Positions 1-64,000 of a stretch of 64,000 nt of DNA are shown here, piece by piece. The translations under genes were made by a program, and so were the position numbers. The DNA comes from Pararhodobacter zhoushanensis (lineage in GTDB: Bacteria > Pseudomonadota > Alphaproteobacteria > Rhodobacterales > Rhodobacteraceae): contig NZ_REEZ01000001.1 of the NCBI RefSeq assembly GCF_003990445.1, forward strand, positions 186,001 through 250,000, read 5' to 3'. The notes under the pieces are model-generated. The model made no database searches. It was not told the DNA's origin and saw only the letters and a list, made by a program, of their open reading frames with translations. Numbering within the stretch: the first letter of the stretch is position 1; every line of letters begins with the position of its first letter.

Positions 1-538
1 CGATGGTGCGCGGCGGGATCGAGATCTGCACAAAGCGCCGGTCATGCGCGCGGCGGTCAATCTCGGCCACCGATTCCGCCGCATCCTCTTGCGCCACACA
101 GATCGAGGCGCGCAGGCGCGGCTCGGGTCCGGCGAATTTGTCGATCTGCCAGTCGTTGATGCCGATGCACAGCGCCGCACCCAGATCCTGATTGTTGGTA
201 ACAGCGCCAGCGGCCAGCGGCTGCAAAACGCCGTGGTCGATGTTGCACTGATCCAGCAACTGCTCACGCAGGAACGCCAGATCCGAGGCGGGCGGCCCTC
301 CGTTGGGCGGCCAGCTGTCGCGGCGCATGCCGTTGCCGGGGGTCATCCGCGGATAGATCATCGCGCCCAGAAACGGGTTCGGCGTGCGCAGCGCATAGTC
401 GCGGATGTGATCACGCCAGCGCTGCGGCAGGTAGCTGCCCAGTTCCTGCGGGTTGGAAAAGGCCGGGTGGATGTCACAATCCACGACGCCCAGACGCTTG
501 GGGGCCGTGGTTTCGCGGTCGAGTTCAGTTGCTTCCAT
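1..538 (-). CDS. Amidohydrolase family protein (partial, C-terminus outside window)
   Basis: Only the first 179 codons are present; the gene runs off the left edge. The protein begins MEATELDRET and soon shows VDCDIHPAF, the N-terminal metal-binding Asp-x-His type motif of the amidohydrolase-related family (PF04909, the ACMSD-like group). The ATG at 538-536 lies one base after the stop codon of the next gene upstream (540-542), so the two amidohydrolases are almost certainly co-transcribed and arose by duplication or work as a pair. In this family the enzymes are soluble metal-dependent hydrolases or decarboxylases. The substrate cannot be read from the sequence; the P450/Rieske context suggests an oxidised small organic compound. 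Family call is good, reaction unknown. Confidence 0.8.
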   Translation of the reverse strand, partial: MEATELDRETTAPKRLGVVDCDIHPAFSNPQELGSYLPQRWRDHIRDYALRTPNPFLGAMIYPRMTPGNGMRRDSWPPNGGPPASDLAFLREQLLDQCNIDHGVLQPLAAGAVTNNQDLGAALCIGINDWQIDKFAGPEPRLRASICVAQEDAAESVAEIDRRAHDRRFVQISIPPRTI

Positions 539-539
539 G

Positions 540-1613
540 TCAGCCTCCAAGACGGGGGTACGTGGCCAGCGCATTGCTGCGCATGGCCTTTTGCAGGAGC
601 GCGTCCGGCACGCCGTGGGGCAACACGTCGAGCCCCTCATAGTGCCAGTGGGGGTAATCGCTGGAGAACAGCAGCATATCATCCGAGAGCAGATGCGAGA
701 GCATCTTTTCTACCTCGGCGGGATCTTCGGGGCCGTCAAAAGGTTGCGAGGTTACGCGCACATGACGGCGGATCAGCGCGGCGGGGCTGTCCTTGACCCA
801 TGGCACCTCGATCCGCGTACCGCGCCAGTCTTTTGACATGCGCCACATCAAAGGCGGGATCCACGACACACCGGATTCGATGGCGACGACTTTGAGGTCG
901 GGATATTTCGCAAACACCCCTTCGGCGATCATGCTGGCGATCTGCGTGGCAAAGCCCTGCGTCATCGCAATGTGATCTTCGATCAGAAAGGAATGATAGC
1001 CCGAGTGGCTGGGCGCATGGCGCAGCATGCTGCCGGCGTGGATGCCGATGGGCAGGCCGTGCTTCTCGGCCGCTTCGAAAATCGGCCAGTAGGTTTGGCG
1101 GCCCAAGGGCAGCTCGCCCGCCGCCAGCGTCAGGATCTGGACGAAGCGCTTGTCGGATGCCAGCCGCTCGATCTCGGCCACGGCGGCGGGGACGTTCTGG
1201 AACGGCACCAGCATCGAGCCGCGCAAACGGCTGTCGCGATCAAGCCAGGTATCGGCCAGCCAGTCATTCGTCGCCCGGCACACGGCCTGCGCCAGATACG
1301 GGTCAAAGAGCGCATGCGCCCCTGAGACCACGTTCAGGATCGCATGGCCCAGTTCCAGCGGGTCGAGCAGGTTCTTCTGCATCGCCACCAGCGCGTCCCC
1401 CTCGCCCACCCAATCGGGGCGGCGGTAGGGCTTGGTGCGTTCGGGCGCGCTCATCAGTTCGAGCACGTCGATGTCGCGCGACTGAAAGGTCTCTTTCCAG
1501 TAGTCGTCGACATAGGGCAGCAGATCGGCCTGACGCGGCAGCGGCGGATGCACATCAGTGTCGATGGCGCCTGCCGTGGTGATCGCGCGGGGCTTGGTCA
1601 GGGTGTCGCTCAT
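540..1613 (-). CDS. Amidohydrolase family protein (PF04909 type)
   Basis: A 357-residue protein with the hallmarks of the amidohydrolase-related TIM-barrel family: TDVHPPLP near residue 19 supplies the first metal ligands, GIHAGS near residue 190 a central His, and SSDYPHW near residue 318 the conserved C-terminal Asp and His. Length is normal for the family. It follows the Rieske gene by 26 bases and is followed after one base by a second amidohydrolase, so it belongs to the same minus-strand transcription unit. Members catalyse hydrolysis or non-oxidative decarboxylation (for example aminocarboxymuconate semialdehyde decarboxylase). Which applies here is not visible. By position it would act after the P450/Rieske oxidation step. 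Confidence 0.85.
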   Translation of the reverse strand: MSDTLTKPRAITTAGAIDTDVHPPLPRQADLLPYVDDYWKETFQSRDIDVLELMSAPERTKPYRRPDWVGEGDALVAMQKNLLDPLELGHAILNVVSGAHALFDPYLAQAVCRATNDWLADTWLDRDSRLRGSMLVPFQNVPAAVAEIERLASDKRFVQILTLAAGELPLGRQTYWPIFEAAEKHGLPIGIHAGSMLRHAPSHSGYHSFLIEDHIAMTQGFATQIASMIAEGVFAKYPDLKVVAIESGVSWIPPLMWRMSKDWRGTRIEVPWVKDSPAALIRRHVRVTSQPFDGPEDPAEVEKMLSHLLSDDMLLFSSDYPHWHYEGLDVLPHGVPDALLQKAMRSNALATYPRLGG

Positions 1614-1639
1614 TCAAACATCTCCTTTCGCGTGGCCGC

Positions 1640-2053
1640 TCACAGCGTCACGATCACGTATTCGTCCTGCACGGACACATCGTAGACTTCGATCTGGTAA
1701 GGCCCCTCGGCCAGATCCGAACCGGGGCTGACCTTGACGTCATAGCTGCGCACCTTGAGACGGTTGGGGTCGCAATAGGACTTTCCGGTCAGGATATCGA
1801 ACTCCCAGCCATGCCAAGGGCAACGCACCAGCTCACCGCGCCGTTCCATGCGGTAGTCGCCGGGACCATCCGAATCGACCAGCCCGGTGATCTTGCCCTT
1901 GCACAGGCTCGCCCCCTCATGCGGACAGCGGTCGGCGATGGCGTGCAGGGTGCCCTGCACGTTGAAAATCGCCACATCGCGTTTACCTGCCGAGAACCTG
2001 CGCGCCTCGCCTTGTGGAATATCGGTCAGCTTGCAAACGACATAGTTGGGCAT
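1640..2053 (-). CDS. Rieske [2Fe-2S] protein (ferredoxin-like)
   Basis: A 137-residue soluble protein with a full Rieske cluster site: CPHEGASL (Cys-x-His, residues about 43-50) and CPWHGWEFD (Cys-x2-His, about 78-86). There is no oxygenase catalytic domain, so it is a small Rieske ferredoxin or accessory electron carrier. It is slightly longer than NirD- or BphA3-type ferredoxins because of an insertion between the ligand loops. A GAGGA ribosome-binding site precedes the ATG. It heads the Rieske-amidohydrolase-amidohydrolase unit and lies in the same orientation as a P450 gene 620 bases upstream, making it a plausible electron donor for that P450. No ferredoxin reductase gene is visible nearby, so that partner would be elsewhere. 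Confidence 0.87.
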   Translation of the reverse strand: MPNYVVCKLTDIPQGEARRFSAGKRDVAIFNVQGTLHAIADRCPHEGASLCKGKITGLVDSDGPGDYRMERRGELVRCPWHGWEFDILTGKSYCDPNRLKVRSYDVKVSPGSDLAEGPYQIEVYDVSVQDEYVIVTL

Positions 2054-2160
2054 CGTATCTTGTTCCTCGAAGGGTCAGCGGTCGTGACGAAAAGCAGGGG
2101 GCAACGCATACAAAGGGGCGTGATGCCCAATATCAGTGAGACTGCGATTACTTGGCGTCA

Positions 2161-2170
2161 TTGTATACAT
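2161..2170. promoter_or_regulatory. Operator-like palindrome TTGTATACAT
   Basis: TTGTATACAT lies 108 bases upstream of the Rieske start within a slightly larger imperfect palindrome (TCAT-TGTATACA-TGA). GntR/FCD-type repressors are known to bind TTGTATACAA-like palindromes. No GntR gene is in the window, so the cognate regulator is not identified. Confidence 0.4.
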
Positions 2171-2494
2171 GATTCTTGCTCTATGGGCCGAACCAGACGC
2201 TGTATGCGAAATGCCTCACGCCATGCGGGCAGAGAAACGTCAGCAATGTCAGGGAATCGGGTGCAGCCAAGGGTGGAAACACACCACCCGATCGGCACGC
2301 CGCCTAGGGTAAGGAGACGTGACATCCTTCTGATAACACACCGTAAAGTCGGCTTTTCGCTGCGAGTACGCACCAAAGCAAGAACGCGCAATCTGCGCAG
2401 CGCTTGTGACAAGGGTGCCGACAGTGCGCTCGGCACGTCAGGTCGTATCGTCATCTCTCCCCCCTTGAGCCGCCACTCGGGCGGGTCTCAGGGG

Positions 2495-2503
2495 TTGTAT
2501 ACA
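2495..2503. promoter_or_regulatory. Second operator-like palindrome TTGTATACA
   Basis: Exact nine-base repeat of the site at 2161, 334 bases away in the same gap and close to the end of the P450 gene. Two copies of an eight-base perfect palindrome (TGTATACA) in 620 bases of GC-rich DNA are unlikely by chance. Function as an operator pair is inferred. Confidence 0.35.
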
Positions 2504-2674
2504 CCATCAACGGTTCGTCGTGTAGCCCCTACACGCAACCGGTAGCGCGATGGTGAGCACCCGCGCCGCGGCAATCGGTGGTTTGGCACCCCTCAGCGTC
2601 GCAGGTAACACCCGCTCACCGGCCGCGCTGTCGCCTGCAAGAGAACCGAGAGTCGCCAAGGAAAACCGCAGCCT

Positions 2675-3937
2675 TCACAGCGCCGTCAGCTCAAGATCCA
2701 GCGATTTGACGCCATGCACATGGTTGCTGCGCAACAGGTTCGGCCCCGACTGGGTGCGGATCGTCGCCACCCGCTTGGCCATTTCCTCAAGCAGCACCCG
2801 CACCTGCAATTGCGCCACGTAATTGCCCAGACAGAAATGCGGCCCGCCTTTGCCAAAGGCCATGTGCGGATTGGGGCTGCGGTCCAGACGGAACTCATCG
2901 GGCGCGTCGAAATACGCCTCATCCCGGTTGCCCGAGGCATAATACATCGCGACCTTCTCGCCCTTGTCGATCTGAACGCCGCCCAGCTCGGTCGCCCGCG
3001 TGGTGATCCGGCGCACGAAATGCACCGGCGTCGCCCAGCGGACGCATTCATCCGTTGCCGTCTGGCTCTTGATCCCGCCTTCACGAAAACGCGCCCATTC
3101 CCCCGGGTTCTGCGCCAGCGCGTTCAGGCTGTGGGACATGGTGTGGCGCGTCGTCTCGTTCCCGGCGACAACCAACATCAGGAAATAATTGAGATAATCA
3201 TCTTCGCTGATCGGCTTGCCATCGACCTGCGCCTGCACCAGCATGGTGATCACATCCTCACGCGGGTTGGCGCGGCGGTCGGCGGCCAGTTCCCGGCCCA
3301 TCTCGAACGCCAGAAGCGAGGCCGGGTGCCCAAAGGGCAGCATCCGCCGTTCCTCGGCCGAATAGCGCTCAAAGATCGGGTCAATAAAATCGGGATCATC
3401 CGAGCCGATCAGCAGATCGGACCAGCGGATCAGGTCGTCCTTGCGCTCGGCCGGGATGCCCAGCAGTGAGCACAAGGTCAGGATCGGCACCTCTTTGGTC
3501 AGCGTCGTCACCGCCTCAAAGCTGCCCGCCCCGACCAGCCGGTCGAGCAAGGCCCCGATGCGCGCGCGCACATCCTCTTCCAGCCCGCCAACCCCGCGCC
3601 GGGTAAAGCCCGGCATGGTCAGCAGGCGCATCTTGCCATGCTGCGGCGGGTCCATTTCCAACAGCGTCCGCCGCGCATCATTCTGCGCATCGTCGAAATC
3701 ATCAAGCGAGATCACGCCGTTGCGCGACGAATAGGTTTCGGTGTCTTTCGACACCAGCACGATGTCGTCGTAGCGGGTGACGGCCCAGAACCCCTTGTGC
3801 CCGTCGTTGCGCGGGTTCCATGCCACCGGCGCTTCGCGGCGCAGGCGGGCGAACTCGGCGCGCGGGACGCCGGTCTGCCAGTTGCCCGCGTTGGACAGAT
3901 CAACCTGCGTGGTGGGGCGTACGGTCGAGAGGGTCAT
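2675..3937 (-). CDS. Cytochrome P450
   Basis: A 420-residue soluble bacterial-type P450. Visible landmarks are the I-helix oxygen-activation motif AGNETTRH (about residue 255), an E-x-x-R motif at ECVR (about residue 292), and the heme-binding loop FGKGGPHFCLGN with the axial Cys (about residue 362). It also has the MDPPQHGKMR motif common in bacterial CYPs. It would be a heme mono-oxygenase that receives electrons from a ferredoxin. The start codon overlaps the stop of the amidotransferase gene (ATGA, 3934-3937), so it is translationally coupled to the ligase/amidotransferase pair. That coupling suggests its substrate is the gamma-glutamylated product, or the free amine. Substrate not determinable. 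Confidence 0.93.
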   Translation of the reverse strand: MTLSTVRPTTQVDLSNAGNWQTGVPRAEFARLRREAPVAWNPRNDGHKGFWAVTRYDDIVLVSKDTETYSSRNGVISLDDFDDAQNDARRTLLEMDPPQHGKMRLLTMPGFTRRGVGGLEEDVRARIGALLDRLVGAGSFEAVTTLTKEVPILTLCSLLGIPAERKDDLIRWSDLLIGSDDPDFIDPIFERYSAEERRMLPFGHPASLLAFEMGRELAADRRANPREDVITMLVQAQVDGKPISEDDYLNYFLMLVVAGNETTRHTMSHSLNALAQNPGEWARFREGGIKSQTATDECVRWATPVHFVRRITTRATELGGVQIDKGEKVAMYYASGNRDEAYFDAPDEFRLDRSPNPHMAFGKGGPHFCLGNYVAQLQVRVLLEEMAKRVATIRTQSGPNLLRSNHVHGVKSLDLELTAL

Positions 3938-4668
3938 TGCGAGGCTCCGCTTTTGGCGAGGGTGTGGGTCAGAAAGGCCATGATCCAGCGCGCCGCCAAA
4001 GCGGGATTGCGCAGCTGGGTCAGGCTGGCGGTGGCAGCGTCGGTCTGGGCCGCGCCGATGCGGTCGCGCTCATAGGCGTAAACGGTGGCGGCAAAAGCCG
4101 GGTCCATCTCGGGATGCGCCTGAAAGGTCAGGATCGTATCGCCGATCTGCGTCACCGCCGCCGGGCAGAACGGGCTTTGCGCCAGAACCTGCGTGTCGGG
4201 GGCAAGGCGGGTGACCTGATCCTTGTGCAAGGCAATCAGGTCAAAGCCTTGCGCGCTGTCGCTCGCCACAGCATCGGGCAGCCAGACGGGCAGCGCCGTG
4301 ACGTCGTAATGATGAATCCCGACACCCCAGGCCGCCCCCTCGGTCACCTGCCCGCCCAGAACATGGTGCAAATGCTGGTGGCCGTAGCAGATACCGATAA
4401 GAGGCACCTGCCCGGCAACCTGCCGCAGAAACCCGGTCAATGCCTGCTGCCACGGCGCGTCGTCATAGGCCGAGGCCGGGCTGCCGGTGAGCAGATAGGC
4501 GTCACAGGCCGCCGGATCGGTGGGAAGCTGCCCCTCAACCGCGTTCCAGACGCGATACTCGGGCGCTGCACCGGCCAGATGCAGCAAGGGCGGAAACCAC
4601 GCGCCGAACGCGCCGAAATCTGACCAATCCGGCCTTTGCGTCCCGCATTCAATCAATCCTAAACGCAT
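3934..4668 (-). CDS. Class I glutamine amidotransferase-like protein
   Basis: A 244-residue protein with the GATase1 fold. The nucleophile elbow is GICYGHQHL (about residue 96-104; Cys in the G-x-C-x-G context) and the catalytic His-x-Glu is AHPEMD (about residue 179). Stand-alone proteins of this kind resemble the GMP-synthase-like amidotransferases, including PuuD-like gamma-glutamyl hydrolases and AtdA2 of aniline degradation. It lies three bases after the glutamine-synthetase-like gene and overlaps the P450 gene by four bases. Pairing with a GS-like ligase fits hydrolysis or transfer of a gamma-glutamyl group on an amine. That role is inferred from context. Confidence 0.85.
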   Translation of the reverse strand: MRLGLIECGTQRPDWSDFGAFGAWFPPLLHLAGAAPEYRVWNAVEGQLPTDPAACDAYLLTGSPASAYDDAPWQQALTGFLRQVAGQVPLIGICYGHQHLHHVLGGQVTEGAAWGVGIHHYDVTALPVWLPDAVASDSAQGFDLIALHKDQVTRLAPDTQVLAQSPFCPAAVTQIGDTILTFQAHPEMDPAFAATVYAYERDRIGAAQTDAATASLTQLRNPALAARWIMAFLTHTLAKSGASQ

Positions 4669-4671
4669 GGC

Positions 4672-5994
4672 TCACCCCAACTCGAAAAAGCGGCGGCGTT
4701 CGTCGATCAGGGACTTGCCCGCGAGTTTGGCCAGCTGATCGCGACGGGTGGCGCAATAGGCGCGCACGAACCGCTCACCCAGCCAGTCGGAGGCCAGCGC
4801 CGACCCCTCCAGCGCATCGATCGCCGCCGCCATCCCGTCGGGCAATGCCTGCCCCTTGGCCACGCCGGGCACATAGCCGTTGCCCATGGTCGGCGCGGTC
4901 GGCTCGACCTTGCCCGCGATCCCCGCCAGACCGGCAGCCAGCGTGGCCGCCATTGCCAGATGCGGGTTGGCATCGGCGCAGGGCAGACGGTTCTCGACCC
5001 TGAGAGTCGAGGGCCGCGCCCCGACAACGCGGAACGCGGTCGTGCGGTTTTCGATCCCCCACGAGAACGCGGGCGGCGCAAAAGTGCCCTCGGCAAAGCG
5101 CCGCCAGCTGTTCACGGTCGGGGCAAAGAGCAGCATCAGGCCGGGCAGATATTCCTGCAGCCCGCCCAGAAAATAGCGGAACGCGGGCGACAGATGATCC
5201 GGCGCATCGGCGTCCCAGAACAGGGACTGGCCCGCCTCATCAAGCAGTGAAATATGGATATGCGAGGACTGGCTGTCCACATCCTCGGACCAGCGGGGCA
5301 TGAAACACACGGTCTGGTCCTGCCGCATGGCAAACACGCGCAGGAAGTTGCGCAGCAAGACGGCTTCATCCGCAGCCTCCAGCGCCGGGATCGCGCCAAT
5401 GCAGGCCTCCATGAAGCCGCCGCCGATCTCTTCGTGCATCTTCTGCAGGCTGATTTTCAGCGGTTCGCAGAAATCGGCAACCCCGGCGTAGAAGGCGGAT
5501 TGCGCGGCCTGATAGATGATCAGATCGTGGCTGGGATGCGCCGTGGCGGTGAGCAGTTCCTCATAGCCCTTGGCCTTCAGGCTGCGCGGCGTTTCGTCAA
5601 ACAGGGTAAATTCCAGCTCGATCCCGGCCTTGGTGGACAGCCCCATCGCCTTGGCCCGCGCCAGAACCCGGCGCAGCAGGCTGCGCGGGCAGAGCCCGGC
5701 GGCCTCGCCGGTGAACTCGGCCAGATACAACGCCGAATCCTCATCCCGCTCGAAGGGGATGTGCCGCAGGCTGGCCGCATCGACCGCCAGCTCGCTGTCG
5801 TGGAAATCGGCGCTGTCGTCGGTCACGCCGGGCATCGCCATGATGTCATCCGTCGGATCCAGCGCCAGCTGCACCGGCGACATGCCGATGCCATGCGCCA
5901 ACACGCCCGGCAGATCGGCGCCGCGGAACTTCTGCCCGCGCAAAAGCCCGTTCGTATCGACGATGGCAACGGTGAAAAAGCGGTCTTTCGTCAT
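4672..5994 (-). CDS. Glutamine synthetase family ligase (gamma-glutamylamine synthetase-like)
   Basis: 440 residues starting MTKDRFFTV; an upstream in-frame extension of 67 codons is rejected because it reads through the divergent regulator promoter. Glutamine-synthetase catalytic motifs are clear: KAGIELEFTLFD, GGGFMEACIG, SSHIHISLLDE, the ATP/glutamate-site stretch APTVNSWRRF, and ENRTTAFRV followed by ENRLPCADANPH. Length and motif spacing match GlnA-like gamma-glutamylamide ligases (PuuA, IpuC, AtdA1) rather than housekeeping GlnA, but the family is hard to subdivide by eye. It would use ATP to join glutamate to an amine. It is the promoter-proximal gene of the minus-strand operon, divergent from an AraC-type regulator. 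Confidence 0.87.
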   Translation of the reverse strand: MTKDRFFTVAIVDTNGLLRGQKFRGADLPGVLAHGIGMSPVQLALDPTDDIMAMPGVTDDSADFHDSELAVDAASLRHIPFERDEDSALYLAEFTGEAAGLCPRSLLRRVLARAKAMGLSTKAGIELEFTLFDETPRSLKAKGYEELLTATAHPSHDLIIYQAAQSAFYAGVADFCEPLKISLQKMHEEIGGGFMEACIGAIPALEAADEAVLLRNFLRVFAMRQDQTVCFMPRWSEDVDSQSSHIHISLLDEAGQSLFWDADAPDHLSPAFRYFLGGLQEYLPGLMLLFAPTVNSWRRFAEGTFAPPAFSWGIENRTTAFRVVGARPSTLRVENRLPCADANPHLAMAATLAAGLAGIAGKVEPTAPTMGNGYVPGVAKGQALPDGMAAAIDALEGSALASDWLGERFVRAYCATRRDQLAKLAGKSLIDERRRFFELG

Positions 5995-6115
5995 GCTGCA
6001 GTGTCCCTGTTTGCCCGTAGCCGGGTTTTGATTTTCACAAAGCTTGACACCGCGCGTCCGCGCCTTCCTGATAGTTTCGAACAGAAAACATACATTTTTG
6101 AACAGCCATACCCGC

Positions 6116-7150
6116 ATGCGCCCTGAAACCGCCCGGCCCCGCGCCGAAATCCGCGGCACCGTGCTGCGCCAGATCTTCGACGAATGCGCCCTCACCGATG
6201 CGGTGCGCCTCGGGTTGCTGGGCGGCTACGGGCTCAGCGATGCCGACATCGACGGTGAAGACGGGGCGATCCCGCTTGCCGCCTATCTGGAGATTTTCGA
6301 GAGCCTCGCCGACCACCAGCGCCAGCCCACGCTCGGTCTGAAACTGTCGCGCCGGATGGGGCCGGATCTGGCCGGCGCACCGGGCTACCTGTTTCTGGGC
6401 GCTCCGGATCTGGGCACCGCCATCGACGAATTCGTGCGCACGGTGTTCGCCATTCAGGGCGCGACTTTTCTGGATTTTATCCGCGCCCCCACCCCGATGA
6501 TGAGCTATTTCATCGTCGATCAGACCCTGACCTCACGGCGTCAGGATGCCGAGTTCTCGCTGGCTTATATGCACCAGTTGATCTGCCTGTTTCTGGGCAC
6601 GCCCTATGCGCCGGTCGAGCTGACATTCGAGCATGCACGGCTTGCCCCGCTATCAAGCTATGAGCGCCATTTCGGATGCCCGGTGTATTTCGAGCAAGCG
6701 AGAAATTCACTTATCATGCGCCCGCAGGATCTGACGTTGAAGGCGCGGCGGCATGACCCGAGGCTCGCCAGCCTGCTGCGCCATTATCTGACGATGATCC
6801 GCCCCACCAAGGACCGGCCCAGCCGCGTCACCGATCAGGTCGACGCGGTTCTGGCCAAAACCGTCGGCGCGGACCCGGTGACGGTGGCCGATGTCGCGTT
6901 CAGGCTGGGCACGACGGAGCACACATTGCGCCGCAAGCTGAGTGCCGAAGGGGTGAGCTTTCGTGAACTCTTGCGCGCCAAGAAAATCGCGGTTGCGATG
7001 CGGCAACTTGAGGATACCGAGTTCTCCATCCTCGATATCGCGCAAAAGCTGGGCTATTCGGACGCCGCCGCCTTTACCCGAGCGTTCCGCGCCGAAACCG
7101 GGGTCAGCCCCAGCCTGCACCGCAAACAAGTGAACCGCCTGCGCCGATGA
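6116..7150 (+). CDS. AraC-family transcriptional regulator
   Basis: 344 residues from the ATG at 6116 (MRPETARP); an upstream ATG at 6044 would intrude into the shared promoter. The N-terminal two thirds resemble the arabinose-binding-like ligand domain (PF12625) of OruR/ArgR-type regulators. The C-terminal about 100 residues are a double helix-turn-helix: VTVADVAFRLGTTEHTLRRK, then FSILDIAQKLGYSDAAAFTR and the AraC signature FRAETGVSPS. It is transcribed divergently from the GS/amidotransferase/P450 operon, with 121 bases between start codons. It is most likely the substrate-responsive activator of that operon. The ligand is unknown. Confidence 0.88.
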   Translation: MRPETARPRAEIRGTVLRQIFDECALTDAVRLGLLGGYGLSDADIDGEDGAIPLAAYLEIFESLADHQRQPTLGLKLSRRMGPDLAGAPGYLFLGAPDLGTAIDEFVRTVFAIQGATFLDFIRAPTPMMSYFIVDQTLTSRRQDAEFSLAYMHQLICLFLGTPYAPVELTFEHARLAPLSSYERHFGCPVYFEQARNSLIMRPQDLTLKARRHDPRLASLLRHYLTMIRPTKDRPSRVTDQVDAVLAKTVGADPVTVADVAFRLGTTEHTLRRKLSAEGVSFRELLRAKKIAVAMRQLEDTEFSILDIAQKLGYSDAAAFTRAFRAETGVSPSLHRKQVNRLRR

Positions 7151-7156
7151 GCCGGG

Positions 7157-8386
7157 TTAGCGCGGGCACTCCCAGACGACCTGCCCAACCCCTGCCAGCC
7201 GGGCAAAGCGCGCAAGCTCGGCCTCGAGCTTTTCGGCGCGCGCCCTCGATGCCCGGACACCCGGTTCGTCCCAGCGTTTGAGCACGCTCAACACCCCCGC
7301 CGCGCGGTCCGCCTTGGCCTCGATCCGGCCGACAAAGCGACTGCCCTCAAGCACCGGGTACACGTAATAGCCCCATTGCCGCTTGGCCGCCGGCAAAAAC
7401 AGCTCAACCGTATAGTCGAACCCGAACAGGCGTTTCAGCCGTGCGCGGTCCCGGATCGCCGGGTCGAACGGACTGAGAATGCGCAGCCGCCCGCCCGGAG
7501 CCGAAAGCGCCGTCAGCCGTTCCTCAATATCCGCGCAGCCCCAGGCCTTGGTCCAGCTGCCATCGGCACCCTGAACCTCAACCGGGATCAGCGCGGTGCT
7601 GTCCCGCTCTGCCCAGGCTGCAACCTCTGCTGGATCGGTTGCGTCCCAGAATTTGCGGATCTCGCCCAGCGTCCCAAAGCCGATGCGGTCCAGTGCCGCG
7701 CGGCACAGCCCGTCGATCTGCGCCTTATCGGACAGCTGCGCGTTTCTCAGCTCTGCTGGAAACACCCTGTCAGCCAGATCATAATATTTGATGAACCCGT
7801 CCCGGTGCGAGGTCGCCAGTTCGCCCGCATACCACAGGTAATCCAGCACCTTTTTATGCGGCGGGCGGCGCCACATCTCCTTGGGCCCCTCCAGCTTGGT
7901 GTCGAAATCGCGCGTCGACAGCGGGCCTTCATCCGCAATGCGCCGCTTGACCAGCGCCAGAAGCTCAGGCTCCAACGCGCCGCCATACCACGACGAACGC
8001 TCGACCTTGGCCTTCATCCGCCGGAACTGGCGTTGCCACAGCGGCAGAAATTCCATCGGCAGGACCGAGGCATCATGGGTGAAATGCTCGAACACCTGCC
8101 GGTCTTTGGCAAGCAACCCGTCGAGCAATGGCTCGCGATAGCGCGGGTTGCGGCTCCACAGGATATGGTGATGCGCGCGCGACACGATCTGGATGGTGTC
8201 CAGCTGGACAAACCCCAGCGCGCGGATCAGCCCCAGCGTATCACACGCCCCTGCCGGTGGCGCGGTCAGACCATGCGCGCGAAGCCACAGGGCTCTGGCG
8301 TCGGAATTTGAGATCTTCAGGGCAGACACAGACCGGCTCACCTGTTGCAAGACGACAGTGATGCCGCCCGAGGCCGGGTTATGCAA
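7157..8386 (-). CDS. YcaQ/AlkX-type DNA glycosylase (winged-helix, HTH_42 family)
   Basis: A 409-residue member of the HTH_42 family (PF06224). The N-terminal part carries QLDTIQIVSRAHHHILWSR, which matches the conserved Q-hydrophobic-D motif region of E. coli YcaQ, a glycosylase that unhooks interstrand DNA crosslinks. The C-terminal half has the LSPFDPAIRDR and YYVYPVLEG motifs typical of the family. Function in DNA repair is from family knowledge. The start is uncertain: an ATG at 8386 gives a 22-residue leader, and a GTG before SALKISNSDARALW is also possible. It converges on the AraC gene with six bases between the stop codons and is divergent from the DUF2177 gene. Confidence 0.85.
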   Translation of the reverse strand: MHNPASGGITVVLQQVSRSVSALKISNSDARALWLRAHGLTAPPAGACDTLGLIRALGFVQLDTIQIVSRAHHHILWSRNPRYREPLLDGLLAKDRQVFEHFTHDASVLPMEFLPLWQRQFRRMKAKVERSSWYGGALEPELLALVKRRIADEGPLSTRDFDTKLEGPKEMWRRPPHKKVLDYLWYAGELATSHRDGFIKYYDLADRVFPAELRNAQLSDKAQIDGLCRAALDRIGFGTLGEIRKFWDATDPAEVAAWAERDSTALIPVEVQGADGSWTKAWGCADIEERLTALSAPGGRLRILSPFDPAIRDRARLKRLFGFDYTVELFLPAAKRQWGYYVYPVLEGSRFVGRIEAKADRAAGVLSVLKRWDEPGVRASRARAEKLEAELARFARLAGVGQVVWECPR

Positions 8387-8457
8387 TGGTCAAGGCCCCC
8401 TCGCCTTGGCGAAACACCGCGCTACCTGTGCCCGCGCACCCAATCCCGGAGCCCGCC

Positions 8458-8850
8458 ATGATCCTCTACGCCATCACCGCCCTCCTGTTTCTTGCCATCG
8501 ACGCGCTGATGCTAACGTTGGTGATGAAACCGCTGTTTGTCCGCCATCTGGGCGCGACGATGCGCGACAGCCCGATGCTGGCACCGGCGGGGCTGTTCTA
8601 TCTGGCCTATGTGGCAGGTCTGGTGTTCCTCGTCTCGGCCCCTGCCCTGCGCGATGCCGACCCCCTGCGCGCACTGCTGCAAGGTGCGGTAATCGGCGCG
8701 ATGGCCTATGGCACGTACGAGTTCACCTCGATGTCGATCATGAAAGACTGGTCATGGGCGATGGTCGCCACCGACACGCTGTGGGGCACGATGCTGACCG
8801 GGTTCTGCGCCTGGGCCGGGGTTGCGCTGTTGTTGCGCCTTCAGGGCTGA
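8458..8850 (+). CDS. DUF2177 family membrane protein
   Basis: 130 residues with four predicted membrane segments: 1-22, about 42-64, about 75-95 and about 105-128. The stretch GAVIGAMAYGTYEFTSMSI followed by KDWSW is the signature of DUF2177, a family of small inner-membrane proteins of unknown function. The ATG at 8458 is preferred over an upstream in-frame start because it begins directly with the first hydrophobic helix, as in family members. It stands alone between the divergent YcaQ gene and the ABC operon. No function can be assigned. Confidence 0.82.
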   Translation: MILYAITALLFLAIDALMLTLVMKPLFVRHLGATMRDSPMLAPAGLFYLAYVAGLVFLVSAPALRDADPLRALLQGAVIGAMAYGTYEFTSMSIMKDWSWAMVATDTLWGTMLTGFCAWAGVALLLRLQG

Positions 8851-8939
8851 GCCCCTTCACCGGATGTCCAAGTTTTAGGCAGGCACGCGGTAGCCGGGGC
8901 AAATTGCCCTGCTTCCGCCAGCCCCTGCCGCCTTCGTTG

Positions 8940-8983
8940 TTGACAAAACGCCCTGCCCCGCAATTTACTACGAGCACGTAGTA
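8940..8983 (+). promoter_or_regulatory. Promoter with overlapping palindromic operator before ABC operon
   Basis: A consensus -35 hexamer TTGACA at 8940-8945 is followed after 18 bases by TTTACT (8964-8969), a weak -10. A perfect inverted repeat TACTACG-AGCA-CGTAGTA occupies 8966-8983 and overlaps that -10, the classic place for a repressor. The first gene starts at 9011 behind a GGGAG ribosome-binding site. The MarR gene at the end of this operon is the obvious candidate to bind here. Confidence 0.6.
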
Positions 8984-9010
8984 TAAAAACAACATCGCAG
9001 GGAGAACGCC

Positions 9011-9982
9011 ATGTTCGCTAAACTTCGCACGGTGGTCACCGGGCTGGCCGTCGCCGCCGCGCTGACAACGCCGGTTCTGGCCCAGACAACCGCACCACGC
9101 ATCGCCATCGCCTTGTTCGGGCCGCATCCATCGCTTCAGCAGGTCTCGGACGGGTTCAAAGCCTCGCTCGACGCTGCAGGCTATGCGCCGGTTTATGACG
9201 AGGGCAACGTCAACTTCGACCGGTCGCTGGTACCGCAGTTCCTGAACCGTCTGGCCGCTGCCGACCCGGATCTGATGCTGACGATCACCACGCCGATGGC
9301 GCAATCGGCGCGCCAGATCCTTGCCAACCGCGATTTTCCCATCGTCTTTGCACCCGTCACCGACCCGGTTCAGGCGGGGCTGGTCGACTCCTGGGACGCG
9401 GGTGCCCCTCTGCTGACCGGCGTGTCCAACATCCCCGATCTGGCGGCGACGGTCGCCTTCATGCAATCACTGGTGCCCGGCATGACCCGGCTGGGCGTGC
9501 TCTACAACCCCGGCGATGACAGCGACACCGCCTTTGCCACCCGCCTGCAAACCCTTGCGCCAGAGCAGGGCGTCGAGGTGCTGCTGATCGGCGTTGATAA
9601 CGCCAATGACATCCCGCAGCGTGTGACCTCGGCGCAGGGACGGGTGGATGCGCTGTTCGTTCCGGCCTCCAGCCTGCTGCAACCCGCCAGCCCGGCGATT
9701 GCTTCGGCGGCCGGGCGGATATCGATGCCGGTGTTCAGCTCGAACACCCAGTCGGTTGGCGATGCGTTGGCGCTGGCGACCTTTGCCGTCGATTTCTACC
9801 GTATCGGCGAACGCGCGGGTGAACTGGCCGCGCGCATCCTCGGCGGTGAAGACCCCGCCACCATTGCCATCGCAGTTCCGGCACCTGAGGATCACCTGAT
9901 CCGCATCAGCCAGCGTCAAATGACCGCGCTTGGCCTGACCCTGCCCGAGGCGCTGACCGGGTGCGACTGTGTCGTCGACTGA
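9011..9982 (+). CDS. ABC transporter substrate-binding protein (TrpX-like, PF04392)
   Basis: 323 residues with a cleavable signal peptide (MFAKLRTVVTGLAVAAALTT...VLAQ) exporting it to the periplasm. The mature part matches the ABC_sub_bind family: IAIALFGPHPSLQQVSDGFK at the N-terminus, a VTDPVQAGLV segment, and GVLYNPGDDSD around residue 160. PF04392 binding proteins serve importers for aromatic amino acids (TrpX) and related compounds in Gram-positive bacteria and also occur in Alphaproteobacteria. It is the first gene of a binding protein-ATPase-permease operon and overlaps the ATPase gene by 14 bases. Confidence 0.88.
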   Translation: MFAKLRTVVTGLAVAAALTTPVLAQTTAPRIAIALFGPHPSLQQVSDGFKASLDAAGYAPVYDEGNVNFDRSLVPQFLNRLAAADPDLMLTITTPMAQSARQILANRDFPIVFAPVTDPVQAGLVDSWDAGAPLLTGVSNIPDLAATVAFMQSLVPGMTRLGVLYNPGDDSDTAFATRLQTLAPEQGVEVLLIGVDNANDIPQRVTSAQGRVDALFVPASSLLQPASPAIASAAGRISMPVFSSNTQSVGDALALATFAVDFYRIGERAGELAARILGGEDPATIAIAVPAPEDHLIRISQRQMTALGLTLPEALTGCDCVVD

Positions 9983-10769
9983 CGCCCGCCCCGCCCTGAC
10001 CCTCGACGCGCTGCGGCTGACCTTTCATCCGGGCACCCCGGATGAAAGGGTCGCGCTGGATGGGTTGAACCTGCGCATGAATGAGGGCGATTTCGCCGTC
10101 GTCATCGGCTCGAATGGCGCGGGCAAGAGCACCATGCTCAACGCCATCTCGGGCGCGTTGCAGCCTGACAGCGGGCGCGTGTTGTTTGGCGCGCAGGACG
10201 TCACCGACCTGCCCGTCCACCGCCGCGCGGGTTTCATCGGCCGGGTGTTTCAGGACCCGATGCTGGGCACGGCCCCCGCCCTGTCGATCGAGGAAAACCT
10301 GGCCCTCGCACAGCGGCGCGGCCTGCGGCGCGGGTTCCGGCTGGCGCTGGGACGCGGCAACCGCCAGCGGTTTGCTGATCTGCTTGCCCCCTTCGGACTG
10401 GGGCTGGAAACGCGGATGGGCGTGCTGGCGGGCAAGCTATCGGGCGGGCAGCGGCAGGTTCTGGCGCTGCTGATGGCCGCGATGCAAAAGCCCCGGTTGT
10501 TGCTGCTCGATGAGCACACCGCCGCGCTCGACCCCGGCACTGCCGAGCTGGTCATGCAGGCGACCCGCCGCATCGTCGACGAGGGTGGGCTGACCACGCT
10601 GATGATCACCCACAACATGCAGCACGCCCTCGACACCGGGAACCGTCTACTGGCGCTGAATGCGGGTCAGGTGCGGCTGGATCTGGATGCGCAGGCCAAG
10701 GCCGGCCTGACCATCGAGGCGCTGGTCCAGCGCTTTGGCGCCAGCGACGACCAATTGCTGCGCGCATAG
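9969..10769 (+). CDS. ABC transporter ATP-binding protein
   Basis: 266 residues starting at GTG 9969, inside the last 14 bases of the binding-protein gene. All nucleotide-binding motifs are present: Walker A GSNGAGKST (about residue 49), Q-loop near VFQDPMLGTAP, signature LSGGQRQVLALL (about 158), Walker B LLLLDEHTAALDP (about 178) and the His switch MITHN. The GKLSGGQRQ context and neighbouring genes place it with the TrpZ/BPD_transp_2 type importers. It would power uptake through the adjacent permease. The GTG start inside the previous gene indicates translational coupling. Confidence 0.93.
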   Translation: MSSTDARPALTLDALRLTFHPGTPDERVALDGLNLRMNEGDFAVVIGSNGAGKSTMLNAISGALQPDSGRVLFGAQDVTDLPVHRRAGFIGRVFQDPMLGTAPALSIEENLALAQRRGLRRGFRLALGRGNRQRFADLLAPFGLGLETRMGVLAGKLSGGQRQVLALLMAAMQKPRLLLLDEHTAALDPGTAELVMQATRRIVDEGGLTTLMITHNMQHALDTGNRLLALNAGQVRLDLDAQAKAGLTIEALVQRFGASDDQLLRA

Positions 10770-10778
10770 AGGGACCAC

Positions 10779-11675
10779 ATGGATATTCTTCACCTCTTTT
10801 GGAACCTCGTCCCCGTCACGCTGGTGCAGGGTCTGACCTATGCGCTGATCGCGCTGGCGATCATGATCCCGTTCCGCATCCTCTCGGTCCCTGACCTGTC
10901 GTCCGAGGGGGTTTTCCCGCTGGGTGCCGCCGTCGCCGCCGCGCTGCTCAGCGCCGGGGCACACCCGCTCATCGCCACAGCTTGCGCGGTGGCCGCGGGC
11001 TTCCTTGCCGGGGCAACCACAGCGATGATCCACCTGAAATTCAAGGTCCATTCGCTGCTCGCCGGTATCCTGACCGTAACGATGCTTTGGAGCATCAACC
11101 TGCGGATCCTGGGCCGCCCGAACGCACCGATCTTTGGCATCGAGACACTCTACGACTGGATCAGCCCCGAGATCCTGCGCAGCCTGCCGTTGCAGATCAC
11201 CGTCGCCGCCACGCTGGCCGTCGCGCTGGTGCTGGCGCTCTGGTGGGTTTTGCAAACCGACATGGGGCTGGGCCTGCGCGGTATCGGCGCGAACCCGCAG
11301 CTGGCCCCGGCGCTGGGGGTCAATCTGGTGCTCTATACCGCCGGGGGCCTCGGCCTCGCCTCAGGCATCAGCGCGCTGGCCGGAGCGTTGATGGCGCAAT
11401 CGCAGGGCTATGCCGATGTCGGCATGGGTGTGGGCATGCTGGTGAACGGACTCGCCTCGGTCATCATCGGCGAGGCGATCACCGGACGCCGCACCCTGCT
11501 GCGCCAGATCGCGGCTCCGGTCGTGGGGGCCGTCGTCTATTACCAGCTTGCCTCGCTCGCGCTGGCGCTGGGTCTGAACCCGTCGGACCTGAAACTGGTC
11601 ACGGGCCTGTTCGTTCTGCTCACCATCGGCTGGCCGGTGCTGATTGGTCGCAAAGTCTCGGGGGCCGGGCTGTAA
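10779..11675 (+). CDS. ABC transporter permease (BPD_transp_2 type, TrpY-like)
   Basis: 298 residues, strongly hydrophobic with about eight to nine membrane segments, starting nine bases after the ATPase stop. PDLSSEGVFPLGAAVAA near residue 40 is typical of the branched-chain-type permease family (PF02653) as found in TrpXYZ importers. SLLAGILTVTMLWSINLRI and the ALAGALMAQSQGYAD stretch also fit. It is the single permease gene, so the complex is probably a homodimer. With the binding protein and ATPase it makes a complete importer for an organic solute, perhaps an aromatic or amino-acid-derived compound. Confidence 0.9.
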   Translation: MDILHLFWNLVPVTLVQGLTYALIALAIMIPFRILSVPDLSSEGVFPLGAAVAAALLSAGAHPLIATACAVAAGFLAGATTAMIHLKFKVHSLLAGILTVTMLWSINLRILGRPNAPIFGIETLYDWISPEILRSLPLQITVAATLAVALVLALWWVLQTDMGLGLRGIGANPQLAPALGVNLVLYTAGGLGLASGISALAGALMAQSQGYADVGMGVGMLVNGLASVIIGEAITGRRTLLRQIAAPVVGAVVYYQLASLALALGLNPSDLKLVTGLFVLLTIGWPVLIGRKVSGAGL

Positions 11676-11705
11676 GTCTGCCCCCGCAATATTAAGGAAA
11701 GATGT

Positions 11706-12512
11706 ATGACCCCCTCGCAGAAAACCCGGATCGGGGTAGCCGGTTACGGGTTTATCGGTCGCGAACTGTGCCGCCTGATCCGCGACACGCCCGAGTGGAA
11801 CCTTGAGCTGGCTTTCGTGTGGAACCGTGACAGGACCAAGCTGGCCGGGCTGCCTGCCGACCTGCCGCTGGACGATCTGGACGAGCTGGCAAGCCGCCAG
11901 CCCGATCTGGTCGTCGAATGCGCCCACCCCGCCGTCAGCGTGACCCACGGCGAGGCCATCCTGCGCGCGGCGGATTACCTGCCGTTGTCGGTCAACGCCT
12001 TCGCCGATGCCGCAACCGAAGCGCGGCTGGTCGCGCTAGCCAAGGCGCAAGGTCGGCGGATCATCATCCCGCATGGGGCGCTGATCGGGCTCGATAACCT
12101 CGTCGAGGTGCGCGAGATGTGGCAGGAGGTGACCATCACGTTCCGCAAGAACCCGGCCAATATCGACTTCGCCGACACCGATATCGACCCCACCCGGATC
12201 ACCACGCAAACGGTCGTCTATGACGGCCCGGTCCGGGGCATTGCGGCGAAATTTCCCCGCAACGTCAACACGATGACCACCTGCGCGCTGGCCACCGTGG
12301 GGCTGGACCGATGCCGCGCCGTGCTGATCGCCGACCCGTCGCTCACCGTTGCCATCGCCGAGGTCCGCGCGGTGGGCAAGGACGGCTCGCTGCACCAGTC
12401 GCGCAAGGTTCAGCCGGTCGTCGGCGTCTCGGGCACCGAGATGCTGGCGGCACAGGTCGGCTCGATGCTGCGGGCCGCGCGGGTGTCGCAACCGGGGTTG
12501 AGCTTTGCATGA
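11706..12512 (+). CDS. Aspartate dehydrogenase-like protein (NadX/DUF108 family)
   Basis: 268 residues. An N-terminal NAD(P)-binding Rossmann motif GVAGYGFIGREL (about residue 9-20) is followed by VVECAHPAVSV and a C-terminal DUF108-type catalytic domain with IPHGALIGLDNL and FPRNVNTMTTCALATVGLD. This is the architecture of L-aspartate dehydrogenase (NadX), which interconverts aspartate and oxaloacetate/iminoaspartate with NAD(P). A good ribosome-binding site (AAGGAAAG) lies just before the ATG. It sits between an importer and a hydrolase and overlaps the hydrolase by four bases. Here it probably works in catabolism of an imported amino compound rather than NAD synthesis. The true substrate is open. 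Confidence 0.8.
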   Translation: MTPSQKTRIGVAGYGFIGRELCRLIRDTPEWNLELAFVWNRDRTKLAGLPADLPLDDLDELASRQPDLVVECAHPAVSVTHGEAILRAADYLPLSVNAFADAATEARLVALAKAQGRRIIIPHGALIGLDNLVEVREMWQEVTITFRKNPANIDFADTDIDPTRITTQTVVYDGPVRGIAAKFPRNVNTMTTCALATVGLDRCRAVLIADPSLTVAIAEVRAVGKDGSLHQSRKVQPVVGVSGTEMLAAQVGSMLRAARVSQPGLSFA

Positions 12513-13378
12513 AGGCCCTGCCCAACCTCGATGCCAGCCTTGATGGCGACGCACTGAACGCCGCCTATAACCCGGTCGCGTATGTCGGCCCGACCGTATT
12601 CGCGCAGCGCATGGCGGCGTATCGCGACGCCTCGGATCGGGCACTGGCAACGCTGCCGGTGCAGGCCGGTCTGTGCTATGATCCGGCCAGCGGCCAGTGT
12701 CTGGACCTGTTCCCGGCCGGCCCGGGCACGCCGCTGGTGGTGTATATCCACGGCGGTTACTGGCGCGCCCTGTCGCGGGCCGAGTCGCGCTTTCCCGCCC
12801 TCGGACTGGTTCCCGCGGGCATCAGCTTTGCCACGCTCGACTACGCGCTGGCCCCTGACACCTCGCTGGTCGAGATCACCCGCCAGTGCCGCGCAGCGCT
12901 CGCCTATCTGTGGCACAATGCGCAGGCTCTTGGCATTGACCGCAATCGCATGATCGTCACCGGCAGCTCGGCTGGCGGGCATCTGGCGGCGATGCTGATG
13001 GTCGCCGGCTGGCAGGCGGATTTCGGTCTGCCCGAAGACGCCCTTGCCGGCGGCGTGCCGATCAGCGGCCTGTTTGATCTGTCGCCCATCGCGCGCAGTT
13101 TCGTGCAGGCGTGGCTGGGGCTGGCACCGGCGGATATCGCCGCTCTCAGCCCTTTGTCTTATCCGCTTGCGCAGGGCTGCCGCGCGATTCTCGCCTGGGG
13201 GAGCGATGAGCCCAGCGGCTTTGCCACCCAGTCCCGCGCGCTGCAGCAGGTCTGGCGCAACGCGAGGCTGATGGAACTGCCGGACCGCGATCATTTTGAT
13301 GCCGCGCTGGATCTGACCGATCCTGACAGCCCATTGTTCAAGGCCCTTGTGTCGCTTATCCCGGTAAGAACCGCGTAA
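12509..13378 (+). CDS. Alpha/beta hydrolase (kynurenine formamidase/HSL-like)
   Basis: 289 residues starting at the ATGA overlap with the preceding stop codon. The oxyanion-hole motif HGGYW (about residue 80) and the nucleophile elbow GSSAGGHLA (about residue 153) with a late RDHFD His place it in the hormone-sensitive-lipase branch of alpha/beta hydrolases. HGGYW is especially characteristic of arylformamidases of the AFMID/KynB-like type. It is soluble with no signal peptide. Together with an aspartate-dehydrogenase-like enzyme and a TrpXYZ-like importer it suggests hydrolysis of an imported amide or ester. Whether it acts on N-formylkynurenine is not shown. Confidence 0.8.
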   Translation: MKALPNLDASLDGDALNAAYNPVAYVGPTVFAQRMAAYRDASDRALATLPVQAGLCYDPASGQCLDLFPAGPGTPLVVYIHGGYWRALSRAESRFPALGLVPAGISFATLDYALAPDTSLVEITRQCRAALAYLWHNAQALGIDRNRMIVTGSSAGGHLAAMLMVAGWQADFGLPEDALAGGVPISGLFDLSPIARSFVQAWLGLAPADIAALSPLSYPLAQGCRAILAWGSDEPSGFATQSRALQQVWRNARLMELPDRDHFDAALDLTDPDSPLFKALVSLIPVRTA

Positions 13379-13397
13379 TTTTAGGACGGCCCCGCCA

Positions 13398-13868
13398 ATG
13401 ACCGCCCCGCCTGTCAAACCCGCCCCCGGCGATGCGCGCATCCCCGTTCCGTTTGAAGTTCATGAACTTCTGTCGCATCTGCTGCGTCGGGCGCATTTTG
13501 CCGCCGAATCCGCCTTTCCCGCCGCCTATCCCGGCCTTGAAGTTACTTCACGCCAGCTGGCGCTGCTGTTTGCCATCAACCGCAAGCCCGGCTCCAGCCA
13601 GACAGAACTGGCCGAGGCCGTCGGCTTTGACGCCAACACCTTCAGCGATCTGGCCAAGCGCAGCGAGCGCAAAGGGTTGCTCGAACGCATCCGGTCGTCC
13701 GACGACCGGCGCGCCTTTGGTCTGTACCTGACCCCCGAGGGCCGCGCGATGGTTGCCCAAGCCGCCGCGCTGACTCCGGCGTATCAGGCAGGTCTTGCCA
13801 AAAACTTAACGCCCGAGGACGCGCAGCAGCTTGTCGTCCTACTGCACCGGATGCTCGGACTGCGCTGA
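13398..13868 (+). CDS. MarR family transcriptional regulator
   Basis: 156 residues with the MarR winged helix: LEVTSRQLALLFAINRKPGS, then QTELAEAVGFDANTFSDLAKRSERKGLLERIRS, and the wing SSDDRRAFGLYLTPEGRAM. It begins 19 bases after the hydrolase gene, so it is the last gene of the importer operon. MarR proteins usually repress their own operon and release DNA on binding a small ligand. The 18-base palindrome at 8966-8983 in the operon promoter has the right size and place to be its operator. That link is inferred. Confidence 0.88.
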   Translation: MTAPPVKPAPGDARIPVPFEVHELLSHLLRRAHFAAESAFPAAYPGLEVTSRQLALLFAINRKPGSSQTELAEAVGFDANTFSDLAKRSERKGLLERIRSSDDRRAFGLYLTPEGRAMVAQAAALTPAYQAGLAKNLTPEDAQQLVVLLHRMLGLR

Positions 13869-13981
13869 TCAGCGCCGACGGGATCAATAAAACCTGGCTG
13901 CGCGGTCGCCGAACACTGTTCGCACGCTACATAGCCCCCTGTTGGTCACCAACGGCCAATGTCAGATCGCAGAGGGCTGCT

Positions 13982-14056
13982 ATGAACCGAGTCATTTATA
14001 TCGTCGGCCTTGTCGTCGTTGTCTTGTTTATCCTGAGCTTTTTCGGCTTGCGCTAA
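13982..14056 (+). CDS. Small single-pass membrane peptide (24 residues)
   Basis: A 24-codon reading frame beginning MNRVIYIVG and ending SFFGLR. It is one uninterrupted hydrophobic helix (VVVVLFIL core) flanked by Arg residues at both ends. AGAGGG just upstream is a suitable ribosome-binding site. It lies alone between the MarR gene and the convergent NicO gene. No function is known to me; such short membrane peptides are easily missed by gene finders. The coding call rests on the clear helix, the ribosome-binding site and the lack of any other gene here. Confidence 0.65.
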   Translation: MNRVIYIVGLVVVVLFILSFFGLR

Positions 14057-14062
14057 GTGTTG

Positions 14063-14095
14063 CTCGCCCGTTGGCCACCTGGCGCCGCGGGCGAG
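14063..14095. terminator. Hairpin between convergent genes
   Basis: CTCGCCCG (14063-14070) pairs with CGGGCGAG (14088-14095) around a 17-base loop, just after the small membrane peptide and before the end of the convergent NicO gene. There is no T-run on either side, so an intrinsic terminator is only tentative. Confidence 0.35.
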
Positions 14096-14111
14096 ACCCC
14101 TCTGATTCGCG

Positions 14112-14990
14112 TCACAGCAACCGCAGCAGTGCCAGTCCCGCCAGCAGCGCCACCGCCGCGCCGATGGCGAGCTCGAAGACGGTCAGTGCCTGCCCGATCC
14201 CGCGCCCCTGCGGCAGCGCCAGCACAACGCCGCGCCGCATCAGCGCCGAGGACAGCGCCGCGAACAGCGTCACCATCATCGTGCCCAGCCCCATCACGAA
14301 CGCGCCGATGATCCCCATAGCGTCCAGATCCAGCCGCCAGGTCAGGATCAGCAGGAACAGCGCGCTGGTGCAGGGTCTGAGTGCGATGCCGACGATCAGC
14401 ACCGCCGCCTCGCGCCAGCTTTGCGCGGCCAGCACCGCCTGAGGGTCGGGGCCGTGGGAATGGCCGCAATGCGCGTCATGATGGTGGTGATGGGGGTGCA
14501 CCGGCGCGCGCAGCCGCCGCAGCCCGCGCCAGACCAGCATCAGCCCCAGCAGGCCGATCACCGCGAAAGAGGCAGGCTCGATGAACGCCGCCAGCCCCTC
14601 GACCCGGTCGCGCGCGCCGCCCAGCAGCCAGACCCCGGCGTAGACCGCCAGCACCGCCACCGCCGCTTGCGACAGGCTCGACAGCGCCGCGATCAGAGCC
14701 AGCCAGCGCAACGACGCGCCCGAGGCCGCGCCGTATGCCGCCATCACCGCCTTGCCATGCCCCGGCCCGACCGCGTGCAAAAACCCATGCGCGAAACACA
14801 ACGCCAGAAAGCCGGTGACCGCGCCCGGCTGGCCCGCCCGCAGGGCGCGCAGGGCACCCGCCAACGCATCCTGTGCCTCGCGCTGCCAGACAATCGCGCG
14901 GCCCGCCAGCCAGTCGGTCGCGCCCGAGGCAACCAGAACCACGGCCAGAACCGCGACAAGGATCAGGGCAATCAGGGCTGTGCGGCGCAT
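14112..14990 (-). CDS. NicO-type nickel/cobalt transporter
   Basis: 292 residues with six or more membrane segments. GFLHAVGPGHGKAVMAAY near residue 70 is the conserved NicO motif (H-x-x-x-P-G-H-G-K). A His-rich loop HPHHHHHDAHCGHSHG around residue 165 is typical of RcnA/NicO metal transporters, as are IALRPCTSALFLLIL and MGLGTMM. The family moves nickel or cobalt across the inner membrane. It overlaps the upstream DUF1007 gene by 19 bases, a pairing common in Proteobacteria. It could supply or balance nickel for the urease encoded about 28 kb away, but it is not in that operon. Confidence 0.88.
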   Translation of the reverse strand: MRRTALIALILVAVLAVVLVASGATDWLAGRAIVWQREAQDALAGALRALRAGQPGAVTGFLALCFAHGFLHAVGPGHGKAVMAAYGAASGASLRWLALIAALSSLSQAAVAVLAVYAGVWLLGGARDRVEGLAAFIEPASFAVIGLLGLMLVWRGLRRLRAPVHPHHHHHDAHCGHSHGPDPQAVLAAQSWREAAVLIVGIALRPCTSALFLLILTWRLDLDAMGIIGAFVMGLGTMMVTLFAALSSALMRRGVVLALPQGRGIGQALTVFELAIGAAVALLAGLALLRLL

Positions 14991-15634
14991 GTGATGCTCA
15001 CGGTATCGGCAAAGGCGCCGCCGACCTGCGGTTCATTCGCGCCTGACATCAGATCGGCCTCGGTCAGACTGCCCATCGCCTGCTCATAGAGCTGCTGCGC
15101 CGCCTCGACGTCGGGGGCCTGCGTGGCGATCCGACAATCGCTGCGCCCCTCGATCACCGGCGCTCCGGTCAGGGCGTAAAAGCTGTAATAGCTGGGATCG
15201 TAGACCTGCAGCGTCAGGCTGTCGGCGGCCACCGGCGCAACCAAAGCCCGCTCGAACGACACGATCAGTTGCCCGTCGCGATACGCCGCCTGAACGCCTT
15301 GCGGCCCGGCCAAGGCCACCGTATCCGCGCCCTTGTGCAGATAGAAATGGCCGTCGAATTCCGGCGGCCAGTGGGAATAGAGGTCCGTCAGCGCCGCCGT
15401 TTCCGCGTCGCTGAGCACCCCGTCACCGTCGCCGTCCATCCCCTGATCGGCGAGAATCAGCATCGAGGTGAAATCATCCCATGCCCAGACAAACCCCACC
15501 GCCGCCAGATCCCCGCCCGCATCGAATCGCAGGGTCAGCGTGGTGTCGATGAACTCGTGCGGGTGCGCCACGGCGGCCACGGGGGCCAGACCCAGCAGCG
15601 CGACACAGGTAAAAAGGGATCGGTTCGGGTGCAT
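14972..15634 (-). CDS. DUF1007 family periplasmic protein
   Basis: 220 residues with a signal peptide ending at about AVAHP, then HPHEFIDTTLTLRFDA, the conserved start of mature DUF1007 proteins, where the His-x-His lies at the new N-terminus and could bind metal. An EF-hand-like loop DGDGDGVLSDAE around residue 68 and paired cysteines (SDCRIA and SITC) are visible. DUF1007 proteins occur with NicO transporters, and a periplasmic metal-handling role is inferred. It is co-transcribed with the transporter (19-base overlap). Confidence 0.82.
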   Translation of the reverse strand: MHPNRSLFTCVALLGLAPVAAVAHPHEFIDTTLTLRFDAGGDLAAVGFVWAWDDFTSMLILADQGMDGDGDGVLSDAETAALTDLYSHWPPEFDGHFYLHKGADTVALAGPQGVQAAYRDGQLIVSFERALVAPVAADSLTLQVYDPSYYSFYALTGAPVIEGRSDCRIATQAPDVEAAQQLYEQAMGSLTEADLMSGANEPQVGGAFADTVSITCAAQP

Positions 15635-15677
15635 GCCGGTTTGGTAACCGACCCGCGCGCGCAGTGCCAGTCACAGC

Positions 15678-16313
15678 TTAGCGCGCGACGGCCTGACCAT
15701 CGGCGTCGGTGCTCAGCTCGGTGCACACGACCAGAATTCGCGCATCGACGGCCCCTGCCGAGGCATACAGATGCCCCCGCGCGCTGTCGAAATAGAGACT
15801 GTCGCCCTGCCGGAGCGTGACCGGGGCCTTGCCCTCGGCAAACACCGTCACCGCGCCCTCCAGCACCAGCAGGAATTCCTGCCCCGGATGGCGCACGAAA
15901 TCCTCGAAATCCACCAGATCATGCGCTTTGAGCGAGCCCATCATCGGCACCATCGCCTTGTTGCGGATCTCGGGGAACAGCATTTCATAGACGTAATTGG
16001 GCGTTTCCTGCCGCTGGAACGTGCCCTTGGGGGCCACGGCGAAACTGCCTTTGGCAAAAGAGGTGCCCTCGGCCGAGAAGAACTCGGACATATCGACGCC
16101 GATGCCACGCGCGAGTTGCAGCATGCGGTCATAGGTCAGCGACATCAGCCCGCGTTCGGCCTTGGAAATGGTGGAAACGGCCAGCCCCGAGCGCTCGGAA
16201 AGCTCGCTCAAGGTCCACCCCCGGTCGCGCCGAAGCGCGTGCAGGCGACGGCCGAAATCGGCACGCTGGGTGTCAGGAGAGTCGGGACTGATTGACTGGA
16301 TACGGGTCGACAT
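15678..16313 (-). CDS. XRE-family regulator with C-terminal cupin domain
   Basis: 211 residues from the ATG at 16313-16311; a 13-codon extension is possible but would cover the divergent promoter. The N-terminal helix-turn-helix is GWTLSELSERSGLAVSTISK (about residues 28-47). The C-terminal half is a cupin barrel with PGQEFLLVLEGAVTVF and LRQGDSLYFDSARGH. XRE-cupin proteins repress or activate adjacent catabolic operons (PuuR-like). It is divergent from the FAD oxidoreductase/TRAP operon, and the 117 bases between them hold an inverted repeat described below. Regulation of that operon is the likely role. Confidence 0.9.
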   Translation of the reverse strand: MSTRIQSISPDSPDTQRADFGRRLHALRRDRGWTLSELSERSGLAVSTISKAERGLMSLTYDRMLQLARGIGVDMSEFFSAEGTSFAKGSFAVAPKGTFQRQETPNYVYEMLFPEIRNKAMVPMMGSLKAHDLVDFEDFVRHPGQEFLLVLEGAVTVFAEGKAPVTLRQGDSLYFDSARGHLYASAGAVDARILVVCTELSTDADGQAVAR

Positions 16314-16356
16314 GCCGCAATCATAAGCGCTTCCCGCCGCCGCGCAAATCATTTTT

Positions 16357-16386
16357 CGTATCGGAAAATTTTCTCTTTCCTATACG
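16357..16386. promoter_or_regulatory. Inverted repeat operator between XRE-cupin and TRAP operon
   Basis: CGTATCGGAAA at 16357-16367 and TTTCCTATACG at 16376-16386 form an 11-base inverted repeat with one mismatch and an eight-base spacer. It sits in an AT-rich stretch between the divergent start codons at 16313 and 16431. This is where a dimeric XRE-cupin regulator would control both promoters. The binding protein is inferred from position. Confidence 0.6.
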
Positions 16387-16430
16387 CAAATTCATGCTAG
16401 CGTCCTGACCAAAGCAAGGAAAGTTGGACA

Positions 16431-17564
16431 ATGGTGACGGCACAAACGCGGGGAATCGTGGTGATTGGCGGCGGCATGGCGGGGGCTTCGGTCGCGGCTG
16501 AACTGGCGCTGGCGGGGCAGGATGTTCTGCTTCTGGAACGCGAATCCCAACCCGGGTATCACACCACCGGACGCTCGGCGGCGCTGTTCGCGCCGACCTA
16601 TGGCCCGGCGGTGATCCGCGCACTGACCCGCGCCTCGATTGCCGCGTTCAACGCGCCGCCTACCCCTGAGCGTCCGCACCCGCTGCTGCGCCAGCGCGAC
16701 GTGCTGTTTCTGGCCCGTCCCGACCAACAGGCCGAGCTGGAGGCGATGCAGGCCGAACTGGGCACGTCGGTCAGCCTGATCTCGCCCGACGCCGCGCGGG
16801 CCCTGTTGCCGATCCTTCAGGACGACTATCTGGGCGGTGTGCTGCTGGACCAGAGCGGCGCCGACATTGATGTCGAAGCGCTGCACCGCCACTACCTGCG
16901 CCAGTTGGGCACGACGGGCGAGGCGCGGATGAAGGCCGAGGTGACGGGCCTGTCGCGTGACGGTCAGGGTTGGCGGATCGAGACACCGCAAGGCGAGATC
17001 CGCGCCGAGATGGTGATCAACGCAGCCGGGGCCTGGGCTGATGTGCTGGGCGGCATGGCGGGTGCGGGCACGATTGGCCTGACGCCCAAGCGGCGCACCG
17101 CCGTGCTGGTATCGCCGCCCGCCGGGTGCGCTGTCGAGCACTGGCCGATGGCGGTGGACATCGCCGAGCAATTCTACCTGCGCCCCGATGCCGGAAAACT
17201 GCTGCTCTCGCCCGCGGACGAGACCCCCTCGCCCCCCTGCGACGCGCAGCCCGAAGAGCTGGACGTCGCCATCTGTATCGACCGCATTCAGACCGCCTTT
17301 GACCTGCCCGTCCGCCGGATCGAGCATAAATGGGCCGGTCTGCGCTCGTTCGTCGCCGACAAGGCCCCCGTCGCCGGGTTCGCGCCCAGCGCACCGGGCT
17401 TCTTCTGGCTGGCAGGTCAGGGTGGCTATGGCATCCAGAGCGCCCCGGCGCTGGCGCGCACCGCCGCCGCGCTGGTGTTGGGCCAGCCGATCCCCGACGA
17501 CATCACCGCCGAGGGCGTGACCGCTCAGGCCCTCTCTCCCCTTCGCAAGGCGCTTGCCGCATGA
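16431..17564 (+). CDS. FAD-dependent oxidoreductase (DAO family)
   Basis: 377 residues. The N-terminal FAD-binding motif GIVVIGGGMAGASVAAELAL leads into LERESQPGYHTTGRSAALF, and the C-terminal FFWLAGQGGYGIQSAPALA closes the FAD site. This is the DAO fold (D-amino-acid dehydrogenase, glycine oxidase, sarcosine oxidase group). It would oxidise an amino acid or secondary amine. It is the first gene of an operon with a TRAP transporter (four-base overlap with dctM). A ribosome-binding site AAGGAA precedes the ATG. The substrate is not evident; amino-acid derivatives fit the neighbouring enzymes. Confidence 0.9.
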   Translation: MVTAQTRGIVVIGGGMAGASVAAELALAGQDVLLLERESQPGYHTTGRSAALFAPTYGPAVIRALTRASIAAFNAPPTPERPHPLLRQRDVLFLARPDQQAELEAMQAELGTSVSLISPDAARALLPILQDDYLGGVLLDQSGADIDVEALHRHYLRQLGTTGEARMKAEVTGLSRDGQGWRIETPQGEIRAEMVINAAGAWADVLGGMAGAGTIGLTPKRRTAVLVSPPAGCAVEHWPMAVDIAEQFYLRPDAGKLLLSPADETPSPPCDAQPEELDVAICIDRIQTAFDLPVRRIEHKWAGLRSFVADKAPVAGFAPSAPGFFWLAGQGGYGIQSAPALARTAAALVLGQPIPDDITAEGVTAQALSPLRKALAA

Positions 17565-18847
17565 TGTACATCATCCCCCTGATCGGTGCCGTGTTGCTCG
17601 CCTCGGGCCTCGCCATTGCCTATGTGATCGGCGGGGCGACGGTGCTGACCTTCTGGGCCACCGACAACACGCGCTATCTGGCGATCCTGCCGCAGCAGAT
17701 CTTCTCCAAGATCGACGTTTTCGCGCTCATGGCGATGCCGCTGTTCATTCTGGCCGGGGAAGTGATGAACCGGGGCGGCGTGACGCGGGTGCTGATCCGG
17801 CTGGCGATGGCGATTGTCGGACGGATGCCGGGCGGGCTGGGGCATGTGAACGTGCTGACGTCGGTGTTTTTCGCGGGGATCTCGGGCTCGGCTGTGGCCG
17901 ACAGTGCGGCGGTGTCCAACACGCTGGTGCCCGCTATGACCGAGCAGGGCTACAAGCTGCCCTATGCAGGCGCGATCACCGCCGCCTCGTCGATCATCGG
18001 GCCGATCGTACCGCCGTCGATCATCATGATCTTCTACGGCGCGCTCATGGGCACTTCGGTCACCGCGCTGTTTATCGCCGGTATCGTCCCCGGCCTGTTG
18101 CTGGCCGGCGCGCTGATGCTGCTGAATGCGTTTTTCGCCTGGCGTGACGGTCACCCGCGGCTGAGCCGCGCGGAACTGCCCCCCTTCTTCCCCACCCTGC
18201 TGCGCGCCCTGCCCGCCCTGTCGATCCCGGTGATCATCGTCGGCGGCATCGTCTTTGGCTGGATGACCCCGACCGAAGCCGCCGCTGTCGCCGTCTTCGC
18301 CGCCACGCTGGCCGGGTTCTTCTACGAACGCTTCGGGATCGCCACCCTGTGGGAAGCCCTGAAACGCACGGCGATGCTGTCGGGCTCGATCTTCATGTTG
18401 ATCGCGGCGGTGTCCGCACTGGGCTATCTGGGCGCACTGGAACGCCTGCCCGAAGCCATCGCCGCCAGCGTGACCGAGCTGGGCCTTGGCCCGCTGCAGT
18501 ACCTGATCCTGCTGAACGTGATCTTCCTGCTGGCGGGGATGGTGCTGGATATTCCCGTAGCACTGGCGCTGCTGGTGCCGCTGCTGGCCCCGGTGGCCAT
18601 CGCACAAGGGGCCGATCCGGTTCATCTGGGCATTGTTTTGTGCTTCAATCTGTCCATCGGCCTGATCTCTCCCCCGCTCGGCGGCTGCCTGTTGGTGGTC
18701 TCGACCGTGACGGGGCTGAACTACTGGCGGCTGGCACGCGCGGTGCTGCCCTTTCTCGCCGCTGAAATTCTGGTGCTGGGCCTGCTGGTCTGGCTGCCGG
18801 ACCTGACCCTCTTCCTGCCGCGCATGATGGGATTGATGGGCAACTGA
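17561..18847 (+). CDS. TRAP transporter large permease (DctM)
   Basis: 428 residues from the ATGATG at 17561, overlapping the oxidoreductase stop by four bases; longer upstream reading is a shadow of that gene. It is highly hydrophobic with about 11-12 membrane segments. DctM signatures include IFSKIDVFALMAMPLFILAG, GISGSAVADSAAVSNTLVPAM and IGPIVPPSIIMI. DctM is the ion-coupled translocation subunit of TRAP importers. Here it comes before the binding protein and small subunit, whereas P-Q-M order is more usual. Confidence 0.95.
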   Translation: MMYIIPLIGAVLLASGLAIAYVIGGATVLTFWATDNTRYLAILPQQIFSKIDVFALMAMPLFILAGEVMNRGGVTRVLIRLAMAIVGRMPGGLGHVNVLTSVFFAGISGSAVADSAAVSNTLVPAMTEQGYKLPYAGAITAASSIIGPIVPPSIIMIFYGALMGTSVTALFIAGIVPGLLLAGALMLLNAFFAWRDGHPRLSRAELPPFFPTLLRALPALSIPVIIVGGIVFGWMTPTEAAAVAVFAATLAGFFYERFGIATLWEALKRTAMLSGSIFMLIAAVSALGYLGALERLPEAIAASVTELGLGPLQYLILLNVIFLLAGMVLDIPVALALLVPLLAPVAIAQGADPVHLGIVLCFNLSIGLISPPLGGCLLVVSTVTGLNYWRLARAVLPFLAAEILVLGLLVWLPDLTLFLPRMMGLMGN

Positions 18848-18887
18848 ACCACGCAAGACCACGACAAAAAACAACATGGAGGCTCTA

Positions 18888-19862
18888 ATGACACTGAAAC
18901 ACCTGCTGAAAGCCGCGAGCGTGATCGCGCTCATCACCGCCTCGGGCGCTGCTCAGGCGCAGATCAAGGTCGCTCTCGACAGCCCCGCCGATCTGGACGG
19001 CTCGGGCACCTATGTCTGGGCGCATGCCTTCGCCACCTACCTCAATGAGCATGGCATGGAGGCCGAGGAATACCAGCGCGGCGCTCTGGGCGGTGACGAC
19101 GAGGTCTTTGATCAGGTCACGCAGGGGCTGGTCGAGGTGGCCATGGCCCCGCTGGGCATCGCATCGTCGATTGACACGATGATCAACGGGCTGCGCCTGC
19201 CCTATTTCTTCTCGGGCATCGAGCAGATCGACCACGCGCTCTATGACAACGGCATGCTGGCGCGCATCAATGAGGGTATCACGCCGGCAGGCGTGCGCAT
19301 TGCCAGCGTCGTGACCGTCGGACCGGCGGCGGGCCTCTTCAACACCCGCCACCCGATTGCCACGATGGCCGATATGGCCGACCTGCGCATGCGCGCGCTC
19401 GATCAGGCGCAGATTGACCTGTTTCAGGCATGGGGCACCACCGGCACCATCGTCAGCTGGGCCGAAGTGCCCAACGCGCTGCAGACCGGCGTGGCCGATG
19501 GCTATGTGAACCCGGCCTTTGTGCCGCTGCTCTTCGGGCACACCGAGTTCCTGCACTATTACACCCCCGCCGACATCATCACCTCGATGCGCAGCGCGAT
19601 CATCTCGGAAGACTGGTACGAAGGCCTGTCCGACGAAGAGCGCACCACCGTTGACGGCGCGATTGCGGCGGCGACCGAGGCGAACCGTGAATGGCTCAGC
19701 ACCCAGACCGGCGTGCATGCGCAGCTGGAAGCGGCGGGCGTGACCATCACCGAACTGACCCCCGAGGCGCGCGCCGAATTCCAGGATGCCTCGGCTGTCA
19801 CCTACACCACCATCGTCAACGCTGACGAGCTTGCCGCCTGGCAAGCCGCCATCACCGAGTAA
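18888..19862 (+). CDS. TRAP transporter substrate-binding protein (DctP)
   Basis: 324 residues starting MTLKHLLK behind GGAGG; an ATG four codons upstream overlaps that ribosome-binding site and is less likely. A signal peptide ending at AAQAQ exports it to the periplasm. The mature part has the DctP features: EEYQRGALGGDDEVFDQVTQ near residue 55, and the conserved Arg of MADLRMRALDQAQ near residue 165 that contacts a carboxylate. LQTGVADGYVNPAF follows. It should bind a carboxylated solute and deliver it to DctM/DctQ. Identity of the solute is open. Confidence 0.92.
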   Translation: MTLKHLLKAASVIALITASGAAQAQIKVALDSPADLDGSGTYVWAHAFATYLNEHGMEAEEYQRGALGGDDEVFDQVTQGLVEVAMAPLGIASSIDTMINGLRLPYFFSGIEQIDHALYDNGMLARINEGITPAGVRIASVVTVGPAAGLFNTRHPIATMADMADLRMRALDQAQIDLFQAWGTTGTIVSWAEVPNALQTGVADGYVNPAFVPLLFGHTEFLHYYTPADIITSMRSAIISEDWYEGLSDEERTTVDGAIAAATEANREWLSTQTGVHAQLEAAGVTITELTPEARAEFQDASAVTYTTIVNADELAAWQAAITE

Positions 19863-19876
19863 CAGGAGCGCGCGCG

Positions 19877-20431
19877 ATGCTGACGAAAACTGCCCGTGGA
19901 CTGGACCGGGTGTCATCCACCCTCAATGCCGTGGCGATTGTCGGCGCGGTGCTGGCGGTGCTGACGATGGTCTATGCCGCAAGCTGGCAGGTCATCGCGC
20001 GTTATTTCCTCTCGGCCCCGCCGGTCTGGACCGAAGAACTCGCCCGCCGGGCGATGGTCTGGGCCGGTATGCTGGGGGCCTCGGTCGCGTTTCGCGCCGG
20101 GGCTGACCCCACGCTCTTCCCACAGGCCGTGCTGTTGCGCGGCAAGCTGGGCGCGCTCTGGACCGTGCTGCGCGGCGCGGGCGTCCTGCTCTTTGCCGTG
20201 CCGATCCTGTGGTTCTCGATCTATGGCCCCGGCATGAACCCCGCGCGCGGGTTTCTGGGCCGCTCGCTGGGCCGCACCGCCGAAATGATCCCCATCCCGA
20301 TGATCTGGTTCACCGCAGCCGTTCCCGTGGCCTTCGCGCTGATCCTGATCCATCTGGCCGCAAAACTGGCGCTTTCAGCGACGGGTCAGACCGACCCCGC
20401 GCTTGAGCTGCGCGACGGAAAGACCCCATGA
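19877..20431 (+). CDS. TRAP transporter small permease (DctQ)
   Basis: 184 residues with four membrane helices. PPVWTEELARRAMVWAGMLG around residue 50 is the DctQ signature (the W-x-E-E-x-x-R pattern). AGGAG lies just before the ATG, and its stop overlaps the start of the M81 peptidase gene (ATGA). With dctM and dctP it completes the TRAP importer. DctQ stabilises and assists the large subunit. Confidence 0.92.
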   Translation: MLTKTARGLDRVSSTLNAVAIVGAVLAVLTMVYAASWQVIARYFLSAPPVWTEELARRAMVWAGMLGASVAFRAGADPTLFPQAVLLRGKLGALWTVLRGAGVLLFAVPILWFSIYGPGMNPARGFLGRSLGRTAEMIPIPMIWFTAAVPVAFALILIHLAAKLALSATGQTDPALELRDGKTP

Positions 20432-21903
20432 AGACCTTCATTGCCTGCCTTGCCACCGAGACCAACAGCTTCTCGCCCCTGCCCACCGCCTTGTCGGGCT
20501 TTGAAGAGGGCATGATCCACCACGGCGACGCCACCAAAAGCGCGCCGAAATACTGGACCGGCGCCATCAACCTGTGGCGGACCGAGGCCGAGAAACGCGG
20601 CTGGGAGGTTGTCGAGAGCCTCGCCGCCTTTGCCCAGCCCGCCGGTCTGACCCTGCGCAAGGTGTACGAGGATTTCCGCGACGAGATCCTGCGCGATCTG
20701 AAAGCCGCGATGCCGGTGGACATTGTCCTGCTGCAGCTGCATGGCGCGATGATTGCCGATGGCTACGATGATTGCGAAGGCGACCTGATCACCCATATCC
20801 GTGCCATTGCCCCTAATGCCAAGATCGGCGGCTCGCTGGACCCGCATTGCCACCTGACCGACGCCATGCTCACCCAAGCCACCGCGCTGATCTGCTTCAA
20901 GGAATACCCGCATATCGACATTCTGGAGCGCGGGGCTGAGCTGTTCGCCTTGCTGGCCGATGCGGCTGAGGGCAAGACCAACCCGGTGATGCGCGACTAT
21001 GACTGCCGCATCATCATGGCGATGCCGACGCCCGAAGGTCCGATGCGCGCCTATGTCGACGCGATGACGGCACGTGAATCCGAGCCGGGCGTGCTCTCGC
21101 TGTCGCTGGCCCATGGCTTTCCGTGGGGCGATCATGAGCGTACCGGCGCGCGGGCGCTGGCGATCACCGATGGCGACCCGGCGCTGGCCGAGAAAACGGC
21201 GCGCGAGCTGGGCGAAAAGCTCTGGGCCGAGAAAGAGGCGATCTTCCAGGAAGTCCTGAGCATCGATGCCGCGCTGGACCTTGCCGCAGGCCACAACCAG
21301 GGCCCCATCGTGCTGGCCGATATGTCCGACAACCCCGGCGGCGGCGCGCCCGGTGACAGCACCTTCATGCTGCGCGCCATGCTGGAGCGCGGGCTGACCT
21401 CGGTGGTCTCGGGCCTGTACTGGGACCCGCAACTGGTGCGGCTGGCCGAGGACGCCGGCGAAGGCGCCACCCTGCCCGTCCGCCTTGGCGGCAAGACCGG
21501 GCCGATGTCGGGCGACCCGCTTGACCTGACCGTTACCGTCAAGCGCATCGCCAAGGGCCTTACCCAGCGCTTCGGTTCGCTGCCGGTTGAGCTGGGCACC
21601 ACCGTCTGGCTGAGCATCGATGCGGGCACGCCCGATCCCAGCGACAACATCGACCTTGCCGTCAATGATGTGCGCACACAGACCTTCCACCCCGAGGCGT
21701 TTACACAACTGGGGATTGAGGTTGCGAAGAAGCGGCATGTTGTGGTCAAGTCCTCGAACCATTACCGCGCGGGCTTTGCGCCCATCGCCAGCACCATCAT
21801 CCCCGTCGCCCCTCCGGGCGCAATCACACCGGATTTCACCGCGATTCCGTACAAGAAACGCGCGCTGAACTACTGGCCCAAGGTGGAGAACCCCTTCGCA
21901 TGA
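20428..21903 (+). CDS. M81 family metallopeptidase (MlrC/microcystinase C-like)
   Basis: 491 residues matching the whole M81/DUF1485 family: FIACLATETNSFSPLPTAL at the start, GSLDPHCHLTDAML with the Asp-x-His metal motif (about residue 132), ICFKEYPHIDILERG, and DNPGGGAPGDSTFML around residue 303. MlrC of microcystin degraders cleaves linear peptides. Most genomic homologues lie next to amino-acid or peptide catabolism genes and are not known to see microcystin. It overlaps dctQ and the following hydrolase by four bases each, so the imported solute may be an amide or peptide-like compound cleaved here. Confidence 0.9.
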   Translation: MKTFIACLATETNSFSPLPTALSGFEEGMIHHGDATKSAPKYWTGAINLWRTEAEKRGWEVVESLAAFAQPAGLTLRKVYEDFRDEILRDLKAAMPVDIVLLQLHGAMIADGYDDCEGDLITHIRAIAPNAKIGGSLDPHCHLTDAMLTQATALICFKEYPHIDILERGAELFALLADAAEGKTNPVMRDYDCRIIMAMPTPEGPMRAYVDAMTARESEPGVLSLSLAHGFPWGDHERTGARALAITDGDPALAEKTARELGEKLWAEKEAIFQEVLSIDAALDLAAGHNQGPIVLADMSDNPGGGAPGDSTFMLRAMLERGLTSVVSGLYWDPQLVRLAEDAGEGATLPVRLGGKTGPMSGDPLDLTVTVKRIAKGLTQRFGSLPVELGTTVWLSIDAGTPDPSDNIDLAVNDVRTQTFHPEAFTQLGIEVAKKRHVVVKSSNHYRAGFAPIASTIIPVAPPGAITPDFTAIPYKKRALNYWPKVENPFA

Positions 21904-22757
21904 GCAACACGCTGATGGCCGAACGCGACGCCTTTCTGGCGCGCCATCCCGAAACCACGCTGACGCTGGACGGGCGCAGCTGGGGCTTGATCGACACCGG
22001 CGGCACGGGCGATGTGTTCTTGTTCATGCCCGGCACGCTGGGCCGCGCGGATGTGTTCTTCAAGGTGATCGAACCCATGGCCGCGCATATGCGCGTGCTG
22101 GCGGTGTCGTATCCTGAAAGCGGGGGCGTGGTAGACTGGGCGGCCAGCCTGATCACCCTGCTCGATCAGCTCGGCGTGGCCAAGGTGTCGCTGCTCGGCT
22201 CGTCGCTGGGCGGCTTCGTCGCGCAGTATTTCGCGGCCACCTATCCCGAGCGCGTGCGCCACCTGTTCGCCGCCAACACCCTGCATTCGCTTGCCGGGAT
22301 CGGTGAGCGTCCGCCCTATTCCTCGGACCTGTGGGCGGCCCCCATCGACGAGCTGCGCCGTGGCTTCGCCATGGGCCTGAGCGCATGGGCCGACGCCCAT
22401 CCCGACCAGCGCGAGGTGATCGACTTCCTGCTGGCCGAAGCCGCGGGCCGCATCCCCGAAATGGAAATGCGCGCGCGTCTGGACGCGCTGAAAACCGGCC
22501 CGGTGCTGCCGCCGCTGACCAACACCGCCGATACGGCAACCACCATCGAGTCGCTGGATGATCCGCTCATCCCGGCACCGATGCGCGCCGCCGTGCGCGA
22601 ACGCAACGCGCCGGGCCATTCCTATCGCTTCCTGTGGGGCGGGCATTTCCCCTATCTGGTCCGCAATGAAACCTACGCGAACCTGCTGCTCTCGCGCCTT
22701 GGGCGGGTCCCCATGGGCGGCGAATGGGCTGAAAACGACGGGGTTTTTGAAGCATGA
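21900..22757 (+). CDS. Alpha/beta hydrolase
   Basis: 285 residues with the classical fold: FMPGTLGRADVF oxyanion region, nucleophile elbow LLGSSLGGFVAQYF (about residue 102) and a C-terminal WGGHFPYLVRNE supplying the catalytic His. No signal peptide. It is translationally coupled on both sides (four-base overlaps with the M81 peptidase and the ornithine-cyclodeaminase-family gene). It is probably an esterase, amidase or C-C hydrolase in the same pathway. No narrower family is recognisable. Confidence 0.85.
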   Translation: MSNTLMAERDAFLARHPETTLTLDGRSWGLIDTGGTGDVFLFMPGTLGRADVFFKVIEPMAAHMRVLAVSYPESGGVVDWAASLITLLDQLGVAKVSLLGSSLGGFVAQYFAATYPERVRHLFAANTLHSLAGIGERPPYSSDLWAAPIDELRRGFAMGLSAWADAHPDQREVIDFLLAEAAGRIPEMEMRARLDALKTGPVLPPLTNTADTATTIESLDDPLIPAPMRAAVRERNAPGHSYRFLWGGHFPYLVRNETYANLLLSRLGRVPMGGEWAENDGVFEA

Positions 22758-23728
22758 AGATTCTTTCCAACGCCGATGTCGCAGAGCTGCTGCCCATGGC
22801 CGAGGCGATCGACGTGATCGACACCACCATGCGCGGCGTCTCGGACGGCACCGCGCAACTGCCGCTGCGGCATGTCGTGCCGGTCGGCGGGGCGAATATG
22901 ATGGGGGTGATGTCGGGCTCGCTGGCCGAGCCCAGCTGTTACGGCGTCAAGCTGGTCAGCCTGTTCCCCGGCAACCCTGACAAGGGCCTCTCAGGCCATC
23001 GCGGCGCGGTCGTGCTGTTCGAGGCCGAGACCGGCGGCGCGGTGGCGATGATGGACGCAGGCCTTCTGACCGCGATCCGCACCGCCGCCGCCAGCGCCGT
23101 TGCCACCCGCGCGCTGGCCCGGCCGGATGCCGAGCGCCTGACGATTATCGGCACGGGCGAGCAAGCCGAACATCACCTTGCCGCCATGCTGGCCGTGCGC
23201 CCGATTGCCCATGTCCACATCGTCGGCCGCCGCGCCGAAAAGGCGGCGGCGATGGCCGTCCACGCCGGCCACGCCTATCCGGCGCTGGTGATCACGCATG
23301 GCACCGACGTGCAAACCGGGATCAAAGGGGCCGACATCATCTGCACGGTCACAAACTCGGCCACCCCGGTGTTGCAGGGGGCGTGGCTGGAGCCCGGCCA
23401 ACATGTGAACATCGTCGGTTCCTCGGTCGCCTCGAAGCGCGAGGTGGATGCCGATGTCGTCACGCGCTGTGAGTATTTCTTCGACTACCGCCCCTCGCTG
23501 CTGGCGCAGGCCGGTGAGATCGTCGAGGGGCTGAAAGCGGGCGCTTTCACCGAAAGCGATCTCAAATCCGAGATCGGCAGCGTTCTGAACGGTGCCCCCG
23601 GTCGCAGCTCGGCGCAGGCGATCACCGCGTATCGCTCATTGGGAGTCGTGGCGCAGGATCTGGCCGCGGCCCAGCATGTGCTGGACCGCGCGGTCGCTGA
23701 GGGTCGCGGTCAGGACGCGTCTTTCTGA
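22754..23728 (+). CDS. Ornithine cyclodeaminase / mu-crystallin family protein
   Basis: 324 residues with the family architecture: MKILSNADVAELLPMAEAID start, then AVVLFEAETGGAVAMMDAGL with the substrate-site Lys region replaced around it, and a dinucleotide-binding core TIIGTGEQAEHHL and HIVGRRAEKA near residue 135. IVGSSVASKREVD follows. Characterised members are ornithine cyclodeaminase, alanine dehydrogenase and delta1-pyrroline-2-carboxylate reductase. It would act on an amino or imino acid with NAD(P)H. It is the last gene of the first TRAP unit and its stop codon abuts that of the convergent RcnB-like gene. Confidence 0.88.
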   Translation: MKILSNADVAELLPMAEAIDVIDTTMRGVSDGTAQLPLRHVVPVGGANMMGVMSGSLAEPSCYGVKLVSLFPGNPDKGLSGHRGAVVLFEAETGGAVAMMDAGLLTAIRTAAASAVATRALARPDAERLTIIGTGEQAEHHLAAMLAVRPIAHVHIVGRRAEKAAAMAVHAGHAYPALVITHGTDVQTGIKGADIICTVTNSATPVLQGAWLEPGQHVNIVGSSVASKREVDADVVTRCEYFFDYRPSLLAQAGEIVEGLKAGAFTESDLKSEIGSVLNGAPGRSSAQAITAYRSLGVVAQDLAAAQHVLDRAVAEGRGQDASF

Positions 23729-24154
23729 TCAGTTCAGGATATCGCTGAGCAGTCCGACAATCGCCAGAATCTGCATCGTTTCGCTGTCGACCAGCACCAC
23801 CTGATTGTTGACGATCTGGTACTCGCGCCCGCGTGGCGCGGGGCCAAACCGATAGCCTTCGCGCCACTCAAAGCGTTGGCCGCGATGCCCATAGCCACCG
23901 ACACGCGCGTGCCGATCATGGCGGTCGTAGCGGTCGCGGTCATAGTAACCGTCGCGCCGGTCATGACGGTCCGCATGCCGCCCGCCGTGACGCTCGTCAT
24001 GGCGACCGTGGCCGCGTTCGCCGCGGCTGGGGCAACCGCGCGCACCATAGTCGCAGCGCGCATAGCCAGAATGACCACCCCTGTCTGCCGAAGCGGTGGG
24101 AACAAAGGCAAAGGTGCTGACCACGGCAACACCGGCAATCACAATGCGTTTCAT
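23729..24154 (-). CDS. RcnB-like exported protein, Arg/His/Asp-rich
   Basis: 141 residues from MKRIVIAG; six extra codons upstream are possible. A signal peptide ends at about TASA. The middle is a low-complexity stretch dominated by Arg, His, Asp, Gly and Tyr (for example RHDERHGGRHADRHDRRDG). The C-terminus YRFGPAPRGREY...QIVNNQVVLVDSE resembles the RcnB family (PF11776), small periplasmic proteins linked to nickel and cobalt handling. It is convergent with the preceding gene, with no base between the stop codons. It interrupts the co-oriented catabolic block and appears unrelated to it. Confidence 0.72.
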   Translation of the reverse strand: MKRIVIAGVAVVSTFAFVPTASADRGGHSGYARCDYGARGCPSRGERGHGRHDERHGGRHADRHDRRDGYYDRDRYDRHDRHARVGGYGHRGQRFEWREGYRFGPAPRGREYQIVNNQVVLVDSETMQILAIVGLLSDILN

Positions 24155-24401
24155 GGGTCTATTCCTGTTCATGGGAGCGGCCCGTCCGACATCGTCAGCC
24201 CGGCCACCTGATCAGCGGTACAACGCACTCATCCCGCCGCCGGGTCCAGCGCTGGTTTCCCACTGGGCGTCTCTCCGCCGGTCGCTTTCCCGCGCAGGAC
24301 GATTGACAAGTCTTTCTTGCCGATCCAGCTGTTTTCTTGATGGTCCTTGCCCCAAGACAGCGGCAGGATCGGTTGCAACGCTTCAGGGGATGAGAACCGA
24401 T

Positions 24402-26066
24402 ATGAAACATGGTGGACAGCTTCTGGTCGAATGTCTGGTGGCACTGGGTGCGCGCAAGGCCTTCGGCGTGCCCGGAGAAAGCTATCTGGCCATGCTCGAC
24501 GCCCTGCACGACACCGGCGGGGCCCTCGACTTCATCAACTGCCGTAATGAGGGGGGTGCCGCTTTCATGGCCGCCGCTTGGGGCAAGCTGACCGGCCAGC
24601 CCGGTATCTGCATGGTGACGCGCGGACCGGGCGCGACGAATGCCTCCATCGGTGTGCACACTGCGATGCAAGACAGCGTGCCGATGCTGCTGTTCGTCGG
24701 TCAGGTCGGCACCGACATGCGCGGGCGCGAGGCGTTCCAAGAGCTGGACTACCGCGCTGTCTTTGGCACCATGGCTAAATGGGCGGTCGAGATCGACGAC
24801 GCCGCCCGCATCCCCGAGATCCTCTCGCGCGCCTGGATCACCGCCACCACCGGCCGCCCCGGCCCGGTGGTCATCGCCCTGCCCGAAGATATGCTCTCAG
24901 GCCCCGCCGATTTCCCCGCGCTGACCCATGCGCCCGTAATGACCGCCCCCGCGCCCACCGCCGAAGCCGTGGCGCAGGCGCAGGCCCTGCTCGCCGGGGC
25001 ACAGCGCCCGCTGATCCTGCTCGGCGGCACCAGCTGGACCGATGCAGGTCGCGCCGCGCTGCAGGAGTTCGCGCAGACCTCGGACATCCCCGTCGTCGCC
25101 GCCTTCCGCTATCAGGATCAGGTCGACAACCACTCGCCCGCCTTTGTCGGTGAGGCGGGCGTCGGCATGCCGCCGCATGTGCGCGGCCTGATCCAGAACG
25201 CCGATGTGATCCTCGCGCTGAACATCCGCTTTGGCGAGATGACCACCGACGCCTACACCCTGCTCAGCGTGCCGATGCCAACGCAAAAGGTGATCCACGT
25301 CCATGCCTCGGACCGCGAGATCGGTAAGGTGTATCAACCCGCACTCGGCATCCACGCTGGTCACAACGCCTTTGCCCAGGCGCTGCACCCGGTGCAAGGC
25401 GGCTGGGCCGACTGGCGCGCCGACGCCCGCGCGGCCTATGAGGCCAGTTTTGACGCCCCCGCCCAGCCCTCACCGGTCGATATGGTCGCCGTCAGCGCCT
25501 ATCTGCGCGACGTGCTGCCCGAGGATTTCATCACCACCAATGGCGCGGGCAATTTTACCGTCTGGCCCAACAAGTTCCTGAAATACGGACCAAATGCCCG
25601 GATGCTCGGGCCACAGTCCGGGGCGATGGGCTACGGCCTGCCCGCCGCCATCGCCGCCAAGGTGGCCTACCCAGAGCGCACCGTGGTCTGCTTCGCCGGT
25701 GACGGCGATTTCCAGATGAACTGTCAGGAACTCGCCACCGCCGCGCAATACGGCGCGCAGCCCATCGTACTGATCGTCAACAACGGCATCTACGGCACCA
25801 TCCGTGCGCATCAGGAACGCCACTACCCGGCCCGCGTATCGGGCACGACGATGATCAACCCCGACTTCGCCGCCCTCGCCCGCGCTTACGGCTTCCACGG
25901 CGAGCGCGTCGCCACCACCGCCGATTTCCCCGCCGCGTTTGAGCGCGCGCTCGCGTCGAAAACCGGCGCGGTGCTCGACCTCGACATCTCGCCCGAGGCG
26001 CTGACCCCGCGCCAGACCCTCAGCCAGATGCGCGCCGCAGCCCTTGCCGCCCAAGGAAAATCATGA
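24402..26066 (+). CDS. Thiamine pyrophosphate-dependent enzyme (acetolactate synthase-like)
   Basis: 554 residues from the ATG at 24402 (MKHGGQLLVEC); a further upstream reading frame crosses the intergenic region and is rejected. All three ThDP-enzyme domains are visible: an N-terminal pyrimidine domain with FGVPGESYLAMLDAL and the catalytic Glu in NCRNEGGAAFMA, a central domain, and a C-terminal PP domain with GDGDFQMNCQELAT (the ThDP/Mg motif G-D-G-x-N-type) and NNGIYGTI. It resembles the AHAS/benzoylformate decarboxylase/IolD superfamily. It overlaps hyuA by four bases, tying it to hydantoin-like metabolism. Reaction unknown. Confidence 0.9.
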   Translation: MKHGGQLLVECLVALGARKAFGVPGESYLAMLDALHDTGGALDFINCRNEGGAAFMAAAWGKLTGQPGICMVTRGPGATNASIGVHTAMQDSVPMLLFVGQVGTDMRGREAFQELDYRAVFGTMAKWAVEIDDAARIPEILSRAWITATTGRPGPVVIALPEDMLSGPADFPALTHAPVMTAPAPTAEAVAQAQALLAGAQRPLILLGGTSWTDAGRAALQEFAQTSDIPVVAAFRYQDQVDNHSPAFVGEAGVGMPPHVRGLIQNADVILALNIRFGEMTTDAYTLLSVPMPTQKVIHVHASDREIGKVYQPALGIHAGHNAFAQALHPVQGGWADWRADARAAYEASFDAPAQPSPVDMVAVSAYLRDVLPEDFITTNGAGNFTVWPNKFLKYGPNARMLGPQSGAMGYGLPAAIAAKVAYPERTVVCFAGDGDFQMNCQELATAAQYGAQPIVLIVNNGIYGTIRAHQERHYPARVSGTTMINPDFAALARAYGFHGERVATTADFPAAFERALASKTGAVLDLDISPEALTPRQTLSQMRAAALAAQGKS

Positions 26067-28147
26067 CTGCCATTCGCCTTGGTGCCGATATCGGCGGCAC
26101 CTTCACCGATATCGCGCTGGAACATAGCGGCGCGCTCTATTCAACCAAGCTGCTGACCACCTATGCCGCGCCCGAACAGGCGATTCTGGACGGGATCGAG
26201 ATCGTTCTGGCCGACGCAGGACTGACCCCTGCCGACCTCGATCTGGTCATCCACGGCACGACGTTGGCCACCAATGCGCTGATCGAGCGGCGCGGCGCGC
26301 GCACGGCGTTTGTGACCACCGAAGGGTTCCGCGACGTGATCGAAATGCGGACCGAAAACCGCTTCGATCAATACGATCTGAACCTTGTGCTGCCCCGCCC
26401 GCTGGTCCCGCGTGAGGATCGCTTCCCCGTCGCAGGCCGCATCGGCGCGCAGGGGCAAGAGTTGGCGCCGCTGGATGAGGTGGCACTGGAAACCATCGCC
26501 AAGACCATCAAATCGCAGGATTTTGGCGCGGTGGCGATTGGCTTTCTGCATTCCTACGTCAACCCTGCGCATGAAGAACGCGCGCGCGAAATCCTGTCGC
26601 GGGTGCTGGACCTGCCTATTTCGATCTCTTGCGAAGTTTCACCGCAGATGCGCGAGTTCGAGCGGTTCAACACCGTCTGCGCCAACGCCTATGTCCGCCC
26701 GCAGATGGCCGATTACCTCGCCCGCCTGCAGATCCGCCTCAAGGACATGGGCGCGACGTGTCCCGTGTTCATGATCCACTCGGGCGGCGGCCTGATCTCG
26801 GTCGAAACCGCTGCACAATTCCCCGTCCGCCTGATCGAATCCGGCCCTGCCGGCGGTGCGATCTTCGCCGCCGATGTCGCGCAGCGCTTTGGGCTGGAGA
26901 AGGTCGTCAGCTATGACATGGGCGGCACCACGGCCAAGATCTGCCTGATCGAAAACTTCGCCCCCAAGACCGCCCGCAGCTTCGAAGTCGCGCGCTCGAC
27001 CCGCTTCGCCAAGGGCTCGGGCATGCCCATTTCGATCCCGGTAATCGAGATGATCGAGATCGGCGCAGGCGGCGGGTCGCTGGCCTGGGTCGATGCGATG
27101 GGCCGCATCCAAACCGGCCCGGAATCCGCGGGCTCGGAACCCGGCCCCGCCTGCTATCAGCGCGGCGGCACGCATCCGGCGATCACCGATGCCGATCTGG
27201 TGCTGGGCAAGCTGGACCCCGACAATTTCGCTGGCGGCAAGATCGCCCTGTCACTGGACGCGGCGCAAACCGCGATCGCGCAGGATGTCGGCACGCGCCT
27301 GTCCCTCGACCCCACTGCCGCCGCCTTCGGCATTTGCGAGGTGGTGGACGAGAACATGGCCAACGCCGCCCGCGTCCATGCCGTCGAGAACGGCAAGAAC
27401 ATCGCCGACAACGTAATGGTCGCTTTTGGCGGTGCCGCGCCGCTGCACGCCGCCCGTCTATGCGAAAAACTGGGCATTGACCGCTGCCTGATCCCGCAGG
27501 GCGCGGGCGTCGGCTCGGCCATCGGGTTCCTAAAAGCGCCCTTCGGGTACGAGGCGCTGGCGTCGCGCGTCCTGCCCCTGTCGCGCTTCGATGCACCCAG
27601 CCTGAACGCCGTGCTCGACGGGTTGAAAACCACCGCCGAGGGCTTCGTGCGCACCGGCTCGAACGGCGTGATCACGCGCGCGGTTACGGGCTACATGCGC
27701 TACGCCGGGCAAGGCTGGGAGATCCCCGTGCCGCTGCCTGACCGCGCCTTTACGGCGCAGGATGCCACCCTGCTCGCCACCAGCTTCCGCGAGGCTTACG
27801 CGCGCTTCTTTGGCCGCGCCATCGACGGGCTGGACGGGCTGGACATCGAAATCGTCACCCTCTCGGTCAAAGCCGAAGACCAGCGCGCCGCGCCTGAAAG
27901 CACCGCGCTGACCACCGGCCAACGTGACCACATGGCCACGCAACACCGCCCGGTCTTTGACCCCGCACAGGGTGTCGCGCTACAGACCGCGCTCATCGCC
28001 CGCGACACGCTCACCCCCGGCGACCGTGTCTCTGGCCCTGCCGTGATCAGCGAGCGCGAAACCTCGACCGTCGTCACCTCGCCCTTCGATGTGGTGATGC
28101 AAGACGACGGCAGCCTGCTGCTCATCCGCAAAGAGGCCACCGCATGA
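26063..28147 (+). CDS. Hydantoinase/oxoprolinase family protein, subunit A (HyuA-like)
   Basis: 694 residues with the hydantoinase A architecture: N-terminal LGADIGGTFTDIALE ATP-binding motif, HGTTLATNALIERRGA, FMIHSGGGLISVETA and SYDMGGTTAKICLI in the actin-like ATPase core, and VAFGGAAPLHAARLCEKLG near residue 455. HyuA works with HyuB in ATP-dependent opening of cyclic amides (N-methylhydantoin, 5-oxoproline) or in carboxylation of ketones. It overlaps both neighbours by four bases. The single-polypeptide length fits the bacterial A subunit and not the fused eukaryotic oxoprolinase. Confidence 0.93.
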   Translation: MTAIRLGADIGGTFTDIALEHSGALYSTKLLTTYAAPEQAILDGIEIVLADAGLTPADLDLVIHGTTLATNALIERRGARTAFVTTEGFRDVIEMRTENRFDQYDLNLVLPRPLVPREDRFPVAGRIGAQGQELAPLDEVALETIAKTIKSQDFGAVAIGFLHSYVNPAHEERAREILSRVLDLPISISCEVSPQMREFERFNTVCANAYVRPQMADYLARLQIRLKDMGATCPVFMIHSGGGLISVETAAQFPVRLIESGPAGGAIFAADVAQRFGLEKVVSYDMGGTTAKICLIENFAPKTARSFEVARSTRFAKGSGMPISIPVIEMIEIGAGGGSLAWVDAMGRIQTGPESAGSEPGPACYQRGGTHPAITDADLVLGKLDPDNFAGGKIALSLDAAQTAIAQDVGTRLSLDPTAAAFGICEVVDENMANAARVHAVENGKNIADNVMVAFGGAAPLHAARLCEKLGIDRCLIPQGAGVGSAIGFLKAPFGYEALASRVLPLSRFDAPSLNAVLDGLKTTAEGFVRTGSNGVITRAVTGYMRYAGQGWEIPVPLPDRAFTAQDATLLATSFREAYARFFGRAIDGLDGLDIEIVTLSVKAEDQRAAPESTALTTGQRDHMATQHRPVFDPAQGVALQTALIARDTLTPGDRVSGPAVISERETSTVVTSPFDVVMQDDGSLLLIRKEATA

Positions 28148-29763
28148 CCGCCATCACTGAGATCCGCCTGCAAGTCATGTGGAACCGCCTGATTTCCGTG
28201 GTGGAAGAGCAGGCGATGACCCTTATCCGCACCGCCTTTTCCACCTCGGTACGCGAGGCGGGCGATCTGTCGGCGGGCGTCTATGACCCGCAGGGCCGGA
28301 TGCTGGCCCAAGCCGTCACCGGCACCCCCGGCCACGTCAACACCATGGCCGAGGCGGTGGGCAATTTTCTGGCCGAAATCCCGCGCGAGGACATGTTCCC
28401 CGGCGACACCTATGTCACCAACGACCCGTGGAAGGGCACCGGGCATCTGCACGACATCACCATGGTCTCGCCCTCGTTTCTGGGCGACCGGCTGGTCGGG
28501 TTCTTCGCCTGCACCGCGCATGTCGTCGATGTGGGCGGGCGCGGATTCGGGGCCGACGGGAAGTCGGTGTATGAGGAAGGCATCCAGATCCCGATCATGA
28601 AATTCGCTGAAAAGGGTCAGGTCAACAGCACCCTGATTCGCCTGCTCCGCGCCAATGTTCGTGAGCCCAATCAGGTGGTTGGCGACTTCTATTCGCTTGC
28701 CGCCTGCAACGATGTCGGCCACCGCCGCCTGATCGACATGATGCAGGAGATCGGGCTAGACTCGCTCGACACGCTCGCCGAGTTCATCTTCACCCGCACC
28801 CGCACCGCCATGCTGGAGCGGCTTGCCACCCTGCCCTCGGGCACATGGTCCAGCACGCTGACCACCGACGGCTACGACGCGCCCGTCACACTTGCATCGA
28901 CTGTCAGCTTGCGCCCGGACGGCGTGCATGTGGATTTCACCGGCACCGATGCGCCCAGCCGCTGGGGCATCAACGTTCCGCTGATCTACACCAAAGCCTA
29001 TGCCAGCTATGCGCTGAAATGCGTCGTGGCCCCCGATATCCCGAACAACTGGGCCTCGCTCGATCTGGTCACCATCGCCTCGCCCGAGAATATCCTCAAC
29101 GCGCAACGCCCCGCCCCGGTCAGCCTGCGCCATGTCATCGGCCATATGGTGCCTGACCTGATCCTGAACGCGCTAGCGCAGGCGCTGCCCGGACAGATCC
29201 TCGCCCAAGGCGCGGGCGCGCTGTGGAACCTGCATATCTCGGCCCGTCCGGTCGCGGGCACGCAGGGCCGCAAGGCCGAGATCCTGATGTTCAACTCGGG
29301 CGGCATGGGGGCGCGACCGGGACTTGACGGGCTGGGCGCGACCGCTTTCCCCTCGGGCGTGATGACCATGCCGGTCGAGGCCACCGAACAGACCGGTCCC
29401 ATCGTCGTCTGGCGCAAGGAATTGCGCCCCGACAGCGGCGGCGACGGCCAGTATCGCGGCGGCCTGGGCCAGCGGATCGAGATCGCGCCGATGCCGGGGC
29501 ACGAGTTCGACTTCTCGGCCATGTTCGACCGCGTGAACCACGCAGCCGAGGGGCGCGATGGCGGCAGCCCCGGCGCGCCCGGCGGTGTGGCGCTCGACGA
29601 TGGCACAAGGCTGAAACCGAAGGGCTGGCAGCACGTCCCCGCCGGTCGCCGCCTGATGCTGACCCTGCCCGGCGGCGGCGGCTTTGGCGATCCTGCGCAG
29701 CGCGCGCCCGCCGCCCGCGCTGACGATCTCTCGAAGGGCTACGTCACCGCACCCAAAGACTGA
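28144..29763 (+). CDS. Hydantoinase B/oxoprolinase family protein (HyuB-like)
   Basis: 539 residues of the hydantoinase B family: SVREAGDLSAGVYDPQGRML near residue 35, then GDTYVTNDPWKGTGHLHD near residue 88 and DVGGRGFGADG. The Gly-rich C-terminus contains DSGGDGQYRGGLGQ and LTLPGGGGFGDPAQR, as in characterised HyuB proteins. It forms the catalytic complex with HyuA, encoded immediately upstream with a four-base overlap. The substrate is presumably the cyclic amide or related compound handled by this locus. Confidence 0.93.
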   Translation: MTAITEIRLQVMWNRLISVVEEQAMTLIRTAFSTSVREAGDLSAGVYDPQGRMLAQAVTGTPGHVNTMAEAVGNFLAEIPREDMFPGDTYVTNDPWKGTGHLHDITMVSPSFLGDRLVGFFACTAHVVDVGGRGFGADGKSVYEEGIQIPIMKFAEKGQVNSTLIRLLRANVREPNQVVGDFYSLAACNDVGHRRLIDMMQEIGLDSLDTLAEFIFTRTRTAMLERLATLPSGTWSSTLTTDGYDAPVTLASTVSLRPDGVHVDFTGTDAPSRWGINVPLIYTKAYASYALKCVVAPDIPNNWASLDLVTIASPENILNAQRPAPVSLRHVIGHMVPDLILNALAQALPGQILAQGAGALWNLHISARPVAGTQGRKAEILMFNSGGMGARPGLDGLGATAFPSGVMTMPVEATEQTGPIVVWRKELRPDSGGDGQYRGGLGQRIEIAPMPGHEFDFSAMFDRVNHAAEGRDGGSPGAPGGVALDDGTRLKPKGWQHVPAGRRLMLTLPGGGGFGDPAQRAPAARADDLSKGYVTAPKD

Positions 29764-29826
29764 CCCACCTTGACCGCGCCTGCCCCGCAGGCGCACCAAG
29801 GCACCATCAAACTGTAAGGAAAACCC

Positions 29827-30648
29827 ATGACCAACCCGCGTTTTGACACCCTTCTGATCACCGGCGCGGCTGGCAATCTGGGCCGAGAGCTGCGCCGCGG
29901 CCTTGCCCCGCTGGCCCGCAGGCTGCGCCTGCTCGACCGCGTCACCGTCAGTGACCTGCAGCCCAATGAGGAGATGGTCACCTGTGACCTCGCTGATATG
30001 GATGCAGTCATCGCCGCCTGCGAAGGCGTTGACATGATTATGCATTTCGGCGGCGCACCAGTTGAGAAACCGTGGCAAGAGGTGCTCGACAGTTCGATCC
30101 GCGGCTCGTACCATATTTATGAGGGCGCGCGGAAACACGGCATCAGCCGCGTTGTCTATGCCTCATCCGTGCATGCCATCGGCTTTCACCAGATGGAAAG
30201 CCACATCGACGCCCGCTCGCCCCACCGCCCCGACACGCTCTACGGACTGTCCAAATGCTTCGTTGAGGATCTCGGCAGCCTCTACTGGGACAAGTTCGGC
30301 ATCGAGAGCGTCATGGTGCGGATCTTCTCCTCGTTCCCCGAGCCTGCCGACCGGCGCCACCTGTGGTCCTTCCTGACCTACAACGACTGCGTGCGTTTGG
30401 TCACCGACGCGCTGACCGCCCCGCGCGTGGGCCACACGGTCGTGTTCGGCATGTCCGACAACAAGGTCAAGGTCACCGACAACCGGCTGGCCAATCACCT
30501 CGGCTACCGCCCTCAGGAGTCCGCCGAACCCCACCGCGCCCGGATCGAAGCGACCGTGCCGGTGCAGGACCCCGACGCGCCCGCGACCCGCTGCCTCGGC
30601 GGCGCCTATGTCGATTTCCCGCACCCTGACGACGAGCCTTCGAAATGA
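29827..30648 (+). CDS. NAD-dependent epimerase/dehydratase family, uronate dehydrogenase-like
   Basis: 273 residues, extended SDR. The NAD motif is ITGAAGNLGREL (about residue 12). The catalytic Tyr-x-x-x-Lys is in TLYGLSKCFVEDLG (about 138). The pattern NEEMVTCDLAD, HFGGAPVEKPW, RVVYASSVHAIGFH and a C-terminal GGAYVDFP closely follows what I recall of Agrobacterium-type uronate dehydrogenase, which oxidises galacturonate or glucuronate to the aldarolactone. It is coupled (ATGA overlap) to a FAD oxidoreductase. In this locus it may act on another sugar acid or a hydroxyl intermediate; the resemblance suggests but does not prove udh. Confidence 0.78.
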   Translation: MTNPRFDTLLITGAAGNLGRELRRGLAPLARRLRLLDRVTVSDLQPNEEMVTCDLADMDAVIAACEGVDMIMHFGGAPVEKPWQEVLDSSIRGSYHIYEGARKHGISRVVYASSVHAIGFHQMESHIDARSPHRPDTLYGLSKCFVEDLGSLYWDKFGIESVMVRIFSSFPEPADRRHLWSFLTYNDCVRLVTDALTAPRVGHTVVFGMSDNKVKVTDNRLANHLGYRPQESAEPHRARIEATVPVQDPDAPATRCLGGAYVDFPHPDDEPSK

Positions 30649-31850
30649 AAGACAGCTATGACGTGGTGATCGTAGGCGGCGCGGTGATCGGCGCATCGGT
30701 GGCGTATTTCCTGACCGCCAACCCCGATTTCACCGGCTCGGTGCTGGTGGTCGAACGCGACCCACGTTTCGCCCAGGCCTCGACGGCGCTGTCGGCGTCG
30801 TCGATCCGCACCCAGTTCTCCAATCCGATCAACGTGCAGATCAGCCAGTTCGGGCTGAGTTTCATCCGGGGTTTTGCCGAGGCGATGCAGGTCGGCGACG
30901 ACCGGCCCGACCTGAACTTTCACGAATCCGGCTATCTGTTTCTGGCCAGTACCGACGCGCAGGCGCAGATCCTGCGCGAAAACCACGCCGTTCAGCGCGC
31001 CTGCGGGGCCGACACGGTGCTCTGGTCGCAGGCCGAGCTGGCCGATGCCTTCCCGCATCTGCGCGTCGAGGACATCGTGCTGGCCTCTTATGGCCGCTCG
31101 GGTGAGGGCTGGTTCAACAACACTGGCCTGATGAACGGCTTTCGCGCCAAGGCCCGCGCGCAGGGGGCCGAGCTGGTCCATGACGAGGTGACAGCGATCG
31201 GTCGCGACGGCAGCACCGTCAGCAGCGTCACGCTGAAATCCGGCGCGGTGGTCAAGGCGGGTATCGTGGTAAACGCCTCTGGCCCCCGCGCCGGGCTGAC
31301 CGCGCGCATGGCCGGGCTGGATGTCCCGGTCGAACCGCGCAAGCGCACACTCTTTGTTCTCGATTGCGCGAAAACGCCGGAAGGGTCGGCCCGCGTCACC
31401 GGGGGGCGTTTGCCGTTGATGATCGACACCTCGGGCGTGTTTATCCGCCCTGAGGGGCGCTACTTCCTGTCCGGCGCCGTGCCGGTTGACGACCCCGCCG
31501 TCGATTTCGACGATTTCACCCCGCGCTACGAGGAATTCGAGGACATCATCTGGCCCGCGCTGGCCGAACGCTCCGAGGCTTTCGAGGCAATGAAGGTGAT
31601 CAACCAATGGGCCGGCCATTACGATTACAACACCCTTGACCACAACCTGATCGTCGGCCGCCATCCTGAGGTCACCAACTTCCTGTTCGCCAATGGCTTC
31701 TCGGGCCACGGCCTGCAGCAATCCCCCGCCGTTGGCCGCGCCGTCTCCGAGCTGATCACCTATGGTGCCTACCGCAGCCTCGACTTCACGCAAGTCGGCT
31801 ATGAGCGCATCGTGGAAAACCGCCCGTTCCTGGAAAAAGCGGTGATCTGA
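30645..31850 (+). CDS. FAD-dependent oxidoreductase (DAO/sarcosine oxidase-like)
   Basis: 401 residues with an N-terminal VVIVGGAVIGASVAYFLT dinucleotide motif, VVERDPRFAQAS, a central GIVVNASGPRAG and C-terminal NQWAGHYDYNTLDHNLIVGR and FANGFSGHGLQQSPAVGRA. These are marks of the FOXRED1/sarcosine-oxidase/dimethylglycine-dehydrogenase-like branch of DAO proteins. It is a second, distinct paralogue of the oxidoreductase that opens the TRAP operon. The likely chemistry is oxidation of an N-substituted amino acid. It overlaps the SDR gene by four bases and precedes a LysR gene by 13 bases. Confidence 0.88.
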   Translation: MKDSYDVVIVGGAVIGASVAYFLTANPDFTGSVLVVERDPRFAQASTALSASSIRTQFSNPINVQISQFGLSFIRGFAEAMQVGDDRPDLNFHESGYLFLASTDAQAQILRENHAVQRACGADTVLWSQAELADAFPHLRVEDIVLASYGRSGEGWFNNTGLMNGFRAKARAQGAELVHDEVTAIGRDGSTVSSVTLKSGAVVKAGIVVNASGPRAGLTARMAGLDVPVEPRKRTLFVLDCAKTPEGSARVTGGRLPLMIDTSGVFIRPEGRYFLSGAVPVDDPAVDFDDFTPRYEEFEDIIWPALAERSEAFEAMKVINQWAGHYDYNTLDHNLIVGRHPEVTNFLFANGFSGHGLQQSPAVGRAVSELITYGAYRSLDFTQVGYERIVENRPFLEKAVI

Positions 31851-31863
31851 TGCGCACCTGCCG

Positions 31864-32781
31864 ATGAGCCGAGACGCCCGCCTGCCGCCCCTGAACGCCT
31901 TGCGCGTGTTCCACGTCGTCGCGCGGCACAAAAGCTTTCGCGGCGCGGCGGACGAGCTGCGCGTCTCGCCGCAGGCCGTCAGCCAGCAGATTAAACTGCT
32001 GGAAGACACGCTCGGCACCCCGCTGTTCGATCGCAAGGGCCGCGCTATTGAGCCTAACGAACAGGCCATCCTGCTTTCCCACTATGTTCAGGCCGGGTTC
32101 AACGAGTTTGAAGAGGGCGTGCGCCGCGTCACCAAAACCACCCAGCGCACCCGCATCAACGTTAACGCCAGCCCCTATTTCGCCACCCGCTTCCTGCTCG
32201 ACCGCATCGCCCGCTTCCGCGCCATCGTCCCCGACGCCGATCTCCGCCTGACCACCATGGTCGATCTGCCCGACTTCATCGCCGACGACGTCGATGTGGC
32301 AATCCAGTGGGGCTTTGGCAACTGGCGCAAATACGAGCCCGTATTGTTGATGCGCGACCCCAAGATCCTTTGCTGCATTCCCGCATTGGCTGCGCGCCTC
32401 TCCACTCCCGCCGATCTGCTCGACCTGCCGCTTCTGCACCCCGTCCTCTCGACCGACCTCTGGTCCAACGTGCTGACCCATCTGGGCGTCGACGCCCGCA
32501 GCAAACCCGCCGACATCCGCTTTCAGGACGCCGCCACCATGCGCCGTGCCACGCTGGCGGGCCTTGGTGTCGGCCTTGTCTCCACCATCGACGCGCTTGA
32601 AGATCTGGCGACCGGCAGTCTCATTGCTCCATTCGGGCCCGATGCCCTGCGCACCATGCCCGCAGCCCAGATCCCCGGCTTCTACCTCGTCGTTCCGCGC
32701 GCTCACCGCCGCCTGAAATCTGTCGCCGCCTTCTGCGACTGGGTCACCGGCGAGGATTGGACAAGCCATCCACAGCCGTGA
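31864..32781 (+). CDS. LysR family transcriptional regulator (GcvA-like)
   Basis: 305 residues with the LysR helix-turn-helix at the N-terminus: PPLNALRVFHVVARHKSF, AADELRVSPQAVSQQIKLLE and FDRKGRAIEPNEQA. The C-terminal LysR-substrate domain includes INVNASPYFATRFL and VDVAIQWGFGNW, as in GcvA-type regulators that respond to amino acids. It is the last gene of the block and is transcribed in the same direction as the enzymes. It probably regulates the ThDP/hydantoinase unit, the TRAP unit, or both. Confidence 0.88.
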   Translation: MSRDARLPPLNALRVFHVVARHKSFRGAADELRVSPQAVSQQIKLLEDTLGTPLFDRKGRAIEPNEQAILLSHYVQAGFNEFEEGVRRVTKTTQRTRINVNASPYFATRFLLDRIARFRAIVPDADLRLTTMVDLPDFIADDVDVAIQWGFGNWRKYEPVLLMRDPKILCCIPALAARLSTPADLLDLPLLHPVLSTDLWSNVLTHLGVDARSKPADIRFQDAATMRRATLAGLGVGLVSTIDALEDLATGSLIAPFGPDALRTMPAAQIPGFYLVVPRAHRRLKSVAAFCDWVTGEDWTSHPQP

Positions 32782-33331
32782 AAAACTCAGTTCTGCGCCG
32801 CCATCGCTGCCGTATCGATCACCTGCCGCTCCCCGCGACTTCTTCCGTCAGCGAGCGTCTAAAACTCCGTCATATCACATTGCACATGTTTACCCTGAAC
32901 CGGCAGGCCAAACAGGACGCCCGTCGCTGCGCAGTAAAAATGTTAGCGCCCGGCGATAGATGGCGGATTGGACACATCTTGGGTCACAACAAAACGTATG
33001 CCCGGGTTAACGCGGAAATCACCCCCCCAACATCGACCTGTATCCTGCCAGGCCCAAACATCGCCCATTGAGGTCAACCTCACCACGCACACCGTCAGCC
33101 AACCGGTCCCAATCCTGCGCAGTCAGGATAGCAGGGTAGGTTGCGTTAAGGTCCAACAGGCTCTGCACGCCGCCAGTAACCAGTACGACCCTGCTCAAAA
33201 GCTACACCCTCCTTCCGTCGCAATTATCAGTGTGCGACTCAAATCTTAATATCAGCTTAAAAAATAATGGTTACGGATTTTCGGAATAACCTGCCGCGGC
33301 CACGACGCCAAAGTCCTTCGCAAACCATTGA
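32782..33331. other. 550-base gene-poor stretch with reduced GC
   Basis: No intact recognisable gene. Composition is clearly less GC-rich than both flanks. The plus-strand frames lack ribosome-binding sites and family motifs. On the minus strand there is one short, coding-like frame (33019-33198) that stops at a G-run, described separately. The stretch looks like decayed or acquired DNA. Confidence 0.5.
33019..33198 (-). pseudogene. Possible decayed or small gene, 59 codons, ending at a homopolymer run
   Basis: A TTG-initiated frame behind GGAGGG reads MSRVVLVTGGVQSLLDL and continues to RSMLGG before a TGA. The stop comes directly after a run of seven G (minus strand; plus positions 33022-33028). 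If one G is removed, the frame continues as GGDFRVNPGIRFVVTQD to a TAA at 32943-32945, giving about 84 residues with a plausible protein-like composition. This suggests a frameshift in a real gene, or a phase-variable tract. I do not recognise the family. Support is limited to the ribosome-binding site and protein-like composition. Confidence 0.3.
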
Positions 33332-33640
33332 TCATGCGGGTAAATCAAAGACAAGAACACCGTCGATGCCGCCAATCGCACTGTTAACTAAGCGGGCGGC
33401 GGTAGCCAGATGCTCAGGGTGTTCGGCATAGGCTTTCAGATCGGCCCAACTGTTAAAATCGATGAAAAATCCATGCAGATATCCTCTTTCCAATGCCTCC
33501 GGGCTTTCTGATCGACCACCGACAAAGTTATGAGCACCGGGCAAACTGTCGACCAGAGCAGAGAGCTGCGCATATAGAGCCGCCACACGTTCATCGTCCA
33601 TTTCTGGTTTGAACTTAGTCAAGACAGTATGACGGATCAT
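33332..33640 (-). CDS. Dabb (stress-responsive alpha/beta barrel) domain protein
   Basis: 102 residues from MIRHTVLTKF; five upstream in-frame codons are rejected because GAAGGGAAA forms the ribosome-binding site for this ATG. The sequence fits the dimeric Dabb domain (PF07876): an initial MIRHTVLTKFKPE strand, a central VGGRSESPEALERGYLHGF and a late AYAEHPEHLATAARL helix. Small Dabb proteins are ferredoxin-like dimers, some of them enzymes such as polyketide cyclases. Codon use is less GC-rich than in neighbours. It is divergent from the glycerate kinase gene and has no obvious functional partner. Confidence 0.82.
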   Translation of the reverse strand: MIRHTVLTKFKPEMDDERVAALYAQLSALVDSLPGAHNFVGGRSESPEALERGYLHGFFIDFNSWADLKAYAEHPEHLATAARLVNSAIGGIDGVLVFDLPA

Positions 33641-33786
33641 GGTATTTCCCTTCAATCACCAAGCCTTGCCGAGCCTGCCATTCTTCGCCCGACAGCGAAA
33701 GGCGGATGAAGCGCGCGCCGTCAGCGCAAGCCGGGCCCTTTCCCTCGTGCCCCGCGCGCGCCATTATGGTGAAAAGAGGAGTCGCG

Positions 33787-35040
33787 ATGCCCCTGTCCCC
33801 TGTCCCGCTGCTGCGCGCCCTGTTTGATCGGGCGGTCGAGGTTGCCGATCCGATGCGCTCGCTCGCTGCCCATCTCCCGCCCAAACCCACCGGTCGGGTT
33901 GTGGTGGTCGGTGCGGGTAAGGCCAGCGCGCGGATGGCCGAGGCGGTCGAGGCCGAATGGGGTCCGTGCGAAGGTCTGGTGATCACCCGCTACGGCTATG
34001 CCCGCCCCTGTCAGGGCATTGAAATTGTTGAGGCTGCGCATCCGGTGCCGGATCAGGCTGGCGCCGACGCGACGATCCGGATGCTCGACCTTCTGGATGG
34101 GCTGGGCGAGGAAGATTTTGTGCTCGCCCTGATTTCAGGCGGGGCGTCGGCGCTGCTGATTGCTCCCTGTGACGGCATAACGCTGGACGAGAAGAAGGCG
34201 GTTAACAGCGCCCTCCTCGCTTCTGGTGCGCCGATTGACAAGATGAACACGCTGCGCAAACACCTGAGCCGGGTCAAAGGTGGCCAGCTGGCGGCGGCGG
34301 CCTATCCTGCCCACCTGTTGGCACTGATGATCTCTGATGTCCCCGGCGATGATCCGGCCTTTATCGGTTCGGGTCCAACCGTGGGCGATGCATCCACACC
34401 CGACGACGCCCGCGCCGTGCTGGCGCGCTGGGAAGTTGGCGTCCCGCTCTCGGTGACAGACGCCCTCAATCGCCCGACCGGTGTGATCCCCCCCGGCGAC
34501 ACGCGCCTGTCGCGGGTAGAAAACCGGATCTACGCAGCCCCTGCGCAATCACTTGCCGCCGCCGCCGAACTGGCGACCGCTCACGGATGTCAGACGCGTC
34601 ACCTTGGCGACGCGCTCGAAGGGGAAGCGCGCGACGTTGCGCGCGCGATGGCGGCCCAAGCCCTTGCCTTGCAAACGACGCTCACCCCAGGCGACGCGCC
34701 GTTGGTCCTGCTCTCGGGCGGCGAGTTGACGGTCACGCGGCGCGGTGATGGCATCGGCGGACCCAACGCCGAGTTCTGCCTTGCCTTGGCTCTTGCCCTC
34801 AACGGCGCACCCGGTATCTACGCCCTAGCCTGTGACACCGACGGCGTCGATGGCGCAGCCGAGGTCGCCGGGGCCGTGATAAGCCCCGACACCTTGAACG
34901 GCCAGCGCGCCGCAGCCGAGGACGCCTTGGCCCAGAATGACGCCCACAGTTTCTTCGCCCGCGTGGGTGCGCAGGTTGTCACTGGTCCGACCCTGACCAA
35001 TGTCAACGATTTCCGCGCACTTCTGATCGAACCCCTTTGA
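33787..35040 (+). CDS. Glycerate 2-kinase (MOFRL family, GckA/TtuD-like)
   Basis: 417 residues from the ATG at 33787, which is preceded by AGAGGAG; longer upstream starts lack a ribosome-binding site. N-terminal DUF4147 domain: VVVVGAGKASARMAEAVE, ALISGGASALLIAP, NTLRKHLSRVKGGQLA and LMISDVPGDDP. C-terminal MOFRL domain: LLSGGELTVTRRGDGIGGPN and ALACDTDGVDGAAEVAGAVI. The enzyme phosphorylates D-glycerate to 2-phosphoglycerate with ATP, in glyoxylate/serine-cycle or tartronate metabolism. It stands alone, followed by the palindromic promoter of the FecR cassette. Confidence 0.92.
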   Translation: MPLSPVPLLRALFDRAVEVADPMRSLAAHLPPKPTGRVVVVGAGKASARMAEAVEAEWGPCEGLVITRYGYARPCQGIEIVEAAHPVPDQAGADATIRMLDLLDGLGEEDFVLALISGGASALLIAPCDGITLDEKKAVNSALLASGAPIDKMNTLRKHLSRVKGGQLAAAAYPAHLLALMISDVPGDDPAFIGSGPTVGDASTPDDARAVLARWEVGVPLSVTDALNRPTGVIPPGDTRLSRVENRIYAAPAQSLAAAAELATAHGCQTRHLGDALEGEARDVARAMAAQALALQTTLTPGDAPLVLLSGGELTVTRRGDGIGGPNAEFCLALALALNGAPGIYALACDTDGVDGAAEVAGAVISPDTLNGQRAAAEDALAQNDAHSFFARVGAQVVTGPTLTNVNDFRALLIEPL

Positions 35041-35043
35041 CGG

Positions 35044-35086
35044 GTTCCGCTGGGAACGTCATGCTCGCGCCCGCACATGCTAGTTG
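35044..35086 (+). promoter_or_regulatory. Promoter of FecR cassette with GTTCC-N4-GGAAC palindrome (site A)
   Basis: GTTCCGCTGGGAAC at 35044-35057 is a 14-base inverted repeat (five-base arms, four-base spacer). TAGTTG at 35081-35086 is a -10-like box centred 33 bases downstream of the palindrome centre. The FecR start codon is 70 bases beyond the palindrome. The same layout occurs at 38310 and 38791, which is why I treat it as a regulator site. Confidence 0.55.
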
Positions 35087-35126
35087 AACGCCACATTTCT
35101 TAACATTTGTTGAATCGAGGCGCCTC

Positions 35127-35735
35127 ATGACTGTTTTTTCCCGCCGTATGCTTCTCTTGACTGCGGCCAGCCTGCCGCTGGCCAGCCCTGCCTTTACCAG
35201 CACCCCGTCGCGACTGGGCGAGGTGCTGGAAACCACCGGTCCCGGCGATCTGATCCGCGATGGTCTAAGGCTGCCCTTGGCGCCGGGCCTCGCGTTGCAC
35301 GAAGGTGACACAGCGGCGACGGGTGACAGCGGGCTGGCGTTGCTGTTGCTCGACGCGCGCACGCGGATTGCACTGGGCACCAATAGCCACATCGAACTGG
35401 CCAGTTTCCTGTCCGAAATCGGCGGCACTATACGGGTCGGCGGCGCCATGGTTTTTGACCGGCCTGACGATTTGCCAGCGCTGGACGCACGCTTTGTCAC
35501 CGCGTTCGGTGAGATCGGCGTGCGCGGCACGCGGTTTTTCGTCGGTTGGTCGCGCGGCGATTATGCGGTTTTCGTCCAGCGCGGACAGGTCAGCGTGTCG
35601 AATGCCGGCGTGACCCGCCTGCTGAATGCGGGCGAAGGATGCACGATGTCCGCCGGCGTCCCGTCCGAGGTCACTCCTTGGGGCGAGGCGCGCATCGACG
35701 AGGCCTTCGCCAGCCTCGGCCTGTCGCGCGACTGA
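35127..35735 (+). CDS. FecR domain-containing exported protein
   Basis: 202 residues with a signal peptide (FSRRMLLLTAASLPLASPAF, twin-arginine-like RR but without a full Tat motif). The rest is a FecR domain (PF04773): GDTAATGDSGLALLLLDARTRIALGTN, then VTAFGEIGVRGTRFFVG and VFVQRGQVSV. FecR proteins sense or scaffold in the periplasm and in some systems signal to ECF sigma factors. Here there is no sigma factor; the next genes encode a cyclic-nucleotide-dependent regulator and a CHASE2 cyclase. It is the first gene of that probable three-gene unit. Confidence 0.85.
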   Translation: MTVFSRRMLLLTAASLPLASPAFTSTPSRLGEVLETTGPGDLIRDGLRLPLAPGLALHEGDTAATGDSGLALLLLDARTRIALGTNSHIELASFLSEIGGTIRVGGAMVFDRPDDLPALDARFVTAFGEIGVRGTRFFVGWSRGDYAVFVQRGQVSVSNAGVTRLLNAGEGCTMSAGVPSEVTPWGEARIDEAFASLGLSRD

Positions 35736-35799
35736 CACCGCCTGAGGGCTTTACGCCGGATGCCGCCTGCGGCACCATCGCCGCACCAAAGGGGGCGGC

Positions 35800-36489
35800 A
35801 TGCGCAATCGCGGGTTCTGGAAATCCTTCGCGCTCTTTTCGGGGTTGTCCCCGGAGGCGCTTGATGCCGTCGCCGCAACAGCGCGCGCGCGCCATTGGGG
35901 CCCTGGGGAGCTGCTTTTTCAACGCCATGACCCCGGCGATTGGCTGGTCGCGCTCGAAAGCGGGCGAGTGCGGATCTCGCTGGTGACGCCGGGTGGGCGC
36001 GAGTTGGTGTTGCGACACTCTGAACCGGGCGAAATTCTGGGGGAGATGGCGCTGTTCGACAACGCCCCACGCTCGGCCGATGCCACGGCCGTGGGCGCTG
36101 TCAGCGGCTTTGTTCTGGACCGCAGTGCGTTTCACACGCTGGCTCAGGCCGATACAGGGTTTTACCGCTCGGCGCTGGCGCATCTGTCCAGTATGCTGCG
36201 CAGCACCACGTTGCAGCTTGAATCCATTGCCCTTTATCAGCTTCGTGGCCGGGTCGCGCGCTTCTTGTTGATCACGCTCGAACAGCTGCACGGGGCCGAT
36301 ATCCCTGATCAGGCCGGGCTTTCGCTGGGCCTGTCACAAGGAGAGCTGGCCGCCGTACTGGGCGCGACCCGGCCCAAGGTGAACCGCGTCTTGCAGGATT
36401 TCCGCGACGAAGGGCTGATCATCGATGACGGACGCAGCTGGCGGTGCCATGTTACCGGGCTGCGGGCCGAGGCCGGATCGGATGGCTGA
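35800..36489 (+). CDS. Crp/Fnr family cyclic-nucleotide-responsive regulator
   Basis: 229 residues. The N-terminal cNMP-binding barrel includes GEMALFDNAPRSADATAV, a complete phosphate-binding cassette (G-E-x-A-L ... P-R-S-A), so it should bind cAMP or cGMP. The C-terminal winged helix is LSQGELAAVLGATRPKVNRVL. The recognition helix TRPKVNRVL keeps the two Arg positions of CRP but has Pro where CRP has Glu181, so the DNA site should differ from TGTGA-N6-TCACA. No Fnr-type cysteine cluster is visible. It lies in one unit with FecR upstream and an adenylate cyclase downstream (eight-base overlap). The GTTCC-N4-GGAAC palindromes nearby are candidate targets. Confidence 0.9.
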   Translation: MRNRGFWKSFALFSGLSPEALDAVAATARARHWGPGELLFQRHDPGDWLVALESGRVRISLVTPGGRELVLRHSEPGEILGEMALFDNAPRSADATAVGAVSGFVLDRSAFHTLAQADTGFYRSALAHLSSMLRSTTLQLESIALYQLRGRVARFLLITLEQLHGADIPDQAGLSLGLSQGELAAVLGATRPKVNRVLQDFRDEGLIIDDGRSWRCHVTGLRAEAGSDG

Positions 36490-38302
36490 GACCCCACGCC
36501 GTCCGCTGGCCGGAAGGGTCGCGCTGGGGCTTTGCCTGGCGCTTGCGGCGCTGATCGCGTGGCAACCCGCACCGCTGGTTCGATGGCAAGAGCGGGCATT
36601 GGATGCCCTGCTTGTACTGGTCCCTGCGCCGCCAACCACAGGCGTCACCGTCATCGATATCCCGCGTGCTGATGACACCGGCGCGCCGTGGTCGCGCGCG
36701 TCCTCAGCCCGGCTGGCAGCGCGGTTGGCCGAGGCGTCACCGCGCGTCGTCGGTTGGGACGTGGTTTTTGCAGACGATTGCGCGCCAAACGCGGCCAATC
36801 TGGCGCTGACCGCCACGCTCAGCCGCAGCGCAACCGTCCTTGGCTTCCTGCTCGCCAACCAGTCCGAGGCCCTGCCCGGCCCCGCCCCCGCGCTGGCCCT
36901 TGGCGGCGATGCCGGCACGCGGCTGTGGAGCGCGCCGGGGGCGGAAGCCCCCTGTGAAACCTTTTTGTCCGACCCGGTGACCCTTGCCAGCCTGTCTTTG
37001 CCCGGCGACACCGAAGCCCGCGTGCGCCGTGTTCCCGCCGCCGTCACCGTTGCGACCCTTGCCTGGCCGTCGCTCCCGGTAGAGCTGGCCCGGCGCGTTC
37101 GCGCGCCCTCAGCCGTGGTTCTCGCAGCCGATGCCAGTGGCGCGCTGAGCCTGCATCTTGGCCCGCGTGCCGTGCCTCTGGACAGGGACGGCACGCTGCG
37201 TTTGCGTCCCCGCCCCGCCGCGATGCGCGCAGCGCGCACGCTCGACGCGGCCGCCCTGCTCAGCGGTCCAGTTCCCGACCTTGCCGACCGCGTGGTCATC
37301 GTCGGTTCCTCCGTGCCGCAACGCGGCGGGTTGCGCCCCACTGCCATGGGCCCCCTTTATCCGTCCGTCCAGATCGCCGCCGATCTGACCGCCGACCTGA
37401 TCGCCGACCAGCTCCCCTGGCGCCCCGCCAACGCGCCCTGGGTCGAGGCAGCCGCCCTCGCCCTTGCCGGCCTCATCCTTGCCGGCATGCTGCCGCGCCT
37501 TGCCCCGCTGGCCGGGGTTGCCCTTGCGCTCACCCTTGCGCTGGTCTGGACCGGGACCGCGACGACGACTTATCTTGCCACCAATCGTCTTTATGATCCG
37601 TTAATGCCCGCCCTAGGCGTGCTTTTTTCCGCCACGGCCGCGATCCTGCTGCAAGCTGCGCTCACTGCCCGGGCCGAGCGCGCCCTGCGCGAACGTATGG
37701 GCCAGCTGCTGCCTGCGGTCGTCGTTGCGCGCTTGGCCAATGACCCCGGCCTGCTGCGTCTGCGCGGTGAACGGCGCCTTGTGACCGCGCTTTTCACCGA
37801 TCTTGAAGGCTTTACCGCCGCCACCGTCACGATGGAGCCTGAAGCCCTGATCGACGCCCTCGACCGCTACTTCACCGTAGTCTGCGCGGTGATTTTGCGC
37901 CATGGCGGGATGATCGACAAAATCGTCGGCGATGCGGTCCACGCGCTTTTCAACGCGCCGCTGGACCAGCCCGGCCATGTAGACGCAGCCCTTCAGGCCG
38001 CCGCCGAGATCGTCGCCCAGACCGAGGCCTTGCGCGCCAGCCTCGGTCTGGGCCGAACCCGCATCGGTATCGAGACCGGCGCGGCGATTCTGGGCGATGT
38101 CGGCTCGGGCGCGCGCATCGACTACACCGCGCATGGTGCCTGCGTTAACCTTGCTGCGCGGCTGGAGGCGGCGGGCAAGGCGCTGGGGCCCGCCGTGATC
38201 ATCGGCCCCGCCGCGGCGGCGCAAAGCACGCAGCCTTTGCGCGCCCTTGGCCTGCATGAGCTGCGCGGTTTCGGGCCGGTTGAGGTTTTTACCCTGTCCT
38301 GA
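36482..38302 (+). CDS. CHASE2 domain adenylate/guanylate cyclase
   Basis: 606 residues from the ATG at 36482, overlapping the Crp gene by eight bases. Order: one membrane helix (about 10-35), an extracytoplasmic CHASE2 sensor (about 40-310; VTVIDIPRADD, PRVVGWDVVFADD), three further membrane helices (about 315-400), then a class III cyclase domain (about 430-560). The cyclase has VTALFTDLEGFTAATV and GGMIDKIVGDAVHALF with the metal Asp residues and substrate Lys, and IDYTAHGACVNLAARLE with the specificity Asp and the N-x3-R transition-state pair. It therefore looks active and adenylate-specific. It probably makes the cAMP read by the neighbouring regulator in response to an external or envelope signal. 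Confidence 0.92.
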   Translation: MAETPRRPLAGRVALGLCLALAALIAWQPAPLVRWQERALDALLVLVPAPPTTGVTVIDIPRADDTGAPWSRASSARLAARLAEASPRVVGWDVVFADDCAPNAANLALTATLSRSATVLGFLLANQSEALPGPAPALALGGDAGTRLWSAPGAEAPCETFLSDPVTLASLSLPGDTEARVRRVPAAVTVATLAWPSLPVELARRVRAPSAVVLAADASGALSLHLGPRAVPLDRDGTLRLRPRPAAMRAARTLDAAALLSGPVPDLADRVVIVGSSVPQRGGLRPTAMGPLYPSVQIAADLTADLIADQLPWRPANAPWVEAAALALAGLILAGMLPRLAPLAGVALALTLALVWTGTATTTYLATNRLYDPLMPALGVLFSATAAILLQAALTARAERALRERMGQLLPAVVVARLANDPGLLRLRGERRLVTALFTDLEGFTAATVTMEPEALIDALDRYFTVVCAVILRHGGMIDKIVGDAVHALFNAPLDQPGHVDAALQAAAEIVAQTEALRASLGLGRTRIGIETGAAILGDVGSGARIDYTAHGACVNLAARLEAAGKALGPAVIIGPAAAAQSTQPLRALGLHELRGFGPVEVFTLS

Positions 38303-38309
38303 CTGTAGT

Positions 38310-38350
38310 GTTCCCCCGGGAACTGAGCGCACAGCCTGTGCCCGTTAGGT
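38310..38350 (+). promoter_or_regulatory. Promoter of SH3 gene with GTTCC-N4-GGAAC palindrome (site B)
   Basis: GTTCCCCCGGGAAC at 38310-38323 followed by a -10-like TTAGGT at 38345-38350, 31 bases from centre to centre. The SH3 gene starts 75 bases after the palindrome. The 18 bases TGTTCCCCCGGGAACTGA are repeated exactly at site C (38790-38807). The geometry matches class II activation by a Crp-family protein, with the site over the -35 region. Confidence 0.6.
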
Positions 38351-38397
38351 TGGTCCCATCGGCACCAACGCCGCAACCCGCACAAGGAACCAAGCCC

Positions 38398-38724
38398 ATG
38401 ATCCGCCACGCCTTCATCGCCGCCGCCCTCACCCTGATCCCTGCCGCGGCCTCTGCCTCTGACGCCTGGACCACCGCCGGCGTCAACTTTCGCGACGGGC
38501 CGAGCAGCTATTACGCTGTCATCGCCACCCTGCCGCGATGCGCGGTGATCCAGACCTATGAATGGCAGAGCGGCTGGGTCCGGGCCGAATGGCAGGGGCA
38601 GTACGGCTGGCTCTCGGGCAGCTATATCGCTGAAAGCAATGCGCATTGCAGCTATCAGGCGCCCGCCTATCAAGCCCCGGCCTATCACGCCCCGGCGCAG
38701 GGCACCGCGTACCGCCGCTATTGA
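38398..38724 (+). CDS. Exported SH3 (SH3b) domain protein
   Basis: 108 residues from the ATG at 38398. A signal peptide ends at about ASASD. The mature part is a bacterial SH3 domain: TTAGVNFRDGPSSYYAVIAT, CAVIQTYEWQSGWVRAEW and GQYGWLSGSYIAES. The tail repeats AYQAPAYHAPA-like units (Ala-Pro-Tyr-rich). SH3b domains bind peptidoglycan or other envelope ligands. It is followed by a strong intrinsic terminator and preceded by palindromic site B, so it is a single-gene unit probably controlled with the cyclase cassette. Confidence 0.85.
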   Translation: MIRHAFIAAALTLIPAAASASDAWTTAGVNFRDGPSSYYAVIATLPRCAVIQTYEWQSGWVRAEWQGQYGWLSGSYIAESNAHCSYQAPAYQAPAYHAPAQGTAYRRY

Positions 38725-38746
38725 CCCCCAAGACCTTTGCAACGGC

Positions 38747-38770
38747 GGGCCCCTTCGGGGGCCCTTTTTT
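38747..38770 (+). terminator. Intrinsic terminator after SH3 gene
   Basis: GGGCCCC (38747-38753), tetraloop TTCG, GGGGCCC (38758-38764), then six T (38765-38770). It is a textbook GC hairpin with a UUCG-type loop and a U-tract, 22 bases after the SH3 stop codon. Confidence 0.93.
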
Positions 38771-38790
38771 GCATCCGGCCGCTGCTCGCT

Positions 38791-38832
38791 GTTCCCCCGG
38801 GAACTGAGGCGCAGCCAGCCCGGCGCTAAGGT
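38791..38832 (+). promoter_or_regulatory. Promoter of small exported protein with GTTCC-N4-GGAAC palindrome (site C)
   Basis: GTTCCCCCGGGAAC at 38791-38804 and a -10-like TAAGGT at 38827-38832, 32 bases centre to centre; the start codon lies 66 bases after the palindrome. Identical to site B over 18 bases although the downstream genes are unrelated in sequence, which argues for regulatory conservation. Confidence 0.6.
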
Positions 38833-38870
38833 GATCTCATAACCACCCCAACACCCCACGGAGCCACCCC

Positions 38871-39119
38871 ATGTATCGCACCGCCCTTGCCGCCCTGATC
38901 CTTACCGCCCAACTCGCTGGCAGCGCCGCTCTTGCCCGCGACACCGGTCTTGTCCCCGCCGCGCCCATCACAGCCCGGCATGTCACCGCCCCGTCGGGCG
39001 CGGGACTGGCCCTGCCGGTCATTTCGCTGACGCAGCCCGCAAGCGACGCCCCTCGCACGGCGCCCCTTCTGGACGCCGCCTATCGCCCGATCGAGCCGCA
39101 AACCCGCGTCTTTTCCTGA
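38871..39119 (+). CDS. Small exported protein of unknown function
   Basis: 82 residues. A signal peptide (MYRTALAALILTAQLAGSAA) is followed by cleavage near ALARD. The mature part is about 59 residues, Pro- and Ala-rich, without a recognisable domain (APLLDAAYRPIEPQTRVFS at the end). The reading frame is supported by the signal peptide, host-like codon use and the conserved promoter (site C). It may be an envelope protein made under the same signal as the SH3 protein. No family recognised. Confidence 0.7.
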   Translation: MYRTALAALILTAQLAGSAALARDTGLVPAAPITARHVTAPSGAGLALPVISLTQPASDAPRTAPLLDAAYRPIEPQTRVFS

Positions 39120-39238
39120 AAACGCAAATCATGCCGGAGCGCGGCCTTGTTTGATCTGAATCAAGGCCGCTGCACGATCAGACGCTAAGAAAGCCGCATT
39201 CAAAGCGCAGATTTGCGCGTCGTGCAGGGCTAGTTTGT

Positions 39239-39703
39239 ATGCGTTTGACCCTTAGAACCAATCTTGCGATGCGCACCTTGATGCATTGCGCCACGCAGTT
39301 CCCGGTCAGCTTGCGCACCGCCGACGTGGCAAGTGCCTGTAATGCTTCTTTTCACCACGTTGCGCAGGTGGTCAATCAGCTGGAAAGCGAAGGCTTTCTG
39401 ACGACAACCCAGGGCCGCGGGGGCGGTATCGCGCTGGCCAGACCGGCGGACGAGATCGGCGTCGGCACGGTGATCCGCCTGTTCGAGGCCGAGCTGCCCT
39501 TCGCAGAATGCATGGACCTCAAGCGGAACACCTGCCCGCTTGCCGGGGCCTGTCGCCTCAAGGGCATGCTGTGCGAGGCGCTCGGTGCCTTCTATGGTGC
39601 GCTCGATCGCTATACGCTCCTTGACCTGGTCGACAACAACGCGGCACTGACCGGCATTTTTGCCCGCGAGGCTGTGGAGCAGGACGTGCAGACGCCGGCG
39701 TAG
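39239..39703 (+). CDS. Rrf2 family regulator, NsrR-like
   Basis: 154 residues with the Rrf2 winged helix: MRLTLRTNLAMRTLMHCA, then SFHHVAQVVNQLESEGFLTT and GRGGGIALARP. Three cysteines in ECMDLKRNTCPLAGACRLK (about residues 94-112) match the Fe-S ligand spacing of NsrR, the nitric-oxide sensor, and of related Rrf2 proteins. DNA binding would therefore depend on an iron-sulfur cluster sensitive to NO or redox state. It stands upstream of an MFS exporter gene in the same direction, separated by 159 bases. No NO-detoxification gene is visible next to it. Confidence 0.87.
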   Translation: MRLTLRTNLAMRTLMHCATQFPVSLRTADVASACNASFHHVAQVVNQLESEGFLTTTQGRGGGIALARPADEIGVGTVIRLFEAELPFAECMDLKRNTCPLAGACRLKGMLCEALGAFYGALDRYTLLDLVDNNAALTGIFAREAVEQDVQTPA

Positions 39704-39862
39704 CCGCGCGGCCCGCTGCGCAGGGTGCAGAGCGCCTGCACCTACACAAAACTTCACAAATTAAATTCCTGCATTCTCTTGATCGAGTCGGGCGCACGGG
39801 ACTATGTGTCGCGTGCCGCGCACCGCCAGACGGTTCCGCATTCCAGGTTCGGTATTTTCAAC

Positions 39863-41371
39863 ATGACATCCTCCCCCACGCCTCAAGACGTCACCCCCAC
39901 CGCTGTCCGGTCGGTCCGGCTGGTCATCGCGTCTGTCGCCACGCTTTTGCTGCTCGCAGCGCTTGATCAGACCATCGTATCGACAGCCCTGCCCACCATT
40001 GTCTCGGATCTGGGCGGGCTCGAACACCTCAGCTGGGTCGTCACCGCCTATATCCTGGCCTCGACCGTGGCAGCGCCGCTTTATGGCAAACTGGGCGACC
40101 TTTATGGCCGCCGGATTATGGTCTTTGTTTCGGTCGGGCTGTTCCTGATCGGCTCGTTGCTCTGCGGGCTGGCGGGCAACATGACGTTCCTCATCGTCTC
40201 GCGCGCCATTCAGGGTCTCGGCGGCGGCGGTTTGTTCGTGCTGGCGCTGTCGGTGGTGGGCGACGTGCTCACCGCCAAGGAACGCGGCAAGATCCAAGGC
40301 ATGTTCGCGGCTGTCTTCTCGATCTCGTCCATGGTCGGGCCGCTGATCGGCGGCTATTTCGTCGAGCAGTTCAGCTGGCACTGGATCTTCCTGATCAACG
40401 TGCCGCTGGGCATTCTGGCCGTGATCGGCTTTGCCATGAGCTTCCCGGCGCATACCGCCACCAAGAAGCACAAGATCGACTGGGCGGGCGCTGCGGCGCT
40501 GTCGCTCACGCTGGCGTCGGTGACGCTGATGACCGCGCTGGGGGGCAATACCCTGCCCTGGGATTCGCTTGAGACCTACGGACTGGGCGCTTTGTCGCTG
40601 GTGGCGCTGGTGGCGTTCATCCTGATCGAGCGCCGCGCGGTCGAACCGATCCTGCCGCTTGAGCTGTTCAAGCTGAACGTCTTCACCACCACCTCGATGC
40701 TGAGCTTCCTCACCGGCGCGGCGATGCTGGGGGCGGTGACGTTCCTGCCGCTGTATCTGCAAGTCGCGCGCGGTGTGAGCCCGATGATCTCAGGCCTCCT
40801 GCTGGCCCCGATGACGCTGGGCATCGTCGCCGCCACCACGGTCGCGGGCACCTATATGCGCCGCAGCGGGCGCTACCGGATCCTGCCGATTGTCGGCATG
40901 ACCATCCTTGCCATTGGCGGCGTGCTGTTGTCGCAGATCTCGGTGGACACGTCGACCTGGGGCTTCTCGGGCATGATCGTGCTGTTCGGCTTTGGTATGG
41001 GCCTGTGCTTCCCGGTGCTGACCACCGCCGTGCAGAACGCCGTGCCGCGCGCGCAACTGGGCACGGCGACCTCGTCGGGCGTCATGTTCCGCCAGATCGG
41101 TGGCTCACTGGCGGTCGCCATGTTCGGCGCGATGATGACCGCTCGACTGGCCGCTCAGGCAGGCGGGCTGAACTTCTCGGCCGAGATGGGCCCGCAGGCG
41201 CTGGCGCAGCTCGACCCGGCGATCCGCGCTGGCATCGCCACGCATATCGTCGACGCCATCGCCCCGATTTACTGGGTTGTTGCGGCCTTCGGTGTGATGG
41301 GTCTGATCGTCGCGCTGATCCTGCGCGAAATCCCGCTGTCGGGCCGTACGCCCGCACCGCAGGCCGAATAA
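39863..41371 (+). CDS. MFS drug efflux transporter (DHA2 family)
   Basis: 502 residues from the ATG at 39863; the longer frame upstream passes through the promoter region. About 14 membrane segments are seen. Motifs: LDQTIVSTALPTIVSDLGG in the first helix (the DHA2 motif D1), YGKLGDLYGRRIMVFVSV between helices 2 and 3 (motif A), and RAIQGLGGGGLF. This is the EmrB/QacA-type proton-coupled multidrug exporter family. It has no membrane-fusion partner gene, so it may act alone in the inner membrane. Convergent with trmO, with adjacent stop codons. Confidence 0.92.
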   Translation: MTSSPTPQDVTPTAVRSVRLVIASVATLLLLAALDQTIVSTALPTIVSDLGGLEHLSWVVTAYILASTVAAPLYGKLGDLYGRRIMVFVSVGLFLIGSLLCGLAGNMTFLIVSRAIQGLGGGGLFVLALSVVGDVLTAKERGKIQGMFAAVFSISSMVGPLIGGYFVEQFSWHWIFLINVPLGILAVIGFAMSFPAHTATKKHKIDWAGAAALSLTLASVTLMTALGGNTLPWDSLETYGLGALSLVALVAFILIERRAVEPILPLELFKLNVFTTTSMLSFLTGAAMLGAVTFLPLYLQVARGVSPMISGLLLAPMTLGIVAATTVAGTYMRRSGRYRILPIVGMTILAIGGVLLSQISVDTSTWGFSGMIVLFGFGMGLCFPVLTTAVQNAVPRAQLGTATSSGVMFRQIGGSLAVAMFGAMMTARLAAQAGGLNFSAEMGPQALAQLDPAIRAGIATHIVDAIAPIYWVVAAFGVMGLIVALILREIPLSGRTPAPQAE

Positions 41372-41821
41372 CTACGCCAACGGACAACGCCCCGGCTTGA
41401 GATCAAGCAGGGGCGTGCCATCAAGCGCTTCCAACCCGCGCACGATCAGCCGGTTCCCCTGCCGCGCGACCAGCTTAACCGTCGTCACCGCAATCGGATT
41501 GGGCCGCACGGGCGAGCGCAGCGAGAACACGCCGCGCGGGCCGTTGCCGTGGTTCGGCTCGATGATCAGCAGATCGCGGCGCGCCTTGTGGAACCACAAG
41601 AACAGCTCGATCCATTCGAAATCGTCGATCCCCTGCAACGCCCGGTCCCACGGCGGGTTCAGCACCACCGCGCACTCCGGCCCGTCAGGCCCGACACGCT
41701 TTGGGCAATCACGGAGCGTCTTGTAGGGTGTCTCGACCTTCCCGATGAAACCCAACGTGGCATCCGCGGCCAGCACGGCGTCGGTTACTTCCTCATTCGG
41801 TTTCAACGGCTTGTGCGTCAT
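41372..41821 (-). CDS. trmO: tRNA methyltransferase TrmO-like (UPF0066 family)
   Basis: 149 residues from the ATG at 41821-41819. Family motifs are GFIGKVETPYKTLRDCPKR, WIELFLWFHKARRDLLI, then GVFSLRSPVRPNPIAVT and GLEALDGTPLLDLKP. TrmO is the beta-barrel SAM-dependent enzyme that methylates N6 of threonylcarbamoyl-A37 in certain tRNAs. This copy is at the short end for the family, lacking the C-terminal extension of E. coli TrmO, as is common in Alphaproteobacteria. Its start overlaps the stop of the HAD gene (41818-41821). Confidence 0.85.
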   Translation of the reverse strand: MTHKPLKPNEEVTDAVLAADATLGFIGKVETPYKTLRDCPKRVGPDGPECAVVLNPPWDRALQGIDDFEWIELFLWFHKARRDLLIIEPNHGNGPRGVFSLRSPVRPNPIAVTTVKLVARQGNRLIVRGLEALDGTPLLDLKPGRCPLA

Positions 41822-42696
41822 GTTTCCATCGCAATGAAATCCGGCACCAGCCCGCTGGCGGCGATGAACGCCTTGGGGTCGACGCCCTTGAAGAACCCGT
41901 GCGACTGGATGAGCACGGTGAAACACCCCGCCGCGCGCCCGCCCAGAATGTCGGTATGCAGCGAGTCGCCGACCATCGCCACGCGCTTGGCCGGCAGGTC
42001 CAGCGCCCTGAGCGCCGCCTCGAACGCCCCGCCAAACGGCTTGCCGTAGAATTCGACCGGCACCGGCAGATCCACTGCATAATGCCCCGGCTCCCAGGTG
42101 AACCCGCCCTCACGCGGGGCGACAACATCAGGGTTGGCGCAGATCACCGGGCGGGGCCGCGCCTTCAGCGCCGCCACCAGTGCCGCCTGTTTGGCGTCAT
42201 CCCAGCCCTGCGAGCCAAGGAACAAGAACCCGTCCGCGCTGTCCAGCAACCCCGCATCCAGCGCGCGCAGATCGCCCGGCAGATCGTCGAACGCGGCCCC
42301 TTCTGGCGCAATCGCCGCCCAGACGCCGCCGCGCCCTTTCAATGCCTCCCCGGCCAGATCGCGGCTGGCGATCACCTCATCTGCGGTGAAATCAAAGCCC
42401 CACTTGTGGTACTTCGCCAGCGCCTCGTCCCGCGTGGCCGAGGCGCCGTTGGTCAGCACCACCACCCGCTTACCTGCAGCCCGCATCTGCGCGATCCGCG
42501 CCACCGCTTGCGGCAAGACCCCCTCGCCAACATTCAAAACGCCAAACGCGTCCAGAATGAAGCCGTCATAGCGCTCAATCACGCCCCGCAGGTCGTCAAT
42601 CCTGGCGCTGAACGGCGGAAAGATCCGCCCGGGCTGCGGGTAATGATGCGCAATGGCGCAGTAGCGGGCGAAGGCCCAGCGGGCATTTGGCTGCAT
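41818..42696 (-). CDS. HAD superfamily hydrolase (TIGR01459/NagD-like)
   Basis: 292 residues. HAD motif I is FILDAFGVLNVGEG (about residue 45; the second Asp is replaced, as in the NagD-like subgroup that uses D-x-(F/W)-G). Motif II is VVLTNGAS, and motifs III/IV are YGKPFGGAFEAAL and MVGDSLHTDILGG. The family contains phosphatases of nucleotides, sugars and phosphoglycolate; specificity cannot be read. GAGG lies before the ATG, and an in-frame TGA just upstream fixes the start. Coupled to trmO downstream; divergent from the urease operon. Confidence 0.88.
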   Translation of the reverse strand: MQPNARWAFARYCAIAHHYPQPGRIFPPFSARIDDLRGVIERYDGFILDAFGVLNVGEGVLPQAVARIAQMRAAGKRVVVLTNGASATRDEALAKYHKWGFDFTADEVIASRDLAGEALKGRGGVWAAIAPEGAAFDDLPGDLRALDAGLLDSADGFLFLGSQGWDDAKQAALVAALKARPRPVICANPDVVAPREGGFTWEPGHYAVDLPVPVEFYGKPFGGAFEAALRALDLPAKRVAMVGDSLHTDILGGRAAGCFTVLIQSHGFFKGVDPKAFIAASGLVPDFIAMET

Positions 42697-42938
42697 CGAG
42701 CGTCCTCATCGTCTGGGGCGAAAAAGGCCCCGCAAACTCCCCGACATGCTGGCAAAAATCCGCATCCGGCGAAAGCGCGATCTGTGTCGGCATCGCTTCC
42801 TGTTCCGCCCGGAATTTGAGCGAAACGCCCAAGACATAGGCATCAACGCGACGCCCGCCAAAGCAGCAAACGCCCGCCATGCGTCCCGTCTTGAACCCGA
42901 CCGCCGCACACGCTTGAGCTAGCGTGAACGGAGACCCC

Positions 42939-43733
42939 ATGAACGCCCAAGCCCCGACCCTTCACCAGCGCACGCGCGGCTCGGCCGAGGTCGTGATGGC
43001 GGGCGGGCGGCTCAAGCGGCTCTATACCCAAGGCTCGGCCAAGGCGATTCCGCTGACCGGCCCGCGGCCAGAGGTGGTTTTTCTCAATACATCCGGCGGG
43101 TTGACCGGCGGCGATCGGCTGTCCTTTGCCCTGCAAACCGACAGCGACACCACCGCCACCACCCAAACCGCCGAACGCGCCTACCGCGCCAGCGACGGCA
43201 CGGCGCAGATGAGCGTCGCGCTCGACATCACCCATGGCAGGCTCGACTGGCTGCCACAGGAGACCATCCTCTTCGACCGCTCAGCCCTGCGCCGCCACAC
43301 CCGCATCAGCCTGGGCCCGCAGGCCGAGTGTCTGCTGCTGGAAGCCATCGTGCTGGGCCGCGCCGCCATGGGCGAGACAGTCCGCGATTTCACCCTGACC
43401 GACCGGCGTGAGATCCTGCGCGCAGGTAAACCCGTACTGGTCGAGCCGCTGAAAATGCACGGCGGCACCCTGACCGGCCCCGCCACGCTGCAGGGCGCGC
43501 GCGCCTTCGCCTCGATCGCGCTGGTCGCGCAGGGGGCCGAGGATGCGCTGGGTCCGGTGCGCGCCACCCTCAATGAGCCCGGCGTGCGCGGCGCGGCCTC
43601 GGCATTCGACGGAAAACTGACGCTGCGGCTGATCGCCGCCGATGGCTGGCCGCTCAGACGGCAGATCGCACGGCTGGTATCCGTGTTGCGACCTGCTAAC
43701 ACTGGCAGCCTGCCCCGCGTCTGGCAGATCTAG
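42939..43733 (+). CDS. ureD: Urease accessory protein UreD
   Basis: 264 residues from the ATG at 42939, which follows GGAG at an ideal distance. UreD/UreH features: RLYTQGSAKAIPL, VFLNTSGGLTGGDRLSF, TTQTAERAYRASDG, then WLPQETILFDRSALRR and LLLEAIVLGRAAMGE. UreD binds apo-urease and forms the UreDFG activation complex that inserts nickel and carbamylates the active-site Lys. It is the first gene of the ureDAJB-orf-gfa-ureC unit, with nine bases before ureA. Confidence 0.95.
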   Translation: MNAQAPTLHQRTRGSAEVVMAGGRLKRLYTQGSAKAIPLTGPRPEVVFLNTSGGLTGGDRLSFALQTDSDTTATTQTAERAYRASDGTAQMSVALDITHGRLDWLPQETILFDRSALRRHTRISLGPQAECLLLEAIVLGRAAMGETVRDFTLTDRREILRAGKPVLVEPLKMHGGTLTGPATLQGARAFASIALVAQGAEDALGPVRATLNEPGVRGAASAFDGKLTLRLIAADGWPLRRQIARLVSVLRPANTGSLPRVWQI

Positions 43734-43742
43734 GAGACAGGC

Positions 43743-44045
43743 ATGAACCTTACCCCCCGCGAAAAGGACAAGCTGCTGATCAGCCTCGCCGCGATGGTCG
43801 CGCGCGGACGGCTGGCGCGCGGCGTCAAGCTCAACCACCCCGAGGCCATCGCGCTGATCACCGATTTCGTTGTCGAAGGCGCCCGCGACGGCCGCCCGGT
43901 GGCCGAGCTGATGGAAACCGGCGCGCATGTGATCACCGCCGAGCAATGCATGTCCGGCATCCCCGAGATGATCCATTCCGTGCAGGTCGAGGCGACATTC
44001 CCCGACGGCACCAAACTCGTCACCGTTCACCACCCGATCCGCTAA
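43743..44045 (+). CDS. ureA: Urease subunit gamma
   Basis: 100 residues, the standard length. [20 protein letters not shown] start, [20 protein letters not shown] in the middle, and [25 protein letters not shown] at the end are near-invariant in UreA (second half quoted in parts). AGGAG precedes the start codon. The gamma subunit assembles with UreB and UreC into the (ABC)3 enzyme in the cytoplasm. Confidence 0.97.
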
Positions 44046-44055
44046 GAGGTTCCCC

Positions 44056-44610
44056 ATGCGCGCACTCCCCCTCGCCCTGATGCTGCTGCTCTCGCCCACG
44101 CTGGCGCTGGCCCACGGCACCCATGACCTTGGCACCTTCGCTTACGGCGCCGCGCACCCGCTGGGCGGGCTGGATCACGTGCTGGCGATGCTCGCGGTGG
44201 GCCTGCTGGCCGCGCAGACCGGGGGCCGCGCGCTCTGGGCGATGCCGCTGGCTTTTGTCGGCGCGATGCTGGCGGGCGGTGCTTTGGGCTTTGTCGGCGT
44301 CACCGTGCCCGCGGTCGAGCCGATGATTCTGGCCTCTATCGTCATCCTCGGCGTGCTGGCCGCGCTCGCCACCCGCCTGCCGCTGGCCGCAACCCTGCCG
44401 ATGATCGCCGTCTTCGGTCTGGCCCATGGCTGGGCGCATGGGGCTGAAGGCCCGGCGACCGGCATGGCGCTTTACGCGGCGGGCTTTGCTTTGGCCACCG
44501 CCGCGCTACATGCAGCTGGCATCGCGATGGGTCGCAGCCTTTCTGCTCTGACCACGCGCTCGCTGGGCGGGGCCGCCGCTGTGGCGGGTCTTGCGCTGGC
44601 TCTTGTGTAA
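44056..44610 (+). CDS. ureJ: HupE/UreJ family membrane protein
   Basis: 184 residues with an N-terminal hydrophobic segment resembling a signal peptide (LALMLLLSPTLALAHGTHD) and about six membrane helices. GAAHPLGGLDHVLAMLAVGL is the hallmark of HupE/UreJ (PF04955), with conserved His and Asp for metal transport. The family provides nickel or cobalt uptake for hydrogenase and urease. Its position between ureA and ureB, ten bases from each, supports nickel supply for this urease. Confidence 0.92.
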   Translation: MRALPLALMLLLSPTLALAHGTHDLGTFAYGAAHPLGGLDHVLAMLAVGLLAAQTGGRALWAMPLAFVGAMLAGGALGFVGVTVPAVEPMILASIVILGVLAALATRLPLAATLPMIAVFGLAHGWAHGAEGPATGMALYAAGFALATAALHAAGIAMGRSLSALTTRSLGGAAAVAGLALALV

Positions 44611-44619
44611 GGACACGCC

Positions 44620-44925
44620 ATGATCCCCGGAGAGATTTTCGCCGCCCCCGGCGACATCATCCTCAATCCCGACGCCCCCGTCACCACGCTCACGGTCGCC
44701 AATACCGGCGACCGCCCGGTGCAGGTCGGCTCGCACTACCACTTCGCCGAAACCAACCCCGGCCTCAGCTTTGATCGCGAGGCCGCGCGCGGCCAGCGGC
44801 TCGACATCCCCGCCGGCACCGCCGTGCGCTTCGAGCCGGGGCAAACGCGCGAGGTCAACCTGATCCCCTATCAGGGCAACCGCACCGTCTATGGCTTCAA
44901 TGCCAAAGTCATGGGTGCGCTGTGA
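44620..44925 (+). CDS. ureB: Urease subunit beta
   Basis: 101 residues, the usual length for a separate beta subunit. [16 protein letters not shown] start, [37 protein letters not shown] and a YGFNAKVMG end match UreB throughout. It overlaps the next small gene, with the two frames sharing the TGATG junction. Confidence 0.96.
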
Positions 44926-45227
44926 TGGCCGCCTTCGCGTTTGACGCCCTGCGCCTTGCCCTGCAAACCGGCACCATGATGATGCAGGCGCAGCAAGTCG
45001 TGGCCATGCGCACGCTGGGCATGATGGGCGGCTGGAACCTGCGCGACGGTGAAACCGCGCGCATGGTGTCCGAGAAAATGGCCGCTTTCACCGAATCGAG
45101 CGCCGCCATTCACACCGCCCTCACCCAGTCCAAACCGCCGCTCGCTGTGGCCACCGCAGCCCTCAAACCCTACGCCAAGCGCACCCGCTCGAATGCCCGC
45201 AGCCTGTCACGGCGCGGGCCGGGTTGA
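44925..45227 (+). CDS. Hypothetical protein in urease operon (phasin-like composition)
   Basis: 100 residues starting at the ATG in TGATG, one base into the ureB stop; a GTG one codon earlier is also possible. The protein is Ala- and Met-rich and mostly helical (LRLALQTGTMMMQAQQVV, MVSEKMAAFTESSAAIH), ending in a basic tail KRTRSNARSLSRRG. No domain recognised; the composition recalls phasin-like helical proteins. Coupling to ureB and the tight spacing to the next gene show it is a genuine operon member. It is not part of the known urease apparatus. Confidence 0.75.
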   Translation: MAAFAFDALRLALQTGTMMMQAQQVVAMRTLGMMGGWNLRDGETARMVSEKMAAFTESSAAIHTALTQSKPPLAVATAALKPYAKRTRSNARSLSRRGPG

Positions 45228-45230
45228 GCG

Positions 45231-45725
45231 ATGAGCGGCACCCTCCTCTCAGGCAGCTGTCACTGCGGGGCCGTGCGCTTTCGCATGACCAGCCACACGC
45301 CGGTGCCCTACCAGCTGTGCTATTGCTCGGTGTGCCGCAAGACCACCGGCGGCGGGGGTTACGCGATCAACCTCGCCGCCCGCGCCGACAGTCTGGTGGT
45401 CGAGAACCGCGAGACGCTGGCAATCTACCGCGCCACGATCACCGAAGATGGCACCACCCGCCACTCCACCGCCGAGCGCCACTTCTGTTCGCGCTGCGGC
45501 AGCCACCTGTGGCTCTATGATCCCACCTGGCCGGACCTCATCCACCCGCTCGCCAGCGCAATCGATACGCCGCTGCCGCCCGCGCCTGTCCTGACCCACC
45601 TGATGCTCGACGCCAAACCCGACTGGGTGCCAGTCAACGCCGGGCGCCAAGACGCTGAATTCCCCCGCTATCCCGACACCTCGATCGAGGACTGGCACAA
45701 ATCGCACGGCCTCTGGGTCGTCTGA
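45231..45725 (+). CDS. GFA (CENP-V/GFA domain) family protein
   Basis: 164 residues with the GFA zinc-binding pattern: [10 protein letters not shown] (first Cys pair), [12 protein letters not shown] (second set) and [11 protein letters not shown] (third). This is the family named after glutathione-dependent formaldehyde-activating enzyme, although most members are of unknown function. It starts three bases after the preceding gene and ends 11 bases before ureC, so it is embedded inside the urease operon. A link to urea metabolism is not known. It may be an insertion carried by this lineage. Confidence 0.88.
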
Positions 45726-45736
45726 AAGGAGCCTTC

Positions 45737-47446
45737 ATGCCCTACGCCATCTCCCGCGCCCAATACGCCGACATGTTCGGCCCGACCACCGGCGACCGCG
45801 TGCGCCTTGGCGATACCGAGATCATCATCGAGGTCGAGCGTGACCTGACCCTCTACGGCGACGAGGTGAAGTTCGGCGGCGGCAAGGTGATCCGCGACGG
45901 GATGGGCCAAAGCCAGATCACCCGCGCGATGGGGTCCATGGACACTGTTATCACCAACGCGCTGATCCTCGACTATACCGGCATCTACAAGGCTGATGTC
46001 GGCCTGCGCGACGGGCGCATCGCGGTGATCGGCAAGGCGGGTAACCCTGATACTCAGCCCGGCGTCGATGTCATCATCGGCCCGGGAACCGAGATCATCG
46101 CGGGCGAAGGCAAGATCCTGACCGCAGGCGGTTTCGACGCCCATATCCATTTCATCTGCCCGCAACAGGTCGAGGACGCTTTGCATTCCGGTCTGACCAC
46201 CTTGCTCGGCGGCGGCACCGGCCCGGCGCATGGCACGCTGGCCACCACCTGCACCCCCGGCCCCTGGCATATCGGGCGCATGCTGCAGGCCATCGACGGC
46301 TTGCCGATGAACATCGGCCTTGCCGGCAAGGGTAACGCCAGCCAGCCCGACGCGCTGGTCGAAATGGTCACGGCGGGCGCTTGTGCGTTGAAATTGCACG
46401 AAGACTGGGGCACCACCCCCGCCGCCATCGACTGCTGCCTGACCGTCGCTGACCAGATGGACGTGCAGGTGATGATCCACACCGACACACTTAACGAATC
46501 CGGTTTCGTCGAAAACACCCTCGACGCCATCAAGGGCCGCACCATCCACGCCTTCCACACCGAGGGCGCGGGCGGCGGCCATGCCCCCGACATCATCAAG
46601 GTCGTGTCGTCGCAGAATGTCATCCCGTCCTCGACCAACCCGACGATGCCCTACACGATCAACACGATCGAAGAGCATCTCGACATGCTGATGGTCTGCC
46701 ACCACCTGTCGCGCAAGGTGCCCGAGGATGTCGCCTTCGCCGAATCCCGCATCCGGCGCGAAACCATCGCGGCTGAGGATATCCTGCACGACATGGGCGC
46801 GTTTTCGATCATTTCCTCAGACAGTCAGGCCATGGGCCGCGTCGGCGAGGTGATCACCCGCACCTGGCAGACCGCCTCGAAGATGAAGCAACAACGCGGG
46901 CGGCTGGCCGAGGAAACCGGCGAAAACGATAACCTGCGCGCCCGCCGCTACATCGCCAAATACACCATCAACCCGGCCATCGTGCATGGCATGGCCGATG
47001 AAATCGGCTCCATCGAATCCGGCAAACGCGCCGATCTGGTGCTCTGGTCGCCGGCGTTTTTCGGCGCCAAGCCGGAAATGGTGCTGATCGGCGGCTCCAT
47101 CGCCATGGCGCAGATGGGCGATCCCAACGCCTCGATCCCCACGCCGCAGCCGGTCTATTCGCGCCCGATGTTCGGCGCACTGGGCCGCGCGGTCGAGCGT
47201 TCGGCCGTGACTTTCGTCAGTCAGGCCGGGCTGGACGCGGGCATTGGCGAAGCGCTGGGTCTGCGCAAGTCGCTGGTCGCGGTGCAGGGTTGCCGGGGGG
47301 TGACTAAATCCGACATGAAGCTCAACTTCGCCACCCCCAGCATCGAGGTCGACCCCGAGACCTACGAGGTCCGCGCCGACGGTGAACTCCTCACCTGCGA
47401 GCCCGCCTCCGAACTGCCACTGGCGCAGCGCTACTTCCTGTTCTGA
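45737..47446 (+). CDS. ureC: Urease subunit alpha (catalytic)
   Basis: 569 residues, full length. Nickel ligands and catalytic residues are all visible: [13 protein letters not shown] (His pair, about residue 134), [12 protein letters not shown] with the carbamylated Lys (about 219), [26 protein letters not shown] and the active-site flap [22 protein letters not shown] (around residue 320; contains the catalytic His). [12 protein letters not shown] supplies the last Asp ligand. The enzyme hydrolyses urea to ammonia and carbamate. It is followed by a terminator, so ureEFG need their own promoter. Confidence 0.98.
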
Positions 47447-47469
47447 ACGCAAGCGTGACGTTGAATGAG

Positions 47470-47501
47470 GGCGGCGTGGGGTAAAACCCGCCCCGCCTTT
47501 T
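47470..47501 (+). terminator. Terminator after ureC
   Basis: GGCGGCGTGGG (47470-47480) pairs with CCCGCCCCGCC (47487-47497) with one mismatch and one G-T pair around a six-base loop, followed by TTTT (47498-47501). It lies 24 bases after the ureC stop codon. Confidence 0.75.
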
Positions 47502-47762
47502 CCGTTTCCCGCGACCACGCCAAGATTATGCTGCATTGCAGCAAATCCGGTGCCTTCGCGATGGCGCGCGCTGTCGTCACGCCGATGAACTGTGAAGAGC
47601 TTTACCTCTCCCCTTTGAATTCCCGAACCAATTCGCCATCACGCCCCCGGCATGAGCCATGCTGCACCTGCAAAGCACGCATGCCCAACCGGCAGTGGTT
47701 ATGTCAGCATCAATGCCCTATCTTCGTCTCAAGGGAGAGAACTCTTCACACGAGGTTTCCAA

Positions 47763-47984
47763 ATGGCTTTCATTACCAGCACCGACTTCACCCCGCGCAT
47801 CCGCGCCCAGATCGACGCCTTTTTCGCCACGCTCGGCCAGGGCTTCAACGCCTATCTTGAAGCCCGCTCGCGCCGCGACGAGATCGAACGCCTGCAAATG
47901 ATGACCGACGCGCAACTGGCCGACCTCGGCACCAGCCGCGACCGTATCGTGCAATACGTCTTCCGCGATCGCATCGGCTTCTGA
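47763..47984 (+). CDS. DUF1127 domain protein
   Basis: 73 residues from the ATG at 47763; longer upstream frames lack a ribosome-binding site. The C-terminal half, RSRRDEIERLQMMTDAQLADLG followed by TSRDRIVQYVFRDR, is a DUF1127 motif (Arg-rich helix ending in L-x-D-L-G-I/T-x-R). Small DUF1127 proteins in Alphaproteobacteria are linked to stress responses, phosphate homeostasis or RNA turnover. The gene interrupts the urease locus between ureC and ureE, with 300 bases upstream and a hairpin downstream, so it is an independent unit. Confidence 0.85.
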   Translation: MAFITSTDFTPRIRAQIDAFFATLGQGFNAYLEARSRRDEIERLQMMTDAQLADLGTSRDRIVQYVFRDRIGF

Positions 47985-47992
47985 CCCAGCAC

Positions 47993-48017
47993 GCGGCCCC
48001 GCTCTTTTCGGGGCCGC
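47993..48017 (+). terminator. Hairpin after DUF1127 gene
   Basis: GCGGCCCCG (47993-48001), loop CTCTTTT, CGGGGCCGC (48009-48017): a perfect nine-base GC stem eight bases after the stop codon. No T-run follows, so it is a weaker terminator candidate. Confidence 0.5.
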
Positions 48018-48240
48018 GCGCTGAGCGCACAGGCGCGCCCCGCAGGCCCCCATGCCATTGCGCGGACGGCGTCGCCTTCGGGCGCGCCGCGCCGCTGGTT
48101 TTTGGCCTGCATTTTGAGCACGCCACCCGGCACAGAATTCTTGTACCGCGCCCGAGCGCCTTCCAGCGCCCAGGCGTGCGTTGGCAGTTACAGCTTTGGT
48201 AACCTGCCTGCCAAACGCGCCGCTTTGACGCGCCAATCCC

Positions 48241-48555
48241 TTAATTCCACAGGGACATTCCAATCAACGCCGCATCATCGGCCCCCATCAGCCCCGCGCC
48301 CAGTCGGTCGCAGTGCACCTCGGTCAGCACGCGATCGCGCCAGAACAGCGGGTCTTCGCGCAGAACCTGCGGCAACAGATTGTGGTCAAAGATTCGCACG
48401 CGTCGCTCCACCACCTCGACCCGGCTCCATTGTCCCAGACGAACGTCCTCACCGCCGGCGATCAGAGCCGAACACAGATCGCGTTCACGCGACCGCAGCG
48501 CGTCAATCCTTTCGCGGACCAAAGTCAGTTCATCAGCCTGCGACTCGCTGCGCAT
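48241..48555 (-). CDS. Hypothetical protein, coiled-coil N-terminus
   Basis: 104 residues from the ATG at 48555-48553, which has GGAGG six bases upstream; an earlier ATG nine codons upstream overlaps this. The N-terminal half is a charged helix (ADELTLVRERIDALRSRERD) that may form a coiled coil. The second half RVEVVERRVRIFDHNLLP, then WRDRVLTEVHC, looks like a compact conserved domain. I do not recognise the family. It lies antisense between the DUF1127 gene and ureE and so breaks the urease locus. Codon use is host-like. Confidence 0.65.
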   Translation of the reverse strand: MRSESQADELTLVRERIDALRSRERDLCSALIAGGEDVRLGQWSRVEVVERRVRIFDHNLLPQVLREDPLFWRDRVLTEVHCDRLGAGLMGADDAALIGMSLWN

Positions 48556-48626
48556 GGGCGCCTCCATTGCTTGCACCCACACTCTAGCCCTGCGAGGGTA
48601 AACGGACCGTTTACGAGGATTCCCTG

Positions 48627-49172
48627 ATGAATGACCTGCCCCCCGCCGTCCGACTGTTGACCCAAGAACCTGCGCAGGCCGATGACCGCGTGGTGCTGGA
48701 TTACGACGCCCGTCTGATGCGCCGCAAACGGTTGACGACGGTGCAGGGCGAAAGCTTTCTGGTCGACCTGCCCAACGTCACCAATCTCGACGCCTATTGG
48801 GGTTTCGAACTGGAAGACGGACGCAGCATTCAGATCGTCCCCGCCGAGGAATCTGTCCTTGTGATCACCGGGCCGCTTGCCCGCCTGTGCTGGCACATCG
48901 GCAACCGGCACACACCGTGCGAAATTCACGACGATCATCTGTTGATCCGCGAAGACCATGTGCTCGAGAAAATGCTCACCGGTCTTGGCGCGCAGATCAC
49001 CCGCGCCTCACGCCCTTTCGCTCCGGAATCCGGGGCCTATGGCACCGGACGCACGATGGGCCATGACCATGGTCCGGCAGAACACCATACGCATGGCGAT
49101 CATACCCATGGACATCATCACCATGGGCATGATGACCATGGGCATCATCATGGGGAGGAGGCCACCAGATGA
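48627..49172 (+). CDS. ureE: Urease accessory protein UreE (nickel chaperone)
   Basis: 181 residues. N-terminal UreE fold: RVVLDYDARLMRRKRLTTVQ and GESFLVDLP. C-terminal metal-binding domain: CWHIGNRHTPCEIH, the conserved G-N-x-H nickel site, and DHVLEKMLTGLGAQI. The last about 30 residues are a His-rich tail (HHTHGDHTHGHHHHGHDDHG), encoded by near-repeats of CATGGGCATCAT-like sequence, that can store several nickel ions. It delivers nickel to the UreDFG complex. It begins the ureE-yrhK-ureF-ureG unit. Confidence 0.94.
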   Translation: MNDLPPAVRLLTQEPAQADDRVVLDYDARLMRRKRLTTVQGESFLVDLPNVTNLDAYWGFELEDGRSIQIVPAEESVLVITGPLARLCWHIGNRHTPCEIHDDHLLIREDHVLEKMLTGLGAQITRASRPFAPESGAYGTGRTMGHDHGPAEHHTHGDHTHGHHHHGHDDHGHHHGEEATR

Positions 49173-49450
49173 AACTGTTCCACCCCGCCAACCGCAGTCT
49201 CTCGCCAGAGCACGAGCGCCTTTGGGCCGCCTATGAAATCGCCTATACAATGGTTGATTTCCTGGCCGCGGGGTTGTTCATCGTCGGCTCGATCCTGTTT
49301 CTGAGCCCCCAAACCACGCAAACCGGCACCTGGCTGTTCATCATCGGATCAGTGTTTTTCGGCCTGAAACCGACCTTGCGCCTGACGCGCGAGATCCGGC
49401 TGGTGGCGCTGGGGAACGTGAACGAGGTCGCCAAACGGCTCGATGGCTGA
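49169..49450 (+). CDS. YrhK-like domain membrane protein
   Basis: 93 residues with two membrane helices (about 28-47 and 56-72). The pattern LWAAYEIAYTMVDFLAAGLF and then FIIGSVFFGLKPTLRLTREI matches the YrhK-like domain (PF14145), of unknown function. It overlaps ureE by four bases and ureF by eight, so it is a fixed member of this operon. Whether it helps nickel handling or is unrelated is not known. Confidence 0.8.
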   Translation: MKLFHPANRSLSPEHERLWAAYEIAYTMVDFLAAGLFIVGSILFLSPQTTQTGTWLFIIGSVFFGLKPTLRLTREIRLVALGNVNEVAKRLDG

Positions 49451-50081
49451 CACGGATCTGCTGACCTTGATGCAATGGCTCTCCCCCGCCTTTCCGACAG
49501 GGGCCTTTGCCTATTCCCACGGGCTCGAACGGGTGGTCGCCGAGGGCACGATCCGCGACGCCGCCACACTTGAAGACTGGCTGACCGGCATTTTGCTGTA
49601 TGGCGCGGGGTGGCAGGACGCGGTGTTACTGGCGCACGCGCTCAGGCCCGGGACAGACCTTGATGCGCTCGACGTTCTTGCCCGTGCCCTTGCACCATCG
49701 GCCGAGCGTCTGCGTGAAACGCTGGATCAGGGTACAGCGCTTGCCCGGACCGTTGCGGGCATCACCGGTCGCAACTTGCCCGCGCGTGCGCTCCCGATAG
49801 CGCTGGGTGAGGCCGCGCAGGCGCTATCCTTGCCGCCCGCGACAGTTATTGCCTTGTTCTTGCAAGGCTTTGCAGGCAACCTGACCACCATCGCCGTACG
49901 CCATGTGCCGCTGGGCCAGACCGCAGGACAGGCGGTTCTGGCCAATCTGGCACCGGTGCTGGGCAGCCTTGCTGCCAGTGCGGCCACGGCAACGCTTGAT
50001 GACCTCGGCGGGGCGGCGCTGGCTGCCGACCTTGCCGCCTTTGAACACGAAACCCAAGACGTCAGGATCTTTCGAACATGA
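49443..50081 (+). CDS. ureF: Urease accessory protein UreF
   Basis: 212 residues. [21 protein letters not shown] at the N-terminus and the [20 protein letters not shown] segment are the UreF signatures, with [21 protein letters not shown] in the second half. UreF recruits UreG and gates its GTPase activity in the activation complex. It overlaps yrhK by eight bases and ureG by four. Confidence 0.95.
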
Positions 50082-50695
50082 GCATGAATGGCCCCCTCAG
50101 GGTGGGAATCGGCGGCCCCGTCGGCTGCGGCAAGACCTCGCTGACCGAGCAACTGGCCCGCGCACTGGCCAGCCGCTGCTCGATGGCGGTGATCACCAAC
50201 GACATCTACACGCGCGAGGACGCCGATTATCTGGTCCGTGCGCAGGTCCTGCCCGAGGCGCGCATCAAGGGCGTCGAAACCGGCGGTTGCCCGCATACCG
50301 CGATCCGCGAGGATGCCTCGATCAATCTGGCCGCCGTGGCTGAGCTGAGCCTTGAGATCCCCGGTCTGGACCTGATCCTGATCGAGAGCGGTGGCGACAA
50401 TCTGGCGGCGACGTTTTCGCCCGAGCTGGCGGATCTCTCGATCTATGTCATCGACACCGCCGCCGGGCAGGACATTCCGCGCAAGCGTGGCCCCGGCCTG
50501 ACAAAATCCGACCTGCTGGTGGTCAACAAGACCGATCTGGCGCCCTATGTCGGGGTTGATCTGGCACAGCTCGAGGCCGACACCCAACGTGCTCGCGGCC
50601 AGCGGCCCTATGTCATGGCGCAGGTGCGCAACGGGATCGGCATCGAGGCCGTGATCGCATTCCTCGAGCGTGAAGGCGGGTTGCGGCTGCGCTGA
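50078..50695 (+). CDS. ureG: Urease accessory GTPase UreG
   Basis: 205 residues. [20 protein letters not shown] is the P-loop; [37 protein letters not shown] with the Cys-Pro-His nickel site, [19 protein letters not shown] and [11 protein letters not shown] (G4 motif) follow. UreG couples GTP hydrolysis to nickel insertion into urease. It is the last gene of the operon; its stop codon directly abuts that of the convergent EamA gene. Confidence 0.97.
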
Positions 50696-51748
50696 TCACT
50701 CGTCAACCGGGGCCAGCGCGCGCGCGGCCTGCCGCGCCTCGCGCCGCGCCCGGAATTCCGCGCGTTCTTCGGGCGACAACGGCACACCCCCGACCCGCTG
50801 GCCCCGGCCACGACCGCGGCCGCGCCCCCGCCCGCCGCCCCGGGACGCGTTACCCGCTGAGCGGCGCTTTCTGGCAAGTCGGCGGACAAAGCCCGGCACT
50901 GGCGCAGTCGATGCAGCAATGACCAGCGCCAGACCGCCAAAAGCGAGAACCGGCAGTCTTTCGCCCAGAAATATCATCCCGAACACCACGCTGAACGCTG
51001 GCATCAGGAACATCGCCAAGGCCGCCCGGTTCGCCCCTGCACGGCGGACCAGCGCGTAATTGAGCAGGTTTGGCGCGACCGTCGCCAGAACCACCAGTGC
51101 CAGCAGCACCAAAAGAACATAGGGCGAGGGCGTGACCTGCACCGCCCCGTCGACCAGCAGTGCCACGGGCCAGACCGTCACCACGCCCACCGCGAACATT
51201 CCCGCCGACAGGACCATCGGCGACATCTTTTCACGCCGACGGAACCACACGTTGCCCGCCGCATAGCTCAGCGGCGAGATCAGCGTCAGCAGCGTGCCCA
51301 GTCCCGCCTCGGCCAGACCGCCCGACAGGATCGCCGGGATCGAGATCAGCACGACGCCAACCATACCGATGCCGATACGGATTTCCTGCTCCAGTGTCGC
51401 GGGCTCATCCGCCAGAAAGAACGCTGCCAGCGCCAGCGTGAACAGCGGCATGGTGGCATAGAGCATGCCCCCCATGCCGGTGGGGATATACTGCATCCCC
51501 GCCGCCATGCTCACGAACGGGATCGACACCACCAATACACCGCCGACCAGAGCGGTCAGCAGATCATGCCGCGACAGGCGCAGCCCGCTGCCAAAGACCC
51601 CGGCCGCGATCAGCAGCAACGGCAGCGCGAAAGCCGAGCGCAGCGCCGCCAAGGTCCAGGGCGGGAAATAGGCGACGGCAAGCGCGATCAACAGCGGCGA
51701 GGCACCAAAACCGGCGGCTGTGAGGATCAGGAGTAAGGGGGTGGGCAT
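50696..51748 (-). CDS. EamA family transporter with Arg-Gly-rich C-terminal tail
   Basis: 350 residues from the ATG at 51748-51746. Ten membrane helices form the two EamA repeats; GGMLYATMPLFTLALAAFF and FLMPAFSVVFGMIFLGERLP are the typical ends of each repeat. EamA proteins export amino acids or metabolites, or are of unknown substrate. Unusual is the cytoplasmic tail after the last helix: KRRSAGNASRGGGRGRGRGR and then a charged EERAEFRARREARQAAR helix, about 60 residues, not part of the EamA family. Encoded by repetitive CGN-GGN codons. Convergent with ureG. Confidence 0.87.
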   Translation of the reverse strand: MPTPLLLILTAAGFGASPLLIALAVAYFPPWTLAALRSAFALPLLLIAAGVFGSGLRLSRHDLLTALVGGVLVVSIPFVSMAAGMQYIPTGMGGMLYATMPLFTLALAAFFLADEPATLEQEIRIGIGMVGVVLISIPAILSGGLAEAGLGTLLTLISPLSYAAGNVWFRRREKMSPMVLSAGMFAVGVVTVWPVALLVDGAVQVTPSPYVLLVLLALVVLATVAPNLLNYALVRRAGANRAALAMFLMPAFSVVFGMIFLGERLPVLAFGGLALVIAASTAPVPGFVRRLARKRRSAGNASRGGGRGRGRGRGRGQRVGGVPLSPEERAEFRARREARQAARALAPVDE

Positions 51749-52012
51749 GGGTATCGGATCCCCGACCGGGCGGATGGGTGTGCGAGATGGACCCCTACCG
51801 CCCACCACCCCGCGCGTCAATCCACAGCCGCGGGAACGGCGCCGACCAGCCTCTTATGCGTTCATGTCCAGGCGACCTTCCTTTCTGTGTGGCATCGGTG
51901 GCACCCGGTTTGCCTGCCCAGTCTGCGCACAGAACCCTTGCCCGAAGGTTAAGACGACACCGCTGGACCACCCTGCACCCCGCTGCTACGCAAGAGATCT
52001 CAGGAGGTGCCC

Positions 52013-52705
52013 ATGTCCGACAGTGAAACGCCCCAGTACCAGCCCGTCCCGCTGCCGGACCGCGTCCAGACGACGGATGCGCTCGCCCTGACGCAGGCGC
52101 AGGCCTTCCTCACCTACCTGCGCAAGCGCCATTCGGTGCGCGACTACAGCGCCCGCCCGGTCCCCGAGGCGGTCATCGCGGCCTGTATCGCCGCCGCCGG
52201 CAGCGCGCCTTCGGGGGCCAACCACCAGCCCTGGCATTTTGTCGCCATCGCCGATCCGGCGATGAAAGCCCGCATCCGCGCCGCCGCCGAGGACGAAGAG
52301 CGCGCCTTCTACGCCGGCGGCGCGGGCGATGAATGGCTGGCCGCGCTCGAGCCGATCGGCACCGGCGCCTCCAAGCCGCATCTGACCGACGCGCCCTGGC
52401 TGATCGTCATCTTCGCGCAACGCTGGGGCGAACGGCCCGGCGGCGCGCGGTTCAAGAATTACTACGTCCCCGAAAGCGTCGGCATCGCCACCGGCTTCCT
52501 GATCGCCGCCCTGCACCACGCGGGGTTGGTGTGTCTGGAGCACACGCCCAACCCGATGAAATTCCTCAACAATCTATGCGGGCGGCCAGCCTCGGAAAAG
52601 CCGGTGATGATCCTGCCCGTCGGCTATCCGGCCGAGGATGCCACCGTCCCCGCCGTGGCCAAGATCAAGAAACCGCTGGAGGAAATCCTGAGCGTGTTCC
52701 GCTGA
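52013..52705 (+). CDS. Nitroreductase family protein, iodotyrosine deiodinase-like
   Basis: 230 residues from the ATG at 52013, six bases after a perfect AGGAGG (52002-52007). FMN-binding nitroreductase fold: YLRKRHSVRDYSARPVPE, SAPSGANHQPWHFVAI, then ATGFLIAALHHAGLVCLEHT and PVMILPVGYPAEDATVP. The last segment together with the long insertion after residue 90 is characteristic of the iodotyrosine-deiodinase subgroup, which reductively removes halogen from tyrosine-like phenols, and not of classical nitroreductases. It stands alone. Substrate in this organism is unknown; reductive dehalogenation is a reasonable hypothesis. Confidence 0.84.
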   Translation: MSDSETPQYQPVPLPDRVQTTDALALTQAQAFLTYLRKRHSVRDYSARPVPEAVIAACIAAAGSAPSGANHQPWHFVAIADPAMKARIRAAAEDEERAFYAGGAGDEWLAALEPIGTGASKPHLTDAPWLIVIFAQRWGERPGGARFKNYYVPESVGIATGFLIAALHHAGLVCLEHTPNPMKFLNNLCGRPASEKPVMILPVGYPAEDATVPAVAKIKKPLEEILSVFR

Positions 52706-53131
52706 TCCCCACGCACCAACGGAGCAGAAATTGCCCAAGCCCTTCGCGCCTGACGCGATCGAGCCCGGTCATCACCTCTCGGTTGAAAGCAAGGGCCGCC
52801 TGTGCACCAGAACATCGCCCTCTACCTTGCTCAAAGCGTCCGCGACTGCCTGCCGCTGATCGTGGGCTTTGTCGTGATCACCTTGCTCTCACCCGCGTTC
52901 ATCGGCACCTTGCTTCTCACCGCCGCCTTTCTCTACCTTGCTCCTCCTGGGGCCAGGACACTGGCGACGCCTCGCGCAGGCCACTGGCGGGAGCACTTCC
53001 CGCCCCGGACTAAGCCGCCTGCGCTTCCTTCTGGTTGCGGCGCTGCTCGGCTGTCTTGCTATCTTGCTGCCCTCTCCCTGACCGATACTGTGAGGCCGCG
53101 TGATCCGGCCCATCGCTCAGACTCCGGAGCG

Positions 53132-53134
53132 CTC
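53132..53134. repeat. Target site duplication CTC, left copy
   Basis: CTC directly before the left end of the IS (53135); the matching CTC lies at 54595-54597 directly after the right end. Three-base duplications are usual for IS30-family insertion. Confidence 0.8.
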
Positions 53135-53162
53135 GGCGGATTCAACCGGTCGTCGCAACACC
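53135..53162 (+). repeat. IS30 left inverted repeat
   Basis: Begins GGCGGATTCAACCGG and ends CGCAACACC; perfect reverse complement of the right end at 54567-54594. The transposase starts 19 bases inside. Confidence 0.92.
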
Positions 53163-53180
53163 CCAATTTTGGAGGTGTAG

Positions 53181-54587
53181 ATGACGACGGGAAGACGGAA
53201 ATCGGAACGGTCAACTCGGGACAAATTATCCTCGCCAGGACGGCCGCCTGTCTGGCAGCGTGAGAATCTGTGTCGGTTTTGGCGGGGGATCGCGGCAGGT
53301 CTCTCCAGTGAAGAGGCCGGTGTCGAAGCCGGTGTTTCTGCGCCTGTCGGAAGCCGTTGGTTTCGGAGTTCTGGCGGAATGCCCCCCACACATCTGGCCC
53401 CTTCTTCACCTCGGCCGACGAACCGCAGTCTTTCTTTTGCCGAGCGCGAGGAAATAGCTCTGGAATGCGCGAGGAGGACCGGAGTGCGTGCCATTGCCCG
53501 CAAGCTGGGGCGTTCACCCAGCACGATCTCCCGTGAGATCAGGCGTAACTCCGCGACCCGCGGCGGGGACTTCGACTACCGCGCCATCACAGCGCAGTGG
53601 CATGCGGACCGTGCAGCGCGACGCCCGAAGGCCAGCAAGCTCGCAAACAATCCCGCCCTGCGTGACTACGTGCAGGACCGGCTCGCGGGTGTGATCGCCA
53701 CGTCGGACGGCATCGCTTTCGACGGCCCTGTCGTGGTATGGAAGAAACGGCGGGCGGTTCACCGGCAAAGCCGACGCTGGTCCTCGGCCTGGAGCCCGGA
53801 ACAGATTGCGCAGCGCCTGAAGGTGGACTTCCCCGAGGATCCGACCATGCGTATCAGCCATGAAGCGATTTATCAGGCTCTCTACGTTCAGGGGCGCGGT
53901 GCCCTTAAGCGGGAGCTCTCCGCCTGCCTGCGCTCGGGCCGGGCACTGCGTCTCCCTCGGGAACGGGCTCGGAACCGAGGCAAGTCATTGGTCGGGGATG
54001 CGCTGATGATCAGTGATCGCCCGGCGGACGTCGGCGACAGGGCGGCGCCGTGCCACTGGGAAGGCGATCTCATTCTCGGTCTCGGCAGCTCGGCGATCGG
54101 CACCCTGGTCGAACGAACCACGCGCTTCACGATGCTGCTGCATCTGCCGCGGATGGAGGGGCATGGAAAGACCAAATCCATCAAGAACGGCCCGGCTCTT
54201 GCCGGTCATGGCGCTGAAGCCGTTCGCGACGCAATCGCGGACACCATCATGGAACTGCCGGCACACCTGCGCAGATCACTGACGTGGGACCAGGGCGCCG
54301 AGATGGCACAACACGCCCAGCCCCGGATCGAAACAGGTCTCGACGTCTACTTCTGCGATCCGCAAAGTCCTTGGCAGCGCGGCAGCAACGAGAACACTAA
54401 TGGTTTGCTCCGCCAATACTTTCCCAAGGGAACGGACCTTAGCCGGCACGGTGCGGACGAGCTGAACGCCGTGGCCCATGCGCTGAACACGCGGCCACGC
54501 AAGACACTCGGCTGGCAAACCCCGGCAGAGGCACTCGAACGACTGCTCAAACAGGATAAGATGGATGGTGTTGCGACGACCGGTTGA
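53181..54587 (+). CDS. IS30 family transposase
   Basis: 468 residues, starting nine bases after GGAGG. The N-terminal region carries the IS30 helix-turn-helix LSFAEREEIALECARRTGVR then AIARKLGRSPSTISREIRRN (about residues 82-122). The DDE catalytic core is complete: first Asp in HWEGDLILGLG (about 292), second Asp in LTWDQGAEM (about 368), Glu in GSNENTNGLLRQYFPKG (about 404). This last motif is the IS30 signature. The coding frame extends into the right inverted repeat, as is common in this family. The gene is intact and presumably functional. Confidence 0.95.
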   Translation: MTTGRRKSERSTRDKLSSPGRPPVWQRENLCRFWRGIAAGLSSEEAGVEAGVSAPVGSRWFRSSGGMPPTHLAPSSPRPTNRSLSFAEREEIALECARRTGVRAIARKLGRSPSTISREIRRNSATRGGDFDYRAITAQWHADRAARRPKASKLANNPALRDYVQDRLAGVIATSDGIAFDGPVVVWKKRRAVHRQSRRWSSAWSPEQIAQRLKVDFPEDPTMRISHEAIYQALYVQGRGALKRELSACLRSGRALRLPRERARNRGKSLVGDALMISDRPADVGDRAAPCHWEGDLILGLGSSAIGTLVERTTRFTMLLHLPRMEGHGKTKSIKNGPALAGHGAEAVRDAIADTIMELPAHLRRSLTWDQGAEMAQHAQPRIETGLDVYFCDPQSPWQRGSNENTNGLLRQYFPKGTDLSRHGADELNAVAHALNTRPRKTLGWQTPAEALERLLKQDKMDGVATTG

Positions 54588-54594
54588 ATCCGCC
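54567..54594 (-). repeat. IS30 right inverted repeat
   Basis: Ends ...GGTTGAATCCGCC; perfect 28-base reverse complement of the left end. The last codons and stop of the transposase (to 54587) lie within it. Confidence 0.92.
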
Positions 54595-54822
54595 CTCACG
54601 GCCATGATCTGTGTGGTGACGCTCTGGCCGGTGCTCGCCGCCTTTGGCACGCTGCTGCCGGGTGCAGCCCTCGGCCTGCCCTTTTCCCCACTCAAAGCAC
54701 TGAAAGCGGCGCGCTCGACATGGTATCGGATTGCGTTTCAGCTTCTGGTATTTCCGCTCGGGCTTGGTGTCGCGTTCCTGCCCGCCATGTCGTGGTCTTA
54801 GCCCGTCTTCGGGCCAGAACCG

Positions 54823-54981
54823 ATGCTCACCGACGATGTCCTGTCATAGCTCAACCACCGCGCCCCGTCTGCGCAGATGGTGATCGTTGCGGCTATGACA
54901 ATGGCAACCGTCGCCCTGATCGGGGTCCTGAAAGTCGCCATCCTCTGCCGCGCTTTCCTGCGCGAGACGCCGTCCACCTGA
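54823..54981 (+). pseudogene. Decayed membrane-protein continuation with in-frame stops
   Basis: In the same frame as the right half of the IS-interrupted gene, after its TAG (54799-54801), reading continues as MLTDDVLS, a second TAG (54847-54849), then LNHRAPSAQMVIVAAMTMAT and a further hydrophobic stretch ending ILCRAFLRETPST with TGA (54979-54981). The final 34 codons from ATG 54877 form a membrane helix. The ending resembles ILCRVYEQRYPPES of the intact gene at 55104, suggesting a degraded paralogue. The rest of the 54802-55103 interval shows no gene. Confidence 0.4.
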
Positions 54982-55103
54982 GCATATCTCACCACGTCGG
55001 CAGCCTCCCCGCCTGTGGCGCATCGATCACAGATCCGTGTCCTCAAACCTGGGTTTGGTGATTTCACAACGACGTAGCCATCCTCTCGGTCCACACCCTG
55101 AGC

Positions 55104-55454
55104 GTGCAAAGTAAGGCAAGAGCGTTCAAGCCGTCGTTATTCGCGTATCTGGTCAGGGCCGTCGCTCACTCGTTTCCGGTGGTGGCGTTCGTCATCATCC
55201 CACTCCCGGCGATCCTGACGGTCGTTTTTACGCCACGGGACACACCAGACTTTCGCAACGTTGTCGCCGAAATGGCCTTTGTTACACTGATCCCCTTCGC
55301 GTTTTCGGTCGTGGCGTTTATCGTCACCTCCCTGCCGGTCGTTCTCAGCATCGGCATTCTTTGCCGCGTCTATGAGCAACGCTATCCGCCTGAGAGCGCC
55401 GAGGTCACACCGGTGCCACCCCAGCCCGAGGTCGCCCCAGCTGCCGCTTCCTGA
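55104..55454 (+). CDS. Small membrane protein of unknown function
   Basis: 116 residues with a GTG start (VQSKARAFKPSLF). Two strong membrane segments: FPVVAFVIIPLPAILTVVF (about 23-41) and MAFVTLIPFAFSVVAFIVTSLPVV (about 57-80; quoted only as extent), then a Pro-rich cytoplasmic tail (VTPVPPQPEVAPAAAS). It resembles the decayed sequence just upstream around the ILCR motif, so the two may be tandem paralogues. No domain recognised. It is convergent with the 2OG oxygenase gene. Confidence 0.55.
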   Translation: MQSKARAFKPSLFAYLVRAVAHSFPVVAFVIIPLPAILTVVFTPRDTPDFRNVVAEMAFVTLIPFAFSVVAFIVTSLPVVLSIGILCRVYEQRYPPESAEVTPVPPQPEVAPAAAS

Positions 55455-55490
55455 CGCGGGGCGTCAGGGCAGCGCCCTATGGGCGCGCGG

Positions 55491-56399
55491 TCAGCGTTTT
55501 TGCAAATGCACGTAGGTCTCGTCAAACCGCCGCTGCAGGTGATCGACTGCCCGCAGCACGCCGCTTGTTCCCAAGGGTGCCACGTTCACCTCAGGACTGG
55601 GGTTGAAGAACAGCGGCACGGAAATGCGCGCCTGCGCGCTGCCGACAACCCGGTGCGGCGTCGCCCTGATGCGCCCGCCTGACCACATCTCCAGCATTTC
55701 ACCAAAATTGATGACAAATTCGCCCGGCTCGGCCACCACCCCCAGCCATCCACCGTCGCGCCGCTGCACCTCGAGCCCCGGCACGCCGTCGGTGACCAGC
55801 AGCGTCAGGCACCCATAGTCGGTGTGCGCGGCGATGCCGAAATCCTTCTCGCCTGCCCAACCCGGCCGCTGCGGATAGAAATTCCCCCGCAACAACGCCA
55901 TCGGCTGATCGAAAGCGCCGTCAAACCAGTGCGGGTCTTCACCAATCGCCCCGGCTATCGCGCCCAGCACGTGCAGCGACAGCGCCCGCGCTGCGGCGTA
56001 ATACCCCTCAAGCGTGGCGCGAAACCCTTCAGGCCGCTCCGGCCAAAGATTGGGCGCATGCACAGCCAGCGCTGATCCCGCCACCGCGAACCCCAGATCG
56101 AAGACTTCCTTGTAATCCGGGTTCGCCGCCGGATCGACCTGCTCGGACCCCGGCCCGCCCCAGCCCCGGTTGGCCCCGGTCCGCGCCATATCCACCGCCG
56201 CCTTCACCGCCAAAGGCTGCGCAAAGAACGCCCGATACGTCGCCAGCACCGCGCGCACCTGCCCGGCCTCAATCGGCGTGTTCACCAGCGTCAGAAACCC
56301 GACCTCACAGGCCCCGCGCCGTACCTCATCGCGCTGCACCGGATCGCCCGCTATCAGAGCCGCCCAGTCAACCTTCGGGATCGCCACACCTTCGGCCAT
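55491..56399 (-). CDS. 2-oxoglutarate/Fe(II)-dependent oxygenase (isopenicillin N synthase family)
   Basis: 302 residues from MAEGVAIPKVDW; an ATG six codons upstream is equally possible. The N-terminal DIOX_N region is followed by the jelly-roll core. Iron ligands are HTDYGCLTLL (His-x-Asp, about residue 187) and TPHRVVG (His, about 245); the 2-oxoglutarate-binding Arg-x-Ser is in ARISVPLFFNP. MALLRGNFYPQRP is typical of the IPNS-like family. The reaction would be hydroxylation, desaturation or ethylene-forming chemistry on a small molecule; no context gene narrows it. Downstream of proS in the same direction, but 170 bases away. Confidence 0.88.
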   Translation of the reverse strand: MAEGVAIPKVDWAALIAGDPVQRDEVRRGACEVGFLTLVNTPIEAGQVRAVLATYRAFFAQPLAVKAAVDMARTGANRGWGGPGSEQVDPAANPDYKEVFDLGFAVAGSALAVHAPNLWPERPEGFRATLEGYYAAARALSLHVLGAIAGAIGEDPHWFDGAFDQPMALLRGNFYPQRPGWAGEKDFGIAAHTDYGCLTLLVTDGVPGLEVQRRDGGWLGVVAEPGEFVINFGEMLEMWSGGRIRATPHRVVGSAQARISVPLFFNPSPEVNVAPLGTSGVLRAVDHLQRRFDETYVHLQKR

Positions 56400-56548
56400 C
56401 GCCCGCCGCCCCTTCATCTTGCCCCAAATACGCCCCTGACCCGATCCGGGAACGGCGCCCCCTCATCTTGTCAGAAATACTCTGCAGGGGGTGAAGGGCG
56501 CGCCAGCGCCCGAGGGGGGCGCATAGCCCCCCTGCGCCGACAGGCGCC

Positions 56549-56581
56549 GGCGCGCGGCCCCCTCGATGGGGGCCGCGCGCC
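56549..56581. terminator. Strong GC hairpin after proS
   Basis: A perfect 14-base inverted repeat (GGCGCGCGGCCCCC at 56549-56562 and its complement at 56568-56581) with a five-base loop, nine bases beyond the proS stop codon. No U-tract follows on the minus strand, but the position suggests transcription termination. Confidence 0.55.
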
Positions 56582-56589
56582 GCACCCGC

Positions 56590-57930
56590 TCACCGATGCG
56601 GCGCGTAGATCTCGACCAGCCGGGCCACCGCCGCTTCCGGCGTCATCTCTTCGCTCTCGCCCGTGCGGCGCGAGGTCAGCTCGACCACGCCCTTGGCCAA
56701 CCCGCGCGGGCCTACGGTGATGCGCCACGGCAGACCGATCAGATCCATCGTCGCAAACTTCGCCCCCGCCCGGTCGTTGCGGTCATCATAGAGCGCTTCC
56801 AGACCGACCCCGGCCAGCGCCTTGTACAGCGCCTCGCAGGCCGCATCCGCCGCCTCGTCGCCCTGCTTCAAGTTGACGATCCCGGCATGGAATGGCGTCA
56901 CGCCTTCGGGCCAGATGATGCCCTTATCGTCATGGCTGGCCTCGATGATCGCGCCCAGCAAGCGGCTGACGCCGATCCCGTGCGAGCCCATATGCACCGG
57001 CACCCGCTCGCCCTTGTCATTGACCACGACAGCGCCCATCGGCTCGGAATACTTGGTGCCGAAGTAAAAGATCTGCCCCACCTCGATACCCCGGGCCACC
57101 TTGCGGTGCTCCTCGGGGATCGCCTCGAACAGGCCTGCGTCATGGGTCTCGTCGGTGCGCGCATAAAGCGTGGTGAACTCCTCGCACACCGCCGCCACGG
57201 CCTCACGGTCGTCATAATCGACCGCCCGGTCGCCCAGCGTCAGCGTGGTCACGCGGTCGTCAAAGAACACCTCGGACTCACCCGTCTGCGCCAGCACAAG
57301 GAATTCATGCGTGTCATCGCCGCCAATCGGTCCGCTGTCCGCGCGCATCGGGATCGCCGTCAGGCCCATCCGCTCATAGGTGCGCAGATAGCTGACCATA
57401 TGGCGGTTATAGGCATGCAGGGCGGCGTCCTTGTCGACATCGAAGTTATAGCCGTCCTTCATCAGGAACTCGCGCCCGCGCATCACGCCGAACCGGGGCC
57501 GGACCTCGTCGCGGAATTTCCACTGGATGTGGTACAGCGTCAGCGGCAGATCCTTGTAGCTGCCCACATGCGACCGGAAGATGTCGGTGATCATCTCCTC
57601 ATTCGTCGGTCCATAGAGCATCTCGCGATCATGCCGGTCCTTGATGCGCAGCATCTCGGGACCGTAGGCATCATAGCGCCCGGATTCGCGCCACAGATCC
57701 GCCGATTGCAGCGTCGGCATGAGCAGCGGAATATGCCCGGCGCGCACCTGCTCCTCGTGGACGATCTGCTCGATACGCTTCAAGACCTTGAAGCCCATCG
57801 GCAGCCAGGAATAAATCCCCGCCGCCTGCTGCTTGATCATCCCCGCGCGCAGCATCAGCCGGTGGCTGACGATCTGCGCCTCCGAGGGGTTTTCCTTGAG
57901 GACGGGCAGGAAATAGCGGCTCAGGCGCAT
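56590..57930 (-). CDS. proS: Prolyl-tRNA synthetase, short alphaproteobacterial type
   Basis: 446 residues. Class II synthetase motifs: [20 protein letters not shown], motif 2 in [23 protein letters not shown] (about residues 143-165; quoted parts), the GTKYSEPMG loop, and motif 3 [16 protein letters not shown]. The C-terminal anticodon-binding domain follows ([18 protein letters not shown]). At 446 residues it lacks the about 180-residue editing insertion of E. coli ProS, as is usual in Alphaproteobacteria, where mischarged Ala-tRNA is cleared by separate proteins. It charges tRNA-Pro in the cytoplasm. Confidence 0.96.
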
Positions 57931-58101
57931 GGTTCACCTTTGGAAGGAACGGTTCGCGCTTGTCTAGGCGATTGCCGCGCAACCGGCAAGCAGCGCGGCA
58001 CCAAAGCCATCACCAAGCCGTCAGCACACGCATCAGGCGATTGACAGGCCCCGGCGCTTGACCGACGCTCCCCTTTTATCGCCCTGATTTGGACCCATCC
58101 C

Positions 58102-58524
58102 ATGTTTCATCGCTCCGTTATCGCCCTCACCGTCCTTGCCCTTTCCACCGGCATTGCCCAGGCGCAACTGTCGCCCAAGACCCCGCAATCCCCGCACGCG
58201 CCCTCTGCGCCGCGCAGCCCCGGCGGCATGGCCGACCTGTCGCGCACGCCCATTGCCCCCTCGACCATCCCGCCCGAGACGATGATCCCCCTCATCCGCG
58301 CCGGCTTCGCCGAACACGGCTGCGAGCTGCCGCTGAACGGCGGCGAACGCATCCTGGCCGAGTCCCTCGGTGCCCAGCTCGGCGTCACCGCCGACGAGAC
58401 CCTCAGCCGCGACGGCCCCTATTTCCGGCCCATCGACACCGCCTTCGACCGACTGCGCGCCGACGGCACCGTCATCATCGACCGACCCGGCGACGTGATC
58501 CGCTACCCCGACTGCGACGCCTGA
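58102..58524 (+). CDS. Small exported protein of unknown function
   Basis: 140 residues with a signal peptide (MFHRSVIALTVLALSTGIAQAQ, cleavage near AQAQ), a Pro-rich linker (SPKTPQSPHAPSAPRSPGG) and a C-terminal domain of about 80 residues (LIRAGFAEHGCELPLNGGER ... IRYPDCDA) with two Cys that could form a disulfide. It lies divergent from proS and upstream of the pentapeptide-repeat pair, with 73 bases to the first of them. No family recognised. The signal peptide, ATG and host-like codon use support it as a real gene. Confidence 0.75.
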   Translation: MFHRSVIALTVLALSTGIAQAQLSPKTPQSPHAPSAPRSPGGMADLSRTPIAPSTIPPETMIPLIRAGFAEHGCELPLNGGERILAESLGAQLGVTADETLSRDGPYFRPIDTAFDRLRADGTVIIDRPGDVIRYPDCDA

Positions 58525-58597
58525 CGCCTGTCCGACCGGTGCAATGCCTGTCGCGCACCGGTCGCCACCCTTTGCGCCCCCTTGTCGAGTGTTGCGC

Positions 58598-60112
58598 ATG
58601 CCCGATCCGTTTTCGCTGTCCTCAACCGTCCCGGTGCCGGTCTGGCTGCTCATCGCCGTCTTGATGGCGCTGGCGACCAGTGTTGCCATCCTGTTCATGC
58701 GACTGAAACGCCACCCGGATCGCCGCATGGCGGATAGCCAGATGAGTGACCGCATCGCAAAAGCGGCCGAACGACCGGGCGCCACGCAAGCCATCCCGCC
58801 CCCGGCCCCCGACAGCGCAAACCACCCGCCACAGGCCCATCCTCTCCGCCCCGATCTCCACACCCGCATCGCCGCGCTCCTCACGCTCGAACGCATCGCG
58901 CAAGACAGCACCGAGCACGACAACGGCCGCGATCATGTCCGCGTGATGGAACTCCTGTGCGCCTATATCCGCGAGACCGCCGGGGCCGCAGACGCGCGCC
59001 CCGGCAGCGCAAGCCCGGGTCCTGAAACCACCGCCCCTGACCTTGCCTCACCCCCCGCTCCCGCGCCCCGTCAGGATATCGCCGTCGCGCTCAGGATCCT
59101 CGGTCGCCGCTCCCCCGCCCAGTTGCGGGTCGAGGCCGCCTGGCCCGGCACCCCCGATGCCAACACCGACGACCCCTTCACCCGCAACTGCCCCGCTCTG
59201 CCCGCCCCTCCGCGCGACCGCCCGCTGACCCGGTCCGAGGTCGCGGTCTTCAAGGACACCCTCGACCTCTGGCTCAAAGCCGTCCGTAGCGACGCGGGCT
59301 ACCGGCTCGACCTGCGCGCCACCAATCTGCAAGCCGCCGACCTCTCCGGCGACAATTTCCGCGGCGCCCGCTTCGACAAGGCGCGCATGGAGGGTGCGAT
59401 CCTGACGCAAACCCGGTTGGAAGGGGCAAACTTCTCCGGGACGTACCTGGCGGGTGCCAGGCTCGCCAACGCCCAGTTACAGGGTGCCACCCTCACCGCA
59501 GCGCAACTACCGGGCGCGGATCTGCGTCACGCCTCGCTGCAAGGCGCGGACCTCAGCCACGCCGCGCTAAAGGATGCCGACCTCAGTCAGGCCCGGCTCG
59601 AAGGCGCGACCCTGACCCGCGCCCGCCTGCACGGCGCAACACTCCGGCAGGCGCGGCTTGAAGGGGCCGACCTGCTTTATGTGCAGATGCCACAGGCTGA
59701 CCTGCGCCAAGCCCGCCTTGAAGCCGCCTGCCTCGCTCATGCGCAGTTGCAGGGCGCAACCCTCACCCAGGCCCGCCTCGAAGGCGCAAGCCTGCAGGAA
59801 GCGCAGCTGCACGGTGCCGACCTCACCCGCGCTCGGCTCGATCAGCACACCGACCTCAACGCCGCCGACCTCCACGGCGCAGCACTGCGCGGCATGGATC
59901 TGTCAACCACCGGCCTGTCTGCCGATCAGGCCGCCCACAGCTTCGCCGACCGCTCGGTCATCCTGCCCGAGGCTCTGGCCCGGCCCGCGACATGGCCCGA
60001 CTGGACGCTCTGGGACAGCCAGACCGACGTCACCCCCAGCTTCCGCGACGAATGGCGCCGGTTTCGGGCCGACCCCGACACCTATGTGCCCCCGGCCAAA
60101 CCCTCGGCCTGA
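58598..60112 (+). CDS. Pentapeptide-repeat membrane protein, copy 1
   Basis: 504 residues from MPDPFSLSSTV at 58598, chosen because the second copy starts with the same motif after the same GAGTGTTGCG upstream bases. One membrane helix (about 11-34) is followed by a conserved segment MSDRIAKAAERPG, RIAALLTLERIAQDSTEHDN and GRDHVRVMELLCAYIRE (about 47-125). Then comes a Pro-rich linker, an Arg-rich ILGRRSPAQLRVEAAWPG element, and a pentapeptide solenoid (about 242-436: ADLSG, ANFSG, ATLTA, ADLRH, ADLSH and so on). Such repeats form a right-handed beta-helix used for protein contacts. Compared with copy 2 it has lost two membrane helices. Composition is host-like throughout. Confidence 0.88.
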   Translation: MPDPFSLSSTVPVPVWLLIAVLMALATSVAILFMRLKRHPDRRMADSQMSDRIAKAAERPGATQAIPPPAPDSANHPPQAHPLRPDLHTRIAALLTLERIAQDSTEHDNGRDHVRVMELLCAYIRETAGAADARPGSASPGPETTAPDLASPPAPAPRQDIAVALRILGRRSPAQLRVEAAWPGTPDANTDDPFTRNCPALPAPPRDRPLTRSEVAVFKDTLDLWLKAVRSDAGYRLDLRATNLQAADLSGDNFRGARFDKARMEGAILTQTRLEGANFSGTYLAGARLANAQLQGATLTAAQLPGADLRHASLQGADLSHAALKDADLSQARLEGATLTRARLHGATLRQARLEGADLLYVQMPQADLRQARLEAACLAHAQLQGATLTQARLEGASLQEAQLHGADLTRARLDQHTDLNAADLHGAALRGMDLSTTGLSADQAAHSFADRSVILPEALARPATWPDWTLWDSQTDVTPSFRDEWRRFRADPDTYVPPAKPSA

Positions 60113-60272
60113 CCCCTTAGCTCTGCGGCCCGCCCTCGCAAGGCCCGAACGGCTCCGCCCTCTGACCGCGCCACCTTGCCCCAAAAGCCAGAGGCGGCGC
60201 CCCGGCACATCCCCCTTCCCAAACCCCCACCCCTGAGGCACCCTCCCCGCACCCCCTTGGTGAGTGTTGCGT

Positions 60273-62135
60273 ATGCCTGATCCCTTCTCCGTCTCCACAA
60301 CCCTCGCTGTGCCCGTATGGGCCGTCATCGCACTCGCCTTGGCGCTGTTCGTGCTCCTGATCTGGGCCGCGCTACCGCTTCTGTCGAAGCCCGTCGCCAG
60401 CCGCTGGCCTTTCGCCAACCCCGACGCAAACGCCTTGCTCGCCGCGATGGTGATCCTCGGCACACTCCTGTTTCTCGGCGCTGTGGGCGCAGCGTTCACC
60501 GTGCTCCTCCACACGTTCCGCGTAACCGAAACAGGCGGCGCAGGCCCAAACCTCGGCGCAGGCGCGCTGATCGCCGCCCTCCTCGGCGCGCCCTTTCTGA
60601 TCTGGGGCACGGTGCTGAAACACCAGACCGTCCGCTACCAGAAAGAAGGCCACATGACCGACCGCATCGCCAAAGCGGTCGAGATGCTGGGGGCGGAAAA
60701 GACGGTCAAGGAATACCACATTGCCGACGACGGAACTCCGGTTGCAGTTGAGCGCACAACCCCCAACCTCGAAGTTCGCATCGGCGCGATCCTCTCCCTC
60801 GAACGCATCGCGCAAGACAGCACCACCCATGACAAAGGCCGCGATCATGTTCGGGTGATGGAGGTCCTCTGCGCCTATGTGCGTGAGAATTCGCCAGCCA
60901 ACACAGCGCAGGATCATCCATTTGGAGCATGGAAACCATTGAATCGTCACTCCACGACTATTGAACAGCTAATGCACTCGGATCGTTGTCGTGAACGCTT
61001 CGGAGGAGACGAACAAATGGGTAAAATTGAAAAGTGGGTTACCGAAACTCTTCGGGAACCGCGCGAAGACATTCAGAAAGCCATGCGCGTTCTGGGTCGA
61101 CGCACTGCCGAACAGCGCTTAGTCGAAGCGTCCTGGCCCAAGCCTCCCAATCATGACACTATCTGGCCTTTTGATATCCCTTGCCCACGTTTAAACGATC
61201 ATCCAAGAGAAGCGGCATTATCCATAGACAATCTCAGGGATTTCGAAGAACGGCTAGATGCATGGAGGGCGAATATCGAGGCTTATTCCGGGTACCGTAT
61301 CGACCTTCGCGAAACCAACCTGCAATGTGCTGACTTCAGTGCTATGCGCTCAGACCGATCCGACTCGATGTTCTCTGGCGCGCTGTTTGAAGGGGCTCGA
61401 TTGGAAGGGGCCGACTTTTGGCGTTCGCTCTTGCACGGCGCGAATCTTAGTCACGCTCGGCTGGAATGTGCGAACTTTCTTGAAGCAAAACTCAATGGAG
61501 CTTCACTTCAGCAAGCAACGATGGAAGGCGCAACGCTGGACCATGCCGAGATTATCGGTGCACTACTTCACAAAGCACATCTAAATGGGTCCAGTATCTC
61601 TCAAGCTCGCCTTGAGTCCGCCATATTCAGCTCAGCCAACATGGAATGCGCGTTCCTTAACTGGTCGCGCTTGGAAGGTTCTGATCTAGGCGATTCAAAG
61701 GGATACTCATCTTCCTTCGAGGCAGTGAGAATGGAATTTGCGAATTTATCTACTGCGATTTTGGTAGGTGCGGATTTTCTCAGTGCGAGACTAGAAGGTT
61801 TGACGGCAAACATGACCGACCTGCGTGACGCAGACCTTTCGTTTGTTCAAGTGAACCAAAATACCGATCTTCACGGAGCATTGCTCGGGAACACTATTCT
61901 TCGTTCTGGGGATTTTTCACTTTCTGAAATCCCAGTTGAATCCCTTGAACATTGCTTCGGCGATTCCTCCGTCACGCTCCCATATGGCGTGGTCACGCCC
62001 GAACATTGGCCTTCATATCGTCTCGACGATGATAGCTTCGAATCAGAGATCTTCCGTTGGCGCTCAAACCCTGCCGACTACACCCCACCCCCTGACCCCG
62101 CCCAAACCAGAGGACACCCCTTACCAAAACCCTAA
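60273..62135 (+). CDS. Pentapeptide-repeat membrane protein, copy 2 (mosaic composition)
   Basis: 620 residues from MPDPFSVSTT at 60273. Three membrane helices (about 10-36, 50-77 and 91-112) precede MTDRIAKAVEMLGAEKTVKE, IGAILSLERIAQDSTTHDKG and RDHVRVMEVLCAYVREN, then VLGRRTAEQRLVEASWP. A degenerate pentapeptide solenoid follows (about 346-545: ANLSH, ANFLE, ASLQQ, ATLDH and so on). It is a tandem paralogue of the previous gene. Bases up to about 60890 have the high GC of the region, those from about 60900 to 62050 are markedly AT-richer, and the last codons return to high GC. This implies that the variable C-terminal part was acquired or exchanged. Function unknown. Confidence 0.88.
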   Translation: MPDPFSVSTTLAVPVWAVIALALALFVLLIWAALPLLSKPVASRWPFANPDANALLAAMVILGTLLFLGAVGAAFTVLLHTFRVTETGGAGPNLGAGALIAALLGAPFLIWGTVLKHQTVRYQKEGHMTDRIAKAVEMLGAEKTVKEYHIADDGTPVAVERTTPNLEVRIGAILSLERIAQDSTTHDKGRDHVRVMEVLCAYVRENSPANTAQDHPFGAWKPLNRHSTTIEQLMHSDRCRERFGGDEQMGKIEKWVTETLREPREDIQKAMRVLGRRTAEQRLVEASWPKPPNHDTIWPFDIPCPRLNDHPREAALSIDNLRDFEERLDAWRANIEAYSGYRIDLRETNLQCADFSAMRSDRSDSMFSGALFEGARLEGADFWRSLLHGANLSHARLECANFLEAKLNGASLQQATMEGATLDHAEIIGALLHKAHLNGSSISQARLESAIFSSANMECAFLNWSRLEGSDLGDSKGYSSSFEAVRMEFANLSTAILVGADFLSARLEGLTANMTDLRDADLSFVQVNQNTDLHGALLGNTILRSGDFSLSEIPVESLEHCFGDSSVTLPYGVVTPEHWPSYRLDDDSFESEIFRWRSNPADYTPPPDPAQTRGHPLPKP

Positions 62136-62212
62136 CACCCCCACCCAACCCCTTGAATTCGCTCACCCCGAATACCTGTCCCATCGTGGGACACCCCCGC
62201 CAGACGGACCCC

Positions 62213-63973
62213 TCACACCCCCCAGACCCACAGGATCATCGGCACCGAGACCGCCACGATCACCACCTCCAGCGCCAGTCCCAACCGCCAGTAGTCGCCA
62301 AAGCGGAACCCGCCCGGACCCAGGATCAGCGTGTTGTTCTGGTGCCCGATCGGCGTCAGGAAGGCGCAGCTCGCCCCGATCGCCACCGCCATCAGGAACC
62401 CGTCGGCGCTCGCGCCCAGTTGCGCCGCGATGCCCAGCGCGATGGGGGCCATCACCGCCGCCGTCGCCGCGTTGTTCATCACGTCCGACAGCACCATCGT
62501 CACCACCAGCACCACCACCAGCGCCGCCACCGTGTTGCCCTGCGCCAGCCCGTCGACCAACCCGCCCGCCAGCAGATCCGCCGCCCCGGTCGCCTGCATC
62601 GCCCCCGCCACCGGGATCAGCGCGGCCAGCAGCACGATCACCGGCCCGTCCAGCGCCGTATAGACCTCACGAAGCGGCAGGGTCCGGGTCAGCATCGTCG
62701 CCAGCACCCCCGCCGCGAACGCCACCGCCGCCGGCACCAGACCGACCGCCGAGGCAAGGATCGCCACCGTCATGATCCCCGCCGCCGCGATGGCCTTGCC
62801 CTTGTCGGGCACCGACACAGGCGCGGTATCAAGCGGCACGCAGTTCATGTCGCGCGCGAATTCGGCCAGCAGCGCGGGTGTGCCGCGCAGCAAGAGCAGA
62901 TCGCCCGATTTCAGCATCAGGCTGCCCAGCCGTCCACGCGGCCGCTGTCCCTCGCGCGAGATTGCCAGCAGCGACACCCCCCAGCGCGAGCGGGGCTGGA
63001 GTTGCCGCGCCGAGCGCCCGATCAGCGCCGAGCCGGGCAGCAGGGCAAATTCACGCAGGACGATCTCGTCGTCGTCCTCTTCCTCCTCAAACGCCGACAA
63101 CCCGTCCAGCGCGATGCCGTGCTGGGCAGCGCTCTCGGTCAGCGCTTTCGCCTCGGCCTCGACGATCAACAGATCCCCCGCCTTGATCTTGCGCCCCCGA
63201 TGCGGGTTGTTCTGCCGCGTCGTGCCGCGCACCAGCGCCAGCACTTCGATGTCCAGCCCGTCGAGCGCATCCTCAAACCCGCGCAGGGTCAGGCCAACGG
63301 CCTTGCTGTCCTCCGGAATGCGCAACTCGGTCAGGTAGGCGCCGGTTTCAAACGGTGCCTCGCCGCCGGGGTTACGCGCCGGTACCAGCCGCCAGCCGAT
63401 CAGCGCCACGAAGGCAATGCCGATGGCGGCCACCGGCAGGCCGACCCAGGTGAAGTCGAACATCCGAAACGTCGAGTCAGGTCGGAAGCCGGCGACGATC
63501 AGGTTCGGCGGCGTCCCGACCAGCGTAACCATGCCACCGAGGATGGTGCCAAAGGCCAGCGGCATCAGCACCTGTCCCGGCGGCAGCTTGAGCCGCCCTG
63601 CCAGCTGCACCGCCAGCGGCATGAGCAGCGCCATCGCACCCACGTTATTCATGAACGCCGACAAGCCCGCGCCCAGACCCATCAGCGCCGCCACGGCAGG
63701 GACCTGCCCCGCCTGCGCCGGCAACACCCGCCGCGCCAGCGCGTCGACGGCCCCGGTATGCTGCAACGCCCGGCTGAGGATCAGCACGCAGGCCACCGTG
63801 ACCACGGCGGGATGGCCGAACCCGGCAAAGGCGGTCTCGACCGGCACCAGCCCGGTCAGCACACAGGCGACCAGTGCCGCCAGCGCGACGGCATCATGGC
63901 GAAAGCGGCCCCATAGAAAACCCGCCACGGTCAGGCCCAGCACGGCTAGGATCATCATCTGTTGGCTGTCCAT
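62213..63973 (-). CDS. SLC13-family permease with central TrkA-C domains
   Basis: 586 residues. Two hydrophobic halves of five to six helices each carry the SLC13/CitMHS-type motifs MGLGAGLSAFMNNVGAMALLMP and TLVGTPPNLIV (first half, about 96-155), then VVTMVLSDVMNNAATAAVMAP and AFLTPIGHQNNTLILGPGG (second half, about 495-560). Between them (about 215-385) lie two TrkA-C/RCK_C domains (LTLRGFEDALDGLDIEVLAL; LIGRSARQLQPRSRWGVSLL) with an acidic linker EEEEDDDE. The arrangement is that of bacterial putative sulfate/dicarboxylate or ion transporters of the SLC13-with-TrkA-C group. The substrate is unknown. Complete in the window. Confidence 0.9.
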   Translation of the reverse strand: MDSQQMMILAVLGLTVAGFLWGRFRHDAVALAALVACVLTGLVPVETAFAGFGHPAVVTVACVLILSRALQHTGAVDALARRVLPAQAGQVPAVAALMGLGAGLSAFMNNVGAMALLMPLAVQLAGRLKLPPGQVLMPLAFGTILGGMVTLVGTPPNLIVAGFRPDSTFRMFDFTWVGLPVAAIGIAFVALIGWRLVPARNPGGEAPFETGAYLTELRIPEDSKAVGLTLRGFEDALDGLDIEVLALVRGTTRQNNPHRGRKIKAGDLLIVEAEAKALTESAAQHGIALDGLSAFEEEEDDDEIVLREFALLPGSALIGRSARQLQPRSRWGVSLLAISREGQRPRGRLGSLMLKSGDLLLLRGTPALLAEFARDMNCVPLDTAPVSVPDKGKAIAAAGIMTVAILASAVGLVPAAVAFAAGVLATMLTRTLPLREVYTALDGPVIVLLAALIPVAGAMQATGAADLLAGGLVDGLAQGNTVAALVVVLVVTMVLSDVMNNAATAAVMAPIALGIAAQLGASADGFLMAVAIGASCAFLTPIGHQNNTLILGPGGFRFGDYWRLGLALEVVIVAVSVPMILWVWGV

Positions 63974-64000
63974 TGGTGCCCCTCTCGCGATCCTGAACCG

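Follow-up and report, generated by a model that had tools for sequence, protein, structure and literature searches.

A putative Clr-type cyclic-nucleotide circuit at a CHASE2 cyclase locus of Pararhodobacter zhoushanensis

RESULTS

Organization of the Locus

The window analyzed in this work is the whole stretch of 64,000 nucleotides from the genome of Pararhodobacter zhoushanensis. It contains a gene for a FecR-domain protein (fecR), a regulator gene (clr) and a CHASE2 cyclase gene (cya), which are followed on the same strand by genes for an SH3-domain protein and for a protein of 82 amino acids. The genes and the putative regulatory features are as follows:

35044..35057, no strand assigned: putative Clr-type site 1, GTTCCGCTGGGAAC, 5' of fecR-clr-cya
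35081..35086, plus strand: putative -10 hexamer TAGTTG of the fecR promoter, at +31
35127..35735, plus strand: FecR-domain protein with signal-like N-terminus (PF04773, E 3.2e-6)
35800..36489, plus strand: Clr-type cyclic-nucleotide receptor transcription factor (PF00027, PF13545; 7PZA/7PZB, E 4.2e-56; residues; tree)
36425..38302, plus strand: CHASE2 class III nucleotidyl cyclase (PF05226, E 9.7e-29; PF00211, E 1.6e-12)
38310..38323, no strand assigned: putative Clr-type site 2, GTTCCCCCGGGAAC, 5' of the SH3 gene
38346..38351, plus strand: putative -10 hexamer TAGGTT of the SH3 promoter, at +30
38398..38724, plus strand: SH3-domain protein with signal-like N-terminus (PF08239, E 7.9e-8)
38791..38804, no strand assigned: putative Clr-type site 3, GTTCCCCCGGGAAC, 5' of the small exported-protein gene
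38827..38832, plus strand: putative -10 hexamer TAAGGT of the small exported-protein promoter, at +30
38871..39119, plus strand: 82-aa protein with signal-like N-terminus (no Pfam family)

The cyclase named in an earlier description of this DNA (here the sequence-only reading) is borne out by Pfam, which finds both the CHASE2 and the cyclase domain. Its longest reading frame opens at 36425, and translation may instead begin at the in-frame ATG of 36482. The residues D, K, D, N, and R, which we take to be the catalytic ones, are all present; the base-contact columns hold K and T, and the substrate cannot be read from these two. The 82-aa protein matched no Pfam family.

The sequence-only reading had also reported three palindromes with five-base arms and a four-base spacer and no further copy in the window. 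A pattern search for GTTCC-N4-GGAAC returned exactly these three matches (35044-35057, 38310-38323, and 38791-38804), and 100 dinucleotide shuffles of the window gave a mean of 0.03 and a largest count of 1. The 14-mers of sites 2 and 3 have the same sequence. The gaps from palindrome to start codon are 69 bases for FecR, 74 for SH3, and 66 for the small exported protein, in agreement with the 66-75 bases first given for these three genes. At the three window sites the bases from +29 to +36, counted from the palindrome center, read GCTAGTTG, TTAGGTTG, and CTAAGGTG; the -10-like hexamers pointed out earlier are thus present, but they start at +30 or +31, and the TTAGGT chosen at the time sits at +29. 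A terminator at site 2, just past the cyclase stop, was considered and rejected, as no T run lies downstream.

Identity of the Regulator

The best match of the window regulator in a PDB sequence search was Clr of Sinorhizobium meliloti (7PZA and 7PZB, E 4e-56; next match 8e-24), with 94 of 204 compared residues identical. Clr (SMc02175) is a cluster G CRP characterized by ChIP-seq, EMSA, and crystallography (PMC10127613; PMC5498481). All six of the pocket residues given in the structure paper (G85, E86, R95, S96, T140, and T141 of Clr) are identical in the window regulator, so that the cyclic-nucleotide pocket is intact as had been proposed, and so are five of the six DNA-contact residues given there (L152, Q184, R195, K197, and N199), the sixth, S194, being replaced by Thr. 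Clr G47, for which the same paper proposes a contact to the omega subunit of RNA polymerase (PMC10127613), is His in the window protein. Conservation was further followed in 17 orthologue rows picked by overall score and 41-97% identical to the window regulator. The five contact residues (L148, Q180, R191, K193, and N195 in window numbering) are invariant in these rows, to which the helix count was confined because the pattern of the wider scan itself contained the helix; the sixth position is Ser, Thr, or once Gly, and the second pocket Thr is Asn in five of the 17 rows, the most distant kinds (L054-L058). By its sequence the window regulator is a homologue of S. meliloti Clr, i.e., a Clr-type (cluster G CRP) protein. 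Activation by cAMP as well as cGMP is a trait of this regulator type.

FNR proteins are marked by N-terminal Fe-S cysteines, and the sole Cys of the window regulator is at position 216. The RE(T/M)VGR helix of E. coli-type CRP is likewise missing, and none of the three sites is TGTGA-N6-TCACA. The sequence-only reading had proposed a putative new Crp-type regulon and pointed to a recognition helix (TRPKVNR) without the CRP Glu. This helix and a site that differs from TGTGA-N6-TCACA could suggest that the regulator forms a specificity class of its own in the Crp/Fnr family, outside the characterized regulons. We consider this very improbable. Clr also lacks the Glu181 of CRP (PMC10127613), and the RPKVNR helix, the site, and the clr / CHASE2 cyclase / fecR gene set of the window are those of S. 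meliloti Clr. In a tree the 89 Clr rows, including the window and Sinorhizobium proteins, fall on one side of a branch and 12 other Crp paralogues on the opposite side (SH-aLRT 96), which speaks in the same direction with moderate weight, since the tree was quickly made, its outgroup branches are long, and its ingroup had been selected for likeness to the window regulator.

The Palindrome as a Probable Clr Site

The Clr papers give the core of the site as GTNNCNNNNGNNAC, out of HGTYHCNNNNGRWACA, the form first given having been TGTTN8AACA (PMC10127613; PMC5498481). GTTCC-N4-GGAAC is a strict case of this core, which all three window sites fit. Sites 2 and 3 match HGTYHCNNNNGRWACW in full, whereas site 1 fails at the outer bases (G on both sides against H...W). 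Judged from sequence, the three palindromes are very probably binding sites of the neighboring Clr-type regulator.

Conservation across Loci

The regulator has strong matches in five other members of the genus and in 11 of 393 further sampled genomes of the family. The motif had been expected upstream of related cassettes, and this is what we see: 13 of these 16 orthologous loci carry the strict site and three do not. All five genus orthologues of the SH3 gene are preceded by a strict site, and site 3 has a counterpart at the same place in G018. The proposal that the regulator's own operon carries a site fared less uniformly, as site 1 has its counterpart at the same place in G018, G010, and G017, but none precedes fecR in G009 or G006 (best match 6/10). 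In the loci L044 and L045 the fecR-clr promoter is without a palindrome, though one is present at the SH3 promoter and at each of two positions beyond it downstream.

A scan of named genomes was used to widen the comparison, and the best 80 of its 178 loci, nearly all of them Rhodobacterales or Rhizobiales by title, were taken; because only these were used, the extent of the family is not shown by the scan. Together with the window and the 16 earlier loci, and less eight duplicates, they make up 89 non-redundant loci. Two records of Rhodobacter capsulatus (L080 and L088) are among these best 80 of 178. Across the 89 loci a cyclase-like match is present in 74 (counted as cyclase-like reading frames anywhere in the locus, CHASE2 having been checked by Pfam in the window protein alone) and a FecR match in 63, while homologues of the 82-aa protein occur in two, the window and L043. 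When all inverted repeats with five-base arms and spacers of 0-10 were compared over about 510 bp around the clr start, GTTCC-N4-GGAAC ranked first of 11,264 designs (26 of the 89 loci), and shifted registers of the same site came second and third. Across the full 7-kb module of the 89 loci the lead went to CTGTT-N8-AACAG (53), the outer register of this site, followed by GTTCC-N4-GGAAC (42) and then by GC-rich arms (35).

The two orders, assigned from the record titles (L089, which has no assignment, went into the Rhodobacterales-side count, yet groups with Devosia in the tree), differ in the form of the site. Rhodobacterales-side modules carry the strict GTTCC form more often (33 of 45; 20 shuffles averaged 0.35) than those of Rhizobiales (9 of 44; shuffled mean 0.2), and TGTTN8AACA is found in 33 of the 44 Rhizobiales modules (shuffled mean 1.15). 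One or the other form occurs in 71 of the 89 modules, and 18 have neither. Over 82 collected sites the 14-mer is preceded by C (77) and T (75) and followed by A (59) and G (72), of which the C and G are free of the search pattern and the T and A were fixed only for the TGTTN8AACA sites. It should be noted that the absence of strict sites from 24 loci of weaker Crp matches (L019-L042) is no control, since chance gives about none there.

Linkage to clr beyond the Neighborhood

Regulator, cyclase, FecR, and SH3 genes co-occur in the same six of 19 genomes of the genus (six of the 13 with a completeness of 90% or more), with one further weak SH3 match in G011. The modules of G010 and G017 are split between two contigs, with fecR-clr on one and cyclase-SH3 on the other, and both parts keep their sites. 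In L173 and L174 (two genus members) the cyclase-SH3 half is separated from fecR-clr and retains paired sites, and an Rrf2-like gene is close by in L174, as it is in the window. An unlinked cupredoxin gene (PF00127) has a site 73-92 bases before its start in all six clr-bearing genomes of the genus, perfect in five and with 9/10 bases in G006; the gene is present in two of 13 clr-less genomes, neither of which has the site (best match 7/10). In the window's own genome this site is at L165:5621-5634 (G000:C53:45620-45633), with a second Crp-type gene at a distance of about 4 kb. The palindrome thus accompanies the regulator across genomes, as had been suggested, and the circuit was described too strongly as "self-contained", given the site at the unlinked cupredoxin gene and the split module of two genus members.

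These comparisons bear on whether the palindromes bind a different regulator, the Clr-type gene merely adjoining them. The genome does hold three further, weaker Crp-type matches, one of them the gene close to the cupredoxin site, but the site tracks the presence of clr at the cupredoxin gene (with only two clr-less genomes having that gene), stays with cyclase and SH3 in the split modules, and agrees with the site determined by experiment for the closest characterized relative. We regard a different regulator as very unlikely, and less likely than a new specificity class.

Genome-Wide Counts of the Bare Pattern

The window's genome contains 12 copies of the bare 14-mer pattern and 12 of a reversed control, and seven of its nine copies outside the window fall inside called reading frames. 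The six clr-bearing genomes of the genus have 12, 12, 10, 7, 13, and 18 copies against 12, 18, 9, 13, 6, and 6 of the reversed control; ten clr-less genomes have 1, 8, 4, 2, 2, 7, 1, 4, 3, and 8, with 6, 12, 9, 9, 6, 11, 3, 0, 10, and 1 of the control. The lower number of copies without clr is suggestive, though genome size, completeness, and kinship differ. A list of regulon members based on the bare pattern was given up, as counts were not consistently above the reversed control: genome-wide the pattern is at about chance level, and clustering and conservation carry the signal. Among the 72 strict copies of the six clr-bearing genomes, the neighborhoods inspected were those of the window and module copies, the nine own-genome copies, and 20 in chosen stretches, several of the latter falling inside called reading frames. 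One own-genome palindrome outside called frames (L010:1501-1514; G000:C54:52829-52842) lies between two transporter-like reading frames, where a short unlisted frame may cover it. At L170:3983 and L171:4485, in two genus members, a site precedes by about 45-64 bases the called start of an exported-looking protein of no Pfam family, a possible target.

Promoter Geometry

The start of the best TATAAT match falls at +30 from the center in a set of 24 exported-gene sites, with TA in 13 of 24 and none of 500 shuffles as good; 14 of these sites were picked by eye out of the chosen stretches and oriented by hand before scoring, and related genomes were counted singly, so that the 24 are not independent. 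The fit at 31 fecR sites peaks at +30 too. A -10 element starting there puts the palindrome center at -41.5, and the spacing at fecR and at the exported genes fits the class II activation proposed earlier. Sites before clr, 27 in number, are spaced differently, with a -35-like TTGC at +12. GGAAC is also the -35 element of EcfG-type promoters in Alphaproteobacteria. The least probable reading, that the sites are such sigma factor elements and not activator sites, has in its favor this likeness of one arm and a CGTT in two of the 82 sites (that of the SH3 promoter in the window and its copy in G018), yet that CGTT is at +27, none of the 82 sites has one at the EcfG spacing (+24 or +25), and both arms are conserved as a palindrome.

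DISCUSSION

The locus most likely encodes a Clr-type cyclic-nucleotide circuit in which a cyclase signal acts through a Clr-type dimer, at sites centered at -41.5, to activate a set of targets. What was observed here is Clr homology, residue identity, conservation of the site, co-occurrence of the genes, and spacing to a -10-like hexamer, and from these we infer the binding, ligand, activation, feedback, signal, and role of FecR as follows. The membrane CHASE2 cyclase, perhaps partnered by the FecR protein, would respond to a signal from the envelope and make cAMP or cGMP. The Clr-type dimer would bind one of these and dock through its RPKVNR helix on GTTCC-N4-GGAAC centered at -41.5. It could then activate the fecR-clr-cya operon, which would amount to positive feedback, together with the genes for the SH3 protein, the small exported protein, and, elsewhere in the genome, the cupredoxin. 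The circuit drawn in the sequence-only reading was thus a real observation with a mechanism that is largely supported, as a Rhodobacterales branch of the known Clr kind.

Clr has been studied in a plant symbiont, and the regulator, its site, and its cyclase and FecR partners can now be placed together in Rhodobacterales. No description of Clr or of the GTTCC-N4-GGAAC site in this order was found in the titles and abstract openings among the matches listed, whose coverage mostly excludes subscription journals. The available text of the structure paper names homologues in Sinorhizobium, individual Rhizobium species, and Bradyrhizobium, and the word stem "rhodobact" is absent from its main text (PMC10127613). 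We tentatively put forward, at somewhat less than even chances, that Clr, CHASE2 cyclase, and FecR form an old envelope-signaling circuit of Rhodobacterales and Rhizobiales that predates symbiosis, with FecR as a periplasmic partner of the cyclase and the role in legume infection control in Sinorhizobium as a later use. Rhodobacterales such as Rhodobacter capsulatus would be hosts in which the signal of the CHASE2 cyclase and the function of FecR can be asked about apart from the plant.

The closest known system is that of S. meliloti, which the locus resembles in the regulator with its pocket and DNA-contact residues, in the core site, and in a CHASE2 cyclase and a FecR gene at the locus. According to the Clr papers, the S. 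meliloti locus comprises clr (SMc02175), cyaD1 (SMc02176), and a FecR-domain gene (SMc02177), with the Clr target SMc02178 nearby (PMC10127613; PMC5498481). A record of S. fredii (L146) has the order clr, cyclase, fecR (reverse), site, and an SMc02178-like gene, whose product (L146:9384-9947) has a Sel1-repeat match just below the Pfam cut-off (29.1 against 30.7 bits). The likeness extends to targets rich in small and signal-peptide proteins and to sites from -42 upstream: in S. meliloti eight of 20 confirmed Clr targets are small proteins and 10 have signal peptides, and activated sites are mostly at -42 to -76 (PMC10127613; PMC5498481). The locus differs in its putative SH3 and cupredoxin targets and in gene order, fecR being upstream of clr and co-directional here, whereas in rhizobial and most other Rhodobacterales loci with fecR it is downstream and convergent. 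CgrA of Rhodospirillum centenum is likewise a cluster G CRP-like protein encoded with cyclase genes (gcyB and gcyC), but it binds TGTGA-N6-TCACA (PMC4681086), where the window has GTTCC-N4-GGAAC instead. E. coli CRP/CAP shares the fold, and class II spacing is known for it, whereas its RE(T/M)VGR helix and TGTGA site are absent from the window.
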